Assembly (NCBI GenBank): GCA_944325315.1
Contig: CALVAA010000001.1
Location: 1-64,000, forward strand
DNA length: 64,000 bases
Origin: Candidatus Gastranaerophilales bacterium
GTDB taxonomy: Bacteria; Cyanobacteriota; Vampirovibrionia; Gastranaerophilales; Gastranaerophilaceae
Direction of reading: 5' to 3'
The position numbers were made by a program, and so were the translations under genes. Numbering within the stretch: the stretch's first letter is position 1; every line of letters begins with the position of its first letter. The notes under the pieces are model-generated. The model saw nothing but the letters and a program-made list of their open reading frames with translations. It made no database searches and was not told the DNA's origin. This document shows, one piece after another, positions 1-64,000 of this stretch.

Positions 1-86
1 AACATGTATATACATCGTCTATTCAATATCAAAAATAACCCAATTCTTAAAATATATTCAATTATTGCTTTATATTTAGTTTGCAT
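1..86 (-). CDS. Partial immunity-like small membrane protein (runs off left edge)
   Basis: The first 28 codons of an eighth member of the membrane-protein family are visible. It starts with ATG at 86 and reads MQTKYKAIIEYILRIGLFLI, then a diverging stretch to the edge. The opening matches the other array members, especially the one at 1780-2277. It starts one base after the stop of the gene at 88-618, the same packing as elsewhere, and the preceding gene's end supplies a GAGGAA ribosome site. Function is inferred from the array: a membrane immunity protein. Confidence 0.7.
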   Translation of the reverse strand, partial: MQTKYKAIIEYILRIGLFLILNRRCIYM

Positions 87-87
87 T

Positions 88-618
88 TTATTCCTCGTTT
101 TTATATTTATTAAATAAGCCCTTGTAAAATTCAATCGAACAGTAATAGCCAATTTTTTCAAACGGAGTTGGATATTTTTTAGTTAAATACTGAAAATATT
201 TATACAATAAAAAGGCCGGGATTATGGTAAAGATTAAACTTGCTATTTTAAGGGCAAAATCAATATCTTCAAAAATTTTATATCTAATAAATAATATTAA
301 AAAAGATAAAATTGAAATAAGTATTAATAAAGATAATTTTTTAAACAAATTAACTTTTAAATTATCAATATAATTAAACATTCCAAACATTTTAGCTAAT
401 AGATATGAAGCAAAAGGAGAACATAGAGGAATGAATAAAAGTATGTCAAAATGGCTATTTAATATTTCGTTTAATTCTTCATTCATATAAAATGGGCTTA
501 ATAAAATCATAGGAATTACACCAGCTAAATTAACAAAAAACAAGTATCCGTTAAAACACAAAAAAATAACATAGAGTATTATTTTAAGAATAATTTTTTT
601 ATCTATTTTTTGTTCCAT
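88..618 (-). CDS. Putative immunity membrane protein, paired with toxin at 603-1589
   Basis: A 176-residue hydrophobic protein with about four to five membrane segments. Its start overlaps the last 16 bases of the toxin-like gene upstream, so translation is probably coupled. It belongs to the array family: a conserved middle (AKMFGMFNYIDNLK) and a conserved tail (FEKIGYYCSIEFYKGLF then NKYKNEE). It is nearly identical to the protein at 5219-5749, which follows the most similar toxin; that subtype match is the main support for a toxin/immunity pair. A membrane immunity protein would suit a toxin acting at the inner membrane or in the periplasm. No named family was recognised, and the immunity role is inferred. 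Confidence 0.72.
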   Translation of the reverse strand: MEQKIDKKIILKIILYVIFLCFNGYLFFVNLAGVIPMILLSPFYMNEELNEILNSHFDILLFIPLCSPFASYLLAKMFGMFNYIDNLKVNLFKKLSLLILISILSFLILFIRYKIFEDIDFALKIASLIFTIIPAFLLYKYFQYLTKKYPTPFEKIGYYCSIEFYKGLFNKYKNEE

Positions 619-1589
619 ATTTTACCAAGCTCATCTTTTGTTAATACTATATCATGAATAGAAAAGTTGCCTTTTAAATTTCCTTTTAACATTTGTCTTC
701 TGCCTGCTTCAACAATAGCATTTTCGCCTTTATTAAAATCATAAGTATCAAACATATATAAGTGCAGATTTCCTTGTTTATCTATTCCTGAATTTAGAAA
801 ATCAACACTTCCAAAGGCGTTATGAAGATTTGATTTTTTTCTGTTTTCGTAGTTGGTAAATCTTTTTGTGAAATTTTTGCCATTCAATATATTTTCTTTG
901 TTTTTAATTAATGCTTCCTTGAAATCGTCGCTTTCTTTTATTCTTTTTGTTGGTGCTGAGTTATTGTGAAATATTTTTCCTTCGATACTATTTAAATTAT
1001 ATCCAAAATCTTTAAATTGATTTAATACCTTATCTTCAATATATGGTTTAAATTTTATAAGTTTACCATTATCATATTCGCTCAATTTTCTATCATTAAT
1101 GTTAATTAATTTTGTAGTATCTTTTGTGTAAATCGGAAGTTTTTTATCTTCCGCAAGATTAAGCATTCCTGCTGCATCAGGACCGCCTGCCAAAGTTCTT
1201 GGAGCTCTGCCCAATATTGGAAAACTTGTAATTTTAATTTTATCACTCATGTTTTTCACGTTTTTTTCAAAAACTTCATCATTTGTTTTTAAATTTTCTA
1301 TTTTAGTGTCACTCAAACCTGCCTTTAAAGGCTTTTTTAAATTTTTATTTAATATTTTTTCTAAATCTTCATTTGACGAATAAAGAATTTGTGCAGGCGA
1401 CAATTCATTTTCTAATTGATTTATTAATTCATTTCTTTTTTCTCTTGCTAATTTTTCTTCTTTTGTCTTTTTACCGTATAAAATTTCGGCAGGAGTTTGT
1501 TTTTCATTTGTATTTTTTTCTCCTCCTCCATTTTTAAATGTAAATTTACCCATTTCATCCCTTGGGTGGTCTTGTTCATTAAAAGTCAT
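603..1589 (-). CDS. Full-length polymorphic toxin-like protein with PRDxxGKF N-terminus
   Basis: A 328-residue protein with three parts. Residues 7-16 are DHPRDEMGKF, a motif common near the ends of phage head-morphogenesis-like and conjugation-associated proteins. Two short repeats, TPAEILY (32-38) and SPAQILY (64-70), flank a charged helical stretch. From GPDAAGM (136-142) to the end lies a module shared with the genes at 3947-4741 and 5734-6396. It contains HNNSAP, a D-T-Y-D-F-N motif at 281-286, AGRR at 295-298 and an HD pair near 312. The D-x-Y-D-F core recalls colicin M-type lipid II phosphatases, but the family's His-Arg pair is not evident. The start has a strong AAGGAGGAATT ribosome site. 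Toxin function is inferred from modularity and the overlapping membrane partner. Confidence 0.7.
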   Translation of the reverse strand: MTFNEQDHPRDEMGKFTFKNGGGEKNTNEKQTPAEILYGKKTKEEKLAREKRNELINQLENELSPAQILYSSNEDLEKILNKNLKKPLKAGLSDTKIENLKTNDEVFEKNVKNMSDKIKITSFPILGRAPRTLAGGPDAAGMLNLAEDKKLPIYTKDTTKLININDRKLSEYDNGKLIKFKPYIEDKVLNQFKDFGYNLNSIEGKIFHNNSAPTKRIKESDDFKEALIKNKENILNGKNFTKRFTNYENRKKSNLHNAFGSVDFLNSGIDKQGNLHLYMFDTYDFNKGENAIVEAGRRQMLKGNLKGNFSIHDIVLTKDELGKIWNKK

Positions 1590-1638
1590 AATTCCTCCTT
1601 AGCTAATCTAATTCTTAAAATTTAATAAAATTAAAAAA

Positions 1639-1673
1639 GAGCCATTAAAATCTATTTTAGATTTCATTGACTC
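1639..1673 (-). terminator. Rho-independent terminator or leader attenuator
   Basis: On the minus strand the arms 1673-1658 and 1654-1639 form a 16-pair stem with one mismatch and two G-T wobbles. The loop is three bases and a run of T follows. It ends the membrane-gene run finishing at 1780. It also lies between a possible promoter (1716-1744) and the toxin gene, so it could act as an attenuator. Confidence 0.7.
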
Positions 1674-1715
1674 TCTACTATATTAATATTTAATTTTTAA
1701 TAAACTTATAAATTT

Positions 1716-1744
1716 ATTCTATAGTATTTTAATCTATTTTTCAA
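1716..1744 (-). promoter_or_regulatory. Possible sigma-70-type promoter for the toxin gene
   Basis: Reading the minus strand, TTGAAA (1744-1739) and TAGAAT (1721-1716) are separated by 17 bases. The gap from 1590 to 1779 is the only spacer of this size inside the array, so a separate promoter for the full-length toxin is reasonable. AT-rich DNA gives many chance matches. Confidence 0.4.
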
Positions 1745-1779
1745 GATATTTGTTTAAAGGCTAAATTAAAAGAATAAAA

Positions 1780-2277
1780 TTAGATTTTTTTAATTTTAGA
1801 TAATAAACCCTTGTAAAACTCAATCGAGCAATAATAGCCGATTTTACCTAAAGTATTAGGAAATTTTTTACCAAGCCAATTTAATATGCGATAATAAACA
1901 AAAAGAAGTGGGTAAAAATACCAAAAATCATCTATTTTATGAAATGAAATTTTAAATGGGACAAATTGAACCGTAAACATATATGTAAAATTTAAAATTA
2001 AATTTATTAAACAAATTATCAAAAATGCTTTTATGAAATGTAAATTATCTAATTTTTTAAATATTCCGCACAATTTTGCAACTAAATACATATAAATAAT
2101 TAATCCAATAATTACAATTGTGAGCCAATCTTCAGAAGATGTGTAATATTTTTGAAAACATTCAGATAAAGTCATTGAAATCATTAGAGGTAATTGAAAT
2201 GCAAATTGCCTATTCAATACCAAAAATAGCCCAATTCTTAAAATATATTCAATTATTGCTTTTGATTTAGTCTGCAT
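1780..2277 (-). CDS. Orphan immunity-like membrane protein
   Basis: A 165-residue array member with the shared opening MQTKSKAIIEYILRI, the central VAKLCGIFKKLDNLH motif and the tail IGYYCSIEFYKGLL. It ends SKIKKI instead of the usual KYKNEE, and it is the last gene of its run, before the terminator at 1639-1673. The tail that normally supplies the next gene's ribosome site has therefore been lost exactly where no gene follows closely. Its variable middle differs from all other members. No toxin lies next to it, so it fits an orphan immunity gene; that role is inferred. Confidence 0.65.
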   Translation of the reverse strand: MQTKSKAIIEYILRIGLFLVLNRQFAFQLPLMISMTLSECFQKYYTSSEDWLTIVIIGLIIYMYLVAKLCGIFKKLDNLHFIKAFLIICLINLILNFTYMFTVQFVPFKISFHKIDDFWYFYPLLFVYYRILNWLGKKFPNTLGKIGYYCSIEFYKGLLSKIKKI

Positions 2278-2279
2278 TT

Positions 2280-2828
2280 TTATTCCTCATTTTTATATTT
2301 TTTAAATAAACCCTTATAAAACTCAATTGAAGAATAATAACCAATTTTTTCAAATGGAGTTGGATATTTTTTAGTTAAAAATTTAAAATACAAATAAAAT
2401 AAATAAGATGGAATAAGGGAAAAACCAACAAATTCAATGTTTGTTCTAATATCAAAGTTAAATAATTTAAATTCATTTAAAATAATACCTATTATGTTGC
2501 TTATTATTCCAATCAAAATCAACACAAATAACCCTTGCCATTTTTTTAAGTTATCTAATTTTTTAAATATACCTGTTATTTTAGCAAAATAATAAGTAAC
2601 TCCAATTAAAGCAATAAATAAAGAAAGAACACCAATAATAATGCTTAATGCAATTTGTGCATTATCATCTCCAACAAAAATTGGGTATTTTTCATATATT
2701 ATTGTTGGAATTTCTTGCAATATATCTATTATTTTATTACATATTTTATCTTGCAAAAAAGCTGTTAAAATTAAAAATATTATAATTCTTAAAATATATT
2801 CAATTATTGCTTTTGATTTTTTTTGCAT
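2280..2828 (-). CDS. Orphan immunity-like membrane protein
   Basis: A 182-residue array member with about five hydrophobic segments. Its N-terminal two thirds, through the FAKITGIFKKLDNLKKWQGL motif, are almost identical to those of the gene at 4680-5216. The stretch between that motif and the tail differs, which points to recombination between copies. It starts two bases after the upstream gene's stop, and its own tail (KKYKNEE then TAA) provides the ribosome site for the gene at 1780-2277. Role inferred from the array. Confidence 0.65.
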   Translation of the reverse strand: MQKKSKAIIEYILRIIIFLILTAFLQDKICNKIIDILQEIPTIIYEKYPIFVGDDNAQIALSIIIGVLSLFIALIGVTYYFAKITGIFKKLDNLKKWQGLFVLILIGIISNIIGIILNEFKLFNFDIRTNIEFVGFSLIPSYLFYLYFKFLTKKYPTPFEKIGYYSSIEFYKGLFKKYKNEE

Positions 2829-2830
2829 TT

Positions 2831-3379
2831 TTATTCCCTATTTTTATATTTTTTAAATAAACCCTTATAAAACTCAATTGAAGAATAATAACCAATTTTT
2901 TCAAACGGAGTTGGGTGTTTTTTAGTTAAGAACTGAAAATATTTATACAATAAAAATGCTGGAATTAAAGACCAACCTACGCTTGAATAACCTATTTTTA
3001 TATCCATATTGAATAAATTATTATTATCTAAATAGTAGTATATATTTAAACAAATATTTGAAATAAATAATATAATTAAAAATGATTGCCAGTTTTTTAG
3101 TTTATCTAATTTTTTAAAAATTCCAAATATTTTTGCAAAGAAATATGTTGAAAAGCCATAACAAAAAATAAAAAAAGTTAATATTGCTATTAAACCTAAA
3201 AATATATTTATCTTTTCATTTACTTCTGTAATAGGCAAAATTTTATATAAAAAATTTAGAATAAATGAATTTAAAACTAAATAAAAACTAAATATTTTAT
3301 TTTGCATTTGTCCTATTAATAAAAGAAAAAATAGGACTCTTAAAATATATTCAATTATTGCTTTTGATTTAGTCTGCAT
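2831..3379 (-). CDS. Orphan immunity-like membrane protein
   Basis: A 182-residue array member that opens MQTKSKAIIEYILRV, has the central FAKIFGIFKKLDKLKNWQSF motif and ends KKYKNRE. The middle (residues about 20-90) is unlike its neighbours. The start lies exactly 551 bases from the starts of the genes on either side (2828, 3379 and the tail-to-tail spacing), showing a regular duplicated unit. Its last codons, AAT AGG GAA TAA, still resemble a Shine-Dalgarno site for the following gene. Inferred orphan immunity protein. Confidence 0.65.
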   Translation of the reverse strand: MQTKSKAIIEYILRVLFFLLLIGQMQNKIFSFYLVLNSFILNFLYKILPITEVNEKINIFLGLIAILTFFIFCYGFSTYFFAKIFGIFKKLDKLKNWQSFLIILFISNICLNIYYYLDNNNLFNMDIKIGYSSVGWSLIPAFLLYKYFQFLTKKHPTPFEKIGYYSSIEFYKGLFKKYKNRE

Positions 3380-3381
3380 TT

Positions 3382-3945
3382 TTATTCCTCATTTTTATAT
3401 TTTTTAAATAAACCCTTATAAAATTCAATTGAAGAATAATAACCAATCTTTTCAAACGGAGTTGGGTGTTTTTTAGTTAAGTATTTAAAATATTTATATA
3501 AGATGTATGAGGGAATTAAAAATACACCCACATATCCATATGCTACTCTTACGTTAAAAGAAACAATATGTTTGTAACTATTTAAAATATTAGAAAATTC
3601 AAAGAAAAATATTGCAAGAATAGCAACAATTAAAAATGATTGCCAGTTTTTTAGTTTATCTATTTCTTTAAATAATCCACAAATTTTGGCAAGTAAATAT
3701 GTAATAATTAATTCAGAGAAAATACAAACAAGAAAGCTAAATACAATAGCAACAAATATTAAAATATTTTCACCCATTTGTGCAAGAAAAAAATTTTCAA
3801 ATGTCGTTGGTATTGTTGGGTGAATATTTAACAAACTTAATGGAATTTTTTCAAAATATTTAAATAAACCACCAACAAGTATAGAAAAAAATATTACTCT
3901 TAAAATATATTTAGCTATTGCTTTTAACCTAGATTTCACTTGCAT
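3382..3945 (-). CDS. Putative immunity membrane protein, paired with toxin at 3947-4741
   Basis: A 187-residue array member. I start it at ATG 3945 (MQVKSRLKAIAKYILRV) because this aligns with the openings of its paralogs and sits after GGTGAATAA, the same stop-plus-ribosome-site layout used across the array; an upstream in-frame start at 3978 would extend into the toxin gene. It directly follows the divergent toxin subtype at 3947-4741, and its own N-terminus and middle are correspondingly divergent. It has about five membrane segments and the common tail FEKIGYYSSIEFYKGLF. Immunity role inferred. Confidence 0.68.
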   Translation of the reverse strand: MQVKSRLKAIAKYILRVIFFSILVGGLFKYFEKIPLSLLNIHPTIPTTFENFFLAQMGENILIFVAIVFSFLVCIFSELIITYLLAKICGLFKEIDKLKNWQSFLIVAILAIFFFEFSNILNSYKHIVSFNVRVAYGYVGVFLIPSYILYKYFKYLTKKHPTPFEKIGYYSSIEFYKGLFKKYKNEE

Positions 3946-3946
3946 T

Positions 3947-4741
3947 TTATTCACCATTGCGTATCTTATCAAGTTCATCTTTTGTGATTATTATATCATG
4001 GATGGTGAAATATGGTTTTAGATTGCCTTTAAGCATTTCTTCCCTACCTGCTTTATTTAAAAAATCTTTTGCTTCTTTATTAAAATCGTAAGTATCAAAA
4101 ATTTTTAAATGTAGATTTCGTTGTTTATCAACTTCTTCAAATTTAATATCAGCTTTTCCAAGTGCATTTTTAAAATTATTATTTTTTAATATTCCAACGG
4201 GACCATGTTTTGGAAAAGATATACTTGTAATATTTTCTTTTAATAATTCATTATAATTTTCTTTTATATAATTTCTAAAATCTTTATTTTGAACTATTCT
4301 TTGGCTGGGTTCTGAATTATTATTAAAAAAATAACCTTTAATATCTTTAGAATTATAGCCATAATCTCTAAATTGATTTTCGATTTTTTCTTTAAAATAT
4401 TCTTGATATTGTTTGATTTTGGGGTCTTCATAATTTTTTAATTTAACAGTATCTTTAATATAATCAGAATTGTTCATGTTTTCTTCACCATGGGCTAAAT
4501 CAAGCATGCCTGCTGTATCTGGACCTGAAATTGTTGCCCAATTGTATTTATCTGTATTATAATTTTCCCCTATTGCCCATTGAGTAAGTGGCTGCATTAT
4601 TGGATTTACAATATTATTTCTTGTTTTTTCCTTAACCTTATCCCACAATCCATTTTCTTTAACTATCTTTTCAAGTTGTTTATTTCTTTTTGAATAAACC
4701 CTTATAAAATTCAATTGAGCAATAATAACCAATTTTTTCAA
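3947..4741 (-). CDS. Orphan toxin-module gene, subtype B, 5' end recombined
   Basis: The conserved module from GPDTAGM to the end is present: NNNSEP, D-T-Y-D-F-N, an AGREEMLKGNL-like stretch and HDIIITKDELDKI. It is clearly more distant from the other two copies than they are from each other. There is no PRDxxGKF delivery motif. The first 21 codons of the open frame are the membrane-protein tail of the gene at 4680-5216 read in another frame, and the frame opens with TTG. The true start is therefore uncertain: TTG 4648 and ATG 4597 are alternatives, both without a clear ribosome site. It looks like a 5'-truncated toxin joined to an immunity gene by recombination near 4690. It is followed at once by its probable immunity gene. 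Confidence 0.6.
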   Translation of the reverse strand: MKKLVIIAQLNFIRVYSKRNKQLEKIVKENGLWDKVKEKTRNNIVNPIMQPLTQWAIGENYNTDKYNWATISGPDTAGMLDLAHGEENMNNSDYIKDTVKLKNYEDPKIKQYQEYFKEKIENQFRDYGYNSKDIKGYFFNNNSEPSQRIVQNKDFRNYIKENYNELLKENITSISFPKHGPVGILKNNNFKNALGKADIKFEEVDKQRNLHLKIFDTYDFNKEAKDFLNKAGREEMLKGNLKPYFTIHDIIITKDELDKIRNGE

Positions 4742-5216
4742 ACGGAGTTGGGTGTTTTTTAGTTAAGAACTGAAAATACAAATAAAATAAATAAGATGGA
4801 ATAAGGGAAAAACCTGAAAAACCAATATTAGAATATATATTAAAATTTATTATTTTATATTTATTTATAATATCTGCAAATAAAATAAAAACTATACTCA
4901 TCAAAATCAACACAAATAACCCTTGCCATTTTTTTAAGTTATCTAATTTTTTAAATATCCCCGTTATTTTAGCAAAATAATAAGTAACCCCAATTAAAGC
5001 AATAAATAAAGAAAGAACACCAATAACAATGCTTAATACAATTTGTGCATTATCATCTCCAACAAAAATTGGGTATTTTTCATATATTATTGTTGGAATT
5101 TCTTGCAATATATCTATTATTTTATTACATATTTTATCTTGCAAAAAAGCTGTTAAAATTAAAAATATTATAATTCTTAAAATATATTCAATTATTGCTT
5201 TTGATTTAGTCTGCAT
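4680..5216 (-). CDS. Orphan immunity-like membrane protein with altered tail
   Basis: A 178-residue array member with about five membrane segments. Residues 1 to about 110 are almost identical to those of the gene at 2280-2828; the following stretch diverges. The tail ends KGLFKKK and stops, where other members read LFKKYKNEE, so the end has been replaced at the junction with the toxin fragment. It starts two bases after the stop of the gene at 5219-5749. Inferred orphan immunity protein. Confidence 0.65.
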   Translation of the reverse strand: MQTKSKAIIEYILRIIIFLILTAFLQDKICNKIIDILQEIPTIIYEKYPIFVGDDNAQIVLSIVIGVLSLFIALIGVTYYFAKITGIFKKLDNLKKWQGLFVLILMSIVFILFADIINKYKIINFNIYSNIGFSGFSLIPSYLFYLYFQFLTKKHPTPFEKIGYYCSIEFYKGLFKKK

Positions 5217-5218
5217 TT

Positions 5219-5749
5219 TTATTCCTCATTTTTATATTTATTAAATAAACCCTTGTAAAACTCAATTGAGCAATAATAGCCAATCTTTTCAAATGGTTTG
5301 GGGTATTTTTTAGTTAGGTGTTGAAAATATTTGTATAATAAAAATGCTGGGATTAAAGCAAAAATCAAACTTGCAATTTTAAGAGCGAAATCAATATCTT
5401 CAGTAATTCTATATCTAATAAACAATATTAAAAAAGATAAAATTGAAATAAGCATTAATAAAGATAATTTTTTAAACAAATTAACTTTTAAATTATCAAT
5501 ATAATTAAACATTCCAAACATTTTAGCTAATAAATATGAAGCAAAAGGAGAACATAGAGGAATGAATAAAAATATGTCAAAATTATTAATTATTATTTGA
5601 TAAATTTTATCATTTAGACAGACAAACCAAACTAAAATCATAGGAATAGAACTTGTAAGTCCAACAAAAAACAAGTATCCGTTAAAACACAAAAAAATAA
5701 CATAGAGTATTATTTTAAGAATAATTTTTTTATTTATTTTTTGTTCCAT
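5219..5749 (-). CDS. Putative immunity membrane protein, paired with toxin at 5734-6396
   Basis: A 176-residue membrane protein, near-identical to that at 88-618 over most of its length; differences cluster around residues 30-55, a predicted extracytoplasmic stretch. Its ATG overlaps the end of the toxin module by 16 bases, exactly as in the 603-1589/88-618 pair. It carries AKMFGMFNYIDNLK and the common tail ending KYKNEE, whose codons GAG GAA precede the next start. The repeated toxin-plus-partner layout with matching subtypes supports an immunity role, which remains inferred. Confidence 0.72.
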   Translation of the reverse strand: MEQKINKKIILKIILYVIFLCFNGYLFFVGLTSSIPMILVWFVCLNDKIYQIIINNFDIFLFIPLCSPFASYLLAKMFGMFNYIDNLKVNLFKKLSLLMLISILSFLILFIRYRITEDIDFALKIASLIFALIPAFLLYKYFQHLTKKYPKPFEKIGYYCSIEFYKGLFNKYKNEE

Positions 5750-6396
5750 ATTTTATCAAGCTCATCTTTTGTTAATACTATATCATGAATAGAAAAGTTA
5801 CCTTTTAAATTTCCTTTTAGCATTTGCCTTCTGCCTGCTTCAATCAGTGGTCCTTCGTTAGCATTAAAATCATAGGTGTCAAACATATATAAATGTAAAT
5901 TTCCATCATTATCCATTCCTGAATTTAGAAAATCAACACTTCCAAAGGCGTTATGAAGATTTGATGTTTTTAGTGGGCTTTTCTTTTTAAATCTTGTAGT
6001 AAAATTTTCTCCATTTAAAATTTTATCTTTATTTTTAATCAATGCTTCCTTAAAGCTATCATCATTTTTTATTCTTTTAATTGGAGCTGAGTTATCGTGA
6101 TATATTCTGCCTTCAATTTCATTTAAATTATATCCAAAGTCTTTAAATTGTTCTTGTACTTTATTTTCTATGTGTTTTTTAAATTTTTTAATTTCACCAT
6201 TTTTATAATCATATAAATTGTTGTCATTTATGTTTAGCAGTTTTGTTGAATTTTTTGTGTAATTAGAATCTTCTTTACCTTCTGCGATATTAAGCATCCC
6301 TGCAGCATCTGATCCAGCTAAATTTCGTATACTTTTGCCAATTATTCCAATCTTTCCTGTATTGTTAATTCCAAATTCATAAAGCCTCAACCTCAT
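5734..6396 (-). CDS. Orphan toxin-module gene, subtype A
   Basis: A 220-residue protein from ATG 6396 (a TTG at 6402 is also in frame). From LAGSDAAGM to the end it is closely similar to the C-terminal module of the protein at 603-1589: YHDNSAP, LHNAFGSVDFLNSG, MFDTYDFN, AGRRQMLKGNL and HDIVLTKDELDKIWNKK all recur. The N-terminal PRDxxGKF part and both PA-x-ILY repeats are missing, replaced by a short stub that begins within a few bases of the end of the decayed recombinase fragment. It looks like a displaced C-terminal toxin cassette. No ribosome site is obvious, so expression is uncertain. It overlaps its partner at 5219-5749. Confidence 0.62.
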   Translation of the reverse strand: MRLRLYEFGINNTGKIGIIGKSIRNLAGSDAAGMLNIAEGKEDSNYTKNSTKLLNINDNNLYDYKNGEIKKFKKHIENKVQEQFKDFGYNLNEIEGRIYHDNSAPIKRIKNDDSFKEALIKNKDKILNGENFTTRFKKKSPLKTSNLHNAFGSVDFLNSGMDNDGNLHLYMFDTYDFNANEGPLIEAGRRQMLKGNLKGNFSIHDIVLTKDELDKIWNKK

Positions 6397-6398
6397 TT

Positions 6399-6820
6399 TC
6401 AAATTTTTAGGAATTTTGTACCCATTTCAATAAAGTTTATATTTGTTTTTTCATGGGCGGTTATAGCGTTTTGTATGGCTAATAAATCCTGTGTCCATTT
6501 ATTATGTCTATCCGGCCAAAAATCTTCGGAAATTTTGCAGTCCAGCTTATCTAAATAGATTTTACCAATCCGCTCTCTTAGCTTTTGTTTCTGTGTATTT
6601 AAGCTATTTATTCTCTCTTTTGTGTATCTTTGTTCATCTTTAAAGCTTTCCGCTAAAACACTTGAAATCCAAATAGCTGTTTTTCAATAGTTTTTTTTAT
6701 ATAAATATGTTGCTGCTCACATTCACCCTTGCTGCAAGTGCAAGAATAGTAAATATATTTACCTTTTTTAATCTCTCCTGATAAGTTGCAGCCGCATTTT
6801 GAGCTTATAGTATCATAAAG
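6399..6820 (-). pseudogene. Large serine recombinase, C-terminal remnant with frameshift
   Basis: Translating the minus strand gives a zinc-ribbon segment, SSKCGCNLSGEIKKGKYIYY then SCTCSKGEC, followed after a one-step frame change by a long coiled-coil segment including RERIGKIYLDKLD, KISEDFW and a W-x-x-D-L-L-x-I-x-x-A-I run ending EMGTKFLKI and a stop. This order (zinc beta-ribbon, then coiled coil) is that of large serine recombinases of phages and integrative elements. The catalytic N-terminal domain and recombinase domain are absent, so the gene is dead. It marks the array as part of a former mobile element. I found no paired attachment sites. Confidence 0.8.
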
Positions 6821-6850
6821 TTTTTAAATTTTAAACTCATAAAATGGCAT

Positions 6851-7381
6851 TTATATACTTTTCCCCAACTCATAAGCCTGTTTCGGATACTGGGTATGAT
6901 TAACATCACCTTCCACCCATACCCCTGAAGCTGTAATTTTTCCTGCATCAGACCAGCCGAGATAATTTAACAGTGTTTCATAGTGGTTTATTATAGCTTG
7001 TGCTTCTTTTGCTGAGGTATCAGCGTAAGTCATAATTAAAACAGCTTTTTTAGGTACATGGATTTGTTCGTTGATTGCATAAAATCTGTCTATAACAGCT
7101 TTTATCTGGGCTGAAATTCCAAAATAGTACATTGGAGTTACAAAAACAACCATATCAGCGTCCGTAATGTTATTTTTAATAAATTCAAAATCGTCTTTAA
7201 ATACGCACTGACCGTTCATATTGCATTTATTACAAGCAACGCAAGGGTGAACATTTTTGAAAGCAGAATCAAATCTTACAACATTATGTCCTGCTTCTTG
7301 CGCTCCTTTTATAAAATTATCTGCAAGTATGTTCGAGTTTCCGTTTTTTCTTGGACTTCCTGTAATAATAAGGATTTTCAT
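6851..7381 (-). CDS. NADPH-dependent FMN reductase / flavodoxin-fold oxidoreductase
   Basis: A 176-residue flavodoxin-like protein, probably a cytoplasmic NAD(P)H:flavin or quinone oxidoreductase. The phosphate-binding loop GSPRKNGNSN is at residues 8-17. A cysteine group C-x2-C-x2-C-x5-C follows, typical of the iron-sulfur flavoprotein/NADPH-dependent FMN reductase branch in anaerobes, and the flavin-contacting VTPMYYFG segment is present. I start it at ATG 7381, which is preceded by AAGGAGAAAA; an earlier in-frame start would add 14 residues lacking family similarity. The recombinase remnant ends about 30 bases past its stop, so this gene borders the accessory region. Confidence 0.88.
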   Translation of the reverse strand: MKILIITGSPRKNGNSNILADNFIKGAQEAGHNVVRFDSAFKNVHPCVACNKCNMNGQCVFKDDFEFIKNNITDADMVVFVTPMYYFGISAQIKAVIDRFYAINEQIHVPKKAVLIMTYADTSAKEAQAIINHYETLLNYLGWSDAGKITASGVWVEGDVNHTQYPKQAYELGKSI

Positions 7382-7506
7382 TTTTTCTCCTTTTAAATTT
7401 TTTATGTTTGACCTTTGGAACAATATGTTTTACTGCAAAGTAAAACTTCTGCTGTTGTTATTATATCATCCCGGTCTTAATTCAGGTCAAAAAATATTTA
7501 GAATCC

Positions 7507-8127
7507 TTATTTTTTATCGGTTTTTCTTTTGCTGTCTTTTTTGTCGTCCTTTTCTGTTTCTTCGTTATTATCAATATTAATCAAGTTGTCTTTTAAGATA
7601 TTGTCATTTGTTTTTTCTTCTTTTTCGGCATTACCTTCATATATTTTTTCGTTTACTTTTGTTTTTTTGCCTGATTTATCCAATTCATATTCGCTAATAA
7701 CCGTATTTCCTTCATCATTTAGAGAAAATTCAATCGCAGAATCTGTTGTTCCGTCTGCTCCGTTATCGTATGAATGACTTACCGTTTTTCCGTTTTCGTC
7801 TTGGTTATAGTATTCAATTTTATCAACTTTTCCGTCACGGTCCGAATCAACAAGCTGACTTAAAATTGTACCGTTTTCATCTTTAATCACAAAAAGCTCT
7901 TCTCTAAGCTTTAAATCTTCTTCACTATATAAACCATTGGAATCGGGCAGGTGCAGGCTTAAAAACTCATTAGCCTCATCGATTTTATTTTCCCAATCCG
8001 AATATGTGACATTGTTTTGTAATGCCTGTTGACTGAAAATGCTATTGTCTGTTGTCTGATTCAAAGCAGCGTTTGAAGGATTCGAAAGGGCTTGAAATAC
8101 TTCCTTTTGAATGTTGTTAATTTCCAT
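7507..8127 (-). CDS. Acidic protein with Ca-binding-like D-x-D-x-D-G repeat
   Basis: A 206-residue protein of unknown function. There is no clear signal peptide. The middle contains DSDRDGKVDKIEYY, which matches the spacing of EF-hand or dockerin-like calcium loops, followed by related segments (NQDENGKTVSHSYDN, NGADGTTDS, LNDEGNTVISEY) that resemble repeats of a beta-rich text-like YD module. The last 45 residues are a highly charged D/E/K tail. The start codon lies five bases after a 15-bp perfect hairpin that contains the ribosome site (see 8132-8166). Downstream on the same strand is the flavin reductase, about 125 bases away. Confidence 0.7.
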   Translation of the reverse strand: MEINNIQKEVFQALSNPSNAALNQTTDNSIFSQQALQNNVTYSDWENKIDEANEFLSLHLPDSNGLYSEEDLKLREELFVIKDENGTILSQLVDSDRDGKVDKIEYYNQDENGKTVSHSYDNGADGTTDSAIEFSLNDEGNTVISEYELDKSGKKTKVNEKIYEGNAEKEEKTNDNILKDNLINIDNNEETEKDDKKDSKRKTDKK

Positions 8128-8131
8128 TTTT

Positions 8132-8166
8132 ATATCCTTTATATATTTTATATATATAAAGGATAT
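8132..8166 (-). promoter_or_regulatory. 15-bp perfect hairpin covering the Shine-Dalgarno site
   Basis: Arms 8132-8146 and 8152-8166 are perfect inverted repeats with a 5-base loop. In the minus-strand RNA the 3' arm ends AAAGGAT-AT, the ribosome site for the gene starting at 8127, and pairs fully with the 5' arm. No T run follows on either strand at terminator distance, so sequestration of translation is more likely than termination. Confidence 0.6.
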
Positions 8167-8200
8167 TTATAATAAAAAATTGCCTAATTTTTTTAAAAAA

Positions 8201-9793
8201 TTATATTTCATAAAAAACAATAGTATCGCCTTCTTTGATTTCGCTTTTTCCATGGGGCACAAAAGATTCTGTTTCACGTTTGATTAATGCTATTAAGAAG
8301 TTTTGCGGAAAGGTAATTGTGTTTATTTTTTTATTTATCCATTCATGGTTTTTATCAATGTATGTTTCATTCAACTTGATATCATTTTGCGCTTTTACAA
8401 AAGTTGTGCCTATTAAAACCTCATCGTTTTCTTTTAATACGGTCTTTCCTTTTGGAACTATTTTTTTGCCGTCTCTTTCTATAAGCAAAATCAGGGCATT
8501 ATTGCTGAGCGAAATATCTTTTATGGGGCATCCTTTCCAAGGGTGGGAATCTTTAATTAATATTTTATTTAGTGCTATGGCTGATTCTTGTTGATAGTCG
8601 TTAAATGTTTTTCTGACATCTGAAAAACAATCTGTCATAGAATCTTTTTTTGCAACAATAGGAAGCATTGTTCCTTGAATTATTACCGATAAAAATGCGG
8701 TTACAAAAACTATATGAAATATATCATATTTTAATGAATTGCTTTCAGCTACAACCATTATTGCAAAAACTATTGAAGCTGCACCACGAAGACCTGCCCA
8801 GCTGATAAACCTTATTTGATTCCATTTTGCCTTAAAAGGAAGCATTATAGCGCAAACAGCAAGAGGTCGTGCAACAAATGACAAAAAAGCTGTTATTAAA
8901 ACGGCAGGTACGATTATTTCCGGAATTTTATTCGGGAATGACAAAAAACCTATTAAAAAGAATATTACTACTTGCGAAAGTGCCGTTATTCCGTCAAAAA
9001 AGTAAATAAGATTAATTTTATTTTTAATTGCACTGTTGCCCAGAATAATACCTGTTATATATACGCTTAAATAACCGTTTCCTCCTGTTGTATCCGCAAG
9101 CGAAAAAGACAAAAGTGCAATTGCCACCATAAATATTGTATCAGTACCTTCGGATAATAACTTTGTTTTTTTAAAGACATACATTGAAAGCCATGCTATT
9201 ATTACGCCAAAAAATATTCCAAAAACGATTTGCTTGAATAATACCAAACTTAAGCCTGCCAAATTACCGTTTTGTAACAATACAAGTCCTAAAACGGTTA
9301 ACATGTAAGCAAACGGGTCATTGCTGCCGCTTTCCATCTCAAGAAGAGGTGCTGTGTTATATTTTAGATTTAATCTTTTAGAACGCAGTATTGAAAAAAC
9401 AGAAGCCGCATCTGTCGAACTTATGATTGCTCCGATTAAAAAACTTTCATTAAAAGGAATTTTAAGCACAAAATAGCAAAATATTATACAAAAAGTAGCA
9501 GTTAAAATTGTGCCGAGAGAAGAAAGAAGTATGGCTTGAATTGTAACTTTATTATCCTGTGGTTTTTTGGTGCAAAAACCACCATAAAATATTATAAACA
9601 AAAGACCTATAGAGCATAATTTTGAAGTCAGGTCATAATCATCAAAAGAAATTTTAAAAATGCCGTCTGAGCCAAACAAAATTCCTAAAAACATAAAAAA
9701 TACCAAAGCAGGCATTCCAAGTTTGTTTGAAAATTTGTTCGTTATAATGCAAGAAAGTATTACAACTCCGCAAAATAGCATAATTATTGACAT
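8201..9793 (-). CDS. Potassium/proton antiporter, CPA1 NhaP2/CvrA type
   Basis: A 530-residue inner-membrane antiporter. Residues 1 to about 385 are a Na+/H+ exchanger domain with about 12 membrane segments and the conserved SSTDAASVFSIL and ESGSNDPFAYMLT motifs, the latter carrying the ion-binding ND pair. The C-terminus has two TrkA-C-like regulatory repeats (around 410-455 and 490-530, each ending in a G-x-x-x-x-x-GD or END-x-V motif), as in NhaP2/CvrA proteins that exchange K+ for H+. The start has AAGGAG upstream. Which cation it prefers cannot be told from sequence alone. Confidence 0.9.
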   Translation of the reverse strand: MSIIMLFCGVVILSCIITNKFSNKLGMPALVFFMFLGILFGSDGIFKISFDDYDLTSKLCSIGLLFIIFYGGFCTKKPQDNKVTIQAILLSSLGTILTATFCIIFCYFVLKIPFNESFLIGAIISSTDAASVFSILRSKRLNLKYNTAPLLEMESGSNDPFAYMLTVLGLVLLQNGNLAGLSLVLFKQIVFGIFFGVIIAWLSMYVFKKTKLLSEGTDTIFMVAIALLSFSLADTTGGNGYLSVYITGIILGNSAIKNKINLIYFFDGITALSQVVIFFLIGFLSFPNKIPEIIVPAVLITAFLSFVARPLAVCAIMLPFKAKWNQIRFISWAGLRGAASIVFAIMVVAESNSLKYDIFHIVFVTAFLSVIIQGTMLPIVAKKDSMTDCFSDVRKTFNDYQQESAIALNKILIKDSHPWKGCPIKDISLSNNALILLIERDGKKIVPKGKTVLKENDEVLIGTTFVKAQNDIKLNETYIDKNHEWINKKINTITFPQNFLIALIKRETESFVPHGKSEIKEGDTIVFYEI

Positions 9794-9847
9794 AATTACT
9801 CCTTCGTTGAAGCTAATTATATCATATATACCGTCTTATTAAAAGTT

Positions 9848-10324
9848 TTATACGGATTCGTTTAATTTGCAAACGCTAACCCATTCTGTTGAATTGGAAT
9901 ATTTTTCCAATTCGTCAATTGCAAGTTCTATTGCGCTGTTTGAGCTTCCGCAGGCCGGAAAAACTGTGCTAAAACGCTTGAGGGAATCATCAAGATATAT
10001 TTTAACGTTTTCATTGACTGCAAAGGGGCAAACCCCGCCTATTTTGTGTCCTATTAAACTTTCTACTTCATCGGGGGAGAGCATTTTTGCTTTTGTTTGG
10101 AATCTTTCTTTAAATTTTTTATTATCAATTCTGCTGTCGCCTGCTGTTACAATTAAAATAGGATTGTCGTTTACTTTAAACGAAAGAGATTTTGCAATTC
10201 TTTTTTCTTCACATGAAAGTGCCTTTGCGGCAAGCTCTACGGTTGCGCTTGATGTTTCAAATTCTTGTATTTTATCTGCAATATTGAAACGCTTAAAATA
10301 TTCTTTTACTTTTTCAATAGACAT
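9848..10324 (-). CDS. YbaK/EbsC-family aminoacyl-tRNA deacylase
   Basis: A 158-residue YbaK/ProX-fold protein. The family hydrolyses mischarged tRNA, for example Cys-tRNA(Pro), in the cytoplasm. Visible family features are the KSLSFKV-x-D segment with its conserved lysine, VTAGDSRIDNKKFKE, the EV-x-x-LIGHKIGGVCPFA signature, and the C-terminal V-FPACGSSNSAIELA stretch with the conserved G-x-x-x-x-x-I-E. The length is normal for the family. Substrate specificity is not resolved; this branch is usually annotated only as YbaK/EbsC family. Confidence 0.9.
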   Translation of the reverse strand: MSIEKVKEYFKRFNIADKIQEFETSSATVELAAKALSCEEKRIAKSLSFKVNDNPILIVTAGDSRIDNKKFKERFQTKAKMLSPDEVESLIGHKIGGVCPFAVNENVKIYLDDSLKRFSTVFPACGSSNSAIELAIDELEKYSNSTEWVSVCKLNESV

Positions 10325-10463
10325 TTTTAACCTTCTTTTTGTTTCTTAATTTAATTTAAGCACAACAATTGTAAAATGTTAAATTTTAATTAATAACTTT
10401 ACTATTGTTTTGCTGCAACTAATAAAACTAAAAATAAAAATCGGCTTTCAGACTTTAAAACAA

Positions 10464-10481
10464 ATACTCTTTATAGAGTAT
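10464..10481 (+). promoter_or_regulatory. Palindrome upstream of the efflux operon (possible operator)
   Basis: ATACTCT, a TTAT spacer, then AGAGTAT: a perfect 7+7 inverted repeat. It lies about 80 bases ahead of the RND operon and just before a possible promoter. Pump operons are often controlled by TetR- or MarR-type repressors binding such sites. No regulator gene is adjacent. Confidence 0.45.
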
Positions 10482-10496
10482 AAATTCAAGTAGCAA

Positions 10497-10526
10497 TTGA
10501 CTTTTGGCCAAATTCAATGATAGCAT
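10497..10526 (+). promoter_or_regulatory. Possible promoter of the RND efflux operon
   Basis: TTGACT at 10497-10502 and TAGCAT at 10521-10526 are 18 bases apart. The spacer contains the perfect 10-bp palindrome TTTGGCCAAA (10503-10512), a plausible repressor site. The -10 element is weak. Confidence 0.4.
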
Positions 10527-10560
10527 CGGATGAAAAACATATTTTATGTCGGAGCGAAGT

Positions 10561-11721
10561 ATGAAGCTGAAATTCACCAGGAAAACCGCTGCAATTATTA
10601 TAGTGTTAATTATCATAGTGCCTATTGTGTATAACAAGACGGCCGCTGTGTTCAACGGAATATTACAAAAAAGGGAGATGATGAAACCCAAAGAAGTTGT
10701 TGCAGGAAATCCGACCATACAGGATGTAACAATTACGGTTGAAGCCACAGGTAGGGTTGAAGCCAAGTATTCCGTTGATGTTATTGCAAGGGTGAATGGT
10801 TTTTTAATCAAAAAATATTTCAAAGAAGGTGACTTTGTTAAAAAGGGTCAATTAATTTTTCAAATAGACCCCAAAGAATACCAGCTTCAGGTTAACAACG
10901 CAAAAGCGTTGGTGAATCAATATTCCGCACTTTTAAAAAATGCCCAACAAGAACTGGACAGGGCAAATGCTCTTGTAAAAGAAGATTTAATAAGCAGATC
11001 CGATGCGGATTCAAGCTTGGCACAAAGAAATCAGAACAAAGCACTTTTGGATTCAGCCAAAGAACAATTGGCTCTGGCAAAAGTAAATTTAGGATATACC
11101 AGCATAGAATCCCCTATAGACGGCAGGATAGGCAAGGTAAATATTACGGAAGGCAACTATGTAACGGCTTCTTCCGGACCTTTGGTTAATATATCCAGCA
11201 CAAATCCCGTTTATGTAAGTTTTAGCTTAAAAGGGTATGACTTTGTAAAACTGTTAAAATCCAGCAATAATTTAAAAGATGTTAAAGTAAAAATAAAATT
11301 TGATAACGGAGATTGGTACGATAAAATCGGAACTATTGATTTTGTAGACAATAAAATTGATGAAAATTCGGGCTCAATTGCCCTTCGTGCAGTTTTTGAC
11401 AACTCAAGAGGCTGGCTTGTTCCCGGTGATTATGCAAAAGTTCAATTATCAGCTCCAAAAACAGTTTCGTATTTAACAGTTCCGCAAGCTTCTACAAAAG
11501 GAGATGCTATGAGCGGATATTATGTGTGGGGTGTGAAAGACAACAAAGCAATAAGAAAAGATATCGAAATATCAAGCGATATTAATAATAATTGGGTAGT
11601 TGAAAAAGGGCTTAACAAAGACGATATTATTGTTATATCCGGTATTCAAAATATAAATAGCGAAGGACAGAAGCTGAAAATTATTGATGAAAAAGAATAC
11701 AATAAACAACACGGGAAATAG
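10561..11721 (+). CDS. RND efflux periplasmic adaptor (membrane fusion protein)
   Basis: A 386-residue HlyD/AcrA-type adaptor that bridges the inner-membrane pump and the outer-membrane channel. An N-terminal anchor segment (about residues 8-25) is followed by the lipoyl half with VIARVNGFLIKKYFKEGDFV and KGQLIFQIDP, an alpha-hairpin, the second lipoyl half with Y-x-x-I-x-SPIDGRIGK, and a beta-barrel domain. I place the start at ATG 10561, six bases after GGAG; the in-frame ATG at 10546 has no ribosome site. It is first in a three-gene operon with the pump three bases downstream. Confidence 0.92.
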   Translation: MKLKFTRKTAAIIIVLIIIVPIVYNKTAAVFNGILQKREMMKPKEVVAGNPTIQDVTITVEATGRVEAKYSVDVIARVNGFLIKKYFKEGDFVKKGQLIFQIDPKEYQLQVNNAKALVNQYSALLKNAQQELDRANALVKEDLISRSDADSSLAQRNQNKALLDSAKEQLALAKVNLGYTSIESPIDGRIGKVNITEGNYVTASSGPLVNISSTNPVYVSFSLKGYDFVKLLKSSNNLKDVKVKIKFDNGDWYDKIGTIDFVDNKIDENSGSIALRAVFDNSRGWLVPGDYAKVQLSAPKTVSYLTVPQASTKGDAMSGYYVWGVKDNKAIRKDIEISSDINNNWVVEKGLNKDDIIVISGIQNINSEGQKLKIIDEKEYNKQHGK

Positions 11722-11724
11722 GCA

Positions 11725-14700
11725 ATGAAAAAAATTTTTGATAAAGAAAAATTATTCTTTTTTATAAAAAAACCAAGGTTTGCGCTTGTTATTTCTTTGT
11801 GTATTGTTATAGTAGGTTTGATTTCACTTTCTTCTTTAAAGCAGGAAAGTTATCCGGATGTTACACCTCCTCAAATTCAGGTTAGTGCTAATTATGTAGG
11901 GGCTAGCGCAGAAGTAATTGAATCATCAGTTGCAACCGTATTGGAAAATAAATTAAACGGTGTTGAAAACCTGTCTTATATGACTTCTACTTCTACCGAC
12001 GGAAGTTACACACTTACAATGTATTTTAAAGTCGGTTCGGATAAAAATATTAATTTGATGAATGTCCAAAACAGGATTCAACAAGTGCAATCGCAGCTTC
12101 CTGAAGAAATACAAAGAACCGGTGTTACGGCAATAAGCAGATCGTCAGGCTCGGGTGCTTTAATTTTTACTCTGTATCCGGAAAAAGGCAACTGGTCTCA
12201 GTTGGATATGACGAATTACGGTTCTATTTATATCAAGGATGAAATTAAGCGTGTTGACGGTGTTGCCGACGTTAATGTGTATGGTGCGGGCGATTATTCA
12301 ATGAGAATTTGGCTCGATCCTCAAAAAATGGCAGGTTTGAACATATCGACATCTGAAGTAAAAAATGCTATTGCAAACCAAAACACCCAAGTAACGGCAG
12401 GTTCTTTGGGTGCACCCCCCACGGATGAACCCCAAGCGCTTCAAATTACTCTTAAAACAAAAGGAAGATTAGCTGATGTTGAAGAATTTGAAAATATTAT
12501 AATTCGATCTAATATGGATGGAACTAACGTTAAAATTAAAGACATAGCAACCGTTGAATTGGGCGCGTATACATATTCAAATTTGGGTTTGGTTGACGGG
12601 AAGCCGGCCTCAATTATTATGGTATCTCAACTAACGGATGCCAATGTAATTGAATTGTCAAAAGCTGTTAATAAAAAAGTGAATGAAATTAACTCTAAAC
12701 TCGATAACGGTCTAAAAATTATACCTTTGAAAGATGATGCGGAATATATTCATGAGTCCATTAAAGAAGTTGAATTCACAATTCTTTTAACGGCTGTAAT
12801 TGTAGTGTTGATTATATTTTTGTTTTTGGGAGATGCCATAGCAACCCTTGTTCCTTGTGTTACTATCCCCGTTTCTTTAATAGGCACTTTTATTGCATTG
12901 AAAGCATTTGGGATGAGCATAAATATGCTTTCTTTGTTTGCGCTTGTTTTAGCGGTTGCAGTAGTTGTAGATGATGCTATTGTTGTAATTGAAAATGTAA
13001 AAAGACACATTGATGAAGGCAAATCAGCTATTATTGCAACGCAACTGACAATGGAAGAAGTGGGTTCATCTCTTGTTGCCATGGCAATGGTTTTGATGGC
13101 TGTTTTTGTTCCTATTATTTTTATGGGCGGAATGACCGGTGTAATGTATAAGCAATTTGCGGTTTGTATCGCTGTTTCAATTGCAATTTCTGCCATTTGT
13201 GCTTTAACACTGTCCCCTGCAATGTGTTCTCATTTTTTAGGCAGCAATAAAACAGAGAAACCAAAAATTAAATTTATGGAAATTGTAACGGAAAAAGCAG
13301 TTTTTTTAGTTAGAGAGTTTAATAAAATTTTTGACAAAATCGAAACATTCTACATGGAATTTGTTGAAAAATTTGTGCACAATAAAAAGCTTACAATTAC
13401 TGTTTATTTGACAATTGTCTTTTTAACTTTACTGTCTTTTAAATTCATATCAACGGGTTTTATCCCGGATGAGGACCAAAAAGTATTACTGGCAAGCATA
13501 ACGCTTCCTGACGGAGCTTCTTTATCAAGAACGGAGGAAGTGTCAAAACGTTTAATATCTCAAATAAGAGATATTGAAGGAGTTGATTCGGAAAAGCTCC
13601 TTGTTTTTGCAGGGGGCGGAGCTGGCAATACGGCAACTGCAATTATTTCTTTAGATGATTATAAAGCAAGAAAAGTTAGACCTTTTGATTGGATTAAAAG
13701 AAAAATTCAAGGCAGAGAAACAAATCTTTCTCATACCAATATTTTAAATAAAATAAGAGCAGTTGCGGCAAACACTAAAGAAGCTTCTATTGTTGCATTT
13801 TCTCCTCCGGCTATTATGGGTATGAGTATGATGGGCGGCTTTGAGTTTCAAATGCTGTCTCAGGGTGAATACACTGCTCAGGAGCTTGAAAGTTGGGCGG
13901 GCAAGTTGATTGCAAGGGCAAATCAAGACCCTTCATTGTCAAGCGTATATACATCGTTTCAGGCAAATGTTCCTCAGTATATAGTTGAAATTGATTATGA
14001 AAAAGTGCTTGCGCAAAATGTGGATTTGCAAGAGCTGTATACAACATTATCGTCAATGCTCGGGGCATATTATGTTAATGATTTTAACAAGTATGGAAGA
14101 GTATTTAAGGTTCAAATTCAGGCTCAAAGTAAATTCAGAAATAAAGCGGGTGATTTATCGGGAATTTATGTAAAAAACAATAACGGAGTTATGGTTCCTG
14201 TGCTGTCGATGGTTAAATTAAAACAAAGTATAGGTACAGCCTCAATTTCAAGATATAATATGTATGAATCTGTTCAAATTCAAGGACAACAAGCCTCGGG
14301 AAAAAGCTCCGGTGATGCAATGGATGCTATGGAAAAAGTGGCAAAAGAGGTGTTACCTTCAAATATGTCATTTGATTGGTCAGGAACATCTGCCCAAGAA
14401 AGGGAAGCCTCAGGGCAAACCGTTGTTATAATTATGATGGCGCTGGTTTTTGTATATTTGTTCCTTGTTGCTTTGTATGAAAGCTATACTATTCCGATTG
14501 CCGTTCTTCTGATATCGCCTGTAGCTGCAATGGGAGCTTTGATATTTCAAATGATGATTAATCAATCTTTTGATATTTATTCTCAAGTAGGTATGATAAC
14601 TCTTGTCGGACTTGCTGCAAAACAGGCCATTCTTATTGTTGAATTTGCAAAAGAAGAACATGAAAAAAATGGTCTCAGCGTTAAGGAAGCTGCAATTAAA

Positions 14701-14949
14701 GCTGCAAAATTAAGGTTTAGAGCAATTATGATGACGGAATTAGCGTTCATTATCGGTGTATTGCCTATGCTTTTTGCATCGGGAGCCGGTGCTAATTCAA
14801 GAATATCGGTAGGTTCAACAGTATTTGGAGGCATGATTGCCGCTGCAACAATTGGAGCTGCATTAACACCTGCTTTTTATGTAATTATTCAAGAGTTCGT
14901 TGATAAATTTCCTAAAAAGGAAATAACCGAAAAAGATCTGGAGTATTAG
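11725..14949 (+). CDS. RND multidrug efflux permease (AcrB/HAE1 family)
   Basis: A 1074-residue proton-driven pump, full length for the AcrB family. The proton-relay aspartates are present in [14 protein letters not shown], and the matching lysine in [16 protein letters not shown]. The N-terminal [26 protein letters not shown] stretch and duplicated twelve-segment architecture are typical. It begins three bases after the adaptor gene and ends two bases before the channel gene, so the three are surely co-transcribed. The substrate cannot be deduced. Confidence 0.96.
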
Positions 14950-14951
14950 TA

Positions 14952-16559
14952 ATGAAAAAGTTTTTAAATATTTTTATAATAGCATCTTTTATGTTCCTTA
15001 CAACAAACTCATCTTATGCATTTAGTTTTTCATTTAAGAAAAACAAAGATTCAAAAACTACGCAAACCGTTCAAGAAAACGACATAAAAAAAGAAAAAGC
15101 AAAAACAAAAAAAGAAAAACAGCAAAAAATAAAAAAAGAAAAAAAAGAAAAAGTTGAAATTGTAAAGCCTGAAAAAAAGAAGATAAACTTTAAAAAAGAA
15201 AAAAAGAAAAACGAAGACAACAAAAAAACCAAAAAAAAATCATCTAAAGAAGCACAAGGGATGTATGAGACAAAATTTCCGGAAATCACAAGCCATATTG
15301 AATACACGGAAGACATAAAGGATGTGACCCTTGAAGATTGTATTAAACTTGCTATCAGCAACCATCCTATGATAATGTCTGCTATTAGCAATGCAGAAAT
15401 TTATAAAACAAGAATAGGACAAGCATGGTCAAATTATTTTCCTACTTTAGGAGCAGGATTAAGCTATTCAAGGAATGATTCTTTAATGACAATGCGACCA
15501 AGCGGGGCTTTTTCATCTATGATGAACAGAAGATACGATTTGTATTACACGCCTACTTTGTCTGCAAATATGCTAATTTTTGATTTTGGAAAAACAAAAG
15601 CAAATGCCGATATGGCAAAAAAGAATTATGAATCATCAAGATACGATGCTGAGATGAGTATTGAGCAGGTTATTTATAATGTTAAAGTTGCATATTATAA
15701 TTTACTGTTTGCATCTGCACAGAAACTTGTATATGAAGACACGGTGAAGGATTATGAACTTCAATTAAAACAAGCAAGTGCATTTTATAAAATAGGGAAA
15801 AAAGCAAAAATTGACGTAACAACAGCTGAATACAACCTTGGAAATGCAAAGGTTAATTTGATTAAAGCAAAGAATACCCTTGAGCTTGCGGCGGTGCAGC
15901 TGGCTAATGCCGTTGGGATTCCCGAAATGGAATCTGTTAGATTAAAAGATAAATTAAATACAAAAGTTTATAAAGTAGATTTTGATGAGTTAATAAACAT
16001 CGCAAAAGAATCAAGGCCTTCATTGTTGTCCGCTAAAAAAAGAATGGATGCTGCCGAATTAGGCCTAAGAAGTGCAAAAAGGCAATTTACTCCAAACATT
16101 GATGCTTTTGCTTCTTATAACAGAGGCGGGGTTAAAATGGATATGGATTACGGATATCAAGCCGGTTTGCAGATAAGCTACAGCGGTTTTAATATACTTG
16201 CACTAAAAAAACAAGTGGATGAAGCAAAAGCAACATACAAGAAATATGTAGCGGATTATGAAGCGGAGAACCAGAATGTATATCTTGAAGTAAAAAGCGC
16301 TTATATTAGTCTTTTAAATTCTCATGACAGTTTTGTTGTCGCAAAACTTGCGCTCCAACAAGCAAAAGAGCAGCAGTATCAAGCATATAGAAGATACCAG
16401 GTGGGATTAGGCAATGCTATTGAATTTAAAGATGCGGAAAACACATATTTAAATGCCCAATTAAATTATTATTCAAATCTTTTGGAATACAATGTAAACG
16501 CTGCAGAGCTTGAGCGTGTTGTAGGAGCACCCATTAAAGAAACTGACGTTGATTTATAA
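14952..16559 (+). CDS. TolC-family outer-membrane efflux channel with K/E-rich insert
   Basis: A 535-residue outer-membrane channel protein completing the pump. A signal peptide (about residues 1-24) is followed by an unusual low-complexity lysine/glutamate stretch from about 30 to 100, then two tandem OEP repeats starting at DVTLEDCIKLAISNHP. The repeats show the usual long helices with N-AE/LERVVG-like ends. The charged stretch could act as a long periplasmic linker or bind the cell wall; this is speculation. TolC-type channels normally begin their folded part right after the signal. Confidence 0.92.
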   Translation: MKKFLNIFIIASFMFLTTNSSYAFSFSFKKNKDSKTTQTVQENDIKKEKAKTKKEKQQKIKKEKKEKVEIVKPEKKKINFKKEKKKNEDNKKTKKKSSKEAQGMYETKFPEITSHIEYTEDIKDVTLEDCIKLAISNHPMIMSAISNAEIYKTRIGQAWSNYFPTLGAGLSYSRNDSLMTMRPSGAFSSMMNRRYDLYYTPTLSANMLIFDFGKTKANADMAKKNYESSRYDAEMSIEQVIYNVKVAYYNLLFASAQKLVYEDTVKDYELQLKQASAFYKIGKKAKIDVTTAEYNLGNAKVNLIKAKNTLELAAVQLANAVGIPEMESVRLKDKLNTKVYKVDFDELINIAKESRPSLLSAKKRMDAAELGLRSAKRQFTPNIDAFASYNRGGVKMDMDYGYQAGLQISYSGFNILALKKQVDEAKATYKKYVADYEAENQNVYLEVKSAYISLLNSHDSFVVAKLALQQAKEQQYQAYRRYQVGLGNAIEFKDAENTYLNAQLNYYSNLLEYNVNAAELERVVGAPIKETDVDL

Positions 16560-16844
16560 ATAAGACCGGTTAATTTTATTATCTGAGTTGCCTTTGTTTT
16601 TATTTGGAAGAAAGGTAAGTAATGATGCTCCCAGGGCAACTATAGAATTAACAAGCAGGGATTTTTTCACGGGTGATTTTACCAGATTAAATTTATTGTT
16701 AAAAATATCAAGTCCAATTCCAAAAACAAACCATTGCGTAGCTGTAGAGACGGCTCTTTTTGTTTTATCTTCTTTTCGTTTTCGAGCTATATAACTTTGA
16801 GTTATATAGCTTGTATTTATATTTCCGTTAAAACTTACTCTCAT
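16554..16844 (-). CDS. Small unknown basic protein with possible membrane segment
   Basis: A 96-residue protein, MRVSFNGNINTSYITQSYIA then a charged stretch RKRKEDKTKR, one or two hydrophobic segments (WFVFGIGLDIF; LLVNSIVALGASLLTFL) and a basic end. I do not recognise it. The start at ATG 16844 has AGGA 11 bases upstream; a TTG at 16871 is also in frame. It overlaps the end of the efflux channel gene by six bases, tail to tail. A perfect 12-bp palindrome lies inside it (16785-16811). Confidence 0.55.
   Translation of the reverse strand: MRVSFNGNINTSYITQSYIARKRKEDKTKRAVSTATQWFVFGIGLDIFNNKFNLVKSPVKKSLLVNSIVALGASLLTFLPNKNKGNSDNKINRSYL
16785..16811. repeat. Perfect 12-bp inverted repeat inside a coding region
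   Basis: AGCTATATAACT, TTG, AGTTATATAGCT. On the minus strand it encodes the internally repetitive peptide SYITQSYIA. It would form a strong hairpin about 30 bases into the small gene's message. Confidence 0.75.
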
Positions 16845-16980
16845 TTTTGATTTTTTCCTATTTGAAGACAAAAATAATGCAAGTATGACTTGCTTAGTAT
16901 TGTTAACTCGGCAATATTTGCTAATTAAATTTTATTGCATATTTAGATTTATCAAATAAAAAATAATATGTCAACAGTCT

Positions 16981-18276
16981 TTATGCTTTTATTTTTTCAA
17001 CCAAAAGTTTCTTGATTCTTCTTCCTTTAAGCTCCAAAACTCTTACTTTGTAATTATCTATTATGACTTCATCATTCTTTTTGGCAAGCCTTCCTAAAAG
17101 CTTTTGAATATATCCGCAAATTGTTTCAACCTCGTCTTCTTGCTGATGAATTGAAAAGCGTTCAAAAAAATCTTCAATTCTGACTAATCCGTTTACAATA
17201 TATTTGTTTTCACCCACTTCTTTAATATCTTTTTCTTCTTCGTCAAATTCGTCTTGAACTTCTCCGAAAATTTCTTCCAAAACATCTTCCAGAGAAATAA
17301 TTCCGGACATTCCTCCGAATTCATCAATGACAATTGCAATTTCTGTTTTATTGTTCTTTAAATTTTCCAATAAAACATCTGTAGTCATTGTTTCGGTTAC
17401 AAAAAGAGGTTTCCTTAAAATTTCTTTTAAAGCTGTTTTATCTCCAAGCATTTTATGATAATACAAGTCTTTTACATGTAAGATTCCTGTTATATTGTCT
17501 ATATTGTCTTTATATACGGGGTATCTTGTGTATTGATTTTCAAGAAGTATATTTTTTAAAGCTTCATCATCAATATCTATATCAATTGCAACAACATCAC
17601 ACCTTGGAATCATTATTTGTTTTGCGGTTAAATCGCTGAATTTAAGCGTGTTTTTTAATATAAAACTTTCAGTCTCGTTTAAAACACCGCCTTTATAGCT
17701 GGCATCTATAATCATATCAATTTCTTCTTCACTGTGAACCGAATGCACAGGATGAGCCGGAGGAATCTTTAAAAGCCTTAAACAGCAGTTTCCAAAGCCG
17801 TTTAATAAAAAAATAAAAGGTGCAAAAAGTTTTGCCGTTAAAACCAACGGTCTTGTAATTATAAGAGTGGTTTTTTCAGGATACTGAAGCGCAATAGATT
17901 TTGGCATTAATTCACCAATTACAACATGGGCAAATGTAATAAATACAAAAGCAAATATGACAGCTAAGCTGTGTGTTGCTATTGTATTTGAAACATTTGG
18001 TAAAAAATCAAACAAAGGTTGAATAATTTTTGCAATGGTAGCTTCTCCGACCCAACCTAAACCTATACTTGCGACAGTAATGCCTAATTGTGTTGCGGCA
18101 ATATATTTATCTAATTCTCCGAGTGCTTTTATGGTAACTTTTGCAGTTGCGTTCCCTTCGTTTGCGAGTTGGTTAATCCTTGTGTGTCTGACGCTTACAA
18201 GGGCAAATTCAGATGCCACAAAAAAACCGTTTGCAAGTAGTAAAAGCAATATTATTATCAAATTAAGTATAATCAT
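16981..18276 (-). CDS. CNNM/CorC (HlyC/CorC) family membrane transporter
   Basis: A 431-residue protein of the so-called hemolysin/CorC family, thought to handle Mg2+ or Co2+ export. Domains in order: a DUF21/CNNM membrane domain (about 1-190, with NGFFVASEFALVSVRHTRI and the GWVGEATIA segment), two CBS domains (about 205-335, with MIPRCDVVAIDID and TRYPVYKDNIDNITGILHVKDL, EIAIVIDEFGGMSGIISLEDVLEEIFGEV split over them), and the C-terminal CorC_HlyC domain (about 350-431). It is divergent from the leuD-like gene, with a 147-base gap. Confidence 0.92.
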   Translation of the reverse strand: MIILNLIIILLLLLANGFFVASEFALVSVRHTRINQLANEGNATAKVTIKALGELDKYIAATQLGITVASIGLGWVGEATIAKIIQPLFDFLPNVSNTIATHSLAVIFAFVFITFAHVVIGELMPKSIALQYPEKTTLIITRPLVLTAKLFAPFIFLLNGFGNCCLRLLKIPPAHPVHSVHSEEEIDMIIDASYKGGVLNETESFILKNTLKFSDLTAKQIMIPRCDVVAIDIDIDDEALKNILLENQYTRYPVYKDNIDNITGILHVKDLYYHKMLGDKTALKEILRKPLFVTETMTTDVLLENLKNNKTEIAIVIDEFGGMSGIISLEDVLEEIFGEVQDEFDEEEKDIKEVGENKYIVNGLVRIEDFFERFSIHQQEDEVETICGYIQKLLGRLAKKNDEVIIDNYKVRVLELKGRRIKKLLVEKIKA

Positions 18277-18355
18277 TTAACCTCTATTCCTTTGCTGATT
18301 ATTTTATTATACACAATTTTTTAATAGCGGTTAATGTTTTTAATATTTTAAAAAT

Positions 18356-18369
18356 GTTGTAACTACAAC
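18356..18369. promoter_or_regulatory. Palindrome upstream of the leuD-like gene
   Basis: GTTGTA, AC, TACAAC: a perfect 6+6 inverted repeat between two divergent genes, 55 bases before the GTG start at 18424 and just upstream of a TATAAT-like box (about 18385-18393). It could be an operator. No regulator is identified. Confidence 0.35.
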
Positions 18370-18423
18370 TTTTATTTAATCTGTATTATAATATAATTTA
18401 TTATAACAATTGGGAGTTAAAGC

Positions 18424-18936
18424 GTGGAAAACGGTTTTATAAAAAGAGGAAAAGCGTTTAAATTCGGAGATAATATTTCAACGGACCATATAGCGCCCGG
18501 AAGGCTTTTCCATTTAAGAAATGATTTAAAAGAATTTTCAAAACATGTATTGGAAGATGCTGACCCTAATTTTGCTTCAAACGTTCAAAAAGGAGATTTT
18601 GTTGTAGCAGGCAATAACTTCGGGCTGGGTTCAAGCAGAGAGCATGCCCCTCAAATTATAAAGATGGCAGGAGTTGGGGCGGTTATTGCTAAATCATTTG
18701 CAAGAATTTTTTACAGAAATGCAATAAATATAGGTCTTTTAGCGGTTGAATGCGACACGGATTTAATTGACAAGGGTGATGAGTTAGAATTGGATATCAA
18801 AGAAGGAGTTTTAAAAGATATTACAAAAAATATTGAAATAAAAACAACACCCTTGCCTGATGTTATGATAAGACTCTTAAATGACGGCGGATTGGTTGAA
18901 CATTTAAATAAAAACGGAGATTTTAAACTTGTCTGA
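18424..18936 (+). CDS. leuD: 3-isopropylmalate dehydratase/aconitase small subunit (swivel domain)
   Basis: A 170-residue LeuD-like swivel subunit of the aconitase superfamily. The key motifs are present: FGDNISTDHIAPGR near the N-terminus, GNNFGLGSSREHAP around residues 64-77, and IAKSFARIFYRNAINIGLLA. The GTG start follows GGGAG. The family includes subunits of isopropylmalate isomerase, homoaconitase and two-subunit aconitases. The partner downstream is of the isocitrate dehydrogenase type and overlaps it, so a role in converting citrate to isocitrate is at least as likely as leucine synthesis. The large subunit is not in the window. Confidence 0.85.
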   Translation: MENGFIKRGKAFKFGDNISTDHIAPGRLFHLRNDLKEFSKHVLEDADPNFASNVQKGDFVVAGNNFGLGSSREHAPQIIKMAGVGAVIAKSFARIFYRNAINIGLLAVECDTDLIDKGDELELDIKEGVLKDITKNIEIKTTPLPDVMIRLLNDGGLVEHLNKNGDFKLV

Positions 18937-19939
18937 ATACAACATTACTCTTTTAAAAGGCGACGGTATAGGACCTGAAATAACAGAAAGCGTTGCGGAT
19001 ATTATAGAGGCTATTGGTATTAAAATCAATTGGGACGTTTGTCTTGCAGGAAAAGAGGCAATCGAAAAATATCAAGAAGTTCTGCCAAAAAAAACTCTTG
19101 AATCCATAGAAAAAAACAGAATTGTACTAAAAGCTCCAATCGCAACACCGATTGGTTTTGGGTTTCCTTCTGTTAATGTTGCTTTAAGAAGGCACTTTGA
19201 TTTATACGCTAACATAAGACCAAGCAAAAATCTTCCCGGTATTAAAACTCCTTTCAGTGATGTGAATTTAGTTATTATAAGGGAAAATACGGAAGATATA
19301 TATGCGGGAATGGAAAAAGAAGTTGAAAAAGACACTATCCACGGAATTAAGTTGATTACCCGTTTTGCAAGTGAGAGGATATGCAACTTTGCTTTTCGAT
19401 ATGCAGTTAAAAATAACAGAAATGAAGTTGGTGTTGTAACAAAAGCAAATATTTCAAAATTAGCCGATGGCATGTTTTTAAATTCTTACAGAAAAGTTTC
19501 AAAAAATTACCCCGCTATTAAAACAAGAGAAATTCTCGTAGATAATTTATGTATGCAATTAGTACAAAATCCTTCACAGTTTGATGTTTTAGTTATGCCG
19601 AATTTATACGGTGATATTGTATCAGACCTTTGCGCCGGTTTAATAGGGGGGCTGGGTGTAGCTCAAAGTGCTAATATTGGAGACAATTGCGCAATTTTTG
19701 AAGCGGTCCATGGAACTGCTCCCGATATTGCAGGAAAAGGAATAGCCAACCCAACAGGGCTTTTGAGAAGCGCTGTTATGATGCTTGATTATATCGGAGA
19801 AAATAAAAAAGCAAAAAAAATTGAAGACGCCCTTTTTGAAGTTTTAAAAGAAAGTAAAAAATTGACCTCTGATTTAGGAGGAAAGTCAAGTACAAAAGAA
19901 TTTACCAACGAAATTATTAAAAAATTGTCTACAGTTTAA
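18929..19939 (+). CDS. NAD-dependent isocitrate dehydrogenase (isocitrate/isopropylmalate DH family)
   Basis: A 336-residue beta-decarboxylating dehydrogenase. The substrate loop reads [18 protein letters not shown] (about 81-98) and is followed by [19 protein letters not shown], as in NAD-isocitrate dehydrogenases, including the mitochondrial type, rather than LeuB. The metal/NAD segment [20 protein letters not shown] and [17 protein letters not shown] are intact. It starts with TTG, overlapping the leuD-like gene by eight bases, so translation is coupled. The likely reaction is isocitrate to 2-oxoglutarate, feeding glutamate synthesis. Isopropylmalate dehydrogenase activity is a less likely alternative. 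Confidence 0.85.
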
Positions 19940-19953
19940 AAGGAGAAAGAAAA

Positions 19954-20487
19954 ATGGCAAAATGGGTTTGCGCAGTATGCGGTTACACGATTGAAGGGGA
20001 TAAAGCTCCTGAAAAATGTCCTCAATGCGGAGCATTAAAGTTTAATGAGGCAAGTGCAATTAAGGGTTTTGCATGCGAGCATAAAGTAGGAGAAGGCAAA
20101 GATGTTGACGCTGTTGTCCTACAAGGCTTGAAAGACCACTTTAACGGTGAATGCACCGAAGTCGGCATGTATCTTGCAATGTCGAGAGTAGCAGATAGAG
20201 AAGGCTATCCTGAAGTTGCCGAAGCTTATAAAAGAATAGCTTATGAAGAAGCGGAGCATGCAGCTAAATTTGCGGAATTATTAGGTGAAGTAGTTTCTCC
20301 TTCTACAAAAGAAAACCTTCAAGCAAGGGTGGATGCTGAAACAGGTGCATGTGCCGCTAAATTGGAAATTGCTTCAAGAGCAAAACAATTAGGTCTTGAC
20401 GCTATCCATGATACTGTTCATGAAATGGCAAAAGACGAAGCACGCCATGGGGCTGCATTTAAAGGATTACTTGAAAGATTATTTTAA
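19954..20487 (+). CDS. Rubrerythrin with N-terminal rubredoxin domain
   Basis: A 177-residue oxidative-stress protein that reduces hydrogen peroxide in anaerobes. The rubredoxin-like iron site is at the N-terminus (C-x2-C at 6/9 and 22/25) and the ferritin-like diiron domain follows, with E[21 protein letters not shown], [16 protein letters not shown] and [16 protein letters not shown] supplying the Glu/His ligands. This is the reversed domain order compared with classical rubrerythrin. A strong AAGGAGAAAG site precedes the ATG and a terminator follows, so it may be expressed at a high level. Confidence 0.95.
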
Positions 20488-20502
20488 TTTTATAGCAATG
20501 AT

Positions 20503-20530
20503 AAATTTAGCCCCACCAGGGGCTAAATTT
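20503..20530 (+). terminator. Rho-independent terminator after rubrerythrin
   Basis: Perfect 12-bp stem AAATTTAGCCCC / GGGGCTAAATTT with loop ACCA, ending in a short T run. It lies 16 bases past the rubrerythrin stop. Confidence 0.88.
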
Positions 20531-20578
20531 TTGTATGGCTGAAATATTTTTGAAATATTATTTTTGAATCCTATAACA

Positions 20579-20941
20579 TTAAAAAAGGCTTATATTTTCA
20601 ATAAAATCAAATTGAGGGCTCTTGTTTTTATCTAAAATTATTCCGATTGCGTCAATTTGAATACTTCTATATTTTTTGTTGCATTTTGAAAGATAGAACT
20701 TTGCGCAGTTATATATTGAAGATAATTTTTTTTGTGTGATTGCTTCAAGCGGTTTTCCGAATAAATTTTGAGTTCTTGTTTTGACTTCGATAAAGTGAAG
20801 TATATTTTTTTTAGATGCAATAATATCTATTTCGGCCATTTTCGAATAACGATAGTTAGTCTCAACTATTTCAAACCCCTGTTTTATCAAGAAATCCTTT
20901 GCAAGATTTTCTCCGTATTTACCAATTGCTTTATTTGTCAT
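20579..20941 (-). CDS. YraN/UPF0102 endonuclease-fold protein
   Basis: A 120-residue UPF0102 (YraN) protein with the nuclease-like core: GKYGENLAKDFLIKQGFEIVETNYR at the N-terminus, then EIDIIASKKNILHFIEVKTR, containing the E-x-D...E-V-K pattern of the PD-(D/E)XK fold. The length is right for the family. It is encoded head to head with gatA, with 38 bases between the two starts. The cellular role of the family is not firmly established; links to replication or recombination have been proposed. Confidence 0.9.
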   Translation of the reverse strand: MTNKAIGKYGENLAKDFLIKQGFEIVETNYRYSKMAEIDIIASKKNILHFIEVKTRTQNLFGKPLEAITQKKLSSIYNCAKFYLSKCNKKYRSIQIDAIGIILDKNKSPQFDFIENISLF

Positions 20942-20979
20942 ACAATAATTTTAAGACAAACATTGTATGGAGTAAAATA

Positions 20980-22440
20980 ATGGAATTGCTTAAAAAGACT
21001 GCTAAAGAACAACATAAAGCACTTGTTGAAAAAGAAGTCAGTGCTCTTGAGCTTGTTAAAGCTTCAATTGAAAGAATAGAAAAATTGGATGACACTATCG
21101 GAGCTTTTAATTCGTATACTTTTGAAAGCGCAATAGAAACAGCCAAAAAAGTTGATGAAAAAATTTTAAAAGGCGAATCCATTCCTCCGCTTGCCGGCAT
21201 TCCTCTTGCTTTAAAAGACAATATGAATTTTAAAGGTTCTAAAACTACCTGTTCGTCTAAAATTTTAGAAAATTTTATTTCTCCTTATGATGCAACGGTA
21301 ACATCAAAATTAAAAGAAAATTTAGTTCCTATTCTTGGAAAAACAAATCTTGATGAGTTCGCAATGGGCTCAAGCAACGAAAATTCCGCCTTTAAAATTG
21401 TGAAAAATCCATACAATTTAAATAAAGTCCCCGGAGGTTCATCGGGCGGTTCTGCTGCAAGTGTTTCTTCAAGCGAAGTTACTCTGTCTTTAGGTTCTGA
21501 TACAGGAGGCTCTATCCGTCTTCCGGCATCATTTTGCGGAATAGTCGGGTTCAAACCGACATACGGGAGAGTATCAAGGTACGGTTTAGTTGCTTTTGCC
21601 TCTTCTCTGGATCAAATCGGGCCTTTTGCAAGAAGCATTGAAGATGCCGCATATCTTTATGAGGCAATTGCAGGGTACGATGAAAAAGATTCCACAAGTT
21701 TAAGAATGGAAGTGGGAGATATTTCTTCAAACCTAAAAACAGACGTTAAAGGCCTAAAAGTAGGCGTAATTAAAGAATTAATGCAAGAAGGCATATCTGA
21801 TGAAGTTAAAAGCAGTGTTGAAAACGCTATTAAGACATACGAAAAAATGGGTGCAATTATAAAAGAAATTTCACTGCCTCTATTGAAGCATTCAATCGGC
21901 GTATACTATATTGTTGCAACGGCAGAAGCCAGCTCTAATCTTGCCCGTTTTGACGGCGTCAAGTACGGGTATAGAGCGCCAAATTGCGAAAATCTGTTAG
22001 AAATGTATACAAAAACAAGGGCACAAGGCTTTGGTCCGGAAGTTAAAAGAAGGATAATGCTTGGAACATACGCACTATCCAGCGGCTACTATGATGCTTA
22101 TTATAAAAAAGCGCAGCAGATAAGAAGATTAATTGCAAACGACTTTAATAAAGCATTTGGTGAAGTGGATATTTTAGTGTCTCCGACTTGCCCTACTGTG
22201 GCGTTTGATTTGAATTCAAAAGCAAATAACCCCCTTGAAATGTACTTAACGGACATTGCAACAATATCATCCAATCTTGTGGGGGCACCGGCATTATCTA
22301 TGCCTTGCGGTTTTGATAAGGATAACATGCCGATTGGCATACAAATTATTGCTAAAAATCTTGATGAAAAAACACTTCTTAACAGCGCTTATACTCTTGA
22401 ACAAGAACTTTGTGTTTATAATTCAAGACCAAATATTTAA
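20980..22440 (+). CDS. gatA: Asp-tRNA(Asn)/Glu-tRNA(Gln) amidotransferase subunit A
   Basis: A 486-residue GatA, the amidase subunit that releases ammonia from glutamine to make Gln-tRNA or Asn-tRNA. The Ser-cisSer-Lys triad context is intact: PLALKDNM (Lys), GGSSGGSAASV (cis-Ser) and SLGSDTGGSIRLPASFCG (nucleophile). The start at ATG 20980 gives the expected N-terminus; the frame is open for another 27 codons upstream, but that stretch lies across the divergent yraN start. gatB and gatC are not in the window. Confidence 0.94.
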   Translation: MELLKKTAKEQHKALVEKEVSALELVKASIERIEKLDDTIGAFNSYTFESAIETAKKVDEKILKGESIPPLAGIPLALKDNMNFKGSKTTCSSKILENFISPYDATVTSKLKENLVPILGKTNLDEFAMGSSNENSAFKIVKNPYNLNKVPGGSSGGSAASVSSSEVTLSLGSDTGGSIRLPASFCGIVGFKPTYGRVSRYGLVAFASSLDQIGPFARSIEDAAYLYEAIAGYDEKDSTSLRMEVGDISSNLKTDVKGLKVGVIKELMQEGISDEVKSSVENAIKTYEKMGAIIKEISLPLLKHSIGVYYIVATAEASSNLARFDGVKYGYRAPNCENLLEMYTKTRAQGFGPEVKRRIMLGTYALSSGYYDAYYKKAQQIRRLIANDFNKAFGEVDILVSPTCPTVAFDLNSKANNPLEMYLTDIATISSNLVGAPALSMPCGFDKDNMPIGIQIIAKNLDEKTLLNSAYTLEQELCVYNSRPNI

Positions 22441-22641
22441 TTTGTAAACATTTATTAAAATCTTATAAAGAATTCTAAACATTCTAAAAATGCTGCCGTA
22501 ACTAAAAATAAAGACACACACCAAGGCAATAGTTAGAATGCATAATAAGGAATTATCTTTTTGTATATATAAAAATTTCAGCAAAAAAGGCAATTTTTTG
22601 TGCGAAATTTTTTTTATTAATATATACGAGGGGAGAAAATT

Positions 22642-23571
22642 ATGATTAACACAAACAATTTGTATGTTATTGAACTGAAAAACAATGTTCAAAAGGTAAA
22701 AAGCTTTATTAATGCTTTAATTCTTTTATCAGGACTTTTAAGTTTTGTTTATTTGGTATACTATGGCGGAGTTTTATCTGATGATATACTTTTAAGCTAT
22801 ACCAGACAATATTTTGAACCATTAGCTGCATTTTTAAACCCGGGTGTTTCGGGTATTGAAATGTATCTTTCAACATCGCTGTATTTATTTTTAGCTATTT
22901 TTCCTTTGGCGCTAAGTCAGTATTTTATTGACAAGTTTGAAGAAGCTTTGGTTAAAGCAAACAGACTAAAAGAGCAGGCAAAACAGATAAAAGAGGCAAA
23001 AAAAGCTTATGAAAACAGCCTTAAACAGTATGATATTATAAAGTGCTATTCAATATGCTTATCTGTTGATTATTCTTCAAAAAGCAATATTTCACTTCAG
23101 GCAAAAGAAGAATTGAATAAAAAAGTATACGATAAAATTAAAACTTTGTTGTTAAATTCTTCAAAAGATATAACAATAAAAGGAAAAGATGTTTTGATAA
23201 TAAGCTCTGAAAATTTTGACAATTACGATTGTGTATATTCAAATTTACTTCAGATTTTAGCAAAAGTTAAAACCGTAGTTGAATCCAAACACAATTTAAA
23301 ATTCATACCAAGCTTAACAACTGATGCGTATTATAATATGATTGAAGCTGAAAGCATTAAAAGAAAACATTTTGAAATTCAAAGCTTTAATTTTAAAAAC
23401 AGAGCACTTACAAGCGCATTGTTTACAAAAAAATACAAACATTTAAACCACAATAAATATGCAGGCATTCCAATCGGAGAATATGCATACTTTGACAACA
23501 ACAAAATGGGCACATATGAGTTAAATGTTGTATTTAAAAATCTTGGTCAAACTTTAGAAACAATTAAATAG
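22642..23571 (+). CDS. Unknown two-segment membrane protein with cytoplasmic domain
   Basis: A 309-residue protein I do not recognise. Two membrane segments lie at about residues 23-42 and 72-95. A coiled-coil stretch rich in A/K/E (about 97-130) leads to a C-terminal alpha/beta domain of about 175 residues (CYSICLSVDYSS, KDVLIISSENFDNYDCVYSNLLQILAKV, NLKFIPSLTTDAYY). That layout, with an anchor, a signalling-type coiled coil and a domain of cyclase-like strand order, hints at a signalling protein, but no catalytic motif is visible. It starts after GAGGGGAGAAAATT. About 200 bases upstream hold no gene; a CATTCTAA/TTAGAATG pair there may form a leader hairpin. Confidence 0.7.
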   Translation: MINTNNLYVIELKNNVQKVKSFINALILLSGLLSFVYLVYYGGVLSDDILLSYTRQYFEPLAAFLNPGVSGIEMYLSTSLYLFLAIFPLALSQYFIDKFEEALVKANRLKEQAKQIKEAKKAYENSLKQYDIIKCYSICLSVDYSSKSNISLQAKEELNKKVYDKIKTLLLNSSKDITIKGKDVLIISSENFDNYDCVYSNLLQILAKVKTVVESKHNLKFIPSLTTDAYYNMIEAESIKRKHFEIQSFNFKNRALTSALFTKKYKHLNHNKYAGIPIGEYAYFDNNKMGTYELNVVFKNLGQTLETIK

Positions 23572-23573
23572 TT

Positions 23574-23720
23574 TTATTTGGAAGATGAGATATAAGCTAC
23601 AAGTTTCCTGGCTATTTCACGACAACGTTCTGAATCCGTTGTAGCAAGTCTCATCTTTTCAATTTGATTTTTAAACTTATCTGAGCTGTTATGCTCTTTT
23701 TGCTTATTATTTATGTCCAT
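23574..23720 (-). CDS. 48-residue unknown protein
   Basis: A short reading frame, MDINNKQKEHNSSDKFKNQI then EKMRLATTDSERCREIARKL and VAYISSSK. It has a plausible helical, amphipathic second half, ATG at 23720 and TAA at 23574-23576. It fills the gap between two convergent genes neatly and has coding-like composition. The helix resembles the short C-terminal helices of anti-sigma factors in a general way, but there is no specific evidence for that. The ribosome site is weak. Confidence 0.5.
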   Translation of the reverse strand: MDINNKQKEHNSSDKFKNQIEKMRLATTDSERCREIARKLVAYISSSK

Positions 23721-23755
23721 ATTCTTTTATTCGGCAAATTAATAAAAAACTTAAA

Positions 23756-24904
23756 TTATTTTTTGGAAAAGAAATTCATTATTTTGTCAATAAGTCCTTC
23801 ATAATGTTCTTCTTTTTGTTCGACTTCTTTTCCGTATTCTTTTGCTTTTTCAAAATTGCCTTCAGAATAATAGAATTCTGCCAAAATTTCTCTTGCTCTT
23901 TCGTCTTTATCGATATCATAGACTCTTTGCCAGTATTCCATTGCGACAAATTTTTCCTTATTATGTTGATAAAGATTAGCAAGTTCAATCAAAACAGTTT
24001 TATCTTTGCCGTTTATTTTATAGGCATGATCAAATTCAACTATGGCATCGTCAAATTTATTTTGTAATTTATAGCAAAATCCCCAGTTAAGATGACTATT
24101 AAAATCATCTTTCAATTCTTCATAAATTAGCGCTTTCATTTGAAAAGAAATTGCATCCGGTCTTGCGAGTTTTGTATAATTGTCAATCTGAACTAAGGAT
24201 TTATCAAATTCTTTTGAATTGTAATAATATTGTGCCATAAGAATGTGATAAGACAGTTTTTCGTTGATTTGAAGTTTGTTAAAATCAATTTTTGATAAAA
24301 ATTCAAAAGCTTCACTGTTTTTTTCATCTTGCAGCAAAATTTTTACTCTTAAAAAATCGTCTTCTACAACTTCAAGAGCAGATTTAAAGTCGTCTGCTTT
24401 AAAGTATAGCTGTGCAAGAAGATTTTTTAAATCGGCATTATCTTTAAATAACTCAGTGCCTTTTTTAACAATAGAAATTGCTGAGTCAATACTGTTTTCT
24501 TTCATGTATAATTCGGCAAGTTCAAAATATGCATCCAATTCTTTTTCGCTTATTTCCAGCAGTTTTATAAACTCATCTATTGCTTTAAGGTTTTTATTAT
24601 TTACTTTGTATAGTCTTGCAAGTTTTCTTCTTGCTTCAATATTTTCAATATCTAAATCAAGAGCTTTTTTTGTATCGGAGATTGCATATTCGATTTTGTT
24701 TGAGGCAATATTCACATTTGCACGGGAAAGATAATAATTAAATTTGTCATCTTTTTCAAGATAAATATCCATAACACAAGAAAGAGCCACTTCATCTATC
24801 GGGTTCAGCTTGATGATTTCCTTATAGATTGAAAGTGCTTCATCCAGTTTTTTTTCTTCATATAAAGTCGCCGCTTTTTGATGCATTGTTTCCAAATTAG
24901 ACAT
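23756..24904 (-). CDS. Tetratricopeptide-repeat protein
   Basis: A 382-residue protein built almost wholly of TPR units, starting near residue 4 (HQKAATLYEEKKLDEALSIY, then LNPIDEVALSCVMDIYLEKD and so on), about nine to ten repeats, ending in a basic NFFSKK tail. There is no signal peptide or membrane segment, so it is probably a cytoplasmic scaffold or adaptor. The partner is unknown. It lies upstream of the GT39 gene's end on the same strand with a 34-base gap, so it may be co-expressed with the envelope genes behind it. Confidence 0.85.
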   Translation of the reverse strand: MSNLETMHQKAATLYEEKKLDEALSIYKEIIKLNPIDEVALSCVMDIYLEKDDKFNYYLSRANVNIASNKIEYAISDTKKALDLDIENIEARRKLARLYKVNNKNLKAIDEFIKLLEISEKELDAYFELAELYMKENSIDSAISIVKKGTELFKDNADLKNLLAQLYFKADDFKSALEVVEDDFLRVKILLQDEKNSEAFEFLSKIDFNKLQINEKLSYHILMAQYYYNSKEFDKSLVQIDNYTKLARPDAISFQMKALIYEELKDDFNSHLNWGFCYKLQNKFDDAIVEFDHAYKINGKDKTVLIELANLYQHNKEKFVAMEYWQRVYDIDKDERAREILAEFYYSEGNFEKAKEYGKEVEQKEEHYEGLIDKIMNFFSKK

Positions 24905-24938
24905 ATTTTTCCCTTTTTTAATTTATTCTATCATAAAA

Positions 24939-26825
24939 TTAATTAATATAGACCTTATACAAAGGCATAATTGCAGTGTTAATTTTTTTAATATTTAATT
25001 CTTTTGATTGCTTAATTTTTAAATTAGTGCAAATTTCGGGAATGTAAAGAACAATATTTTCTTTTTGTTTAATTTTCGACAGGTAATTGTTGATTAAATC
25101 AATGTCTTGTCTTATTCCGTAGTTTGAAACAATAATTTTTTCAACGGGCAAATCTTTATAATAATAAGCATACCTTATATTATCAGGCATGATAAAGTAT
25201 GAATTTTTGTTGTTTTTATAATCTTTTTGAAAGTACTGAACCTGAGAATCAATGTTACTGAAAAGATTAAAATTTTCATACTTCGGGATATTTATTGAAA
25301 AAATAAATACAATTAAAGGTATAATTTTATACTTGTATTCAAAATTAATCGCCATGCTTGTATTTATTATTAAAAGGGGTAAAAATATACAAAAATATCT
25401 TTCAAAAAGAATCGGCTTTGAAAATATAGAAATTAAATATGCAAAAATAAAAACAAAAACAATTATATATACGTTATAAATAAAAACTTTTTTATACCTG
25501 TCTTTTAATTTTCCAATAAGCCAAAAGCAAAAAACAAAAGAAACAACCATAAAAATAATATTTCCAAAATAAAAAGTTATGTGGTTTTTAATAACTTCAA
25601 GGGTTGGTTTTTCAAGCCAAACATTAAAATCATCACAAAACGATTTATAAATTACCGTTGTTTGAAGGTATGGAATAAATGTCAAAAAGGCAAAAACATT
25701 ACTTAAAAGAAATGCGATTCTTTTGTTTTTGAATAAAATAAGCCCTAAAATAAAATTTGCAAAGACATATAAGATACAATAATAGTGTGTATTTATAAGA
25801 AGAATGGAAAAAAGAGTGTAAATTAAAATATTAATATTTGAAAAACTATGCCTTAATCTATAAAAGAAATAACCATTCCACAGAATAAGCACCATTGATA
25901 AAATATAACTTCTGATTTCATTTGATTCAAGAATTATAAAAATATTAATTGCGCTTAAAAAGGCGCTGATGAGAGCTGTTTTTTTGTTGAGCACCTTTTT
26001 TAAAATATAATAAATTGAATAAATTTGTACCAATCCTATAATTAAAGCTAAAAAACGAATTGAAAATATGCTTTTATTAAAAAATAAAAACCAAATATTA
26101 GCTAAAATAAAAAACAAAGGAGGATTGCCCGGATCAAGTATTGTCCTTTTTAAATTAATATTTTGTCCTAAATCGGATATAAAGCAAAAAGTATAAAGCT
26201 CATCATTCCAAAGAGGAATAAAATCTATATGAGACAATCTTAAAATAAATCCTAAAAAAATAATCAGACAAATCAGATGTTTGGTTTTAATTTTGGGTTT
26301 GAATTTTATAAAATAGATGAAAGCTAAAACATAGCTAAAAAACCAAAAATACCAGTTATAGAAAATTGATTCAATATACACACCAATTTTTTGAATTAAC
26401 GTTTTTCCGTTAGTTTGATACGGGATATCTATTAAGTATGCCTTTTGTCCTTGAAACTGCGTTTGTTTTATTTTTAATTTATCAATATTTTGGATATAGT
26501 TTAGTTTTTTGCCGGTAAAAACAGACAAAGCATTAATTTTAATATTTGGTTTTTTGAAAATTAAAGCAATATTTTTAACTTCTTTTATATAAAAAAGCTC
26601 ATTTTCTTGATTAAGCTTATATGTATATACACCGTTTTTAAATTGCATTTTAGAACAGTTATCGTCAAAACAAATATAAATATCATCTTGTATTTTTGAT
26701 TCAATATTTACGCTTATTTTATTATTGTCGTTTTGAAAATAAAAAATGCTAAAAAACGGTCTGAAAACCAAAAAGGCCGCAATTGAAAAAAATATAAATA
26801 AAAATGTTATAATTTTTTTATGCAA
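24939..26825 (-). CDS. GT39-like membrane glycosyltransferase with N-terminal ectodomain
   Basis: A 628-residue membrane protein of the PMT/ArnT (GT-C, GT39) type, which moves sugars from polyprenyl-phosphate donors onto envelope targets. After an N-terminal anchor there is an extracytoplasmic domain (about 30-150) with an ICFDDNCSKM motif, then about 10-12 membrane segments. The catalytic-type acidic pair is in PLWNDELYTFCF, with DPGNPPLFFILANIWF in the second part of the signature. The N-terminal domain resembles that of the protein at 27564-28613. It overlaps the phosphoesterase gene upstream by eight bases. Confidence 0.82.
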   Translation of the reverse strand: MHKKIITFLFIFFSIAAFLVFRPFFSIFYFQNDNNKISVNIESKIQDDIYICFDDNCSKMQFKNGVYTYKLNQENELFYIKEVKNIALIFKKPNIKINALSVFTGKKLNYIQNIDKLKIKQTQFQGQKAYLIDIPYQTNGKTLIQKIGVYIESIFYNWYFWFFSYVLAFIYFIKFKPKIKTKHLICLIIFLGFILRLSHIDFIPLWNDELYTFCFISDLGQNINLKRTILDPGNPPLFFILANIWFLFFNKSIFSIRFLALIIGLVQIYSIYYILKKVLNKKTALISAFLSAINIFIILESNEIRSYILSMVLILWNGYFFYRLRHSFSNINILIYTLFSILLINTHYYCILYVFANFILGLILFKNKRIAFLLSNVFAFLTFIPYLQTTVIYKSFCDDFNVWLEKPTLEVIKNHITFYFGNIIFMVVSFVFCFWLIGKLKDRYKKVFIYNVYIIVFVFIFAYLISIFSKPILFERYFCIFLPLLIINTSMAINFEYKYKIIPLIVFIFSINIPKYENFNLFSNIDSQVQYFQKDYKNNKNSYFIMPDNIRYAYYYKDLPVEKIIVSNYGIRQDIDLINNYLSKIKQKENIVLYIPEICTNLKIKQSKELNIKKINTAIMPLYKVYIN

Positions 26826-27552
26826 TATACATCCCCGCTAAATCTTCTGCAAATTTAAAGCCCCTTGATAAAATATGTTTTGAAACTTTTATATTGTCGT
26901 ATTTAACCACTCTGTGTTCGCTTACAAATTTACCGTTTTTGTCGACCGTAAGCCAAAGATAAACGGGCATCTTATCCTCTGTCATGGAACGCCCTATTGA
27001 GCCTACATTTATTACAACTTTTGAGCTTTTTAAACTGTACCCGCAGGGTTTATGGGTATGGCCGCAAAGAATTAAATCGGCACTTGAATCCCCAACCATT
27101 GCTTCTACTTCATCATCTTTTAGATTCGGATAAATATTCTCGTTTTGGTTTCTGACTGAACCGTGCACCAATTCAATTTTTAGTCCGTTTACGACAACTT
27201 CTTTTTTTTCGGGCAAATTTCTTACAAAATTCAAATATTTTTTATCCGTAATTTTTACATCTTCTTCAAGAGAATAACCCATACAAGGATAGGCTTCTTT
27301 TGTTTTTTGAATCAATTCATCTGTACAATTTGAGACCATTTTATCCGTATTCCCTTGTATAATTTCAAAATCATCACCCATTTTTTCTTTTAATTCTAAT
27401 ATTTTTTGACAAATATAATTAGGATTGTATCCGGCTAAAATTAAATCACCAAGGCAGAATATTTTATCCGGTTTAAACTTTTCAATATCGTCAAAAACTC
27501 TGTCATATGCTTCTTTGTTAGCGTGAATATCAGATATAACCGCAATTTTCAT
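26818..27552 (-). CDS. Metallophosphoesterase (calcineurin-like, YfcE/MJ0936-type)
   Basis: A 244-residue two-metal phosphoesterase. The motifs are intact: D-x-H in ISDIHANKEA, GD-x-x in CLGDLILAGYNP, GN-x-D in IQGNTDKM, and the late histidines in ELVHGSVRN and LILCGHTHKPCGY. It probably acts in the cytoplasm on a nucleotide or phosphodiester; the substrate is unknown. It sits between two genes that share an ectodomain, and its end overlaps the GT39 gene start, so the three are likely an operon. Confidence 0.88.
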   Translation of the reverse strand: MKIAVISDIHANKEAYDRVFDDIEKFKPDKIFCLGDLILAGYNPNYICQKILELKEKMGDDFEIIQGNTDKMVSNCTDELIQKTKEAYPCMGYSLEEDVKITDKKYLNFVRNLPEKKEVVVNGLKIELVHGSVRNQNENIYPNLKDDEVEAMVGDSSADLILCGHTHKPCGYSLKSSKVVINVGSIGRSMTEDKMPVYLWLTVDKNGKFVSEHRVVKYDNIKVSKHILSRGFKFAEDLAGMYIA

Positions 27553-27563
27553 TATTATCCTCC

Positions 27564-28613
27564 TTATTCATATATAATTTTAGCATTTATACTATTTGCT
27601 GCCGGGTAGATTTTAATTTTAGGATTAAAAATTGATGCCATAGTGACATCAACAATAGAATCGTTAAAGTATAGTACGGCTTTTTTATTTTTTTCAATAA
27701 AATCACCTTTAATTTTTTCCATTGGTTTTTTGTCTTTTAAATCAACATAATGCCAGATAACATTTTTTCCTTTTGGTTTGTTTTTATTTACCGTAAGAGC
27801 GTATATTAAGCAGTCTTTGTGGTTTTTTGAATCAAGCTCAATAAAACTTTCATACTCATTTATACTTTTATTGCTTGGGTCAAATTTGATATAAAAAACG
27901 CAAAGACCAAACAAAACAATAACAGACATAAAAACAACAAAAATTGTTTTACGGTTTAGTTTAATTTCGTTTTTATTTAAAATTGCCCATATAAAGATGA
28001 TTCCAAGCCAAGCATAAGGTATAATAAAGAATTTCCAACTAAAAAATAAAGAAAGATATAAAATTATAAATGTTTTTAAGATTTCGGGGTAATTATTTAA
28101 TTCTTTAAATGTGACCAAATTGTATGGTTTTTCCCCTTCTTTTTTGATATCGATTAAAACTTCTTTGGCTTTAATGTTTTTTATATCATCGTAACTATAA
28201 CTGTATACTTTGTTTTTTGTGTAAAAATCTATTCTTTCTATGCTTTTTAATATATTTTCGTGTTCTTTCGGGTATGAAAAAGAGATTTTTTCAATTTTTG
28301 ATGAAAAAAATCCTTCATCATCTTCGCTATAGCTTGTTGAATAAACGCTGTATGTGCCGGATGCGCCGGGGAAAACGGAAGAGTTTTGAGGGCTTTTACA
28401 GTAGTCATTGAAGCAAAAAAATAAAGTTTTATTAATGGGCCTTGTTGAGCTTAAATTTACGGTTATCGGATATATTGTTCTTTGGGAATATATTTTAAAA
28501 TAATATTTATTTAGTCTTATAATATTTAGAATTAAAAAAATTGAGCAGACAAAAATAATCCAAAAGGATATTTTAAAGACAGGATATTTGGATTTTTCAA
28601 ATTTAATTTTCAT
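27564..28613 (-). CDS. Unknown membrane protein sharing an ectodomain with the GT39 protein
   Basis: A 349-residue protein. Residues 15-32 form a membrane segment, followed by an extracytoplasmic domain with FFCFNDYCKSP, alike in spacing and position to ICFDDNCSKM in the GT39 protein. Two or three membrane segments lie around 180-245, and the last 100 residues form a further soluble domain (KDCLIYALTVNKN, VIWHYVDLKDKKPMEKI, KKAVLYFNDSIVD). No enzyme motif is recognised. It is first of a three-gene minus-strand run with the phosphoesterase and GT39 genes, so a role in the same envelope glycan step is plausible. Confidence 0.72.
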   Translation of the reverse strand: MKIKFEKSKYPVFKISFWIIFVCSIFLILNIIRLNKYYFKIYSQRTIYPITVNLSSTRPINKTLFFCFNDYCKSPQNSSVFPGASGTYSVYSTSYSEDDEGFFSSKIEKISFSYPKEHENILKSIERIDFYTKNKVYSYSYDDIKNIKAKEVLIDIKKEGEKPYNLVTFKELNNYPEILKTFIILYLSLFFSWKFFIIPYAWLGIIFIWAILNKNEIKLNRKTIFVVFMSVIVLFGLCVFYIKFDPSNKSINEYESFIELDSKNHKDCLIYALTVNKNKPKGKNVIWHYVDLKDKKPMEKIKGDFIEKNKKAVLYFNDSIVDVTMASIFNPKIKIYPAANSINAKIIYE

Positions 28614-28681
28614 ACCGTCAATTCTACTTAATTGTTTTATGTTATGATTTTATCATATTTATTATTTTGAGGCTAAGATTA

Positions 28682-29734
28682 ATGGAAAAGATACAGATTA
28701 AAATAGGAAATGTTCCGATAGGAAAAGGCGCACCTGTTTCGATACAATCAATGACAAACACAAAAACAGATGACACAAATTCCACTTTAAGACAAATAGA
28801 ACAATTAGCACATGAAGGCTGTCAGATAATAAGACTGGCTGTTTTAAATAAAAACTGTGCTTATGCACTTAAAGAAATTGTCAAGTATTCCCCCATTCCA
28901 ACTGTAGCCGATATACACTTTGATTATCGTCTTGCAATAATTGCAATGGATATGGGGATTAATGCTCTCAGAATAAACCCCGGAAATATCGGAAATATTG
29001 AGCATACTAAACTTGTTGTAAAAAGAGCAAAAGAAGATAATATTCCAATAAGAATAGGGGTGAATGCCGGCTCATTAGAAAAAGATTTATATGAAAATAA
29101 CGAAATGGCTCTTGAAGATAAGATGATAGAATCTGCAATGCGTCACATAAAAATACTTGAAGATTTGGATTTTAATCTAATTAAAGTGTCGTTAAAGTCT
29201 TCTGATGTTATGACTACAATAAAAGCCTACAGAAAAATGTATGAAAAAATACCATACCCTTTACACGTGGGTTTAACTGAAGCAGGAACTTTAAGGGGCG
29301 GTTTAATAAAATCTTCTGTTGCAATAGGGGCACTTCTTTCAGAAGGCATAGGAGATACAATAAGAGTTTCTTTAACGGAAGATCCTATTGAAGAAGTTAA
29401 AGCTGCAAAAGAAATACTTAAAACATTGGGCATAAGAAAACAAGGGGTTAATTTTATTTCTTGTCCTACTTGCGGCAGAACACAGATTGATTTAATCGGT
29501 TTAGCGAAAAAAGTGGAAGAAAGATTTGCAAATTTGGATTGTCCGATAACAATTGCAACTATGGGCTGCCCCGTAAATGGTCCAAAAGAAGCAAAAAATG
29601 CTGACTATGGTATAGCAGGAGCAATAGGCGAGGGGTATATCTTTAAAAAAGGAGAGATGATAAAAAAAGTTCCCCAAGAAAACCTTTTGGATGAATTTGA
29701 AGCAATAATTAAAAAAGATTTAAATATAAATTAA
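28682..29734 (+). CDS. ispG: 4-hydroxy-3-methylbut-2-enyl diphosphate synthase (flavodoxin/ferredoxin)
   Basis: A 350-residue IspG, the penultimate MEP-pathway enzyme making HMBPP for isoprenoids. The TIM-barrel part has SIQSMTNTKTDDTNST and TVADIHFDYRLA. The 4Fe-4S ligands are in ISCPTCGRTQ and near GCPVNGPKEAKNADYG. The length fits the compact bacterial form. I start at ATG 28682, preceded by GAGG; five codons further upstream are open only via TTG. A MEP pathway fits an obligate anaerobe and the undecaprenyl demand of the nearby wall genes. Confidence 0.95.
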   Translation: MEKIQIKIGNVPIGKGAPVSIQSMTNTKTDDTNSTLRQIEQLAHEGCQIIRLAVLNKNCAYALKEIVKYSPIPTVADIHFDYRLAIIAMDMGINALRINPGNIGNIEHTKLVVKRAKEDNIPIRIGVNAGSLEKDLYENNEMALEDKMIESAMRHIKILEDLDFNLIKVSLKSSDVMTTIKAYRKMYEKIPYPLHVGLTEAGTLRGGLIKSSVAIGALLSEGIGDTIRVSLTEDPIEEVKAAKEILKTLGIRKQGVNFISCPTCGRTQIDLIGLAKKVEERFANLDCPITIATMGCPVNGPKEAKNADYGIAGAIGEGYIFKKGEMIKKVPQENLLDEFEAIIKKDLNIN

Positions 29735-29738
29735 AATT

Positions 29739-29766
29739 TTGTAAAATTCAAAATGTAGTATATAAT
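29739..29766 (+). promoter_or_regulatory. Sigma-70-type promoter for the gene at 29804
   Basis: TTGTAA at 29739-29744, a 16-base spacer, and a consensus TATAAT at 29761-29766. It lies directly after the ispG stop, so the secreted protein gene probably has its own transcript. Confidence 0.6.
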
Positions 29767-29803
29767 ATTGTATAAGATTAGTGCTAATAGTATAGGGGAA
29801 ATA

Positions 29804-30163
29804 ATGAAAAAAATATTGGTTTTATCTTTGTCTTTTCTGTTTGCTCAAGGGATAGCAAATGCTTATATAGATGGAAACAGGACAAGTGACATTGATGTTT
29901 TAAGGTCGATGGGCTACAGTGAAAGTGCTTTAAGGGTTGTTGACACCACAAGGGCAATGCATTCGGGTATTATTGGAAATTATCAAAGATATTACAGTCC
30001 AAAGAAAAAAGGTGCATATACTATTTTAAAAGAGTATGTTGATCCTATACAGGAAGATGCTCAATTCGGAGAGCATGAGATTAACTTTACTAATTCCTGG
30101 TTAGGTGATGAGCCGCCTAATGCATTAAGATATGTTGAAAATGCTCCTGTTGAAAATCTGTAA
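29804..30163 (+). CDS. Small secreted protein of unknown function
   Basis: A 119-residue protein with a clear signal peptide (KK, a hydrophobic stretch LVLSLSFLFAQ, cut near ANA-YI). The mature part includes DVLRSMGYSESALRVVDTTR and YQRYYSPKKKGAYTILKEYVDPIQEDAQFGEHEIN in adjoining stretches. I do not recognise it. ATG 29804 follows AGGGGAAATA. A consensus promoter is just upstream and a terminator about 40 bases downstream, so it is a monocistronic gene. Its end overlaps the convergent nuoN-like gene by 39 bases. Confidence 0.78.
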   Translation: MKKILVLSLSFLFAQGIANAYIDGNRTSDIDVLRSMGYSESALRVVDTTRAMHSGIIGNYQRYYSPKKKGAYTILKEYVDPIQEDAQFGEHEINFTNSWLGDEPPNALRYVENAPVENL

Positions 30164-31564
30164 AAATGTTGAAACTATTAAGATTATAAATACAAAATAA
30201 CAAACAGCGTAATTAAGCGCTGTTTTTTTATGAAAGGAATCTATTTTTCTTTTTTTATTTATACTGTAGCATTGTTGAATTAAGTTAACAGAATTGATTA
30301 GTATTAAAACATTTGCAATGACAGCTATGGAAATAAAATATATTGCAGTGTTGTCAAAAACGTATATTTCTTTTAATATATCCAGATTTAAAATTAAGAT
30401 TCCGCAGGGTATAACATTGGTTATGATTAATAAAAAAAAGGCGGTTAAAAATGCAAAGAAGCGATTGTTTAAAAATATGCCTTTAAAAGTTGAAAAACTT
30501 ACTTTATTGCTTTTAAGGTTGATTTTTAAGATAATGCACAAAGAATACAGGCAAATTAGCGTGAAACTGTTTAAAAACATTAATTTTAAGCAAGTATTTT
30601 GGCTGATTCCAAAAAGAAGCGCAGACAATAAAAAAGCACTGTAGCAAAGTGAAATGTTTGCAAAAAAGTTTATGATATTTTTGGTTTTAAAAACCCTAAT
30701 TGCACTGGTTAATAAGACAGAACTCAGAAAAACAAGTAAACTCAAGGTATGTATTTCGTTTGTGCAACCAAAGATTAAAAGAGCTTTTGTGTAGGCGATA
30801 AAACCAATTAAAGGCAAAAAGCAAAATAATAAAATTGCGCATGGAAAGTTTGTTTTATAATGGCGTCCTTGAGTGTAGTTAAATATAGGAAAAATTCCGA
30901 TTTTAGCAAAAAAGGAGCAACTTAAACAAACAAGAATAATGTCTGATTGGACTTGGTTATTTAATATTAAACTTAAAAAATAAAAACACAAAAATAAAAT
31001 ATCAACACATATGCTTTTTGAAATAAAGTCTGTATCATATATATCATCTTTCCTTATTCTCATATTTGAACCGTATTTATATATTGAATAGGCAATAATG
31101 CTAATAAGCAGGTATGAGATAAAGTAGTTTTGGATTTGTATTAAAAAAGAAGATAATAATGCAATAAAAAGCAGTATTGAATTTATAAGTGGCGTTTTAA
31201 ATCTTGCTTTTCTTACAACTTTATAATTAATAACAATGAACATAATAAAGAAAATATTCACTATAAATTGTATTAGAAGTGTTTTTTGGCTAAAAATTAA
31301 AAAACCGTTAAATAAATTGAAGTCAAATTTAGGGAAAAAAACCCGGCTTTTAATATATATCCCTCCCAAAATCAAAGATGAGACACTAAAAACAATTGTA
31401 GTTATAAAATCTGATAATCTTTTTATATTTAATTTGCGTTTTAAAAAGATAAATATAAAAAGATTGAAAACAATCCCTAAAATATAAAAAATATTAAATG
31501 AAAGATAAGAAAGCAATTCCGTTTCAGTAATTTCATTATTTAAATTTAAAATCAAATTTTCCAT
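30125..31564 (-). CDS. Divergent NuoN-like proton-channel subunit
   Basis: A 479-residue, about 14-segment membrane protein of the NuoL/M/N-MrpA/D superfamily, by position and general pattern closest to NuoN. The key broken-helix lysine seems kept in FFAKIGIFPIFNYTQ, which corresponds to F-K-I-x-x-V-P-F-H in NuoN. Most other family signatures are worn: the usual glutamate of helix 5 is not obvious. It is third in a minus-strand trio, two bases after the NuoM-like gene. Its last part overlaps the convergent small secreted gene. Proton or cation movement is likely; the partners are unknown. Confidence 0.65.
   Translation of the reverse strand: MENLILNLNNEITETELLSYLSFNIFYILGIVFNLFIFIFLKRKLNIKRLSDFITTIVFSVSSLILGGIYIKSRVFFPKFDFNLFNGFLIFSQKTLLIQFIVNIFFIMFIVINYKVVRKARFKTPLINSILLFIALLSSFLIQIQNYFISYLLISIIAYSIYKYGSNMRIRKDDIYDTDFISKSICVDILFLCFYFLSLILNNQVQSDIILVCLSCSFFAKIGIFPIFNYTQGRHYKTNFPCAILLFCFLPLIGFIAYTKALLIFGCTNEIHTLSLLVFLSSVLLTSAIRVFKTKNIINFFANISLCYSAFLLSALLFGISQNTCLKLMFLNSFTLICLYSLCIILKINLKSNKVSFSTFKGIFLNNRFFAFLTAFFLLIITNVIPCGILILNLDILKEIYVFDNTAIYFISIAVIANVLILINSVNLIQQCYSINKKRKIDSFHKKTALNYAVCYFVFIILIVSTFLQIFNRSIFNIS
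30203..30224 (+). terminator. Rho-independent terminator
   Basis: AACAGCG / CGCTGTT stem (7 bp) with an 8-base loop and a following run of T. It ends the message from 29804-30163 and lies within the C-terminal codons of the opposite-strand NuoN-like gene. Confidence 0.7.
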
Positions 31565-31566
31565 AC

Positions 31567-32994
31567 TTAAAATTCTCCAACCCCGTAAGTTAAATTAACA
31601 GAATCAAAAATATATTGAGGATACAAGCTTATTATTATAAGTGCCAAAGTAAGAATAACAAAAGCAACAAGTTGATGATTTGCAAGTTGAATTGTGTTTT
31701 TTTGTTTTGTGTCTGACTCAATTAAAATTTTATAAATCATATTTAAAAATGCAAGTGCAACTCCAAAGCTTGCAAAAGCTAAACAATAAGGTGCAAAAGT
31801 CAGGGTGAATGATTCAAAATCTATTGAAAAAATTGAAATAAGACTAATTGTATTTCCCCAAAATAATGAAAACGGGGGAATTTTTACAAGATTCAAAAGG
31901 CAAAAACATGTAAAAAATTGAGTCAGTTTTGTTTTGTCATTGATTTTTGAAAAGTCTTCAATGTTATCGCTTTTATTAAATTCTTTTAAAATAATAAAAA
32001 TTAAATACGCAAGATAAATTGAAATTGAAAAGGCAAAAACATTATAGCCAAGCGCTTTAATATTAATTTCATTAAATGTAAATAAAGGTATGATTATTGA
32101 AGCGGATGTAATTATTGTCGCACTTTTCAAGAAATTAAATATATTTTTTTCTGAATATGTGAGAATTAAAAAATATAAAATATTAAAAATTAAATATATA
32201 ACAACATACTGCTGAATTTCGCAAAGGATATAGTCAAAGTTTAAGTATACTTTAATTAAAAGATAATTTCCCGTAATAAAAAACATAATTGAGCTAAAAG
32301 CGTTTATCAAAGGATTGTTTACGGTTTTAAAATTAAAAGGGATAAAATTTAATAATCTTATAGCTATTATCAAAAAGCCTAAAACCGCTAAAAATACGGA
32401 AGTATCAGATATGTTATAAAGGTTGTTAACTGCTGATGAAAAACCAAAGGAAATATCATTTACAATAAAATATCTGGCAAAATCAAAACAAATCAAAAAA
32501 GCAGATACCAAAACTACAAAAATATTTCCTTTTAAAATTGTTTTATAAGATTTTTTCCCTTGTTTGCTGTTAAAGCAAAAGTTTAAAAGATAATCCAGAA
32601 TAAAAATCCAAAATATTGCAGTCAAAATCAAAAATATATTATCCGAATACAAAACAAGGTTAACAAGCCCCAGGTAAAGAGCAACAGAGCTGTAGAAAAG
32701 TCTGTGAAGTTTTTTTACTATTGTTTTTGAAAAAATAGATGTGACAAGAACAATAAGTGAAATTAAAAATGAAAACAAAAGACAAAATCCGTCTGTTTTA
32801 AATGAAAAGCCTAAAAGTGAAAAAATGCTGTTCTGTTTTTCGAAAAGGGCAAAAAACGAAACAAATAATTGCAAAAAGGCAAAAGTGTTGAAAATCCGTC
32901 TTATATAAACAGGATTTTTTATGAAAGCAAACAGTGCAATAAATGCTGCAAAAATAAAAGGAAGGATAAGACTAAAAGCATTAATTATAAGCAT
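31567..32994 (-). CDS. Divergent NuoM-like proton-channel subunit
   Basis: A 475-residue, about 14-segment membrane protein, middle gene of the trio. The segment IAIRLLNFIPFNFKTVNNPL occupies the place of NuoM's A-V-K-x-P-x-x-P-x-H-x-W-L-P-D-A-H, with arginine where lysine is usual and no H-x-W-L. The usual F-W-E of helix 5 is replaced (IFWIFILDYLL). It overlaps the NuoL-like gene by ten bases and is two bases from the NuoN-like gene, matching the L-M-N order of nuo operons. The assignment rests on order, size and this alignment, so it is moderate. Confidence 0.62.
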   Translation of the reverse strand: MLIINAFSLILPFIFAAFIALFAFIKNPVYIRRIFNTFAFLQLFVSFFALFEKQNSIFSLLGFSFKTDGFCLLFSFLISLIVLVTSIFSKTIVKKLHRLFYSSVALYLGLVNLVLYSDNIFLILTAIFWIFILDYLLNFCFNSKQGKKSYKTILKGNIFVVLVSAFLICFDFARYFIVNDISFGFSSAVNNLYNISDTSVFLAVLGFLIIAIRLLNFIPFNFKTVNNPLINAFSSIMFFITGNYLLIKVYLNFDYILCEIQQYVVIYLIFNILYFLILTYSEKNIFNFLKSATIITSASIIIPLFTFNEINIKALGYNVFAFSISIYLAYLIFIILKEFNKSDNIEDFSKINDKTKLTQFFTCFCLLNLVKIPPFSLFWGNTISLISIFSIDFESFTLTFAPYCLAFASFGVALAFLNMIYKILIESDTKQKNTIQLANHQLVAFVILTLALIIISLYPQYIFDSVNLTYGVGEF

Positions 32995-34415
32995 TTAAAC
33001 CTCCCGAATAAAGCTATAAAAATTGACACAAGAGATATCAAAGCAAAAATTATCAGTATATTCCTTATATTTTTAATCGGGTTTTTTGATTTATTTTTAA
33101 TTATAAAAATGCCTCCAAGCGTTTCAACTGCTTTTAGAAGAACAAAAAACAGATTTTGAGTAATGTTTTTATCTATAAAACAAACTGTTTTATAGATTTT
33201 TTCAGGGATTAATTCAAACACGGAAATCTGGATTCTTTCAACAATAAACCCCTTTTGTATGTTGATGGTTCTTTTTTTAAGATTGGTTTTTTCTTTCATA
33301 AAAAGTGCAAAAAGTACAATAAAAATTAATAAATTTGCGCTTAAATATACAGGTAATACAATATTTTGATGAAATTTCAAAAAACCGAGTATAAAAATTG
33401 CTCCAATCATTGAGTTAATGTGTGCAAATATTATTTTTATATTTTTTTCAAAAAGAACCAAAACCGCCGAAATTATAACACTTATTAACAAATAAAGCTC
33501 AAAATACTTTAAATATTGACCCAAAAATTCCATCAAAAAAGAAAGTTTTAGAAATATAATAAGTGCAAAAATATTGTTAACAAAAGGCATTATTGATATA
33601 TAGATTAAATTTGACGCATTTGCAAAAAAACTGAAGTAAGCATTAAAAGGTATAATCGTAAACTTTATCAGAATTGCGGCTATAAAAGAAATCATTATAA
33701 TTTTAAATTCAAAAGAAGAGCTTATCCCGTATGTGTAACTGAACAGTATATTAAGTTGCGAATAGTCGAGCGTGTGTGAGTCTATATATTCTTTGGACAG
33801 TATTGCATATTTAAATAAAAGCAAAATTCCCATCAGAAGAGAAAAATCTCCAAGAAGACTGATTCTGTAGAATCTTGTTATATTATAATCGGCAGTATTT
33901 TTAAATATATCAAAATATGAAAAAATTAAAATCAGCACTCCCTGAATAAAAGCAAAGAAAAAGCTTTGAAAAAGGTTTGAAGACAGGATAAAAACATAAC
34001 TGTTAAAAGCAATCAAAGATAAAAAAGCGTAATATCTTTGTTTTGTAAACATAAATTGTTTTCTTTTTTTGAAAAACAACTTTGCAAATATTCCGATTAA
34101 AATAAAAGCAAAAGATGAAAAAATCAATGCCAATAAACAGTATTTATCGACGCTAAAACCAAAATCCAGGTTGAAAGTTTCGGTTTTAAAAAAAGTAAAC
34201 GAAAAATTGTTTGTAATTTGGGATTGCCCAAAAAGAAAATAACTTATCAAAAATGATAATAATGACAGTAAATTTAAAAAAATAAAGCCGTTGTTTAAAA
34301 CTATTTTATTTACAAAAGCAAGTTTTAATCTCGAAATTATAAGATAAAGTGCAAAAATGCCCGAAATTGAACAATTTGCCAAAACAGAATATAAAACTAG
34401 GTTATTCATATCCAT
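32985..34415 (-). CDS. Divergent NuoL-like proton-channel subunit
   Basis: A 476-residue membrane protein opening the trio. GFSVDKYCLLALIFSS and the segment YRISLLGDFSLLMGILLLF match the NuoL G-F-x-x-D and N-R-I-G-D-F/A signatures. LIKFTIIPFNAYFSFFANAS takes the place of K-S-A-Q-x-P-L-H-x-W-L-P-D-A-M, keeping the lysine. The helix-5 glutamate is missing (FIQGVLILIFSYF). The long amphipathic C-terminal arm of NuoL is short or absent; the tail has two late hydrophobic segments. No other complex I genes occur nearby. Confidence 0.65.
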   Translation of the reverse strand: MDMNNLVLYSVLANCSISGIFALYLIISRLKLAFVNKIVLNNGFIFLNLLSLLSFLISYFLFGQSQITNNFSFTFFKTETFNLDFGFSVDKYCLLALIFSSFAFILIGIFAKLFFKKRKQFMFTKQRYYAFLSLIAFNSYVFILSSNLFQSFFFAFIQGVLILIFSYFDIFKNTADYNITRFYRISLLGDFSLLMGILLLFKYAILSKEYIDSHTLDYSQLNILFSYTYGISSSFEFKIIMISFIAAILIKFTIIPFNAYFSFFANASNLIYISIMPFVNNIFALIIFLKLSFLMEFLGQYLKYFELYLLISVIISAVLVLFEKNIKIIFAHINSMIGAIFILGFLKFHQNIVLPVYLSANLLIFIVLFALFMKEKTNLKKRTINIQKGFIVERIQISVFELIPEKIYKTVCFIDKNITQNLFFVLLKAVETLGGIFIIKNKSKNPIKNIRNILIIFALISLVSIFIALFGRFKCL

Positions 34416-34531
34416 TTTACTATATTATATATTTTTTTAATTTAGTGCAATATTTATTTAGACTATATTTATTTTCAATGTTTTTTTATATAAAATTGAA
34501 CTATAAATATTTTAGGAGACAAAAATTTATT

Positions 34532-36241
34532 ATGAAAATGTCAAAACTTTTTGTGCAGACTTTAAGAGAATTCCCAAATGATGCAGAGGCAGTTTCGCAC
34601 AAGCTTTTAGTGAGAGCGGGATTTATAAAAAAACTTTCAAACGGCATATATACATACTTGCCGTTGGCACAAAAAGTCTTGAGTAAAATTTCAAATATTA
34701 TAAGAGAAGAAATGAATGCTTCGGGTGCTCAGGAATTATTAATGCCTTTTGTGCAACCCAGTGAAGTTTGGCAAAAATCCGGAAGATGGCAGGTATACGG
34801 CAAAGAACTTTTAAGATGCAAAGACAGACACGACAACGAAATGTGCCTTGCTCCAACCCATGAAGAAGTTGTGACAAGCGTTGTTTCGGATATAGTAAGT
34901 TCTTATAAACAGCTCCCTTTAAATGTTTACCAGATTCAGACAAAATTTAGAGATGAAATTCGTCCCCGTTTCGGCCTTTTAAGAGGGCGGGAATTTATAA
35001 TGAAGGATGCGTACTCTTTTCACACTTCCCAAGAGGATTTGGATAGAGAATATGAAGTTATGGCAAAAACTTATACAAAAATCTTTTCAAGATGCGGTCT
35101 TGAAACAAAATCTGTCCAATCGGATTCAGGCGCTATAGGCGGAAGTGTTTCCCATGAGTATATGGTTTTGGTTGATACTTCAACAGGTGAAAATGATGTA
35201 TTTTATTGCGACAACTGTTCATATAGCGCTAATTCAAACCATGCCGAATCAATTTTGCCTGTTGAAATAACAGACGGCGGCTTCAGTGAAGAAAAAATCG
35301 TAGATACGCCTGATGTTAAAACAATAGATGAATTGGCAAAATTTTTAAATGTGAATCCAAACTGCATTTTAAAAGCATTAGCATATATTGCTGATTCAAA
35401 ACCTGTTATTGTAATGATAAGAGGAGATAAAGAAGCTGAAGAGACAAAACTTTTGAATGCATTAAATGCTCTTGAAATTCGTCCTATGGAAAACACTGAA
35501 ATTGAACAATATTTAAATTCATACCCCGGTTTTATATCTTATAGAAATGTTGATAAATCAAAAGTTAAAGTCCTTTTTGATAAATCTTCTCAAGGGATGA
35601 AGAATTTTGTTTTAGGAGCTGATATTAAAGATAAACATATAGTAGGTGCTAATTTAGAAGAAAATATAGAATTTGTTGATGTTTCTTTGGTTAAAGAAGG
35701 GGAATTTTGTCCGGTTTGCAAAAAACCCTTAAAAGTTACAAAAGGTATAGAAGTAGGTAATATTTTTCAATTGGGAACAAAGTATTCTAAGCCGATGAAT
35801 GCCTGTTATACAGATAGCGAAGGGCAATTAAAGCCGTATATTATGGGCTGCTATGGAATTGGTGTTTCAAGAACAATGGCTGCTGCTGTTGAAAAATATC
35901 ACGATGATTTTGGTATAATCTGGCCCGTTGAAATTGCGCCTTATGTTGTTGATATAGTTCCCGTAAACATTGACGATGGATTACAGTCTAAAGTCGCATA
36001 TGAGCTTTATGATAAGCTTAATGCAAGCGGAGTTGAAACAATAATAGACGATAGATCGGATAGAGCCGGCGTAAAATTTAAAGATGCGGATTTAATCGGC
36101 TTTCCTATAAGAATCACGGTAGGGAAAACAATAAATGAAGGACTTGTGGAATTTAAAACAAGAATAGACAACACTGTTGTTAAACTGACATTAGATGAGG
36201 CAATAGAAAAAGTTTTAAAATATGCCAAAAAATCCTCTTAG
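34532..36241 (+). CDS. proS: Prolyl-tRNA synthetase, bacterial type
   Basis: A 569-residue ProRS of the bacterial type, with a class II core (RAGFIKKLSNGIYTYLPLAQKVL, TKFRDEIRPRFGLLRGREFIMKDAYSFH), the INS editing domain between motifs 2 and 3 (about 230-390, with GxVSHEY-like GGSVSHEYMVL and LKALAYIADSKPVIVMIRGD), motif 3 (YGIGVSRTMAAAVE) and a C-terminal anticodon-binding domain. I start at ATG 34532, after AGGAGAC; the frame is open further upstream, but those codons are not family sequence. Its end overlaps the amidotransferase gene by 20 bases. Confidence 0.95.
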   Translation: MKMSKLFVQTLREFPNDAEAVSHKLLVRAGFIKKLSNGIYTYLPLAQKVLSKISNIIREEMNASGAQELLMPFVQPSEVWQKSGRWQVYGKELLRCKDRHDNEMCLAPTHEEVVTSVVSDIVSSYKQLPLNVYQIQTKFRDEIRPRFGLLRGREFIMKDAYSFHTSQEDLDREYEVMAKTYTKIFSRCGLETKSVQSDSGAIGGSVSHEYMVLVDTSTGENDVFYCDNCSYSANSNHAESILPVEITDGGFSEEKIVDTPDVKTIDELAKFLNVNPNCILKALAYIADSKPVIVMIRGDKEAEETKLLNALNALEIRPMENTEIEQYLNSYPGFISYRNVDKSKVKVLFDKSSQGMKNFVLGADIKDKHIVGANLEENIEFVDVSLVKEGEFCPVCKKPLKVTKGIEVGNIFQLGTKYSKPMNACYTDSEGQLKPYIMGCYGIGVSRTMAAAVEKYHDDFGIIWPVEIAPYVVDIVPVNIDDGLQSKVAYELYDKLNASGVETIIDDRSDRAGVKFKDADLIGFPIRITVGKTINEGLVEFKTRIDNTVVKLTLDEAIEKVLKYAKKSS

Positions 36242-36971
36242 ATTAAAAATTGCATACTTATATCCTGATATTCTGCAAGGATTTTGTGACGAAAGTAATG
36301 TTGAAGTTTTTGCAAAAAGAGCGCTTTGGCGTGATATAGATGTGAGTGTGCATAGAATCAAGACAGGAGATAGAATCTATTCTTCCAAGTACGATTTTTA
36401 CTACATAGGCGGAAATAATCCATCCAATCTTGAACTTGCATTGAAAAGCTTGAAAGAAAACCAAGAGGAGCTAAAAATTGCGGCAAACAGCTCATCTCCT
36501 ATGCTTGCAATAAACTGCGGCTATTTGTTGTTCGGTAACTTTTACCAATTCCATAATAAAGCTCAAATTGAAGGGATAAAATTGTTGGATGTTGACTCAA
36601 TTGCGGGAAAGGTGCAACATTACGGAAATGTTGTCGGTGTTTGCGAATTTTTAAAAAATAAAACGATTGTGGGGTTTGAAAACCACGGCATGATGACTTA
36701 TTTAAAATCGGGAGTTGCTCCTTTTTTGATTTTAAAAAAAGGCCTTGGGAACAATGGCAGGGACAGAACCGAAGGCGCTCGTTTTAATAATGTCATAGCC
36801 TCTTTTATTACAAGTCCGATATTAGCCCAAAATCCGCATTTGTGCGATTTTTTAATCGCAGTTGCCCTAAGGGTAAAGTATAGATGCAGAATTCCCCTTA
36901 CGCCTCTTTGTGATGATATTGAGTGGTATTCGCACAATTTTATGCTTGAAAATAAAAATTATCCCATATAA
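36222..36971 (+). CDS. GatD-like glutamine amidotransferase (lipid II amidation family)
   Basis: A 249-residue class I (CobB/CobQ-type) glutaminase related to GatD, the partner of MurT in amidating D-Glu of lipid II. Family features: IAYLYPDILQG at the start, YYIGGNNPSNLELALKSLKEN, the nucleophile region MLAINCGYLLFG (Cys about 99), GNVVGVCEFL, IVGFENHGMMTYL, and GNNGRDRTEGARFNNVIASF. Position after proS with overlap suggests co-expression. No MurT-like gene is in the window, so the pairing is inferred; a cobyric-acid-type role is less likely. Confidence 0.82.
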   Translation: MPKNPLRLKIAYLYPDILQGFCDESNVEVFAKRALWRDIDVSVHRIKTGDRIYSSKYDFYYIGGNNPSNLELALKSLKENQEELKIAANSSSPMLAINCGYLLFGNFYQFHNKAQIEGIKLLDVDSIAGKVQHYGNVVGVCEFLKNKTIVGFENHGMMTYLKSGVAPFLILKKGLGNNGRDRTEGARFNNVIASFITSPILAQNPHLCDFLIAVALRVKYRCRIPLTPLCDDIEWYSHNFMLENKNYPI

Positions 36972-37693
36972 AACAGGATTCCAATGATAAGATCAGCCAC
37001 GAGTATATAAACAGTGCTCAATATTGCAGATTTAGTAGTGGATTCACCAACGTTTTTTGCGCCTCCTCTTGTATTATAACCAACAGTAGCACAAACCGTT
37101 GCAATTAAACCTCCAAAAATCAGACCTTTCAACAAGCTTACATATATGTCTTTCATTACAAGCATCAGCCAGACTGAATTAAAGTATCTAATCGGATGGA
37201 GGCCTATAGAGAAGTATGACACAACAGCGCCCCCTAAAATTCCTATGACTTCCGCTAAAAGTACAATACAAAAAACGCCAAGTGCCCCTGCAATTATTCT
37301 TGGTGCAAAATAATAACCTATTGAATCAACCTTTAAAACTTCAATTGCATCAATTTGATTTGTCACTTGCATGTTTGCAACTTGCGCTGTTATAGCTGTT
37401 CCTGCTCTGGCTGCAAGAGCTAAAGCCGCAAAACCGGGCGCAATTTCCCTTATAAGTGCTACAGCAAGAAATCCTCCTATGTAACTATCTGCTCCGGACA
37501 TTAAAAACTGTTGAGCAACCTGAAGAGCTATAACGCAGGCTGATATAAAAACAATTGAAAGACAAATGCCTAAAGAATCGAATCCTATTGCGCCCATTTG
37601 TATAATTACACTAGAAAGGCGAACATTGCCTTTAAGCGTGTATTTTGCTGCTTGAAGAAAATTCTGTACGCATTGACCTAAGAAACTTAACAT
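36959..37693 (-). CDS. MlaE-family ABC transporter permease
   Basis: A 244-residue permease of the MlaE/YrbE type, which moves phospholipids between membranes of diderm bacteria. Signatures: GAIGFDSLGICLSIVFISACVIALQVAQQF, LIREIAPGFAALALAARAGTAITAQVANM, and the VTNQIDAIEVLKVDSIGYYFAPRIIAG segment, all typical. The start at ATG 37693 (MLSFLGQCVQNF) is chosen over an open upstream extension. The ATPase (MlaF) and MCE protein (MlaD) are not adjacent. It converges with the amidotransferase gene, overlapping by 13 bases. Confidence 0.9.
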   Translation of the reverse strand: MLSFLGQCVQNFLQAAKYTLKGNVRLSSVIIQMGAIGFDSLGICLSIVFISACVIALQVAQQFLMSGADSYIGGFLAVALIREIAPGFAALALAARAGTAITAQVANMQVTNQIDAIEVLKVDSIGYYFAPRIIAGALGVFCIVLLAEVIGILGGAVVSYFSIGLHPIRYFNSVWLMLVMKDIYVSLLKGLIFGGLIATVCATVGYNTRGGAKNVGESTTKSAILSTVYILVADLIIGILFYMG

Positions 37694-37761
37694 AGTGCAA
37701 TTATATATATATAAATTAAAAAAAGCTAGATTTTTATTTCTATTTTTTATAAAATACAACT

Positions 37762-39288
37762 ATGATAGTATTCGATACCTTATTTGTTTTATTGACCGTT
37801 TATTTATTTGTTTACTGTATTTATCAGCTTTTTTTCTTTATTAAAGCAAACGATATTGAAAAATATTTTGAAATGCATGAAAAAACAAGAAGTATCGTTA
37901 TAGATAAAAGAAAGCTGTGTGTTATTATTTATGCGACAAATAAAGACAAAAAATTAGATAATTTATTAGGTGTTTTAAATAACCAAACATATAGCAAGGA
38001 ATTTTATGAAGTCCATGTGGCTTATCAAAAAGATGAAAACGATACAAGTCCTTCAAGGGATTTTGCACTTGGAGCAAGAATACATAATATTCAAAACCCT
38101 GATTATTTTTCAAAAGACAAAGCCGTTAATTTGCTCGTTCAAAAAATGATTACGGAAGACAAATTTGATGCATATGTTTTTCTCGGTGCAAACAGAATGG
38201 TCGGAGAAAAATATTTGGAAAACATAAACAAATCTTTAAGCCCGTCTTGTGTTTTGGTGGGATCAAAAGTTTGTGTTAATGAAAAAAACCAGCTTGCAAA
38301 AAAAATAAAACATGCTATTGTATCTTCATATTTAAAATATGTTGAAAGAACAAACAATATTGTCCGCTCAATGTTTGAGCTGCCTTTTTTTATTGATGGT
38401 GAAAATTTTGTTATAACTTCAGATGTTCTTGAAAAAATGGGTTATGTCGGAATTGAAGATAAGGATTCGGAACTTGAGTTTTCTTTGGACTTGGCTTCAA
38501 ACAGTATAAAATCAATCTATTCTCCATATATAATCAGTGCGGTAGATGTTAAAAACTATAATTTTACCTCGCCGGCGCTAAAAAACAAGCTTGTGCTTTT
38601 TTCGCATTATTTTCCGCTTCTGGTTTTCAAAAGCAGTGCTTTTAGAGAATTTATACTTTTTTTATTAAAACCGAATTCCCTTGTTGTATTATTTAGCTAT
38701 TTGTTTTTGGTTTATCTTGCGATTTATATGCCGCAGCATGTTATTCAAAAAGCCATAGTATTTTTAGGGGTATTTCTTTTTGTTAATTTTATAATATCGA
38801 TAAACACATCTAAAATGCGCTTGAGCGAAGTCTTTTGGCTCATATTCTATCCGATTTGTTTAAGCTGGCAAAAGCTTAAAATACTAATAAATTCAATTAC
38901 AATGCGCTCTATAATAAACAGTGAATACGAAGAAGAAAATGTTAATTCTGCTACAATTAATGCAATTGTAAATAATGGTAAAAAAGATTTCGTATGCAAA
39001 TTAGACCTTGTTTCAGAAGACGGTATGAGAAAAGTGGTGTTTAGAGAAAAAAACCGTTTTATTACTACTGACTCATACCTTAGAATGTACGATGCTCTAA
39101 AAGACATTACCTATAAATTAAAAACAAAAGGTCTAACCTTAAAAACCTGTCAAAATTGTGAACATTTTACGCTTTGTCCTGATGGAACTTTAGATTGCTT
39201 AAACGGCAAATGCAAAATTTCAAATAGTGAAATTCTTGTTTGGAATGGCTGTCAGTATTTTTATCTGCATCCTGATAAAAAAGATTAA
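37762..39288 (+). CDS. Degenerate GT2-like membrane protein with C-terminal cysteine cluster
   Basis: A 508-residue protein laid out as a GT2 glycosyltransferase: an N-terminal membrane segment, a GT-A-like domain (KLCVIIYATNKDKKLDNLLGVLNNQTY), then membrane segments at about 310-375. The usual D-A-D metal site reads GAN in AYVFLGANRMVGEKYLENI, and no Q/R-x-x-R-W is found, so catalysis is doubtful. The last 110 residues form a soluble domain with C-x2-C-x5-C-x7-C-x5-C, a likely metal-binding knuckle I have not seen on GT2 proteins. It is divergent from the mlaE gene. Confidence 0.68.
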   Translation: MIVFDTLFVLLTVYLFVYCIYQLFFFIKANDIEKYFEMHEKTRSIVIDKRKLCVIIYATNKDKKLDNLLGVLNNQTYSKEFYEVHVAYQKDENDTSPSRDFALGARIHNIQNPDYFSKDKAVNLLVQKMITEDKFDAYVFLGANRMVGEKYLENINKSLSPSCVLVGSKVCVNEKNQLAKKIKHAIVSSYLKYVERTNNIVRSMFELPFFIDGENFVITSDVLEKMGYVGIEDKDSELEFSLDLASNSIKSIYSPYIISAVDVKNYNFTSPALKNKLVLFSHYFPLLVFKSSAFREFILFLLKPNSLVVLFSYLFLVYLAIYMPQHVIQKAIVFLGVFLFVNFIISINTSKMRLSEVFWLIFYPICLSWQKLKILINSITMRSIINSEYEEENVNSATINAIVNNGKKDFVCKLDLVSEDGMRKVVFREKNRFITTDSYLRMYDALKDITYKLKTKGLTLKTCQNCEHFTLCPDGTLDCLNGKCKISNSEILVWNGCQYFYLHPDKKD

Positions 39289-40455
39289 TTACCTTTTATA
39301 AAAAACTTTATACTGTTTAAGAGCGTATTCGTTTTTAGATGAAAGCTGATGAGCCTTTTTTGCATATTTTTTGGCATTTTTTAAATCTTTTTTATTACCG
39401 TTTTGACTGTATAAATATTCAAAACAATACGAAAGGTATAATGGCACTATATAGTCATTGGGGTTTTCTTTTTGTGCGAGCATAAAATATTCAACAGCTT
39501 TATCAAGTTCTTTTTTCTTATAGTAATAGTAAGCTTTTTGGGATAATTTTTGAGCTTTTGTTTTTGGACTGAATGAATATTCTTTATAATTTTTAGGTTT
39601 GTTTATAACTAAAGTTTCTTTATCCATAGACCTTCTTATAGATAAAACGTCTGATTTTGAAAGATTTGTTTTTCCTTCAAGGGTTAAAATATCAATATTT
39701 AAAATCTCGTATTCTTTTTGCAGGTTGTCTTTTCTTTCATAAATCAAAGGATAAAAGTTTTTATTTTCATAAAAATTATAGTCCTCTTCTATATAATCAA
39801 AAACTTCAAGTGCACTGTCGAATGAATACCCTGCACGTACAAGAAATTCAAGAGCTTGGCTGTCAGCTAAAAGTTCGAGATTCCTTTGAGATATAAATAT
39901 GTTATTTAAAAGGTTTTTGAGGTTTCTTGAAAGTGCGGTATATTGGTTTATATTTTTGTTTTTTAAGCTTTGATTATTTTCAATTTTTTTAATCTCGTCT
40001 TCAACTCTTTTTATTCTGTAGCTGTTTTCAATTGTAGTTTTTTGATGAGCCAGAACAAAATGAGCTAATTCATGGGCTATAACAAAAGCAAGTGCATCGT
40101 CATTTTGATTAATGCAATCATACAGGGAAGAATTGATAAGAATTAAATTATTATTAATAGAAACGGCATTAACTACATCTTTGTCCATTCTAAAGCCGAT
40201 ACGCCAGTTTTTATGCTGAAGATTATTTGCTCTTAGGATTCTGTCTGCTATAAGATATATTTGGTATTCTTCTTTATTTAATTCGTTTTTATACTTTGAA
40301 TGCTCTTTTTTATCTACAAATATTTTTGTTTTGGCTGAAAAACAGTTGATTTTTTTGTAATCACCAAGTTGTATGAGTCCGCTATCTTTAATCTCAACAG
40401 CGCCAAAGGCAAAACTAAACATTAAAGTCCATAAGACCAGACAAATTTTTTTCAT
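39289..40455 (-). CDS. M48-family metalloprotease with signal peptide and TPR end
   Basis: A 388-residue exported protease. A signal peptide (KKICLVLWTLMFSFAFG) is followed by an M48 domain with the zinc site FVIAHELAHFVLAHQ and a later ELLADSQALEFLVRAGYS, supplying the third ligand. C-terminal TPR-type repeats (AQKLSQKAYYYYKKKELDKA, YFMLAQKENPNDYIVPLYLS) occupy about 290-385. This resembles BepA-like periplasmic proteases that look after outer-membrane proteins. The start is at ATG 40455; an earlier in-frame start lacks a signal-like N-terminus. Confidence 0.85.
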   Translation of the reverse strand: MKKICLVLWTLMFSFAFGAVEIKDSGLIQLGDYKKINCFSAKTKIFVDKKEHSKYKNELNKEEYQIYLIADRILRANNLQHKNWRIGFRMDKDVVNAVSINNNLILINSSLYDCINQNDDALAFVIAHELAHFVLAHQKTTIENSYRIKRVEDEIKKIENNQSLKNKNINQYTALSRNLKNLLNNIFISQRNLELLADSQALEFLVRAGYSFDSALEVFDYIEEDYNFYENKNFYPLIYERKDNLQKEYEILNIDILTLEGKTNLSKSDVLSIRRSMDKETLVINKPKNYKEYSFSPKTKAQKLSQKAYYYYKKKELDKAVEYFMLAQKENPNDYIVPLYLSYCFEYLYSQNGNKKDLKNAKKYAKKAHQLSSKNEYALKQYKVFYKR

Positions 40456-40472
40456 AAAATCATTATAACAGA

Positions 40473-41591
40473 TTATTTTAATAAGCAATATAGCCTGTAT
40501 ATATCGCTGTCATAAAAGTCAGTAAATTCGCTTTTAAGCCCTATAATATCACCAAGCTTAACAGTGCTGTTTGTTTTTGTCTTAATATTATAAGACTGTA
40601 TTTCGATGTCATTATTTAGCTGATACTTATAATCGTGAACATAATCTATCCAATCCAGAAGCATATTTTTTGCTTTTATGATATCTAAATTGCCATTTTC
40701 ATCCGTACAATTTTTTTGAATTGTATCTATAATACCGGCTTTCATTTTTTCTATATCTCTAAAAAACATTGCCTCCGTGTTTTTGCTAATATCTGCTTTT
40801 GTAACGGCATCCAGCATTTGAAGGGCATAAAAAACAAAATTGTATTTGAATTTATCAAGATTTTTGTTTTTATCTAAAACCAATCCATAAATTTTATCTA
40901 TATCATCAAAATAAGGGCTATTTACAAGCTCGGTCAAAATAAAAATATCTGTTGAGTGTTCGGCAAAATTCCCTTTATTGTCTTTAGAATATCTTTCAAG
41001 AATTGCTTTTATTGTTTTAATGTCTTTGTTTGATTCTGTATAGATTTTTATATTAGAAATTTTCGAGAATAATTCGGGATTTATTTTTTTGTTTTGCTTT
41101 GATACTTTTAATATTTCAACATTATCTGATATGTTGTTTAAAATATTGATTGATGCTTGTTGTGTTAAAATTGCAAAATTTTCAATGTTTTGTGCTAAAT
41201 CAAATTTGTCATTATCTTTTATTGACTCAAAAACTTCTGTGGCAGCTTGTTGGATTGAGGGTCTCAGGCTGTTTTTGCTTTGAGAATCCAGATTTGCCGT
41301 CAAAAGTTGAAAAACTGCTTCGGACATATTGATATACAAACGCTCAATATCCTCTCTGTATTGTCCTTTTGAATCTGTTATTATGTTTTTTATAATTCTT
41401 TCTTTTAGCTTTTTATCCCCAACAAAACAGTCGATTTGTCTTGTATTTACGTTTGATTTAAAATTTATGTTATCAAGACAAATAATATCGCCTGCATTTT
41501 TTTTGTGTAATGCATGGTTTTTTGTTTTTGGGGTACGGTTAGAATATGTAAAGGAGGTTCTTTTAATAGTGTTAATATTATTTATTTTCAT
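40473..41591 (-). CDS. Unknown 372-residue protein
   Basis: I do not recognise this protein. It begins MKINNINTIKRTSFTYSNR, a style shared with the small protein at 53030-53425 (MKVNPVNNSIKNTNF). It is mostly helical and charged, with no signal peptide or membrane segment. Notable stretches are FVGDKKLKERIIKNIITDSK, QQASINILNNISDNVEILKV and NTEAMFFRDIEKMKAGIIDT. I start it at ATG 41591, preceded by AAGG-like sequence; the frame is open for 21 further codons upstream. It sits between folC and the M48 protease gene on one strand. Confidence 0.7.
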   Translation of the reverse strand: MKINNINTIKRTSFTYSNRTPKTKNHALHKKNAGDIICLDNINFKSNVNTRQIDCFVGDKKLKERIIKNIITDSKGQYREDIERLYINMSEAVFQLLTANLDSQSKNSLRPSIQQAATEVFESIKDNDKFDLAQNIENFAILTQQASINILNNISDNVEILKVSKQNKKINPELFSKISNIKIYTESNKDIKTIKAILERYSKDNKGNFAEHSTDIFILTELVNSPYFDDIDKIYGLVLDKNKNLDKFKYNFVFYALQMLDAVTKADISKNTEAMFFRDIEKMKAGIIDTIQKNCTDENGNLDIIKAKNMLLDWIDYVHDYKYQLNNDIEIQSYNIKTKTNSTVKLGDIIGLKSEFTDFYDSDIYRLYCLLK

Positions 41592-41616
41592 TTTTACAGC
41601 CCTGTTAATATAATGA

Positions 41617-42834
41617 CTATAAAATAATATTTTTGCTATTAAAAATTTCTCCAAGCATATAAAGTGAACCGCAAAATACTTTTAGTTCGTTACCTTGAAG
41701 CGTTTTTTCATTTATTAGTGTTTTTGTAAATATTTTTTTATACTTTTCTTCCAACTCATCATACAAAAGGGCGCTTTGGTGATTAAATTCAATAAAATAA
41801 AATTCATCTTCTTTGTTAATTAAAATATCCATCATTGTTTTATGGTTTTTGGTTTTAAGGCATCCAAAGTATATCTTTTTTTTAATATTTTTAAAGTTTT
41901 CATCTAAAAAATTCTTTAAAGCTTGTATTCCGGAAGGATTATGAGCGCCATCTATAAGAATATTTTTTTCTTTGTTGTATTGGTTTCTAAAAGGCCATTT
42001 GACATTTTTGAGACCTTTTTCCAGTGCATCTTCGTTAATTCCAATATCAAGATTAAAAACAGCACTCAAAGCAAGAGCAAGGTTTTCTTTTTGGTGAGCG
42101 CCGAGAAGGCTAAAGACGAATTTTTTATTATCAAAATAAGCATAGTTCTTGTCTTTTTGTTCTATTTCAACTTTTTTTAATTCAACAATTTTAGCCTTTT
42201 TTTCTTTTGCTGCTTTTTCAATTGTGTTATAGCCCGGATTACTCTTAGAGACAACTACTTTTGAGTTGCTTTTAATAATTCCTGCTTTTTGGGCGGCAAT
42301 TTCTTCAATTGTGCTTCCAAGTCTGTCTGTATGGTCAAAATCTATTGTTGTAATAATTTGAATTGGGGAATTTCTAACAATGTTTGTAGCATCAAACTTT
42401 CCTCCTAAACCGACTTCAAGCACAACATAACTGACTTTTTTTATATAAAAATAGAAAAAAGCAACAGCTGTAATTAGCTCGAATTCGCTTAATTCAATAT
42501 TATTTTGCTTTGCTGTATCGTTAATTTTATTTGCAAGTTTGTCTAAAATATAATCCGGTATTTTTTCATTGTTAACTTTGATTCTCTCATTGTACGAAAA
42601 TAGATGAGGGCTTGTAAAAAGACCTATTTTTGTATCTGTATTTTTAAAATTTTCAATAAGAATCTGATTTATTATGGCAGCACAAGAACCTTTGCCGTTT
42701 GTTCCCGCAATATGTATGGATTTAAATGTATCCTGGGGATTATCTAAAAGCTCCATTATTCTTTTAATTCTTTCTAACCCCAAGGTTATATGAAATTTTT
42801 CACAAGAAGTTAAGATGTCTTTTGCTTTTAACAT
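41617..42834 (-). CDS. folC: Bifunctional folylpolyglutamate/dihydrofolate synthase
   Basis: A 405-residue Mur-ligase-fold enzyme that adds glutamate to folates. The ATP loop is IHIAGTNGKGSCAAIINQIL; TSPHLFSYNERIKVN and VVLEVGLGGKFDATN are the FolC-specific stretches, with TTIDFDHTDRLGSTIEEIAAQKAGI after them. The start at ATG 42834 begins one base after the murG stop. It ends the mur cluster transcript, before the unknown gene at 40473-41591. Confidence 0.93.
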   Translation of the reverse strand: MLKAKDILTSCEKFHITLGLERIKRIMELLDNPQDTFKSIHIAGTNGKGSCAAIINQILIENFKNTDTKIGLFTSPHLFSYNERIKVNNEKIPDYILDKLANKINDTAKQNNIELSEFELITAVAFFYFYIKKVSYVVLEVGLGGKFDATNIVRNSPIQIITTIDFDHTDRLGSTIEEIAAQKAGIIKSNSKVVVSKSNPGYNTIEKAAKEKKAKIVELKKVEIEQKDKNYAYFDNKKFVFSLLGAHQKENLALALSAVFNLDIGINEDALEKGLKNVKWPFRNQYNKEKNILIDGAHNPSGIQALKNFLDENFKNIKKKIYFGCLKTKNHKTMMDILINKEDEFYFIEFNHQSALLYDELEEKYKKIFTKTLINEKTLQGNELKVFCGSLYMLGEIFNSKNIIL

Positions 42835-42835
42835 T

Positions 42836-43963
42836 TTATTTTTCCAAGGCAATATTTATTTGCTCAACGATATTTTTAGCTGCATTTAATTTGGAGAGTT
42901 TGCTTGAATTTAAAGATAATTCGTATAATTTTTCTTTGTTTTCGATAAGATTTTTAACCATCTCAAGCAGTGTTTCTTTGCTGCAATCTTTGTCTTCGAG
43001 CATAAGTGCCACATTGTTTTCAACAAGGTTCAGCGCATTTTTCTTTTGGTGGTCACAAGCAGCATAAGGATAAGGTATTAGAATTGAAGGAACAGAGCAA
43101 GCGCAAATCTCGGAAAGGCTTAAAGAACCGGCCCTTGATATAACAAGATTACTCGACAGTAAAGCAAGATACATTTTGTCAAAATATGGTTGCAAAACAA
43201 GGTTGTCAGGAAGCTCTTTAAAATCATCAAGTATTTTTTTTGTCACATCATCAAAGTTTTTCTTGCCCGTCTGCCATAATATTTTAATATCTTTTCTGTT
43301 TGCATATTCTTTTAAAATTCCATAAGCTGCATTGTTTATTGTGCGAGCACCGAGTGAACCTCCCATAATTAAAATAGTAAATTCATCTTTAATTGAAAGT
43401 TCTTTTCTGGCTTCTTCTTTGGTTATTGTTGCAAATTCTTTTCTTATGGGGTTTCCGTTAATAAAAGTTTTTTTTGAATGGGTGAATTTTTTTGCATCTT
43501 CAAAAGCCAAAGATATACTGTTTGCTCCCGCAGCAAAGAACCTTGTTACCATTCCCGGCTGAATATCGCAGTCGTGGAGCACATACGGGATATTAAAAAA
43601 ACGTGCGCAAAAAAGCATAGGAGCGCAAACATACCCGCCAGTTGCAAAAATTACCTGCGGTTTGTATTCTAAAACATACATACTTGCTTTTAGGGTAGAA
43701 AACAAGAGATTGAACATCCAGAAAATGAAATTTAAACCGAATTTTCTCGGCATTCCCTTTGCGCTATAGCTTAAAAAATTGTAATTATTTTTTCTGGCTA
43801 TTTCGTATTCAAGATTTTTTTTATTTCCTATGTAAAATATGTTTTTACTGTCAGCCCCTTGTGCTACAAGTTCACTGATGACGGAAACAGCCGGGTATAT
43901 ATGACCGCCTGTTCCTCCGCCTGTAATAAAATATGTTTTTTCTTTATTTTTATTGTTGAACAT
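42836..43963 (-). CDS. murG: UDP-GlcNAc-pyrophosphoryl-undecaprenol GlcNAc transferase
   Basis: A 375-residue GT28 enzyme that turns lipid I into lipid II at the inner membrane. The glycine loop FITGGGTGGHIYPAVSVISE, GGYVCAPMLFCARFF, the ILIMGGSLGARTINNA donor-side loop and VISRAGSLSLSEICACSVPSI are all present. Its start overlaps the end of ftsW by 14 bases, which supports translational coupling. Confidence 0.95.
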   Translation of the reverse strand: MFNNKNKEKTYFITGGGTGGHIYPAVSVISELVAQGADSKNIFYIGNKKNLEYEIARKNNYNFLSYSAKGMPRKFGLNFIFWMFNLLFSTLKASMYVLEYKPQVIFATGGYVCAPMLFCARFFNIPYVLHDCDIQPGMVTRFFAAGANSISLAFEDAKKFTHSKKTFINGNPIRKEFATITKEEARKELSIKDEFTILIMGGSLGARTINNAAYGILKEYANRKDIKILWQTGKKNFDDVTKKILDDFKELPDNLVLQPYFDKMYLALLSSNLVISRAGSLSLSEICACSVPSILIPYPYAACDHQKKNALNLVENNVALMLEDKDCSKETLLEMVKNLIENKEKLYELSLNSSKLSKLNAAKNIVEQINIALEK

Positions 43964-45101
43964 AATGGACTATCCTTTGAATTCTTTTTTTTGAAATATT
44001 TATTAACACACCTATCATGCACAGCGAAACAAATAAACTCGAACCCCCATAGCTTATAAGGGGAAGGGGTATACCGGTAGCAGGAACAAATGAGCTTGCA
44101 ACAGACATATTTGTAAAAGCCTGGAAACAAATTGAAAAAGTAATGCCTACTGCAAGAAGTTTTCCAAACATATCAGGACACTTTTTGGCAATTATAAAGC
44201 CACGGTGTAAAAATACACCAAACAAACAAACTAAAAAGAAACACCCTAAAAATCCAAACTCTTCTCCGATTATTGCGAAAATAAAATCCGTATGTCCTTC
44301 GGGCAGCCAGGACAATTTTTGTTTTGAATTACCAAAACCCACACCAAAAAAACCGCCGGAAGAAAAAGCTACCATTGATTGAATAATATTGTATCCCGAG
44401 CCAAGAGCATCCGAAAAAGGATCCCACCAGACTTTTATACGTTTTAATTGATAGCCTCTTATTGTAGTTGCAATTGCAAAAATTCCGACCCCAAATGCGC
44501 CAAATATCATCTTTATTGAACCGCCGGCAACATAATACATAACTATTGATGTCATTAAAAGAAGAATAATCATAGATAGGTTTGGCTGCATATATATAAA
44601 AAGAAGCATAAGGGCAAAAATTCCATAAAAAGGATATTTTCCGGAGTCCAGTATGGTGCAGTTTTTACAAAAAAGTGAAGCAAAATATAAAACTAAAGCA
44701 GGCTTTGCAAACTCTGAAGGCTGGAACTGCAAAGGTCCTATCACAAGCCACCTTTTAGCTTCATTTACCGTGACACCCAGGGGAGAAAATTTGACCAAAG
44801 CAAGTGTTGCAAGAACGAAAACTCCAAAAAACCCTGCAAACGGTTTTAGTTTTTTATAATCAAATTTTGAAAAAAATATAGCTCCAAAAACTCCTAAAAC
44901 AAGCCAGGCAAGCTGTTTTAAGGTAAAAGATAAAGGATTTTCGCCGTAGCCAATTGCCTTAGGTGCTGAAGCCGAAAATACTGTCATTATTCCAAATACA
45001 ACAATAAAAATCACAACCACAATGAGAATATTATCTGCAGGTGTTTGAGTGTATGTTGTATTTGTATGTGTTGTATGTTGTCTATTTCTTTGATAATACA
45101 T
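43950..45101 (-). CDS. ftsW: Septal peptidoglycan polymerase FtsW (SEDS family)
   Basis: A 383-residue SEDS protein with about ten membrane segments. FtsW signatures: FGIMTVFSASAP, FKQLAWLVLG-like FTLKQLAWLVLGVFG, KRWLVIGPLQFQPSEFAKPALVLYFAS, AFSSGGFFGVGFGNSKQKLS then WLPEGHTDFIFAIIGEEFGF, and TGIPLPLISYGGSSL. I start at ATG 45101, inside the end of murD; ATG 45116 is also in frame but lies directly on the GAGGAG ribosome site. The threonine-rich opening (HTTHTNTTYTQTP) is a cytoplasmic leader. Confidence 0.92.
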   Translation of the reverse strand: MYYQRNRQHTTHTNTTYTQTPADNILIVVVIFIVVFGIMTVFSASAPKAIGYGENPLSFTLKQLAWLVLGVFGAIFFSKFDYKKLKPFAGFFGVFVLATLALVKFSPLGVTVNEAKRWLVIGPLQFQPSEFAKPALVLYFASLFCKNCTILDSGKYPFYGIFALMLLFIYMQPNLSMIILLLMTSIVMYYVAGGSIKMIFGAFGVGIFAIATTIRGYQLKRIKVWWDPFSDALGSGYNIIQSMVAFSSGGFFGVGFGNSKQKLSWLPEGHTDFIFAIIGEEFGFLGCFFLVCLFGVFLHRGFIIAKKCPDMFGKLLAVGITFSICFQAFTNMSVASSFVPATGIPLPLISYGGSSLFVSLCMIGVLINISKKRIQRIVHYVQQ

Positions 45102-46425
45102 AGTTTCTAAACGCATCTCCTCTTTTTTCGTAGCTTTCAAACATATCGAAGCTTGCACAAGCAGGAGACAGCAATACAATATCCGGTTTATCCAAGGAAG
45201 CTATATCAATTGCTTCTTCTAGGGTTTTTGAACTTACTATATTTATATAGTCATTTTTGGATAATTCTTCTTTAAATCTTTGAGTTGCCTCTCCGATTAA
45301 AACTACTTTTGAAATGTGATTTTTTATTGCATAAATAAAGTCTTTAAGGGTTGTTTTTTTATCTCTGCCGCCTGCAATAAGAACAACCTTTTTATCTTTA
45401 AAAGAGTTAATTGCAACGATACTTGCTTCGGGATTTGTTGCTTTAGAATCGTTGTAGTAGTCTGTTCCTTCAATTGTTCTAATGAATTCAAGGCGGTGTT
45501 CTATTGCTTTAAAGGACTTTAAGCCTTCTTGAATAGTTTTTATGTTGAGACCGGAAATTTTTGCAGCCAAAATAGCGCACATTGCATTTTGAATATTGTG
45601 AGGGCCTACTATTTGAAGTTCATTGATATTTATTATTTTTTCATTGTTTAAAACAATTTCATCTTTATTGAGATATATGCAGTTTTCAATATCTTGTTTT
45701 TCAAGAGAAAAGAAATATACATTCGAATTAATTTTTGAAGCGAGTTTTTTTGTGTAAGGGTCATCAAAATTTAAAATTGCAAAACAGTTTTTGTCCTGGT
45801 TGTAAAATGGTTTTGCTTTTGCATTAAAATAATTTTCAATTGATTTATGCCATAAAATGTGGTCCGGGGTTAAATTAGAAAATATAGCAATTTTAGGTTT
45901 TATAGTGTCAGAATAATTGAGCTGGTATGAACTTGCTTCAATTACATAAAAATCAGGGTTTTTATCCTTATATTCCAAAGGACTTATGCCTATATTGCCG
46001 CAGGCAGGTGCAAAATATTTTTTAGATAATATATGAGAAGTTAAAGCGGTAATCGTAGTTTTTCCGTTTGTTCCCGTAATTAAAATTATTTTTTCATTTT
46101 CCGTTAATGAAAGGTACTCTATATCTGAAAAATATTTAATATTTTTTTCTGTCAGCCTCTTTAAAACTTCGGCTTCAGGGGGGATAGACGGGCTCAGTAT
46201 ACAAAAATCGGCATTGTTTAGGAATTCTTCCGAGTGTGAACCAAATTCGATTTTTGCCCCTTTTGAAGTTAATTCATTAATGATTTTTGTATCTTTTTCA
46301 TCTTGTTTATTATTTTCGGAAATAAAAACATTGCTGCCTTTGCCTAAAAAGTATCTGGCTGCTATTATGCCTGTTTTTGATAATCCTAAAATTAATATTT
46401 TTTTGTTTTGTAAATTGTTATCCAT
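45082..46425 (-). CDS. murD: UDP-N-acetylmuramoylalanine--D-glutamate ligase
   Basis: A 447-residue Mur ligase that adds D-Glu to UDP-MurNAc-L-Ala. The N-terminal Rossmann part has ILGLSKTGIIAARYF. The ATP loop is LITGTNGKTTITALTSHIL, followed by ASSYQLNYSDTIKPKIAIFSN then LTPDHILWH, and the late YYNDSKATNPEASIVAI and LIAGGRDK motifs. It follows mraY by two bases and overlaps ftsW. Confidence 0.95.
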   Translation of the reverse strand: MDNNLQNKKILILGLSKTGIIAARYFLGKGSNVFISENNKQDEKDTKIINELTSKGAKIEFGSHSEEFLNNADFCILSPSIPPEAEVLKRLTEKNIKYFSDIEYLSLTENEKIILITGTNGKTTITALTSHILSKKYFAPACGNIGISPLEYKDKNPDFYVIEASSYQLNYSDTIKPKIAIFSNLTPDHILWHKSIENYFNAKAKPFYNQDKNCFAILNFDDPYTKKLASKINSNVYFFSLEKQDIENCIYLNKDEIVLNNEKIININELQIVGPHNIQNAMCAILAAKISGLNIKTIQEGLKSFKAIEHRLEFIRTIEGTDYYNDSKATNPEASIVAINSFKDKKVVLIAGGRDKKTTLKDFIYAIKNHISKVVLIGEATQRFKEELSKNDYINIVSSKTLEEAIDIASLDKPDIVLLSPACASFDMFESYEKRGDAFRNYVLSKK

Positions 46426-46427
46426 TT

Positions 46428-47393
46428 TTATGCCTTATGTAAAAAATAAACTAAAACACTTAAAAAAGAACTTACAAAAGTAATTAAACAAAAAGTTATA
46501 ACAATTTTGTTTTCGCTCCAGCCTGATAGTTCAAAATGATGATGTATCGGACTCATTTTAAAAATTCTTTTACCTGTTAATTTGAAACTTATAACTTGCA
46601 GCATAACAGAACATGTTTCGCATATAAATACTATTGAAATCGGTATAAGCCAAAGTTCAAATTTTCCCATTATTGCAATAGTTGCAATTAAACCCCCCAA
46701 TGCAAGGCTTCCTGTGTCTCCCATAAAAATTTTAGCAGGTTTTTTGTTAAAATATAAAAATCCAAGACAAGAAGCGCTTGCTGCTATTGAAATTATAGCT
46801 AAATCAACATCATTATTTAAAAAACAAATTATAGCACAAGCAAGGAATGCAAAGACACAAGAGCCGGAAGCAAGCCCATCCAGTCCGTCAGTTAAATTGA
46901 AGGCATTTGATGCCCCTACCATCATAAAAACAACAAACACCGGATAAAACCAACCAAGATCAATACTAAAATTCAAAAAGGTTACTTGTGTTTGATGTGA
47001 AAAAATAATATAAAAAGCAGGGAGCATTGCAACTGCAATTTGCAGTAATAATTTTGCTCTGGCTGAAAGACCTAAGTTATGATGCGCTTTAATTTTTTTA
47101 ATATCATCTTCAAAACCGGTAAAAGCATAGAAAATTAAAGTCATGATAACAATCATTGCGCTTGTGGTTGTTTTTTGCGCCATAAAAAGCGTTATAAGAG
47201 AAGCAATAATAATAGACAATATTATAAAAACGCCGCCAGTGGTGGGGGTTTTTTCTTTATATGCATGCATTTTGGCCACTTCTTCTCTGATGTATTGGGA
47301 ATATGCCTTTTTTTTCATAAAGTCTATATAAGGTATTCCAAAAAGCAAGCAAAGTATTAGAGCTATAAGCCCTGCTACGCTAATCATTATCAT
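46428..47393 (-). CDS. mraY: Phospho-MurNAc-pentapeptide transferase
   Basis: A 321-residue, ten-segment membrane enzyme that makes lipid I. MraY motifs: KMHAYKEKTPTTGGVFI, GFEDDIKKIKAHHNLGLSA, NAFNLTDGLDGLASG, FMGDTGSLALGGLIATIAIM and MSPIHHHFELSGWSE. I start at ATG 47393, seven bases after GTGGA inside the end of murF; starts at 47411 and 47387 are also possible. It overlaps murF by about 14 bases. Confidence 0.95.
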   Translation of the reverse strand: MIMISVAGLIALILCLLFGIPYIDFMKKKAYSQYIREEVAKMHAYKEKTPTTGGVFIILSIIIASLITLFMAQKTTTSAMIVIMTLIFYAFTGFEDDIKKIKAHHNLGLSARAKLLLQIAVAMLPAFYIIFSHQTQVTFLNFSIDLGWFYPVFVVFMMVGASNAFNLTDGLDGLASGSCVFAFLACAIICFLNNDVDLAIISIAASASCLGFLYFNKKPAKIFMGDTGSLALGGLIATIAIMGKFELWLIPISIVFICETCSVMLQVISFKLTGKRIFKMSPIHHHFELSGWSENKIVITFCLITFVSSFLSVLVYFLHKA

Positions 47394-48717
47394 AATTTTC
47401 CACCATTTCAATTATCTGTTCAAATTTCATTGACCTCGATGCTTTTAAAAGAATTGTTGTTTTTCCTTTAATGTTTTTTATAATATATTGAGCGCAATCT
47501 TTATTATTTTCAAATTCCAAGGATTCAAGAGTTGTATTTCTTGCGATATGTCTTGCAAGCGTGCCTACTGTTAAGAGTTTTACATCCGTATATTTTGATA
47601 AAAACTCTCCGATTTGCTTGTGATACATTATTTCATCTTTTCCTAATTCGCCCATATCGCCTAAAACAAGCACAATAGGCTTTGGATAGATTGAAAGAAA
47701 AGTTTTTAAAACAGCATTCATGCTTTCGGGATTAGCATTATAGCTGTCGTTTATAAATGTTAAATCCTTATAAACAGTTTTTTCCCATCTTTTTTCAATG
47801 GGCTTATAGTTTTTTAGACCGTTTTTGATATTTTCTGTGTCAATATTTTTCTCGAGCGCCGCTTCAATTACTAAAATTGCATTTGAAACATTGTATTCTC
47901 CGGGCTGTGTAATTTCATATTTTTCGCCTTTGTATTCAAAGGTGGTAGAATCGACAGATATTTGTATATTTTTAGCATCTTTAATATTTGTATATATTTT
48001 TTTGCCTTCAAATGAAAGGTTATTCTTAATTTGTGGGCAGTCAACACCAATAAAAACCCCGTCTTTTTTAAGATTTGCCGTAATTTCACATTTGGCTATC
48101 GCTATATTTTTAAGAGTTCCCAATCTTTCAACGTGAGCCGAGCCTATGTTTGAAATTATTCCCATATCCGGATTTGAATATTTAGATAAAAGTTCAATTT
48201 CACCCAAATTTCTCATGCCCATTTCAACAATCAACACTTCAGTATCAACAGGCATATTGAACATAGTTTCGCAAAGGCCGATTTCATTGTTATGATTAAG
48301 CGCTGTTTTATGGGTTTTAAATTGTGTCTTAAAAACACAATATAGCATTTCTTTGGTTGTTGTTTTTCCGCAAGAACCGGTAATTGCTATAACATAAGGA
48401 TTCACTTTATTTCTTATATAATTTGCAAGCTTTAAATAAGCAACAAGTGAATTTTTAACATAAATTATAAAAGAAGCCTGTTTATTTATTTTGAATTTGT
48501 CTTGGGTAAAATATCCTATAGCGCCTTGTTGCACAGCTTTATCTATAAAATTATGTCCGTCAAAATTTTCTCCCCTTAAAGGAAGATAAACATTTTCTTT
48601 TACCGGTTTTCTTGTGTCTGTTGATATTTCAAATAAAGTATTTTGGTTAAATGAATCATTTATATATAATACTTCACATTCAAGGCAGTTTAATATTTCT
48701 TTTAAGCTGAAGCGCAC
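47380..48717 (-). CDS. murF: UDP-MurNAc-tripeptide--D-Ala-D-Ala ligase
   Basis: A 445-residue Mur ligase completing the pentapeptide precursor. The domain order is normal: N-terminal substrate domain (STDTRKPVKENVYLPLRGENFDGHNF split over it), the ATP loop ITGSCGKTTTKEMLYCVF, NHNNEIGLCETMFN and VIVEMGMRNLGEIELLSK, then a C-terminal part with DSYNANPESMNAVLKT and LVLGDMGELGKDE. It opens the mur run; murE, murC and murB are absent from the window. A partly mismatched hairpin (48731-48756) lies just upstream of its start. Confidence 0.95.
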   Translation of the reverse strand: MRFSLKEILNCLECEVLYINDSFNQNTLFEISTDTRKPVKENVYLPLRGENFDGHNFIDKAVQQGAIGYFTQDKFKINKQASFIIYVKNSLVAYLKLANYIRNKVNPYVIAITGSCGKTTTKEMLYCVFKTQFKTHKTALNHNNEIGLCETMFNMPVDTEVLIVEMGMRNLGEIELLSKYSNPDMGIISNIGSAHVERLGTLKNIAIAKCEITANLKKDGVFIGVDCPQIKNNLSFEGKKIYTNIKDAKNIQISVDSTTFEYKGEKYEITQPGEYNVSNAILVIEAALEKNIDTENIKNGLKNYKPIEKRWEKTVYKDLTFINDSYNANPESMNAVLKTFLSIYPKPIVLVLGDMGELGKDEIMYHKQIGEFLSKYTDVKLLTVGTLARHIARNTTLESLEFENNKDCAQYIIKNIKGKTTILLKASRSMKFEQIIEMVENYDND

Positions 48718-48819
48718 AGGGTTCTCCTAAAAAATAATTCTGTATAGAATAATTTTATACCAAAAACCCCTGCTAACAAGTTAATTTTTATCAAGTGGGA
48801 AAACGGCAGATTTAAAGAC

Positions 48820-49635
48820 TTATAGTTCATCAACAAGTTTAGAATCTGATTCCATATCGGATTTCAATGTCTGACGAACAATGTCTGCTTGTGTGTCAAG
48901 CATTTTGCAAATTGTTTCAATATTTCTTACTTTGTCTTCTAAAATAACATCGGCGTTATTTGTAATATTGCCTGTAATATTTTGATAAGCGGATAATGCG
49001 GCAGAACCCGTTCCTTGCATTAAGTTTCCCGCTACAATAGCACCAAGACCAAATTCACCGGCATAAGGCGCAATGGACTGCAAAATGCCGCCCCAACCGG
49101 AAATTAATCCTGCCACAGGAAGAAGGATATTTTGCCCAAAACCAAAACCGGATGTTGCCCCTGCTGCGTATGATGCACTATTTAATGCGGCAATTCCGGC
49201 AGCAGATACCGCAAAGCCCGTGGGCAAACCTGCTGCGCCTCCCGTTGGAGCGCCTTCGCTTCCAAAGCCTAAAGAAATCCCGGCTGCTCCCGAAGGAAAC
49301 CCGGAATAGCTTGAAAGACCCGAAACACCAAAAGCATTTGTTCCGGAATCAAGATATGAATTTGTTGCATAATTTGGAGACCAATAAGAAGTTCCGGGAA
49401 TATTCATCATAGAACTTCCTCCCAGAGTTGGCATAAAACTTGAAGGAGAAAAAAGATTGGCTAATTGCCACAAAAATCCGCCAGCTGTTCCAAAGCCTGC
49501 GCCTGTAGCGGTTGAGCCGGATACAGTTAAATCTCTTAATCTGTCATAGGTTTCATACAGCTCAGCCTTAGCCGCAGAGCTTGCTGCTCCGTATTTATTT
49601 GCAATTGTTAGTGCATGGTCATTTTTGTAGGACAT
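48820..49635 (-). CDS. Gly/Ala/Ser-rich unknown protein
   Basis: A 271-residue protein I cannot assign. The first 40 residues (ALTIANKYGAASSAAKAELY, TYDRLRDLTV) and last 50 (ITGNITNNADVILEDKVRNI, CKMLDTQADIVRQTLKSDM) are helical and charged. The middle 170 residues are very rich in Gly, Ala, Ser and aromatic residues and include hydrophobic stretches, resembling a surface-exposed or secreted assembly protein. There is no signal peptide. It lies on the minus strand between two other unusual proteins; terminator 49732-49754 separates it from the one upstream. Confidence 0.7.
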   Translation of the reverse strand: MSYKNDHALTIANKYGAASSAAKAELYETYDRLRDLTVSGSTATGAGFGTAGGFLWQLANLFSPSSFMPTLGGSSMMNIPGTSYWSPNYATNSYLDSGTNAFGVSGLSSYSGFPSGAAGISLGFGSEGAPTGGAAGLPTGFAVSAAGIAALNSASYAAGATSGFGFGQNILLPVAGLISGWGGILQSIAPYAGEFGLGAIVAGNLMQGTGSAALSAYQNITGNITNNADVILEDKVRNIETICKMLDTQADIVRQTLKSDMESDSKLVDEL

Positions 49636-49731
49636 ATTCTACCTCAACAATAGTTTATTAGATAGTTGAATGAATTTCTATAATATATTCTATTGATTTT
49701 TTAATGAAGTTTTTTAAAAAGTCAAAATAAA

Positions 49732-49754
49732 AAAGGACAGAATTTCTGTCCTTT
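49732..49754 (-). terminator. Rho-independent terminator
   Basis: Stem AAAGGACAG / CTGTCCTTT (9 bp) with a 5-base loop. On the minus strand it is followed by TTTTATTTT. It ends the message of the gene at 49797-50933. Confidence 0.85.
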
Positions 49755-49796
49755 GCAAACAAATTATAAATATGGAGGAGAATATAAAAAACTTTT

Positions 49797-50933
49797 TTAG
49801 GCAAATACTTTGAAAGTTTTTTCAACATTATCATCAATTACTTTTGTAACGGATTCCATTTCTGTTGCAATCGCATTTTGTTCGGTATTTAACTGTTGCA
49901 GTCTTAATTCAAGCTGTTGGTCTTTCTTTTGTATTTGTTCTGTTTTTGCATTTATATCTGAAATGGATTTTTCATATAAATCTTTATTGTATTTATAATC
50001 ATTCATTGCTTCATCATATTTATCCTGATTTATTGCTCTTGTTGTTGAAACGGAGTATGTTTGACCTTTCAAATATGAAGGAGCACCTTCGTTTATGCCG
50101 TCTCCATTTAAAACAGTAATAGAGCTTATTCTGTCAGATTCTGTTTTTTCAACCGTAACATCAACATCTGTTGTCTGTTCTGTATAATAAGTGCTTGAGT
50201 TATACGAGTTAAATATTTTGTTGGTATTTGAGCTGTTTAACATATTTTCAAGCTGTGTAGCAGTAAAGAAGTGATTCTTACCTTTTGAATCCTGGTAGAA
50301 ATAGTATTCTTCATCACCTTCATTTTCAGCCGCAAGGTCTTCTTGACAAGTTGCAAAGCCTGTGATTTTTGAACTGTCACCGGGAACTTTATAAATTTGC
50401 CAAGGAGTAATGGCAACTGTACCTTCATCGTTTAACGGATTTGTATCATCTTTATTGTATTTAATAGTGCCTGCGCTTGTTTCGTTTTCGCTTAATTTTA
50501 TTGTTGCGCTTGCAACCTGGTCAAATGTGTAATTACCGCCAAGAACGCTTCCGTCCGCATTTTTTACTTCAGAAGGCGTAAATGTATAGCTTGAAGGAAT
50601 TGACTGGCTGTGTTCGATTTTTGTAGACAAGGTTGCTCTGTATGTGTTAGAGCCGTCTGTTGCTTTTTGAATATTTGTAATTGTATAGTCGCTGCTTAAA
50701 CCGTTTGCGGAATCTTCCATTACATATGTTGTTTCATAAAAATCGTTTGTAGAAGGAGGAGTAGGTACTTCAAGTTCAAGCATTTGGTTGTATAAATTTG
50801 AGCTTTCATTAGCCAAAGCTGTTCTTTGTTGGTTAATTTGTTGACCCTGGTATTCTACGTTACTTTTTCTTGCGGTTAGGCCCAGAAACCTTGCCTGACT
50901 TGCTGCCATACCCATAACTGTCATTGCCTCCAT
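49797..50933 (-). CDS. Unknown protein of a Gastranaerophilales-type family
   Basis: A 378-residue protein with AASQARFLGLTARKSNVEYQ at its N-terminus, then QGQQINQQRTALANESSNLY. I recall this opening from many proteins of gut Melainabacteria. The middle is beta-rich and threonine/serine-rich; the last 70 residues form a coiled coil (EKSISDINAKTEQIQKKDQQ onward). Helical ends around a variable beta-rich middle recall flagellin- or hook-associated-like filament proteins, but that is only a layout comparison. Starts at 50924 and 50915 are also possible; the GGAGG between them best suits 50915. Confidence 0.72.
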   Translation of the reverse strand: MEAMTVMGMAASQARFLGLTARKSNVEYQGQQINQQRTALANESSNLYNQMLELEVPTPPSTNDFYETTYVMEDSANGLSSDYTITNIQKATDGSNTYRATLSTKIEHSQSIPSSYTFTPSEVKNADGSVLGGNYTFDQVASATIKLSENETSAGTIKYNKDDTNPLNDEGTVAITPWQIYKVPGDSSKITGFATCQEDLAAENEGDEEYYFYQDSKGKNHFFTATQLENMLNSSNTNKIFNSYNSSTYYTEQTTDVDVTVEKTESDRISSITVLNGDGINEGAPSYLKGQTYSVSTTRAINQDKYDEAMNDYKYNKDLYEKSISDINAKTEQIQKKDQQLELRLQQLNTEQNAIATEMESVTKVIDDNVEKTFKVFA

Positions 50934-51060
50934 TGTTTGCTTACAATAGAATTTACGGGTTTTGTTTAATGAAACTTTAGAATATATAAAGTTATTTTTA
51001 CAAAAGTTTACATTTTGTTTTTACCGATATATAATGTATAAAAAAAGGAACGAAACACAA

Positions 51061-51825
51061 ATGCCGCAAATATTAGGAAATATTCATTCAATAGAATCAT
51101 GTGGAACGGTAGACGGCCCCGGAGTTCGCTTTGTTGTTTTTATGCAAGGCTGCCCTATGCGCTGTTTGTATTGCCACAATCCGGACAGTTGGGACTTTAA
51201 TGTAAATAAAAAAATGTCTGTCAGTGAAATATTAGAAAAATATGAAAATGTAAAAGAATTTTTGAAAAATGGCGGTTTGACTTTAACGGGAGGAGAACCT
51301 CTTGTTCAGATTGATTTTGCAATAGAATTGTTTCGTTGCGCAAAAGAAAAAAATATCCACACGACTCTTGATACATCCGGTGTATTGTTTGACAAAAACA
51401 ATACAAAAAAAATGGATGAATTAATGAAGTATACTAATTTGGTTATGTTGGATATAAAACATATTGACCCTGTTGAACACCACAAACTTACAGGTCATCC
51501 TAACAATAATATACTTGATTATGCAAGATATCTTTCAAACAAAAGAATACCTGTTTGGATAAGACATGTTGTAGTACCGGGAGTTACATACCAAAAACCT
51601 TATTTGATAAGATTGGGTGAGTTTTTATCGACACTTGATAACATACAAGCACTCGATGTTTTACCTTATCACAATATGGCGATTCCGAAGTATGAAAGTA
51701 TGGGAAAAGACTACCCTTTAAAGAATGTTCCTCCGCTAACAAAAGAACAGGCAATTGACGCAAGAAACATTATACTTGATGCTATGAGAGAAGCTAAGCT
51801 AAAAGAACAAAAGGAAAATTCTTAA
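51061..51825 (+). CDS. pflA: Pyruvate formate-lyase activating enzyme
   Basis: A 254-residue radical SAM enzyme that installs the glycyl radical in pyruvate formate-lyase. ESCGTVDGPGVRFVVFMQGC and the cluster motif C-x3-C-x2-C in GCPMRCLYCHNPD are intact, as are LTLTGGEPLVQ and VLPYHNMAIPKYESMGK. The start is ATG 51061, after AAGGAACG. pflB is not adjacent. It shows an anaerobic, formate-producing route from pyruvate. Confidence 0.94.
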   Translation: MPQILGNIHSIESCGTVDGPGVRFVVFMQGCPMRCLYCHNPDSWDFNVNKKMSVSEILEKYENVKEFLKNGGLTLTGGEPLVQIDFAIELFRCAKEKNIHTTLDTSGVLFDKNNTKKMDELMKYTNLVMLDIKHIDPVEHHKLTGHPNNNILDYARYLSNKRIPVWIRHVVVPGVTYQKPYLIRLGEFLSTLDNIQALDVLPYHNMAIPKYESMGKDYPLKNVPPLTKEQAIDARNIILDAMREAKLKEQKENS

Positions 51826-52430
51826 TCATCTTCAAGCAAATCGCCAACATTTTCTTGCAGTTCATTATACACATCTATTGTGTTTGAACAAATGTATAAT
51901 TTTCTTCTTACAAGACTTTTGATTGTTTCACAAAAACACTTTAAAAGTGCTAAATCCAACCCTATTGTTCCTTTATTTTTTTCAATTAATTTCCAGACTT
52001 TTTTTGTGTATTTTTCATCCCTGCTATTTGGTTCAATTTTGTCTGCCAAAAAAATGATTTTTTCAAAAACAGACATATTAACAGCACCTATTGTATGGTT
52101 TCTTACGGCTGAAATTATATCACTGTCTTCAATTTCAAATTCTCTTTGGATGATATAAGCACCTGCTATAGCATGAAATGTTTTTGGGTTTTTAAGTTCC
52201 GTTTCATCAAACCCTGTTTTAATTTCGTTTTTGATTAGCTTTAAAAGTTCTTTATCTTCAAAATTTTTGGCGCAGTCATGTATTAAACCTGCAATGTAGG
52301 CTTTTTTTTCATCTTGATTAAATATTTTAGCAAGTTTTTTAGCGCACTGTGCGCAGCCAAGAGAGTGAGCATATCTTTTAGACGATAAATTTTCGCTCAG
52401 CCATTGGAGTATATAATCTATGCTTTTCAA
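51822..52430 (-). CDS. yqeK: HD-domain hydrolase YqeK (bis(5'-nucleosyl)-tetraphosphatase)
   Basis: A 202-residue HD-domain protein of the YqeK family, which splits Ap4A symmetrically. Motifs: SSKRYAHSLGCAQCAKKLAK, AGLIHDCAKNF with the HD pair, FHAIAGAYI, VRNHTIGAVNMSVFEKIIFL then ADKIEPNSR. Its start overlaps the end of nadD by 53 bases, and the nadD-yqeK order is the usual one. It converges on pflA, overlapping by four bases. Confidence 0.92.
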   Translation of the reverse strand: MKSIDYILQWLSENLSSKRYAHSLGCAQCAKKLAKIFNQDEKKAYIAGLIHDCAKNFEDKELLKLIKNEIKTGFDETELKNPKTFHAIAGAYIIQREFEIEDSDIISAVRNHTIGAVNMSVFEKIIFLADKIEPNSRDEKYTKKVWKLIEKNKGTIGLDLALLKCFCETIKSLVRRKLYICSNTIDVYNELQENVGDLLEDD

Positions 52431-52989
52431 TGTATTCTCTAACCTCTTTAGTTGTAAGTCCGGCTATATCTTGTTTATTTTTGATATAATCTCTTATCAT
52501 CTTTGATGATATATCCAAAAAATCTATATTTAAAACTTCAAATGAATAATTTTTATTCCTAAAGTATTCAAATGCTTTAGCTCCCATAATTTGTCCGTTT
52601 GAAAATTTTCTTGGGATTACAATAAAGTTTAGCTTTTGTCTTAAAATTTCCGGTTCTTTCCAACTTTCAATTTTGAAAAATTGGTCATAACCTATTATAA
52701 AGTTTATTTTTTGCCGGTTATTTTCATCGTACAATTTTTCAATTGTTCTATATGTGTAACTTGGAACTTGGAGTTTAAATTCAATATTTGAGACATTTTC
52801 TTCTCCAAGAGCAATTTTTACCATCTCAAATCTGTTTTGAAAGTTTTCAAGTTCTTCACTTTTATGAGGAGGCATATAACAGGGTATAAAAATAATTTTT
52901 TCATACCCCTTAATTTCCTTTACTCTTCTGGCAATTTCAATGTGCCCTAAGTGTATCGGGTTAAATGTTCCAAAAAAATAACATATCAT
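52378..52989 (-). CDS. nadD: Nicotinate-nucleotide adenylyltransferase
   Basis: A 203-residue nucleotidyltransferase that makes deamido-NAD. The G-x-F-x-P-x-H-x-G-H motif is GTFNPIHLGHIEIA at the start, and the late I-S-S-x-x-I-R motif reads DISSKMIRDYIKNK. The PCYMPPHKS segment and FIIGYDQFFKIESWKE match NadD. The first residue block, MICYFFGTFNP, gives the normal N-terminus. Confidence 0.93.
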   Translation of the reverse strand: MICYFFGTFNPIHLGHIEIARRVKEIKGYEKIIFIPCYMPPHKSEELENFQNRFEMVKIALGEENVSNIEFKLQVPSYTYRTIEKLYDENNRQKINFIIGYDQFFKIESWKEPEILRQKLNFIVIPRKFSNGQIMGAKAFEYFRNKNYSFEVLNIDFLDISSKMIRDYIKNKQDIAGLTTKEVREYIEKHRLYTPMAERKFIV

Positions 52990-53029
52990 AATATAATTAT
53001 ATAACGCAAAAGCTTATTTACAATAATAA

Positions 53030-53425
53030 CTATACGCTATATCTTATTGCATCGGTATAAAAACTTATATCTTCCAAAGGATACATATTTTCATATTCAC
53101 AAGCAGCTTCCCCTGCATCATAAATGCTTTTGTATTCTTTGTCTGAAAATTTTTCATAGTATGTGGTTTTGGTTGATACGTCTTTATTTAAGTTGTATGA
53201 ATAAATAGGATAAATTGTTGCTACATAAAACTTTTTGCTTTTTTCGCTGTAGTGTACATGGTAAGTTTTATTTTTAAACTGATCTTCGGCAAGGTATTTT
53301 AACCTTTGAGCTTCAATAGTTCCTTCCTGAATCCCGTTTTTTTCGATATGAGCTTCAATTGCTTTTTTAGAAAGAGCGCAAAAGTTTGTATTTTTTATTG
53401 AATTATTTACAGGATTGACTTTCAT
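53030..53425 (-). CDS. Small unknown protein
   Basis: A 131-residue protein beginning MKVNPVNNSIKNTNFCALSK, a style shared with the unknown protein at 40473-41591. The rest is mixed helix and strand, rich in tyrosine (YHVHYSEKSKKFYVATIYPI, YNLNKDVSTKTTYYEKFSDK). There is no signal peptide, membrane segment or known motif. It has a plausible GGGGAAAC ribosome site. It looks like a lineage-specific gene. Confidence 0.65.
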   Translation of the reverse strand: MKVNPVNNSIKNTNFCALSKKAIEAHIEKNGIQEGTIEAQRLKYLAEDQFKNKTYHVHYSEKSKKFYVATIYPIYSYNLNKDVSTKTTYYEKFSDKEYKSIYDAGEAACEYENMYPLEDISFYTDAIRYSV

Positions 53426-53494
53426 TGTTTCCCCTTTCGTTTGCTTATATTCAAAAACATGTAAATAATTTATTTTGCTATTAAAATAGATAGT

Positions 53495-55075
53495 ATGAAA
53501 AGTTTTGATTCTTTAAGTTTAAAATATTTTTACAATGAAAATTGTTCTTTTATATCGGGGGCTGTTGTTCAAAAAATTCAACTTCCAAGCAGGCATGAGG
53601 TAATTTTAAATTTAAGAAATATAAGTTTATCAAAAAATAAAAAATTATATATAAATATTAATCCAAAATATCCTCATACCTGTTTTATAGAAAGCGTGAC
53701 AATTCAGAAAAGAAATATCATAATTCCAAACAATCCCCCAATGTTTTGCATGCAATTAAGAAAATATTTAAGCGGGTCTAAAATTAAAGATTTTAGAGTT
53801 ATTGAATACGAAAGAATAATGGAGATAGATTTTGACTACTTTGATGAAATAGGTTCTCTTATAAGGCTCACTCTTGCCATTGAATTTATGGGAAAGTATT
53901 CAAACATAATTTTATACAACAAAAATTCAAGAGTTATTATAGGCTCAATCCATAATGTTTCAAGTGAAAAAAGCTCAATTAGAGAAGTTTTTGGCGGAGC
54001 AAAATATATCTATCCTCCCTTAAAAAATAAACTTGACATTTTAAAAACAAGCTACAGCACTTTTTTTGAAATTGCAAAAGAAAAAGATATTAAAAAAATA
54101 TCCGATAATTTTTACTATTTCAGCAACGGAATTCTTGAAAATGTTTACAAAAAAATCAATGATACAAAAAAAGTTTTTGATTTTTTACAAAATTTGGAAA
54201 ATCTGGATAACAAAGAGTTTATAATTTCATACTGGGATAAAAAAAATACGCTGACCGAGGCAATTGACAGTTACTTTAGCAATATTATTTTTTGTGAAAC
54301 ATTAAAAAAAGAAAAAGAAAAATTAAAAAAATGTCTTTCAGGTGATATTAAAAAAAATCAAAAAATTTTGTCAAATAAACCGGACAATACAAAAGCTCTT
54401 GATTATAAATCAAGAGCAGATTTAATAATGTGTAATTTGTATTCAATTAAACCAAAACAAAAAGAACTTATCGCTGAAGGAAAAACGGTTGAATTGGATG
54501 CTAATTTATCAGCCGATAAAAATGCTCAAAAGTACTATTCTTTGTATAAAAAATCTTTATCAACTTACAAACATTCTTTTGAAAGATATATTGAGGCAAA
54601 AGAAAAAGATGAATATTATGCTTCAATTCTTTTCAATATTGATAATTCAGAGAATTTTAGCGAATTAAAAGAAATTGAATCAGAGCTTTTTAGAATGGGC
54701 CTTGTAAGAAATTTTGAAGATAAAAATCAGGAGATAAAAATTGGAAAAATTGAATTTGATTCTTGGGAAATTTATATCGGGAAAAACAATAAACAAAATG
54801 ATTATCTGATATCAAAAATAGCTTCCGGAGAGGATTTATGGTTTCATGGACTTAATTTTCCAAGCGCACATGTGATTTTAAAAATTTATAACAATAAAAA
54901 CAATCCTCCTGCTTCCGTTTTAGAATACTGCGCAAGACTTGTAAAAGAAAATTCAATTGCAAAAAATTCTACTAAAACTTCAATTATAATGACAAAAAGA
55001 AAGAACCTTAAAAAACCCCCGAATTCATATCCGGGATATGTTACATATAAAAATGAAATTGAAATTGTAGTTTAA
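53495..55075 (+). CDS. rqcH: Ribosome quality-control NFACT protein RqcH
   Basis: A 526-residue RqcH/FbpA-like protein, which adds C-terminal alanine tails to stalled nascent chains on the 50S subunit. NFACT-N is at residues 1 to about 200 (QKIQLPSRHEVILNL, FCMQLRKYLSGSKI, EFMGKYSNIILYN), a long coiled coil spans about 270-395, and NFACT-R follows with GEDLWFHGLNFPSAHVILK, which keeps the D-x-W-x-H core, and TKRKNLKKPPNSYPGYVTY. It is convergent with typA, with one base between the two stops. Confidence 0.93.
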   Translation: MKSFDSLSLKYFYNENCSFISGAVVQKIQLPSRHEVILNLRNISLSKNKKLYININPKYPHTCFIESVTIQKRNIIIPNNPPMFCMQLRKYLSGSKIKDFRVIEYERIMEIDFDYFDEIGSLIRLTLAIEFMGKYSNIILYNKNSRVIIGSIHNVSSEKSSIREVFGGAKYIYPPLKNKLDILKTSYSTFFEIAKEKDIKKISDNFYYFSNGILENVYKKINDTKKVFDFLQNLENLDNKEFIISYWDKKNTLTEAIDSYFSNIIFCETLKKEKEKLKKCLSGDIKKNQKILSNKPDNTKALDYKSRADLIMCNLYSIKPKQKELIAEGKTVELDANLSADKNAQKYYSLYKKSLSTYKHSFERYIEAKEKDEYYASILFNIDNSENFSELKEIESELFRMGLVRNFEDKNQEIKIGKIEFDSWEIYIGKNNKQNDYLISKIASGEDLWFHGLNFPSAHVILKIYNNKNNPPASVLEYCARLVKENSIAKNSTKTSIIMTKRKNLKKPPNSYPGYVTYKNEIEIVV

Positions 55076-55076
55076 T

Positions 55077-56864
55077 TTATCTTAACTTTATAAGGTCAGC
55101 TTTTCTTATTCTTATATTTTTAGGAGTAATTTCAACGAGCTCGTCGTCTTGGATGTATTCAAGAGCATCTTCAAGATTCATAATTTTTGGAGCTTGTAGT
55201 GTTACCATAACATCAGCTGTTGCTGAGCGCATATTTGTCATTTTTTTGGTTTTACAAACATTAACCGGAATATCTTGCGGGCGGTTGCATTCTCCTACAA
55301 TCATTCCTCTGTAGACTTTTGTTTTTGGCGTTATAAAAAATACACCCCTGTCTTCAAATTGATGAAGCGCATAAGCTACAGCTTCGCCGTCTTCATGGGC
55401 TATTAAAGAACCTGTTCTTTGACGGGGGATATCTCCTGCGTATTCATCATAGTGTGCAAATGTGTGATACATTATGCCTTCGCCTTTTGTCATTCTTATA
55501 AATTCCGATCTAAAACCGATAAGACCTCTTGCAGGGATTAGAAAATCTATATTTGTTCTTTTTAATCCCGCTTCCATATTAAGCATCTGTGCTTTTCTTC
55601 CGGACAATCTTTCTATAACAGAGCCCGTATACTCTTCAGGAACATCTACAATTAAGTTTTCAAACGGCTCAAGTTTAACTCCGTCTTCTTCTTTATAAAT
55701 TACTTCCGGTTTTGAAACTTGGAATTCATAACCTTCTCTTCTCATTGTTTCAATCAAGATTCCAAGATGCAATTCTCCTCTTCCCGAAACTTTAAATACA
55801 TCTGTTGAATCAGTATCTTCAACTCTTAAAGAAACATTCTTTTCAAGTTCATGATAAAGTCTTTTTCTAAGTTGTCTGCTTGTTACAAATTTGCCTTCAG
55901 TGCCTGCAAAAGGTGAATTGTTGATTGAAAAATTCATCTGAAGAGTAGGCTCATCTATTTTTATCAAAGGAAGCGCAACGGGGTTAGTGAGGCAAGAGAT
56001 TGTTTCTCCTATTTGAATATCCGAAAAACCTGCAATTCCGATAATGTCTCCGGCGAAAGCCTCTTGTATTTCAACCCTTCCTAAGTCTTTAAAACCAAAT
56101 AGTTTTACAATTTTTCCTTTTTGGTAAGTTCCGTCCGCTTTAATAAGAGTCACTTGTTCTTGAGATTTTATTGAGCCGTTTTTAATTCTTCCGATTGCAA
56201 TTCTTCCTACATATTCGTTATAGTCCAGTGTTGTAATTTGAAGTTGCAAAGGAAGGTCAACATCTGCCTCAGGTCCTTCAATGTTTTCAAGTATACAATC
56301 CAATAAAGGAAGTATATTTTTGTTTTCATCTTCTAAATTTACTTTTGCATATCTGTTTAGGGAGCTTGCATAAACTACAGGGAAATCTATTAAGTCGTCT
56401 CTATCTGTTAATTCGGTAAATAAATCAAAAACTTTATCTAAAGTGCCATCCGGATTAGCGCCTTGTTTGTCTATTTTGTTTATTACAACAATAATTTTTA
56501 TACCCAACTCAAGCGCTTTGGATAATACAAATCTTGTTTGAGGCATAGGTCCTTCTTGGGCGTCAACAATTAACAAAGCGCCATCAACCATTCCTAAAAC
56601 ACGCTCTACCTCTCCTCCAAAATCAGCGTGGCCCGGGGTATCTACAACATTAATCTTAACGCCTTTGTATTCAACTGCAACATTTTTAGAAAGTATTGTT
56701 ATTCCTCTTTCTTTTTCAATGTCGTTATTATCAAGTACGCAAGTTCCCATTTCCTGATGTTCTTTGAACACTCCTGTCTGGTCTAAAATACAGTCTACAA
56801 GAGTAGTTTTACCATGGTCAACGTGAGCTATTATTGCGATATTTCTTAATTTTTTATTTTTCAT
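55077..56864 (-). CDS. typA: Ribosome-associated GTPase TypA/BipA
   Basis: A 595-residue translational GTPase that helps ribosome assembly, especially in stress. G motifs: IAHVDHGKTTLVDCIL, DTPGHADFGGEVERVL, VINKIDKQGANPD. The EF-G-like domains III and V and the TypA-specific C-terminus (LIPARGLIGFRSEFIRMTKG then EGIMYHTFAHYDEYAGDIPR) follow. The start at ATG 56864 is preceded by AGGAAG and gives the usual KNKKLRNIAIIAHVDHGKTT opening; an in-frame start 16 codons upstream is unlikely. Confidence 0.95.
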   Translation of the reverse strand: MKNKKLRNIAIIAHVDHGKTTLVDCILDQTGVFKEHQEMGTCVLDNNDIEKERGITILSKNVAVEYKGVKINVVDTPGHADFGGEVERVLGMVDGALLIVDAQEGPMPQTRFVLSKALELGIKIIVVINKIDKQGANPDGTLDKVFDLFTELTDRDDLIDFPVVYASSLNRYAKVNLEDENKNILPLLDCILENIEGPEADVDLPLQLQITTLDYNEYVGRIAIGRIKNGSIKSQEQVTLIKADGTYQKGKIVKLFGFKDLGRVEIQEAFAGDIIGIAGFSDIQIGETISCLTNPVALPLIKIDEPTLQMNFSINNSPFAGTEGKFVTSRQLRKRLYHELEKNVSLRVEDTDSTDVFKVSGRGELHLGILIETMRREGYEFQVSKPEVIYKEEDGVKLEPFENLIVDVPEEYTGSVIERLSGRKAQMLNMEAGLKRTNIDFLIPARGLIGFRSEFIRMTKGEGIMYHTFAHYDEYAGDIPRQRTGSLIAHEDGEAVAYALHQFEDRGVFFITPKTKVYRGMIVGECNRPQDIPVNVCKTKKMTNMRSATADVMVTLQAPKIMNLEDALEYIQDDELVEITPKNIRIRKADLIKLR

Positions 56865-57005
56865 TGTTGTTAATCTTCCTAAAAGTGTATATTCTTTTAA
56901 CGTTTGTGACAAAAATAATTTTACAATAAAAATAAATGTTAAAAAATATATTTATCAATATTGTTGTGTTAAAATTAAAGAGTTATATTTACCGAGGAGA
57001 TAAAC

Positions 57006-57611
57006 ATGGCCGATAGTACAGACGAAATTACTTGCCCTGCATGCGGCAAAGCAATGAAAAAAATTTTTGTTGAACAACCGGGTTTTAATGTCGATATTTG
57101 CACAAAAGGATGTGGCGGAATATTTTTTGATAACAGAGAATATAAAAAATTTGATGAAAAACACGAAGATATATTAGCCTTACAACAAAGCTGTGACAAT
57201 AAGGAAGGGACTTATAAAAAAACAGATACGAATGAAGTAAGAACTTGTCCTGTTTGTTATTGCAAGATGGTAAAACATTATGCAAATCCAAAAAAAACAG
57301 TGGAAATTGATGAGTGTTACGGCTGCGGATCCGTATTTTTGGATAAGGGTGAATTGGAAAAAATCAGAGAAGAATTTGAAACAGAAAAAGAAGCTTCAAA
57401 ATATTTTAATGATAAAACAGCCCAAATGGCTCTGGATGGTATGAACGCCGATTTATCAAAAACAATGGTCAAAGTTGCCGGAATATTGCCTTTTTATAAT
57501 TCGATAAGCACAATATTAACCGATAGATACATTGAAAGCAGAGACAAAGACATATTTGAACAAAGAGAAGAAGTTTTAAAAAAATTAAACGAAAAAGGAT
57601 TAGGTGAATAG
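57006..57611 (+). CDS. Protein with two TFIIB-type zinc ribbons
   Basis: A 201-residue cytoplasmic protein with two zf-TFIIB domains: ITCPACGKAMKKIFVEQPGF with DICTKGCGGIFFDNREYKKF, and RTCPVCYCKMVKHYANPKKT with DECYGCGSVFLDKGELEKI. The rest is a charged helix and a short hydrophobic patch. The family is widespread but its function is unknown; a nucleic-acid or metal-handling role is possible. The start follows GAGGAGATAAAC. It is three bases from glyA, so the two are co-transcribed. Confidence 0.85.
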   Translation: MADSTDEITCPACGKAMKKIFVEQPGFNVDICTKGCGGIFFDNREYKKFDEKHEDILALQQSCDNKEGTYKKTDTNEVRTCPVCYCKMVKHYANPKKTVEIDECYGCGSVFLDKGELEKIREEFETEKEASKYFNDKTAQMALDGMNADLSKTMVKVAGILPFYNSISTILTDRYIESRDKDIFEQREEVLKKLNEKGLGE

Positions 57612-57614
57612 GTA

Positions 57615-58850
57615 ATGGAAATAGATATAATAAAAAAAACAGACCCTGAAGTTGCAAAGTATATTGAACTTGAGTTTAAACGCCAGCAAAACACAATTGA
57701 ACTTATTGCATCCGAAAATTTTACTTCCCCTGCCGTAATGGCAGCCTGTGGAAGTGTGCTCACAAATAAATACGCTGAAGGCAGACCCTATAAAAGATAC
57801 TATAACGGTTGTGAAAATATAGATAAAATCGAAGAATTGGCAGTTAAAAGATGCTGTGAGCTGTTTAAATGTGACCATGCCAATGTTCAGCCGCATTCCG
57901 GAGCGCAAGCTAATATGGCAGTGTTTCTATACGCTCTTAAAACAGGCGATACTATACTTGGAATGGATTTATCAAACGGTGGACACTTAACCCACGGTTC
58001 AAGTGTTAATTTTTCAGGGATAAACTACAACACTATATCCTACGGTGTTGATGAAAACGGTGTTATAGACTATAACGATGTTGAAAAAAAAGCCCTTGAA
58101 TATAAACCAAAACTTATTATTGCAGGAGCAAGCAATTATTCAAGAATAATAGATTTTGAAAGATTTTCAAAAATTGCTAAAGAAATTAATGCTTATTTCA
58201 TGGTAGATATAGCTCATATTGCAGCTCTTGTAGCTACAGGGGTTCATCCAAGCCCTGTTTCTTATGCTGATTTTATTACAACAACAACCCACAAAACCCT
58301 TAGAGGCCCGAGAGGCGGAATTATAATGTGCAAAAAAGAACATGCTTCAGGCATTGATAAAGCAGTATTTCCCGGAATCCAAGGCGGACCTTTGGAACAC
58401 ATTATTGCAGGCAAAGCAATAGCGCTTAAAGAAGCACAAAGTGAAGATTTTAAAGAGTATGCAAAACAGGTTGTTGAAAATTCTTCTTATCTTGCGCAAG
58501 AATTAATCTCAAACGGGATTGATATAGTAGGCGGAAAATCAGAAAACCATGTTATGACAATTGATTTAAGAAAATTAGATAAAACAGGCAAAGATGTTGC
58601 TAATTTACTGGAAGAAGTCGGCATTACCGCAAACAAAAATACTGTACCGAATGATCCTACGTCTCCTTTTGTAACTTCAGGGGTAAGAATAGGAACGGCA
58701 GCAACAACGACCAGAGGAATGAAAAAGCCCGAGATGAAAGAAATTGCCTCTATTATTGCTGATGCAATTTTAGAAAAGGACAGCATTGAAAACCTAAAAA
58801 ACCGTTCTTTAAATCTTTGCAAAAAATTTCCTTTGTATGAAAATATATAA
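57615..58850 (+). CDS. glyA: Serine hydroxymethyltransferase
   Basis: A 411-residue PLP enzyme that makes glycine and 5,10-methylene-THF from serine. [54 protein letters not shown] and the PLP-lysine region [14 protein letters not shown] are present. [13 protein letters not shown] is a small variant of the usual G-M-x-L-x-x-G-G-H-L-T-H-G. Full length. Folate glutamylation by FolC, elsewhere in the window, supports the same one-carbon pool. Confidence 0.96.
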
Positions 58851-58867
58851 GTAAAAGGAAAGAAGCA

Positions 58868-59914
58868 ATGATAAAATTATCTCAAGCACATGTTCTGGGA
58901 ACAATAATAGCTTATCTTTTAGGAATTTTTATAGTTCCTTGTGTAATATATTTTTCACAAAAAATGGGACTTATAGATATTCCAAACGAAAGAAAAATTC
59001 ATCATGGAAATATCTCACGACTTGGCGGTGTTGCAATTTGGACATCAGTAATGCTTACATTTTTGTTTTTGGTACTTTTAAGCTATTATCCTAAAGGACA
59101 GGGCTTGAGCGCAATTATTGTCGGCGGGTCGCTGATGTTTTTAATGGGTTTAATTGATGATATTTATTGCCTGAATGCTAAATTTAAGCTTTTTATACAA
59201 ATAGCAATAGCAACAATAGTTATCCTTTTAGGGGTTAGGATTGAAACATTTTACAATCCTTTTGGTCCTGATATCTGCCTTGGAGTTTTTTCATACCCAA
59301 TAACCCTGCTTTGGATAGTGGGAATTACAAATGCAATCAATTTTATAGATGGCATAGACGGCCTTGCGGGTTCAATTGTAAGTATCTCAGCTCTTGCAAT
59401 AGGAATAGTTTCGCTTGTTTTAGCTCCTGCTGTTCCGATTACTGCTTTAATTGCCTTTATTCTAATGGGTGCAATGTGTGCGTTTTTAACATTTAACTAC
59501 AATCCGGCTAAAATCTTTATGGGTGATTCCGGTGCGCTTTATGCAGGTTTTTTGCTTGCTACTCTTTCTATTACGGGAATTGTGAAACCGAGTGATGGAA
59601 TCAGTATGTATCTTCCGATTTTAATTCTTGCAATCCCTTTGATGGATATAGCATATTCTTCAATCAGAAGAATAATGAAAGGTTCAAGCCCTTTTATAGC
59701 GGATGCCGAACATATTCACCACAAATTGCTTCATGCCGGATATTCGCAAGATAAACTTGTGCTTTTACTTGCAAGTTTTTCTATGGTTTGTGCTCTTTTA
59801 TCCATTATTGTAGTTTCAACAAAAAGCAAATTTATAATTGTAGCTCTTAGTCTTATAGGTGTGCTTTTAGTGTTAAATATCGTATCAAAATTGATTAAGA
59901 AGAAAGAAAATTGA
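58868..59914 (+). CDS. Undecaprenyl-phosphate GlcNAc-1-phosphate transferase (WecA/TagO type)
   Basis: A 348-residue, eleven-segment transferase of the MraY/WecA superfamily that starts polyprenyl-linked glycans on UDP-sugars. Motifs: HHGNISRLGGVAIW, MGLIDDIYCLNAKFKLF, NAINFIDGIDGLAGS, KIFMGDSGALYAGFLLATLS and the WecA-type histidine motif ADAEHIHHKLLHAGYSQ. The last one separates it from MraY. It is 17 bases after glyA. It may feed O-antigen-like or wall glycan synthesis. Confidence 0.9.
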   Translation: MIKLSQAHVLGTIIAYLLGIFIVPCVIYFSQKMGLIDIPNERKIHHGNISRLGGVAIWTSVMLTFLFLVLLSYYPKGQGLSAIIVGGSLMFLMGLIDDIYCLNAKFKLFIQIAIATIVILLGVRIETFYNPFGPDICLGVFSYPITLLWIVGITNAINFIDGIDGLAGSIVSISALAIGIVSLVLAPAVPITALIAFILMGAMCAFLTFNYNPAKIFMGDSGALYAGFLLATLSITGIVKPSDGISMYLPILILAIPLMDIAYSSIRRIMKGSSPFIADAEHIHHKLLHAGYSQDKLVLLLASFSMVCALLSIIVVSTKSKFIIVALSLIGVLLVLNIVSKLIKKKEN

Positions 59915-60293
59915 GAAATTTAGCCTCTGTCATATTGAACTTTCCGGAATTTAAAGGGTCTTTGACGAGCTAAAATTCCGGACACAAAGCAAGTTTCGGA
60001 ATATTAAACTTTAGTCGTAAGAATACAATTAAACGCTGTCATGCTGAACTTGTTTCAGCATCTTAACAGGTTTAATTAGAAGAATAAAACTAAACACTAT
60101 TAAAAGTTATAAAATGAAATTACTAATTTTACACTTTATAAGACCCTGAGATGCACTCTGCAGAGAGAATTTTAGCTTAGCTTAGCAAAATTTTAGGTGC
60201 TTCAGGGCGACAACACATGGTGAAGTAAGCAAAAATTACAAAAAAACAATAAAAACCAATGAACTAATTAAAACAAGTTCAAATATTTATAGC
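59915..60293. repeat. Gene-free gap with REP-like palindromes
   Basis: No reading frame is supported here. The gap contains a perfect inverted repeat TCCGGAATTT / AAATTCCGGA (59943-59952 and 59973-59982), a perfect ATGCTGAA-CTTGT-TTCAGCAT hairpin (60041-60061) preceded by GCTGTC, an earlier degenerate copy (GTCATATTGAACTTT near 59934), and an outward pair, CCCTGA near 60144 and TTCAGGG near 60202. The TGTC-x-x-x-CTGAA...TTCAG-x-x-TCT pattern resembles REP-like intergenic palindromes seen in several phyla. These may act as terminators between two convergent genes or be non-autonomous mobile repeats. Confidence 0.6.
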
Positions 60294-60515
60294 CTATTTT
60301 AAAATAAAGCCAAGAAAAAAACTCGATAGAATAAATATACCTACAAAAAAATATGTAACTTTATTTAATCCCTTCTCGGTTGATTTTTGTGATGAAAAAA
60401 GTTGGCTGGCAGCACCGATTGAAGCGATGCCATCGCCTTTTGGAGAGTGTAATAAAACTAAAATTACACTAAATACTGCCGATATAATTTGCAATGTGTA
60501 GAAAAATGTTGTCAT
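60294..60515 (-). CDS. secG: Preprotein translocase subunit SecG
   Basis: A 73-residue protein with two membrane segments (LQIISAVFSVILVLLHSPKG at the start and YFFVGIFILSSFFLGFIL at the end). The middle reads GDGIASIGAASQLFSSQKST, matching the conserved GLG-x-x-FG-type SecG linker in position. It assists SecYEG export at the inner membrane. Its length is normal for the family. Confidence 0.9.
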   Translation of the reverse strand: MTTFFYTLQIISAVFSVILVLLHSPKGDGIASIGAASQLFSSQKSTEKGLNKVTYFFVGIFILSSFFLGFILK

Positions 60516-60584
60516 TATATACCCTTTTTATTATGCTTAAAATTAAAGTATCATAAAAATATTTTTTTTGCACAAATAGTATTG

Positions 60585-61238
60585 TTAAAACTTAACAAAA
60601 AGTTTTAATTTGCCGTTGTCCCCTCTGAAATTAATCCAGCCTGTTTTTTGTTGATTGTTAAAGTCATACACTTTAACTAAAAGCCAGTTACCACGTACAA
60701 GCCATGGGGTTATTTTTCTTGGTATTTCAATTGAGCCGGTGGCATTGGTTTGCTTTAAAGGTGCAGCGTAGAGAATTTTATCCGTTTTTTGCAGGTCTTT
60801 AAATAAATACACCCCGAATTTTTTTCCAAAATAGTCAAAAAATTCACTCCAATTATAGAATTTGCTTTGTTTTTGACTGACCCAACCGCAAATAGGATTT
60901 TGAAGCTGGTTAAAGCATACCAAGTCCCAGCCTTCCGTTGTGTCAAGCGTTGTCAGAAGTGCAATTTTATTTTTTGTTGAATAAGCTGCAAAAATTTCAT
61001 CAATGCTGCATCTTGTATTATTCATAATACAAGATGCTTCGTTATTGTAGTTAAAATTTAGAGTTTCAAGGATTTTTCCTTGGCTGTTAGGCTCTTGGCG
61101 CATTATAACAGGAGATTGCACAAGACTATATCCTATACCATACCTTTTTAGTGAATTGATGTAATATGGCATAACATCGGCATTTGCCTTAATGACAACA
61201 GAGAAAAATATTAAAATTAAAAATAAAATTCTTTTCAT
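60585..61238 (-). CDS. Exported protein with SH3-like domains
   Basis: A 217-residue protein with a signal peptide (KRILFLILIFFSVVIKANA, cut near ADV). The first domain (SLVQSPVIMRQEPNSQGKIL, then a beta-rich stretch to about 105) has the layout of a bacterial SH3 domain, and the last part (TPWLVRGNWLLVKVYDFNNQ, KTGWINFRGDNGKL) looks like a second. Two cysteines close together (ASCIMNNTRCS) could form a disulfide. Probably a periplasmic wall-binding protein. It is two bases from hisH on the same strand. Confidence 0.8.
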   Translation of the reverse strand: MKRILFLILIFFSVVIKANADVMPYYINSLKRYGIGYSLVQSPVIMRQEPNSQGKILETLNFNYNNEASCIMNNTRCSIDEIFAAYSTKNKIALLTTLDTTEGWDLVCFNQLQNPICGWVSQKQSKFYNWSEFFDYFGKKFGVYLFKDLQKTDKILYAAPLKQTNATGSIEIPRKITPWLVRGNWLLVKVYDFNNQQKTGWINFRGDNGKLKLFVKF

Positions 61239-61240
61239 AA

Positions 61241-61834
61241 TTATAATTCTAACCAGCTTTTGAAAAAATTAATACCTGCCTTTGCACTTTTTTCGGGATG
61301 AAATTGAACAGCCAAAAGATTGTCTTTTTGAATAGAAGAGCAAAACTCAATTTCGTAGTTACAATATGAAGAAACCACTTTTTTATCTATAGGTTCTACA
61401 TAATACGAATTTACAAAATAGAAGTACTCATCATTTAAATAATTATTATTATCTGTTGTTTTGATTTTGTTCCAGCCTATTTGGGGTATTTTTCCTTTTG
61501 GAAATTTTTTTACTTCTCCTTTTAAAATCCCCAAACCTTCTGTGTTAGGGGCTTCTTCGCTTTTTTCAAAAAGTATTTGAAGCCCAAGACAAATCCCTAA
61601 AAAAGGTTTCCCGTCTTTTATAACATTTAAAACGGTGTCAACAAGCTCTTTTTTGCATAGATTATCAACCGCTTGTTTAAAATGGCCTTGTCCCGGGAAA
61701 ATAATTTTTGAAGCGTTTATAATATCCTCTTTTTTATCGGATATACTATGATTACAGTTCAGATATGAAAGCATGTTTGAAAGGCTTTTAATATTTCCCG
61801 AATTGTAGTCTATTATAACAACATTATTTTTCAA
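61241..61834 (-). CDS. hisH: Imidazole glycerol phosphate synthase, glutaminase subunit
   Basis: A 197-residue class I glutaminase of histidine synthesis, working with HisF. VIIDYNSGNIKSLSNML at the start, the oxyanion region FPGQGHFKQAVDNL, the nucleophile LGICLGLQILFEKSEEA, and VQFHPEKSAKAGINFFKSW at the end are all HisH-like. hisF and other his genes are not in the window. It overlaps the aminotransferase gene by 11 bases. Confidence 0.93.
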   Translation of the reverse strand: MKNNVVIIDYNSGNIKSLSNMLSYLNCNHSISDKKEDIINASKIIFPGQGHFKQAVDNLCKKELVDTVLNVIKDGKPFLGICLGLQILFEKSEEAPNTEGLGILKGEVKKFPKGKIPQIGWNKIKTTDNNNYLNDEYFYFVNSYYVEPIDKKVVSSYCNYEIEFCSSIQKDNLLAVQFHPEKSAKAGINFFKSWLEL

Positions 61835-63065
61835 ATTCGAATCCGTCTTCTCTCATTCTTCTAATGATTTCATCTAAATCTTCATCTTTTGCAACAACAG
61901 ACAAACGAACGTGTCTCAGTGCATTTTTATCAAAAGCAGTCCCTGGAACAACTACAATGCCTGATTTTTCAAGCATTTCATTTGCAAATTCAACACAGTC
62001 TTTAAATCTTTTGGGAATTTCAAGCCATAAATAAAATGTTGTTTTTGGTACATCAATTTTATATCCCAACGATTTTAAACCTGCGGTAAATTTTATTAGT
62101 TTATTCTTAAACTTTTGATTCTGTTCATCAATATACTTTTGCCCTTCTTCGCTTGTTAATAAATCAGCTCCTGCATATTGAAGAACTTTGAAAATGCCTG
62201 TATCAACGGTAGATTTTTGTCGAGACAACATTGTAATTGCAGTTGGATTGCCGACAGCGTAACCTAAACGCCAACCTGTCATGGCGTATGATTTTGAAAA
62301 ACTGTACATTTCAATACAACAATCCATTGCACCTTTGCATTCAAGAGCTGAATGAGGTTTTGAATTTTCATCAAAATACATTTCAGAGTATGCATTGTCT
62401 GAAATTAAAAGAATCCCAAATTTGTTACAAAAATCTACACAGTGTTGAAGATATTCAAATTTGCAAGTACAACCTAAAGGATTATTGGGGTAATTTATAA
62501 TTAAAGCTTTGATTTTTTTGGGGTCATTGCCTTCTTTTATATATTTTTCCAAAACCTTGTTCATATCGGGTTGATAATCATCTTCTTTTTTTAATTCAAC
62601 ACCGTACGATCTTGCGTTTGACGCTTTAATCATTTGACTGTATGAAGCATACCCCGGAGTCGGAATAAGTATAACATCTTGGTCTTTTTCATTTTCATTA
62701 GGGTTAACAAGGGCTTTAATCATATTTGCAAGCCCTTCTTTTGAACCTATCAAAGAAAAGATTTCTGTTTTTGAATTAAGTTCAACATTGAATCTTCTTT
62801 TCATTCTGTCTTTAACTGCTTCAAGGAATTTAGTCTCTCCTTTTGGGGTTGAGTAGGTATGGAGTGAATCTATGTTTAAATATTCAATGGTTTTTTTAAT
62901 GACAAAATCAGGAACTTTTTCAACCGGAGCGCCCATTGAAAGCGCAATAGGCGCTCTATTTTTTGCTTTTAGCATTGGTGCAAGCTCGTTTTGTTTTGCT
63001 TTAATTTCAAACATGATATAGTTTTTCATGTTTTGAATTTTGTTGTTAAAAATATTTTTTTCCAT
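61824..63065 (-). CDS. Class I/II aminotransferase (aspartate/LL-diaminopimelate type)
   Basis: A 413-residue PLP aminotransferase. The core motifs are IALSMGAPVEKVPDFV, TYSTPKGETKFLEAVKDRMK, NYPNNPLGC, and SFSKSYAMTGWRLGYAVGN with the PLP lysine, plus the substrate-binding arginine in ALRHVRLSV. The fold I type and the G-x-x-x-x-x-G-x-x-EF-like opening suit aspartate or diaminopimelate aminotransferase; the exact substrate is not settled by sequence. Overlap with hisH raises the alternative of histidinol-phosphate aminotransferase. Confidence 0.82.
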   Translation of the reverse strand: MEKNIFNNKIQNMKNYIMFEIKAKQNELAPMLKAKNRAPIALSMGAPVEKVPDFVIKKTIEYLNIDSLHTYSTPKGETKFLEAVKDRMKRRFNVELNSKTEIFSLIGSKEGLANMIKALVNPNENEKDQDVILIPTPGYASYSQMIKASNARSYGVELKKEDDYQPDMNKVLEKYIKEGNDPKKIKALIINYPNNPLGCTCKFEYLQHCVDFCNKFGILLISDNAYSEMYFDENSKPHSALECKGAMDCCIEMYSFSKSYAMTGWRLGYAVGNPTAITMLSRQKSTVDTGIFKVLQYAGADLLTSEEGQKYIDEQNQKFKNKLIKFTAGLKSLGYKIDVPKTTFYLWLEIPKRFKDCVEFANEMLEKSGIVVVPGTAFDKNALRHVRLSVVAKDEDLDEIIRRMREDGFEFEK

Positions 63066-63149
63066 ACTTACCTCTTTTTGTCTTAAGTATTATACTACAG
63101 AACCTTGAAAAAGTTAAAGTAAATTAATTTTACTTTTTACAAAAAAATC

Positions 63150-63178
63150 TTTAAAAAAACTTTTAAATAGGGTATAAT
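63150..63178 (+). promoter_or_regulatory. Promoter of the hibernation factor gene
   Basis: TTTAAA at 63150-63155, a 17-base spacer and a consensus TATAAT at 63173-63178, with ATG 63227 about 49 bases on. A perfect 8-bp palindrome, AAAGTAAA-TTAAT-TTTACTTT (63116-63136), lies just upstream, between the two divergent genes. Confidence 0.6.
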
Positions 63179-63226
63179 ATATAAATGCGAGATGGAGACT
63201 ATCTGCGCTAGAAACGGAGAAAAACT

Positions 63227-63580
63227 ATGCATATTCACGTTAACGGACGTAACATCGAAATTACGGATGCAATTAAGGCTTACGTCAAAGAAAAAGCAGG
63301 AAAAGTAGCTGCACACTACGAACAAATTGATTCAATCGATGCTATTTTAACTGTAATTAAAAATCCCTCCGTTAGTGAATCCCACATTGCAGAAATAAAC
63401 TGCAAAATAGGTGGTGAGACAATAAGAGTTGAAGAAAGTGCCCAGAGCATGTATGCTTCAATTGACCTTGTATGTGATAAACTTGAAAGGCAAGTTAGAA
63501 AATTCAAAGAAAAAGGGCTTGCAAAATCAAAAGGCGGTGTTGAATCAATTAGAACAACTCAAAGTGAAATTGAAGTATAA
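63227..63580 (+). CDS. hpf: Ribosome hibernation-promoting factor, short form
   Basis: A 117-residue S30AE-domain protein that binds the 30S decoding centre and keeps ribosomes inactive in slow growth. HIHVNGRNIEITDAIKAYVK, the central I-D-A-I-L-T-V-I-K strand, and MYASIDLVCDKLERQVRKFK are family features. It lacks the long C-terminal dimerisation domain, so it is the short type or a lone N-terminal domain. GGAGAAAAACT precedes the ATG, and a promoter and terminator make it a single-gene unit. Confidence 0.92.
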   Translation: MHIHVNGRNIEITDAIKAYVKEKAGKVAAHYEQIDSIDAILTVIKNPSVSESHIAEINCKIGGETIRVEESAQSMYASIDLVCDKLERQVRKFKEKGLAKSKGGVESIRTTQSEIEV

Positions 63581-63599
63581 AATGAATAAAAATAAATTT

Positions 63600-63621
63600 A
63601 AACCCCGGGAATCCGGGGTTT
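63600..63621 (+). terminator. Rho-independent terminator after hpf
   Basis: AAACCCCGG / CCGGGGTTT perfect 9-bp stem, GAAT loop, then TT. It lies 19 bases past the hpf stop. Confidence 0.92.
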
Positions 63622-63687
63622 TTAAATTACAAAATATTATTAAGTGTAATTATTGCTATTAATCTGATTTTGTTGTACTATAGCGAT

Positions 63688-64000
63688 ATGAGAACATTTG
63701 CGGAAACAAAAACACACGAAGTAACGGTCGATGTTGTAATTTTAACAATCCATGAAAACAAACTGAAAGTGTTGTTGGTAAAGCGTGTAAATGAACCATT
63801 CAGAGGTAAATGGTCAATACCCGGCGGATTTATAAGATTATCAGAAAATATAGATGATGCTGCTTTGCGTGTTTTAAAAGAAAAAACGACTGTTTCAAAC
63901 ATTTATCTTGAGCAATTGTATACATTCGGCGACCCGCTCAGATATCCTAATGCCCGTGTTATTACTTGTGCTTATTTTGCACTTTTAAGAGCGGAAGACA
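63688..64000 (+). CDS. NUDIX-domain protein (partial, NrtR/YjhB-like)
   Basis: The first 104 codons, cut by the right edge. The opening reads MRTFAETKTHEVTVDVVILT, followed by KLKVLLVKRVNEPFRGKWSI then PGGFIRLSENIDDAALRVLK and EKTTV. The NUDIX box is degenerate: GGF-x5-E-x-x-DDAA-x-R-x-L-x-EKT in place of the strict G-x5-E-x7-R-E-U-x-E-E. That form is common in NrtR-type regulators and related NUDIX proteins, so it may be a regulator of NAD metabolism or an ADP-ribose/nucleotide hydrolase. The remaining part, which would decide, lies outside the window. Confidence 0.85.
   Translation, partial: MRTFAETKTHEVTVDVVILTIHENKLKVLLVKRVNEPFRGKWSIPGGFIRLSENIDDAALRVLKEKTTVSNIYLEQLYTFGDPLRYPNARVITCAYFALLRAED

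Follow-up and report, generated by a model that had tools for sequence, protein, structure and literature searches.

We describe here a perfect 15-bp hairpin over the ribosome-binding site of a gene of Candidatus Gastranaerophilales, and we consider it quite probable that the palindrome, taken as a whole, is explained as promoter DNA set directly against a ribosome site. The upstream half of the palindrome (8166-8152) would be the core of a promoter specific to the order, with a second box, GGCAATTTTTT, beginning 20 nt ahead of its ATCC. Polymerase would start at about 8151-8144, so that the gene's own mRNA would lack the 5' arm and have an open Shine-Dalgarno (SD) site. The full hairpin would form only in a longer RNA entering from the antiporter gene, which lies 73 nt upstream; in that RNA it should lower translation of the 206-aa protein. 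The hairpin lies in the window, by which we mean the whole stretch of DNA analysed (64,000 nt; positions 1 to 64,000 of contig CALVAA010000001.1, assembly GCA_944325315.1). The features of the window referred to below are as follows.

7507-8127, minus strand: 206-aa orphan protein with DxDxDG-type repeats, weakly EF-hand-like (ORF, domain search)
8132-8146, minus strand: 3' arm of the hairpin, carrying the SD (exact complement and folding)
8135-8140, minus strand: SD AAAGGA within the 3' arm, 7 nt before the ATG (sequence)
8144-8151, minus strand: predicted transcription start range, covering the loop and the first bases of the 3' arm (from spacing)
8146-8186, minus strand: promoter-like element, upstream box GGCAATTTTTT plus core ATATCCTTTATATATATAA (model R1, 36 bits, E 1.2e-8 in its own genome)
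8152-8166, minus strand: 5' arm of the hairpin, identical with the promoter-like core ATATCCTTTATATAT (exact complement and comparison of elements)
8179-8184, minus strand: upstream box GGCAAT, its first base 20 nt ahead of the ATCC whose A is 8164
8201-9793, minus strand: Na+/H+ exchanger with a TrkA_C domain, 73 nt upstream, possible source of read-through
22586-22626, plus strand: second promoter-like element, before the ORF 22642-23571 (model R1 and matrix)

The hairpin and the genes beside it

The hairpin before gene 7507-8127 was confirmed to be genuine and unusual. Its arms (8166-8152 and 8146-8132 on the minus strand) are exact complements of 15 nt each and pair at 15 of 15 positions around a loop of 5 nt, as a sequence-only reading of this DNA had reported. 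That reading also rightly placed the ribosome site in the inner strand (AAAGGA, 8140-8135, in the downstream arm) and described the stem as almost entirely A-U (just two of the 15 pairs are G-C), but the five bases that it counted between arm and ATG are four. RNA of the stretch 8200-8100 (minus strand) folds with -17.9 kcal/mol (z -4.84), equalled by none of 200 shuffles, and 14 of 20,000 dinucleotide-shuffled versions of the 73-nt spacer contained a perfect arm of at least 15 with a loop of 3-10. The 464 kb sampled from the same genome (the window plus 20 stretches) contain eight perfect hairpins whose arms are at least 15 long, as compared to zero in five replicates of an order-2 Markov null. 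The other seven mostly have G+C-richer, terminator-like cores, and one of them (L049:1202-1239) lies inside a coding frame. Among the 439 predicted starts of this sample, the SD in the window hairpin ranked first in pairing and its leader fifth in energy. No Rfam family matched at gathering score anywhere in the window.

The 206-aa protein had been labelled Ca-binding-like. A match to EF-hand_5 is indeed present (E 0.037), but at 13.9 bits it stays below the cut-off of 25.9, and the protein falls outside Pfam EF-hand membership. Close orthologues were not found: a weak relative is present in one of 27 other genomes of the genus and, in a wider search, in three of 238 other genomes of the family, and a contig scan of genomes for relatives returned nothing. 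Since the protein has no close orthologue, covariation of the arms cannot be judged at the window locus.

We found no terminator between the antiporter gene and gene 7507-8127. Antiporter homologues at six loci (51-79% identity) have different adjoining genes. The antiporter is 79% identical to a copy in a genome from another family of the order (G068, L010), and it is missing or less similar in the genus members searched. Its acquisition by horizontal transfer is possible, judging from these identities.

A promoter-like element in the 5' arm

The pattern ATCCTTT-N5-30-AAAGGAT-N3-9-ATG matched 35 places, spread over 28 of the 97 genomes searched, as compared to 3 places for the reversed pattern and 8 places (5 genomes) with the left word shuffled; an ORF of at least 40 aa followed the ATG at 20 of the 35. 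As a single class of window-like SD hairpins these matches were rejected, since they proved to be a mixture of promoter cores (the window, L064, L067 and L061), leaders of rhodanese-domain and rfbA-like genes, and chance. The word of the 5' arm, ATCCTTTATATAT, was found by itself at 72 places in 50 of the 97 genomes (reversed word, 15), which showed that the 5' arm also turns up where the 3' arm is missing. At 12 of 30 retrieved ATCCTTTATATAT loci, a box resembling GCAATT, TCAATT or GAAATT stands exactly 20 nt before ATCC, and in 11 of these 12 (window included) an ORF starts 26-62 nt after ATCC, one of them with TTG. In the boxed loci ATATCCTTTATATAT is preceded by GGCAATT or a variant, and the window copy of box and core reads AGGCAATTTTTTATTATAAATATCCTTTATATATATAAAAT. 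The element thus takes the form GCAATTT-N13-ATAYCTTTATATATAT, in which the spacing is fixed.

Twelve of the 30 retrieved loci, picked by eye as promoter-looking, and a thirteenth from the search with the first pattern (L064) were the seeds. A 15-site matrix gave 18 matches above 12 bits in the 464 kb of the same genome, and ten of these 18 are followed, 27-65 nt further along their own strand, by a predicted start codon; the reversed matrix gave one. Model R1 uses sequence only and was built from 22 sites, and 11 of its 12 strong matches were already in the model or were duplicates of it. We take as fair tests of the element the genus search, the search of order and outgroup, and a 9-site matrix. 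At E 0.1, R1 found 20-38 sites per genome in all 27 genomes of the genus. At E 0.01 it found 2-36 sites per genome in 79 of 79 genomes of Candidatus Gastranaerophilales, as compared to no site in 11 and one site in 4 of 15 outgroup genomes of the same class, which we preferred over a reversed-column alignment as the better control. The 9-site matrix left out the window site and all ATCC-selected seeds, although it is partly dependent in that seven of its nine sites were found using a matrix that included the window; it scores the window site at 31.9 bits, a value reached by none of 5000 shuffled spacers (maximum 20.9). Taken together, the 109 high-scoring sites from the genus give the consensus GCAATTtTtta, nine loosely conserved bases and ATACTTTATATATATgtaAGa, and the core has ATAC in 102, ATCC in 6 and ATTC in 1.

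Comparison thus yields two boxes at a fixed spacing that stand before genes in the matching orientation, recur many times in each genome and are spread over the order, which is the pattern of a regulon-type promoter. We infer that GCAATTT-N13-ATAYCTTTATATATAT is likely to be a promoter, although it could instead bind an activator, with transcription beginning at some other point. With the usual -35/-10 layout, transcription would begin 13-20 nt downstream of the first base of ATCC; for gene 7507-8127 this spacing corresponds to about 8151-8144 and puts the predicted 5' end within the hairpin.

Small RNAs and proteins downstream of the element

Type-1 small-RNA genes follow 33 of the 109 genus sites, a ribbon-helix-helix protein follows 20 and other proteins 19. 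The remaining 37 were not matched by a simple rule for ORFs or small RNAs, and some of them resemble type-1 or second-type small RNAs. Small RNAs that start just after the element and end in a terminator are as expected of a promoter. The sampled part of the window's own genome holds two copies of the type-1 small RNA.

L040:10743-10896, minus strand: type-1 small-RNA gene on an R1 promoter, with a terminator at its end
L056:5820-5973, plus strand: type-1 small-RNA gene on an R1 promoter, with a terminator at its end

Relatives are found at L128-L155. The layout is GTAAGACATAAATA, often CCUCCCCCC, then CACACTAACC...ACACGAGAATCAAG and a terminator, and no Rfam family matched it. A second, shorter type of small RNA (ACCACTATAAAACCCGAGGATATCAAG... 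and a terminator) was observed on the same promoter at L146, L311, L332, L333 and L347. LhrC and RsaE are described as C-rich small RNAs that block SD sites (PMC4132741). Compared with that description, the type-1 small RNA is similar in often carrying CCUCCCCCC, in being multicopy in its own genome and in ending with a terminator, but it shows no visible sequence relation to them and belongs to no Rfam family.

The element resembles promoters of alternative sigma factors in having two boxes a fixed distance apart, a start codon or a small RNA close behind it and many copies in each genome, but differs in that the outgroup genomes have no site (11 of 15) or a single one (4). We know of no alternative-sigma promoter with the boxes GCAATTT and ATAYCTTTAT. 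Sigma region 2 gave eight matches in the window's own genome, and in 20 sigma-gene stretches the element was never found directly before the sigma gene. An ECF-like sigma gene (L044:11096-11605) is followed by an LTXXQ-like gene and flanked by two R1 elements on the other strand (L044:10410-12656), and a similar ECF gene in G013 (L275) also adjoins a divergent R1 element. The gene L044:11096-11605 is a candidate for reading the element. Among the matches listed for the Melainabacteria, Gastranaerophilales and Vampirovibrionia literature, no title points to a promoter of this kind or to small RNAs driven by it.

Predicted consequences for translation

Folding at 37 °C left the SD unpaired in 89% of RNA starting at 8150 and in 0.1% of RNA starting at the antiporter stop codon. 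The SD is thus predicted to be open in the short RNA, which lacks the 5' arm, and closed in the long one. Opening the SD in the read-through RNA would cost about 12 kcal/mol at 37 °C. We infer, in addition, that read-through from the antiporter gene occurs.

Translation of the 206-aa protein had earlier been proposed to be gated by temperature or by ribosomes from the antiporter gene. What stands of this is the burial of the SD in RNA read through from that gene; the temperature and ribosome routes found no support. The calculated probability that the SD is unpaired rises from 0.001 at 37 °C to just 0.023 at 70 °C. In the ROSE and fourU RNA thermometers the SD is likewise paired within a leader hairpin, but the window differs from them in its perfect 15-bp stem, closed up to 70 °C in silico. 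An RNA thermometer was therefore rejected, the window also having no Rfam match. As for ribosomes, the antiporter stop codon (8201-8203) ends 34 nt before the stem at 8166 and the reach of a terminating ribosome is shorter than that, so such a ribosome should not touch the hairpin. Translational coupling to the upstream gene was rejected on this ground.

The promoter-in-hairpin arrangement has a parallel in phage T4, where gene e (also soc, 49 and I-TevI) has a late promoter in the 5' strand of the leader hairpin that buries its SD (PMC3014915). Set beside that description, the window is alike in holding the SD in the 3' arm and, on comparative evidence, a promoter sequence in the 5' arm; it is also predicted to be alike in that the long RNA folds and the promoter-started RNA lacks the 5' arm. 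It differs in being part of a bacterial chromosome, in its unrelated promoter with a second box, in a fold that is not kept at most sister promoters, and in read-through and timing that are predicted at most. The arrangement is not conserved in relatives. T4-like silencing of the read-through RNA is, on the folding model, a probable physical consequence of where the promoter is placed. On the promoter reading, an apparent RNA switch becomes an entry to an order-wide promoter and its regulon in little-studied gut bacteria. It also calls for caution, as SD hairpins spotted in raw sequence may be promoter DNA.

A broader proposal joins these parts, and we offer it as a speculation that is rather unlikely to hold in full. 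The order would have a transcription programme of its own at GCAATTT-N13-ATAYCTTTATATATAT, driving multicopy C-rich small RNAs of an SD-blocking-like kind, a ribbon-helix-helix regulator and proteins of the orphan kind. In part of this set, gene 7507-8127 included, the core would be kept complementary to the SD, so that one stretch of bases would both launch productive transcripts and shut off read-through RNA, as in T4 gene e but on a chromosome.

The hairpin at sister promoters

The sample of sister promoters consisted of 30 loci from the genus search, 80 other rows listed in it, all of them high scorers, and L108, with identical sites counted once. An ORF was assigned to 40 of the sister promoters, and three of these 40 have an SD helix of at least 9 bp with at least two G-C pairs, as compared to a mean of 1.06 when the 3' segments were re-dealt. 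Only in the window did the helix reach 12 bp, and the helix cases differ in sequence. G011 (L108) has a palindrome whose SD overlaps the promoter, so the helix measure does not apply. In G021 (L118) the SD context is that of the window hairpin, ATATATAAAGGATATAA, and the promoter core is a variant that lacks ATCC and therefore offers no window-type stem; its long RNA can fold another way. Of 44 ORF-assigned sites, 11 lie closely downstream of a co-directional gene. These include the window and G001 (L318), which both have an SD helix of at least 10, too few cases to decide on selection. Comparison thus appears to give little support to a T4-like role. That the hairpin is maintained by selection is unproven, and the counts lean to coincidence.

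Within the promoter explanation, and not exclusive of it, the hairpin may have no role at all: read-through RNA would be rare, and the match an accident of the ATCC-for-ATAC variant meeting an AAAGGAT SD in AT-rich DNA. The distribution of core variants in the genus (102 ATAC, 6 ATCC and 1 ATTC among 109) and the small excess of helices at sister promoters agree with this. However, a stem of 15 perfect pairs is a good deal to ascribe to accident, given the 14 in 20,000 shuffles, and similar cases exist in G001 (L064/L318) and G011 (L108), that of G001 likewise downstream of a co-directional gene. We give a hairpin without a role slightly less than even odds.

The sequence-only reading had itself named two circumstances that would speak against gating. 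Both are indicated: a transcript start inside the hairpin is predicted from the conserved promoter core in the 5' arm, and most other genes on the promoter have no such hairpin.

Other hairpins over ribosome sites

Leaders of rhodanese-domain genes of the order carry a TCCTTT...AAAGGA hairpin over the SD in 18 of 26 cases (L157-L165, L167, L168, L171-L173, L178, L060, L084 and L087), with inner pairs that vary. At one position of the stem the pair is G-C in 7, T-A in 4, C-G in 3, G-T in 2 and A-T in 1 (n=17). Pairing outside the anchors was 0.81, as compared to a re-dealt mean of 0.683, and was reached in none of 2000 re-deals, a comparison that is uncorrected for kinship. Leaders L166, L169 and L170 have another fold over SD and ATG, and five leaders are without such a pair. 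By comparison of sequences, the rhodanese leaders appear to conserve an SD hairpin and are a candidate for a new cis-regulatory RNA, whereas the window hairpin carries no such signal.

These leaders bear on a further explanation, namely that the window hairpin is a true translational switch in cis, in which the complete hairpin is part of the main mRNA and is unfolded by a helicase, some other protein or a small RNA to free the SD. SD-burying hairpins with covarying pairs are genuine in the order, as the 18 of 26 leaders illustrate, and the window hairpin is perfect, improbable by chance and the best burial of an SD among 439 starts. However, the promoter core accounts for the 5' arm, most genes on the promoter are without the hairpin, and the hairpin is closed up to 70 °C, which makes a cis switch improbable. 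Less probable still is a dimeric repressor binding the 35-bp palindrome as a DNA operator: an operator would be expected at such a place, where a perfect dyad covers a promoter core, and the start at L054:7241 in the same genome has the look of a DtxR-like operator, but no second copy of the dyad was found in the genome and across sites the direct element is conserved and the dyad is not. A repeated operator was ruled out, as the four other matching places in the genome match only partially. A promoter set against the ribosome site remains our preferred explanation.

Long hairpins over the SD were also observed before a gene that we take to be rfbA-like, at L066 (G010) and L070/L096 (G018), and the one in G010 reaches the ATG. 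At L054:7181-7246, the start of a gene for a 136-aa HTH protein, presumably DtxR/MntR-like, lies in nested palindromes (TTGTTAGG/CCTAACAA and CCTTAC/GTAAGG), which by their sequence are probably an operator.

Follow-up and report, generated by a model that had tools for sequence, protein, structure and literature searches.

The three genes at positions 30125–34415 of the window, the 64,000-nt stretch of Candidatus Gastranaerophilales DNA analysed here, are what is left, in place, of an 11-gene nuoABCDHIJKLMN operon that lay between ispG and proS, and we regard this ancestry as practically certain. The best explanation for the locus as a whole, and the one to which we incline, is that the remnant would now form a membrane complex of L, M and N, free of redox subunits, through which ions pass. 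The locus is laid out as follows.

28667–29734, plus strand: ispG, the constant left neighbour, which marks the ancestral nuo site.
29768–30163, plus strand: small conserved ORF between ispG and N, still there in congener G027, which lacks the trio.
30125–31564, minus strand: nuoN remnant, 479 aa (AF2 model with NuoN fold; tree).
31567–32994, minus strand: nuoM remnant, 475 aa (full-length NCBIfam match; profile).
32985–34415, minus strand: nuoL remnant, 476 aa, with TM1–11, a lateral helix and the last TM; TM12–15 are deleted (NCBIfam; AF2; profile).
34416–34531: 116-bp gap between L and proS, the site of nuoA–K in G086 (genus g53) and of nuoJ and nuoK in genus g52.
34532–36241, plus strand: proS, the constant right neighbour in g53, g52 and the window genus (g1).

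The original prediction described three overlapping genes in the L-M-N order, each of 475–479 residues. Order and lengths hold for these tandem minus-strand ORFs, as does the overlap of L with M, whose reading frames share 10 nt; M and N, however, are 2 nt apart. No nuoA–K genes adjoin the trio, as had been stated, and proS begins 116 bp upstream of L. The genome is 1.81 Mb in size and 97% complete. Those trio carriers that have names are all Candidatus Gastranaerophilales bacteria, MAG RUG14156 among them, and in all 24 congener loci read the trio adjoins ispG and/or proS, a few loci losing one neighbour at contig ends. Scans of the window with Rfam and for tRNAs gave no match, nor did a comparison with plasmid records. 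A promoter scan yielded 47 matches, compared to 33 in shuffles of this AT-rich DNA, and was uninformative.

The trio does resemble complex I, though only faintly. A Pfam search of the three proteins returned no complex I match. Against NCBIfam, M matched NuoM over its full length (7.9e-7) and L matched NuoL over its N-terminal part (2.3e-6), while N matched nothing in either database. Since Pfam was blank and the NCBIfam matches were weak, naming the genes required synteny and profiles. Profile comparison with the subunits of g52, of complete operons and of the order as a whole gave a clean L-L, M-M, N-N diagonal. Over the trio, each subunit scored 109–204 against its own counterpart and never above 111 against another, the counterpart always being best by a wide margin; the L-L scores were 113–185 versus <27 for other subunits, and the M-M scores 174–204 versus 9–111. 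In a NuoN tree, the window genus groups with g52 (SH-aLRT 98), and these two with g53 (SH-aLRT 88). In a combined L/M/N tree, N is again well placed, but the L and M branches of the window genus are too long to be placed, and hence synteny and the profile matrix are the basis for the orthology of L and M. The phylogeny proposed as a check on the trio thus resolves N, which joins the NuoN of g52, and leaves L and M unplaced.

Ancestry is settled because the stages of loss survive in relatives as a series at one site. In G086, a member of the same family, the order is ispG, the small ORF, a 355-aa ORF, nuoN,M,L,K,J,I,H,D,C,B,A and proS. In g52 (12 loci read) it is ispG, the small ORF, nuoN,M,L,K,J and proS wherever the contig spans the locus, with J or K below the calling threshold in a few. 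The window genus has ispG, nuoN,M,L and proS; in congener G027, ispG, the small ORF and proS follow one another with no nuo gene between. The junction of ispG with the nuoN of a complete operon recurs in three loci of the same family (L171, L174 and L190) and two of another family of the order (L122 and L130), and ispG also neighbours a complete nuo operon in L191. These data show the order of loss: genes A to I went first, and J and K went later, along with helices 12–15 of NuoL. A fast-evolving complex I membrane arm split from its other genes had been suggested for the trio. The ancestry is borne out, but the other genes were, as far as searched, deleted in place. No normal nuo operon with its own L, M and N was found elsewhere.

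What has gone from these genomes, as far as searched, is the machinery that would drive a pump. NuoA (PF00507) was found in 0/28 members of the genus, and most relatives at the order level were positive. In the window's genome, the only matches to PF00346 (NuoD-like, here an Ehr-type 49-kDa protein) and PF00146 (NuoH-like) lie in a single Ehr/Hyf-like operon on contig 11. The trio locus of the window genus also holds no NuoJ or NuoK in the loci read. One caveat here is that NuoA, NuoD and NuoH were judged genome-wide, and NuoB, C, I, J and K at the locus. Gut Melainabacteria have been described as carrying an 11-subunit complex I and a six-subunit NiFe-type enzyme that lacks the hydrogen-binding motifs, and as having no linked electron transport chain (PMC3787301); a phylogenetic study of Melainabacteria complex I also exists (PMC8235220). 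Compared with the 11-subunit NDH-1 of Melainabacteria and Cyanobacteria (NuoA–D, H–N), the trio has the locus, gene order and strand by direct descent, with L, M and N in the NDH-1 operon order. It differs in lacking the redox subunits, A and H (quinone/E-channel) and, at the locus, J and K, and in having lost TM12–15 of L and most relay residues.

Structural models agree with this descent for L and N. The AF2 model of N (pLDDT 85.6) has NuoN/ND2/NdhB chains as its top fold ranks, and matches E. coli NuoN with Z 38.1 over 440 residues. That of L (pLDDT 79.7) shows helices TM1–11, then a helix at residues 387–440 and a final helix at 446–470, and matches NuoL-type chains with Z 30–36 over ∼380–440 residues. 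In the alignment of window-genus L with E. coli NuoL, the gaps fall within positions 345–546. Two features of the L gene stand out.

33096–33257, minus strand: lateral (HL-type) amphipathic helix of L, residues 387–440, 54 residues unbroken (AF2; aligned to the E. coli NuoL C-terminus).
33258–33296, minus strand: short linker, residues 374–386, which replaces TM12–TM15, including broken helix 12 and Lys399/Asp400 (alignment; model).

The most conserved positions of L lie mainly in loops and at helix ends, a pattern that fits assembly as well as conduction. For E. coli, PMC3274701 describes harm to production, stability or pumping when the lateral helix of NuoL is shortened or lengthened.

Genera g33 and g6 form a second lineage without redox subunits. 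The two g33 genomes have nuoA,H,J,K,L,M,N and lack B, C, D and I. The four g6 genomes have nuoJ,K,L,M,N, and their L, of 385–386 aa, lacks E. coli positions 297–553 yet keeps the lateral-helix end. A search for NuoD in g33 and g6 found none (the match in G101 is Ehr-type, and G066 was blank), while complete-operon controls were positive; a 49-kDa subunit was found in 0/4 g6 genomes. In the trees, M and N of g33/g6 branch apart from g52, and N also apart from the window genus; on this branching, the redox arm must have been lost on at least two occasions. By alignment, the middle of L was likewise deleted twice, convergently in g1 and g6, and the C-terminal end kept both times.

The helix-5 glutamate and the broken-helix lysine of helix 7 drive proton transfer in complex I and in Mrp antiporters. 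In the window genus, the basic residue of helix 7 is retained in all three subunits:

33663–33665, minus strand: L Lys251, TM7 basic residue at the E. coli K229 position; K/R in 25/25 (alignment).
32356–32358, minus strand: M Arg213, TM7 basic residue, one position from the E. coli K234 column; K/R in 25/25 (alignment).
30902–30904, minus strand: N Lys221, TM7 lysine, E. coli K217; K in 25/25 (alignment).

The only other relay residue kept across the genus is the TM5 acid of N (Asp/Glu in 23/25; Ser in the window). The TM5 Glu is lost from L and M and the TM8 Lys/His from L, M and N; the TM12 Lys/Glu fell within the deletion in L, and other residues take its place in N and in most M. The full NDH-1 relay (TM5 Glu, TM7 Lys, TM8 Lys/His, TM12 Lys/Glu) is therefore absent from the trio. 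This agrees closely with the original prediction, which had lysine at the broken helix of L and N and arginine in M (one off the strict column), the helix-5 glutamate lost in L and M (the window's N lacks it too), and the H-x-W-L-P-D-A loop replaced in all three. Complete operons show next to no variation at the main relay residues. Genus g52 has kept the TM7 Lys but has lost the glutamates of NuoK, the TM5 Glu in both L and M, and the TM8 residues. Subunits L, M and N of g6 keep both the TM5 Glu and the TM7 Lys/Arg; its NuoK glutamates are lost, one being Gln. Position 407 of M is Lys in g52 and g6, and Arg in three g52 members; in an engineered E407K NuoM, ∼75% of proton pumping remains (PMC9271201). 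With neither an energy-delivering arm nor link subunits left, and most of the relay lost, redox-driven pumping by the trio would be excluded on gene content, provided that the genomes are representative.

Could the reduced arm be an Mrp-like cation/proton antiporter, with J–N of g52 and g6 resembling MrpA + MrpC + MrpD and the window trio a further reduction? The Mrp (CPA3) system consists of NuoL/M/N-type subunits without redox chemistry, and would be an analogous state. The kinship of these subunits with Mrp is established (PMC7419157, PMC4938563), and MrpD is a close fold match of the L and N models (Z 30–35). The TM5 and TM7 residues of g6 fit such an exchanger, as does the strong purifying selection on its J, K, L, M and N (0.03–0.07, pair G120/G303). 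However, MrpG (PF03334) was found in 0/24 genomes, with a positive B. subtilis control, and on this ground we rejected Mrp membership of the trio. Also against an antiporter of this kind are the loss of the NuoK glutamates in g52 and g6, the loss of most TM8 Lys/His in the remnants, and the missing TM12 of L in g1 and g6. The trio, moreover, derives from complex I by loss, and in the window genus J and K, and with them any NuoK equivalent, are gone from the locus as well. We consider an Mrp-like antiporter unlikely. Free-standing NuoL-like subunits are also known from the DAB/MpsAB inorganic-carbon systems (cf. PMC13144422), in which NuoL-like DabB pairs with DabA. The trio shares with these a NuoL-like subunit outside complex I; it differs in having no DabA-like partner adjoining and in retaining three different subunits.

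Less probable again is that the trio serves another complex as a scaffold or additional membrane arm; the Ehr complex of contig 11 would be the best candidate. No further complex I-like enzyme besides Ehr was found in the genome, and Ehr has L/M-like subunits as group 4 hydrogenase arms do and occurs in 22/25 trio carriers. Its L-like and M-like subunits are, however, its own and of normal conservation, encoded with the 49-kDa and 20-kDa subunits at a separate locus, on a contig other than that of the trio. Presence and absence are independent: G016 (99% complete), G009 and G013 have the trio without Ehr, and the reverse is true of G006 and G027. These data argue against Ehr as an obligatory partner, which we rejected. 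The large subunit of Ehr is ∼80% identical between most congeners, compared to ∼40% for the trio, making tight co-evolution unlikely, and g6 keeps J, K, L, M and N without any 49-kDa protein. The second suggestion of the original prediction, a new cation-translocating module with other partners, may apply to the trio; the analysis found no partner for it and no MrpG, and Ehr accompanies the trio only loosely.

A further possibility is that the trio is a non-functional relic drifting to loss. The eroded catalytic residues point that way, as do a rate relative to ispG about twice that in complete operons, the complete loss in G027 and the lack of a trio in G010. Selection, however, is evident in the genes themselves. 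The trio is present in 25/28 sampled members of the genus, and all three genes are open in these 25 species at a median pairwise identity of 38–44% (proS and ispG, 82–84%). For the ten closest pairs, dN/dS was 0.08–0.17 for L, 0.12–0.23 for M and 0.12–0.20 for N, compared to 0.03–0.06 for proS; the range for nuoL/M/N in complete operons of other genera, 0.05–0.21, overlaps that of the trio. Conserved loops and charged residues are also present in the trio proteins. To judge from these sequences, the trio is clearly constrained and not a set of pseudogenes; it is very probably selected and made into protein, and a relic is correspondingly improbable. The earlier description of the genes as worn thus applies to their catalytic residues, but not to genes under purifying selection. 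Finally, the long L and M branches that group with neither NuoL nor NuoM could suggest that the trio came by horizontal transfer from a different complex I, from Mrp or from a hydrogenase system, and has no tie to the family's ancestral nuo operon. This reading is contradicted by a site, orientation and order identical to those of the G086 operon and the g52 J–N remnant, by the grouping of N with the NuoN of g52 and by the clean profile diagonal, and we dismiss it.

Kept under selection without the genes for electron handling, the trio must serve another role. In the redox-free complex that we favour, L, M and N would still be stacked side by side as in complex I, with the retained lateral helix of L clamping the L-M-N array. 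The array would pass ions, most likely H+ or Na+, down a gradient or by exchange, using the helix-7 basic residue of each subunit. The parts of this model differ in strength. That the three proteins form a complex is likely, given the retained folds and the lateral helix kept twice. That ion passage is their use is a possibility we put forward with some doubt, from the retained residues and the precedent of the family. A continuous path for ions is not evident, because the second half-channel of L is missing altogether and the TM7 residue of L and M has lost its TM5 Glu partner. For a redox-free array, a purely structural or regulatory role in the membrane is the main alternative.

To our knowledge, complex I is usually treated as a unit, and its membrane subunits are regarded as having no use once the electron-carrying arm is absent. 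The loci described here provide living intermediates, ordered by synteny, in which complex I is dismantled from the redox end and L, M and N are still selected. No account of nuo remnants without redox subunits turned up in the accessible parts of the open-licence literature, including PMC8235220, PMC3787301 and, on the distribution of complex I, PMC12361115; an earlier description elsewhere is possible. More speculatively still than ion passage by the trio, gut Gastranaerophilales may have separated membrane arms from the redox arm on two or more occasions, the freed arms becoming independent complexes that conduct or exchange ions (A,H,J–N; J–N; L,M,N). If true, this would reverse the usual scenario leading from antiporter to complex I, and would supply a natural series of minimal membrane arms. 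Such a series offers a natural test of whether antiporter-like subunits can move ions alone. It likewise tests which relay residues are needed without a drive, the TM8 Lys/His and the NuoK glutamates eroding and the TM7 Lys/Arg being the last kept, and what purpose is served by the lateral helix of NuoL, which in two lineages has outlived the deleted half of its subunit.

The end of N shares 39 bp with the 3′ end of a small ORF. Each of the 24 congener loci that were read has this ORF, as does the related genus g52. N itself contains a hairpin.
Window 29768-30163: small conserved ORF, 3′ of ispG
Window 30202-30225: terminator-like hairpin, within N

When two congeners, G003 and G009, were compared (L066:5600-8400 versus L071), nucleotide identity was found to fall locally from ∼93% to 73–80% across most of M and N, while the flanks on both sides are near-identical. 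dS is also raised in this stretch (0.82–1.25, compared to 0.33–0.36). These data suggest allelic replacement by recombination.

Related genera retain larger gene sets.
L162:4645-9651 (also L163, L164 and L165), genus g6: nuoJ, K, L, M and N alone
L170:849-8175 and L172:6307-13654, genus g33: membrane-arm-only operon, nuoA, H, J, K, L, M and N, without B, C, D and I
L191, genome G086 of genus g53: nuo operon with all 11 genes, in its ancestral position between ispG and proS

NuoL of g6 is 385–386 residues long and lacks positions 297–553, a deletion independent of the window genus; dN/dS for the five genes is 0.03–0.07 (G120/G303). In g33, NuoA and NuoH are strongly divergent.

The window's own genome also encodes, on contig 11, a hydrogenase-related complex found in 24 of 28 members of the genus.
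L063:5770-12995: six-gene Ehr/Hyf-like operon

Judged by eye, its 49-kDa subunit apparently lacks the Ni-binding cysteine motifs, and the enzyme resembles the motif-less NiFe enzyme described in gut Melainabacteria (PMC3787301).

In the complete operon of G086, several relay residues are already gone from NuoM (E144, K265 and E407) and NuoH (E157, E216 and E218). Perhaps complex I still assembles in this organism, with normal pumping lost.
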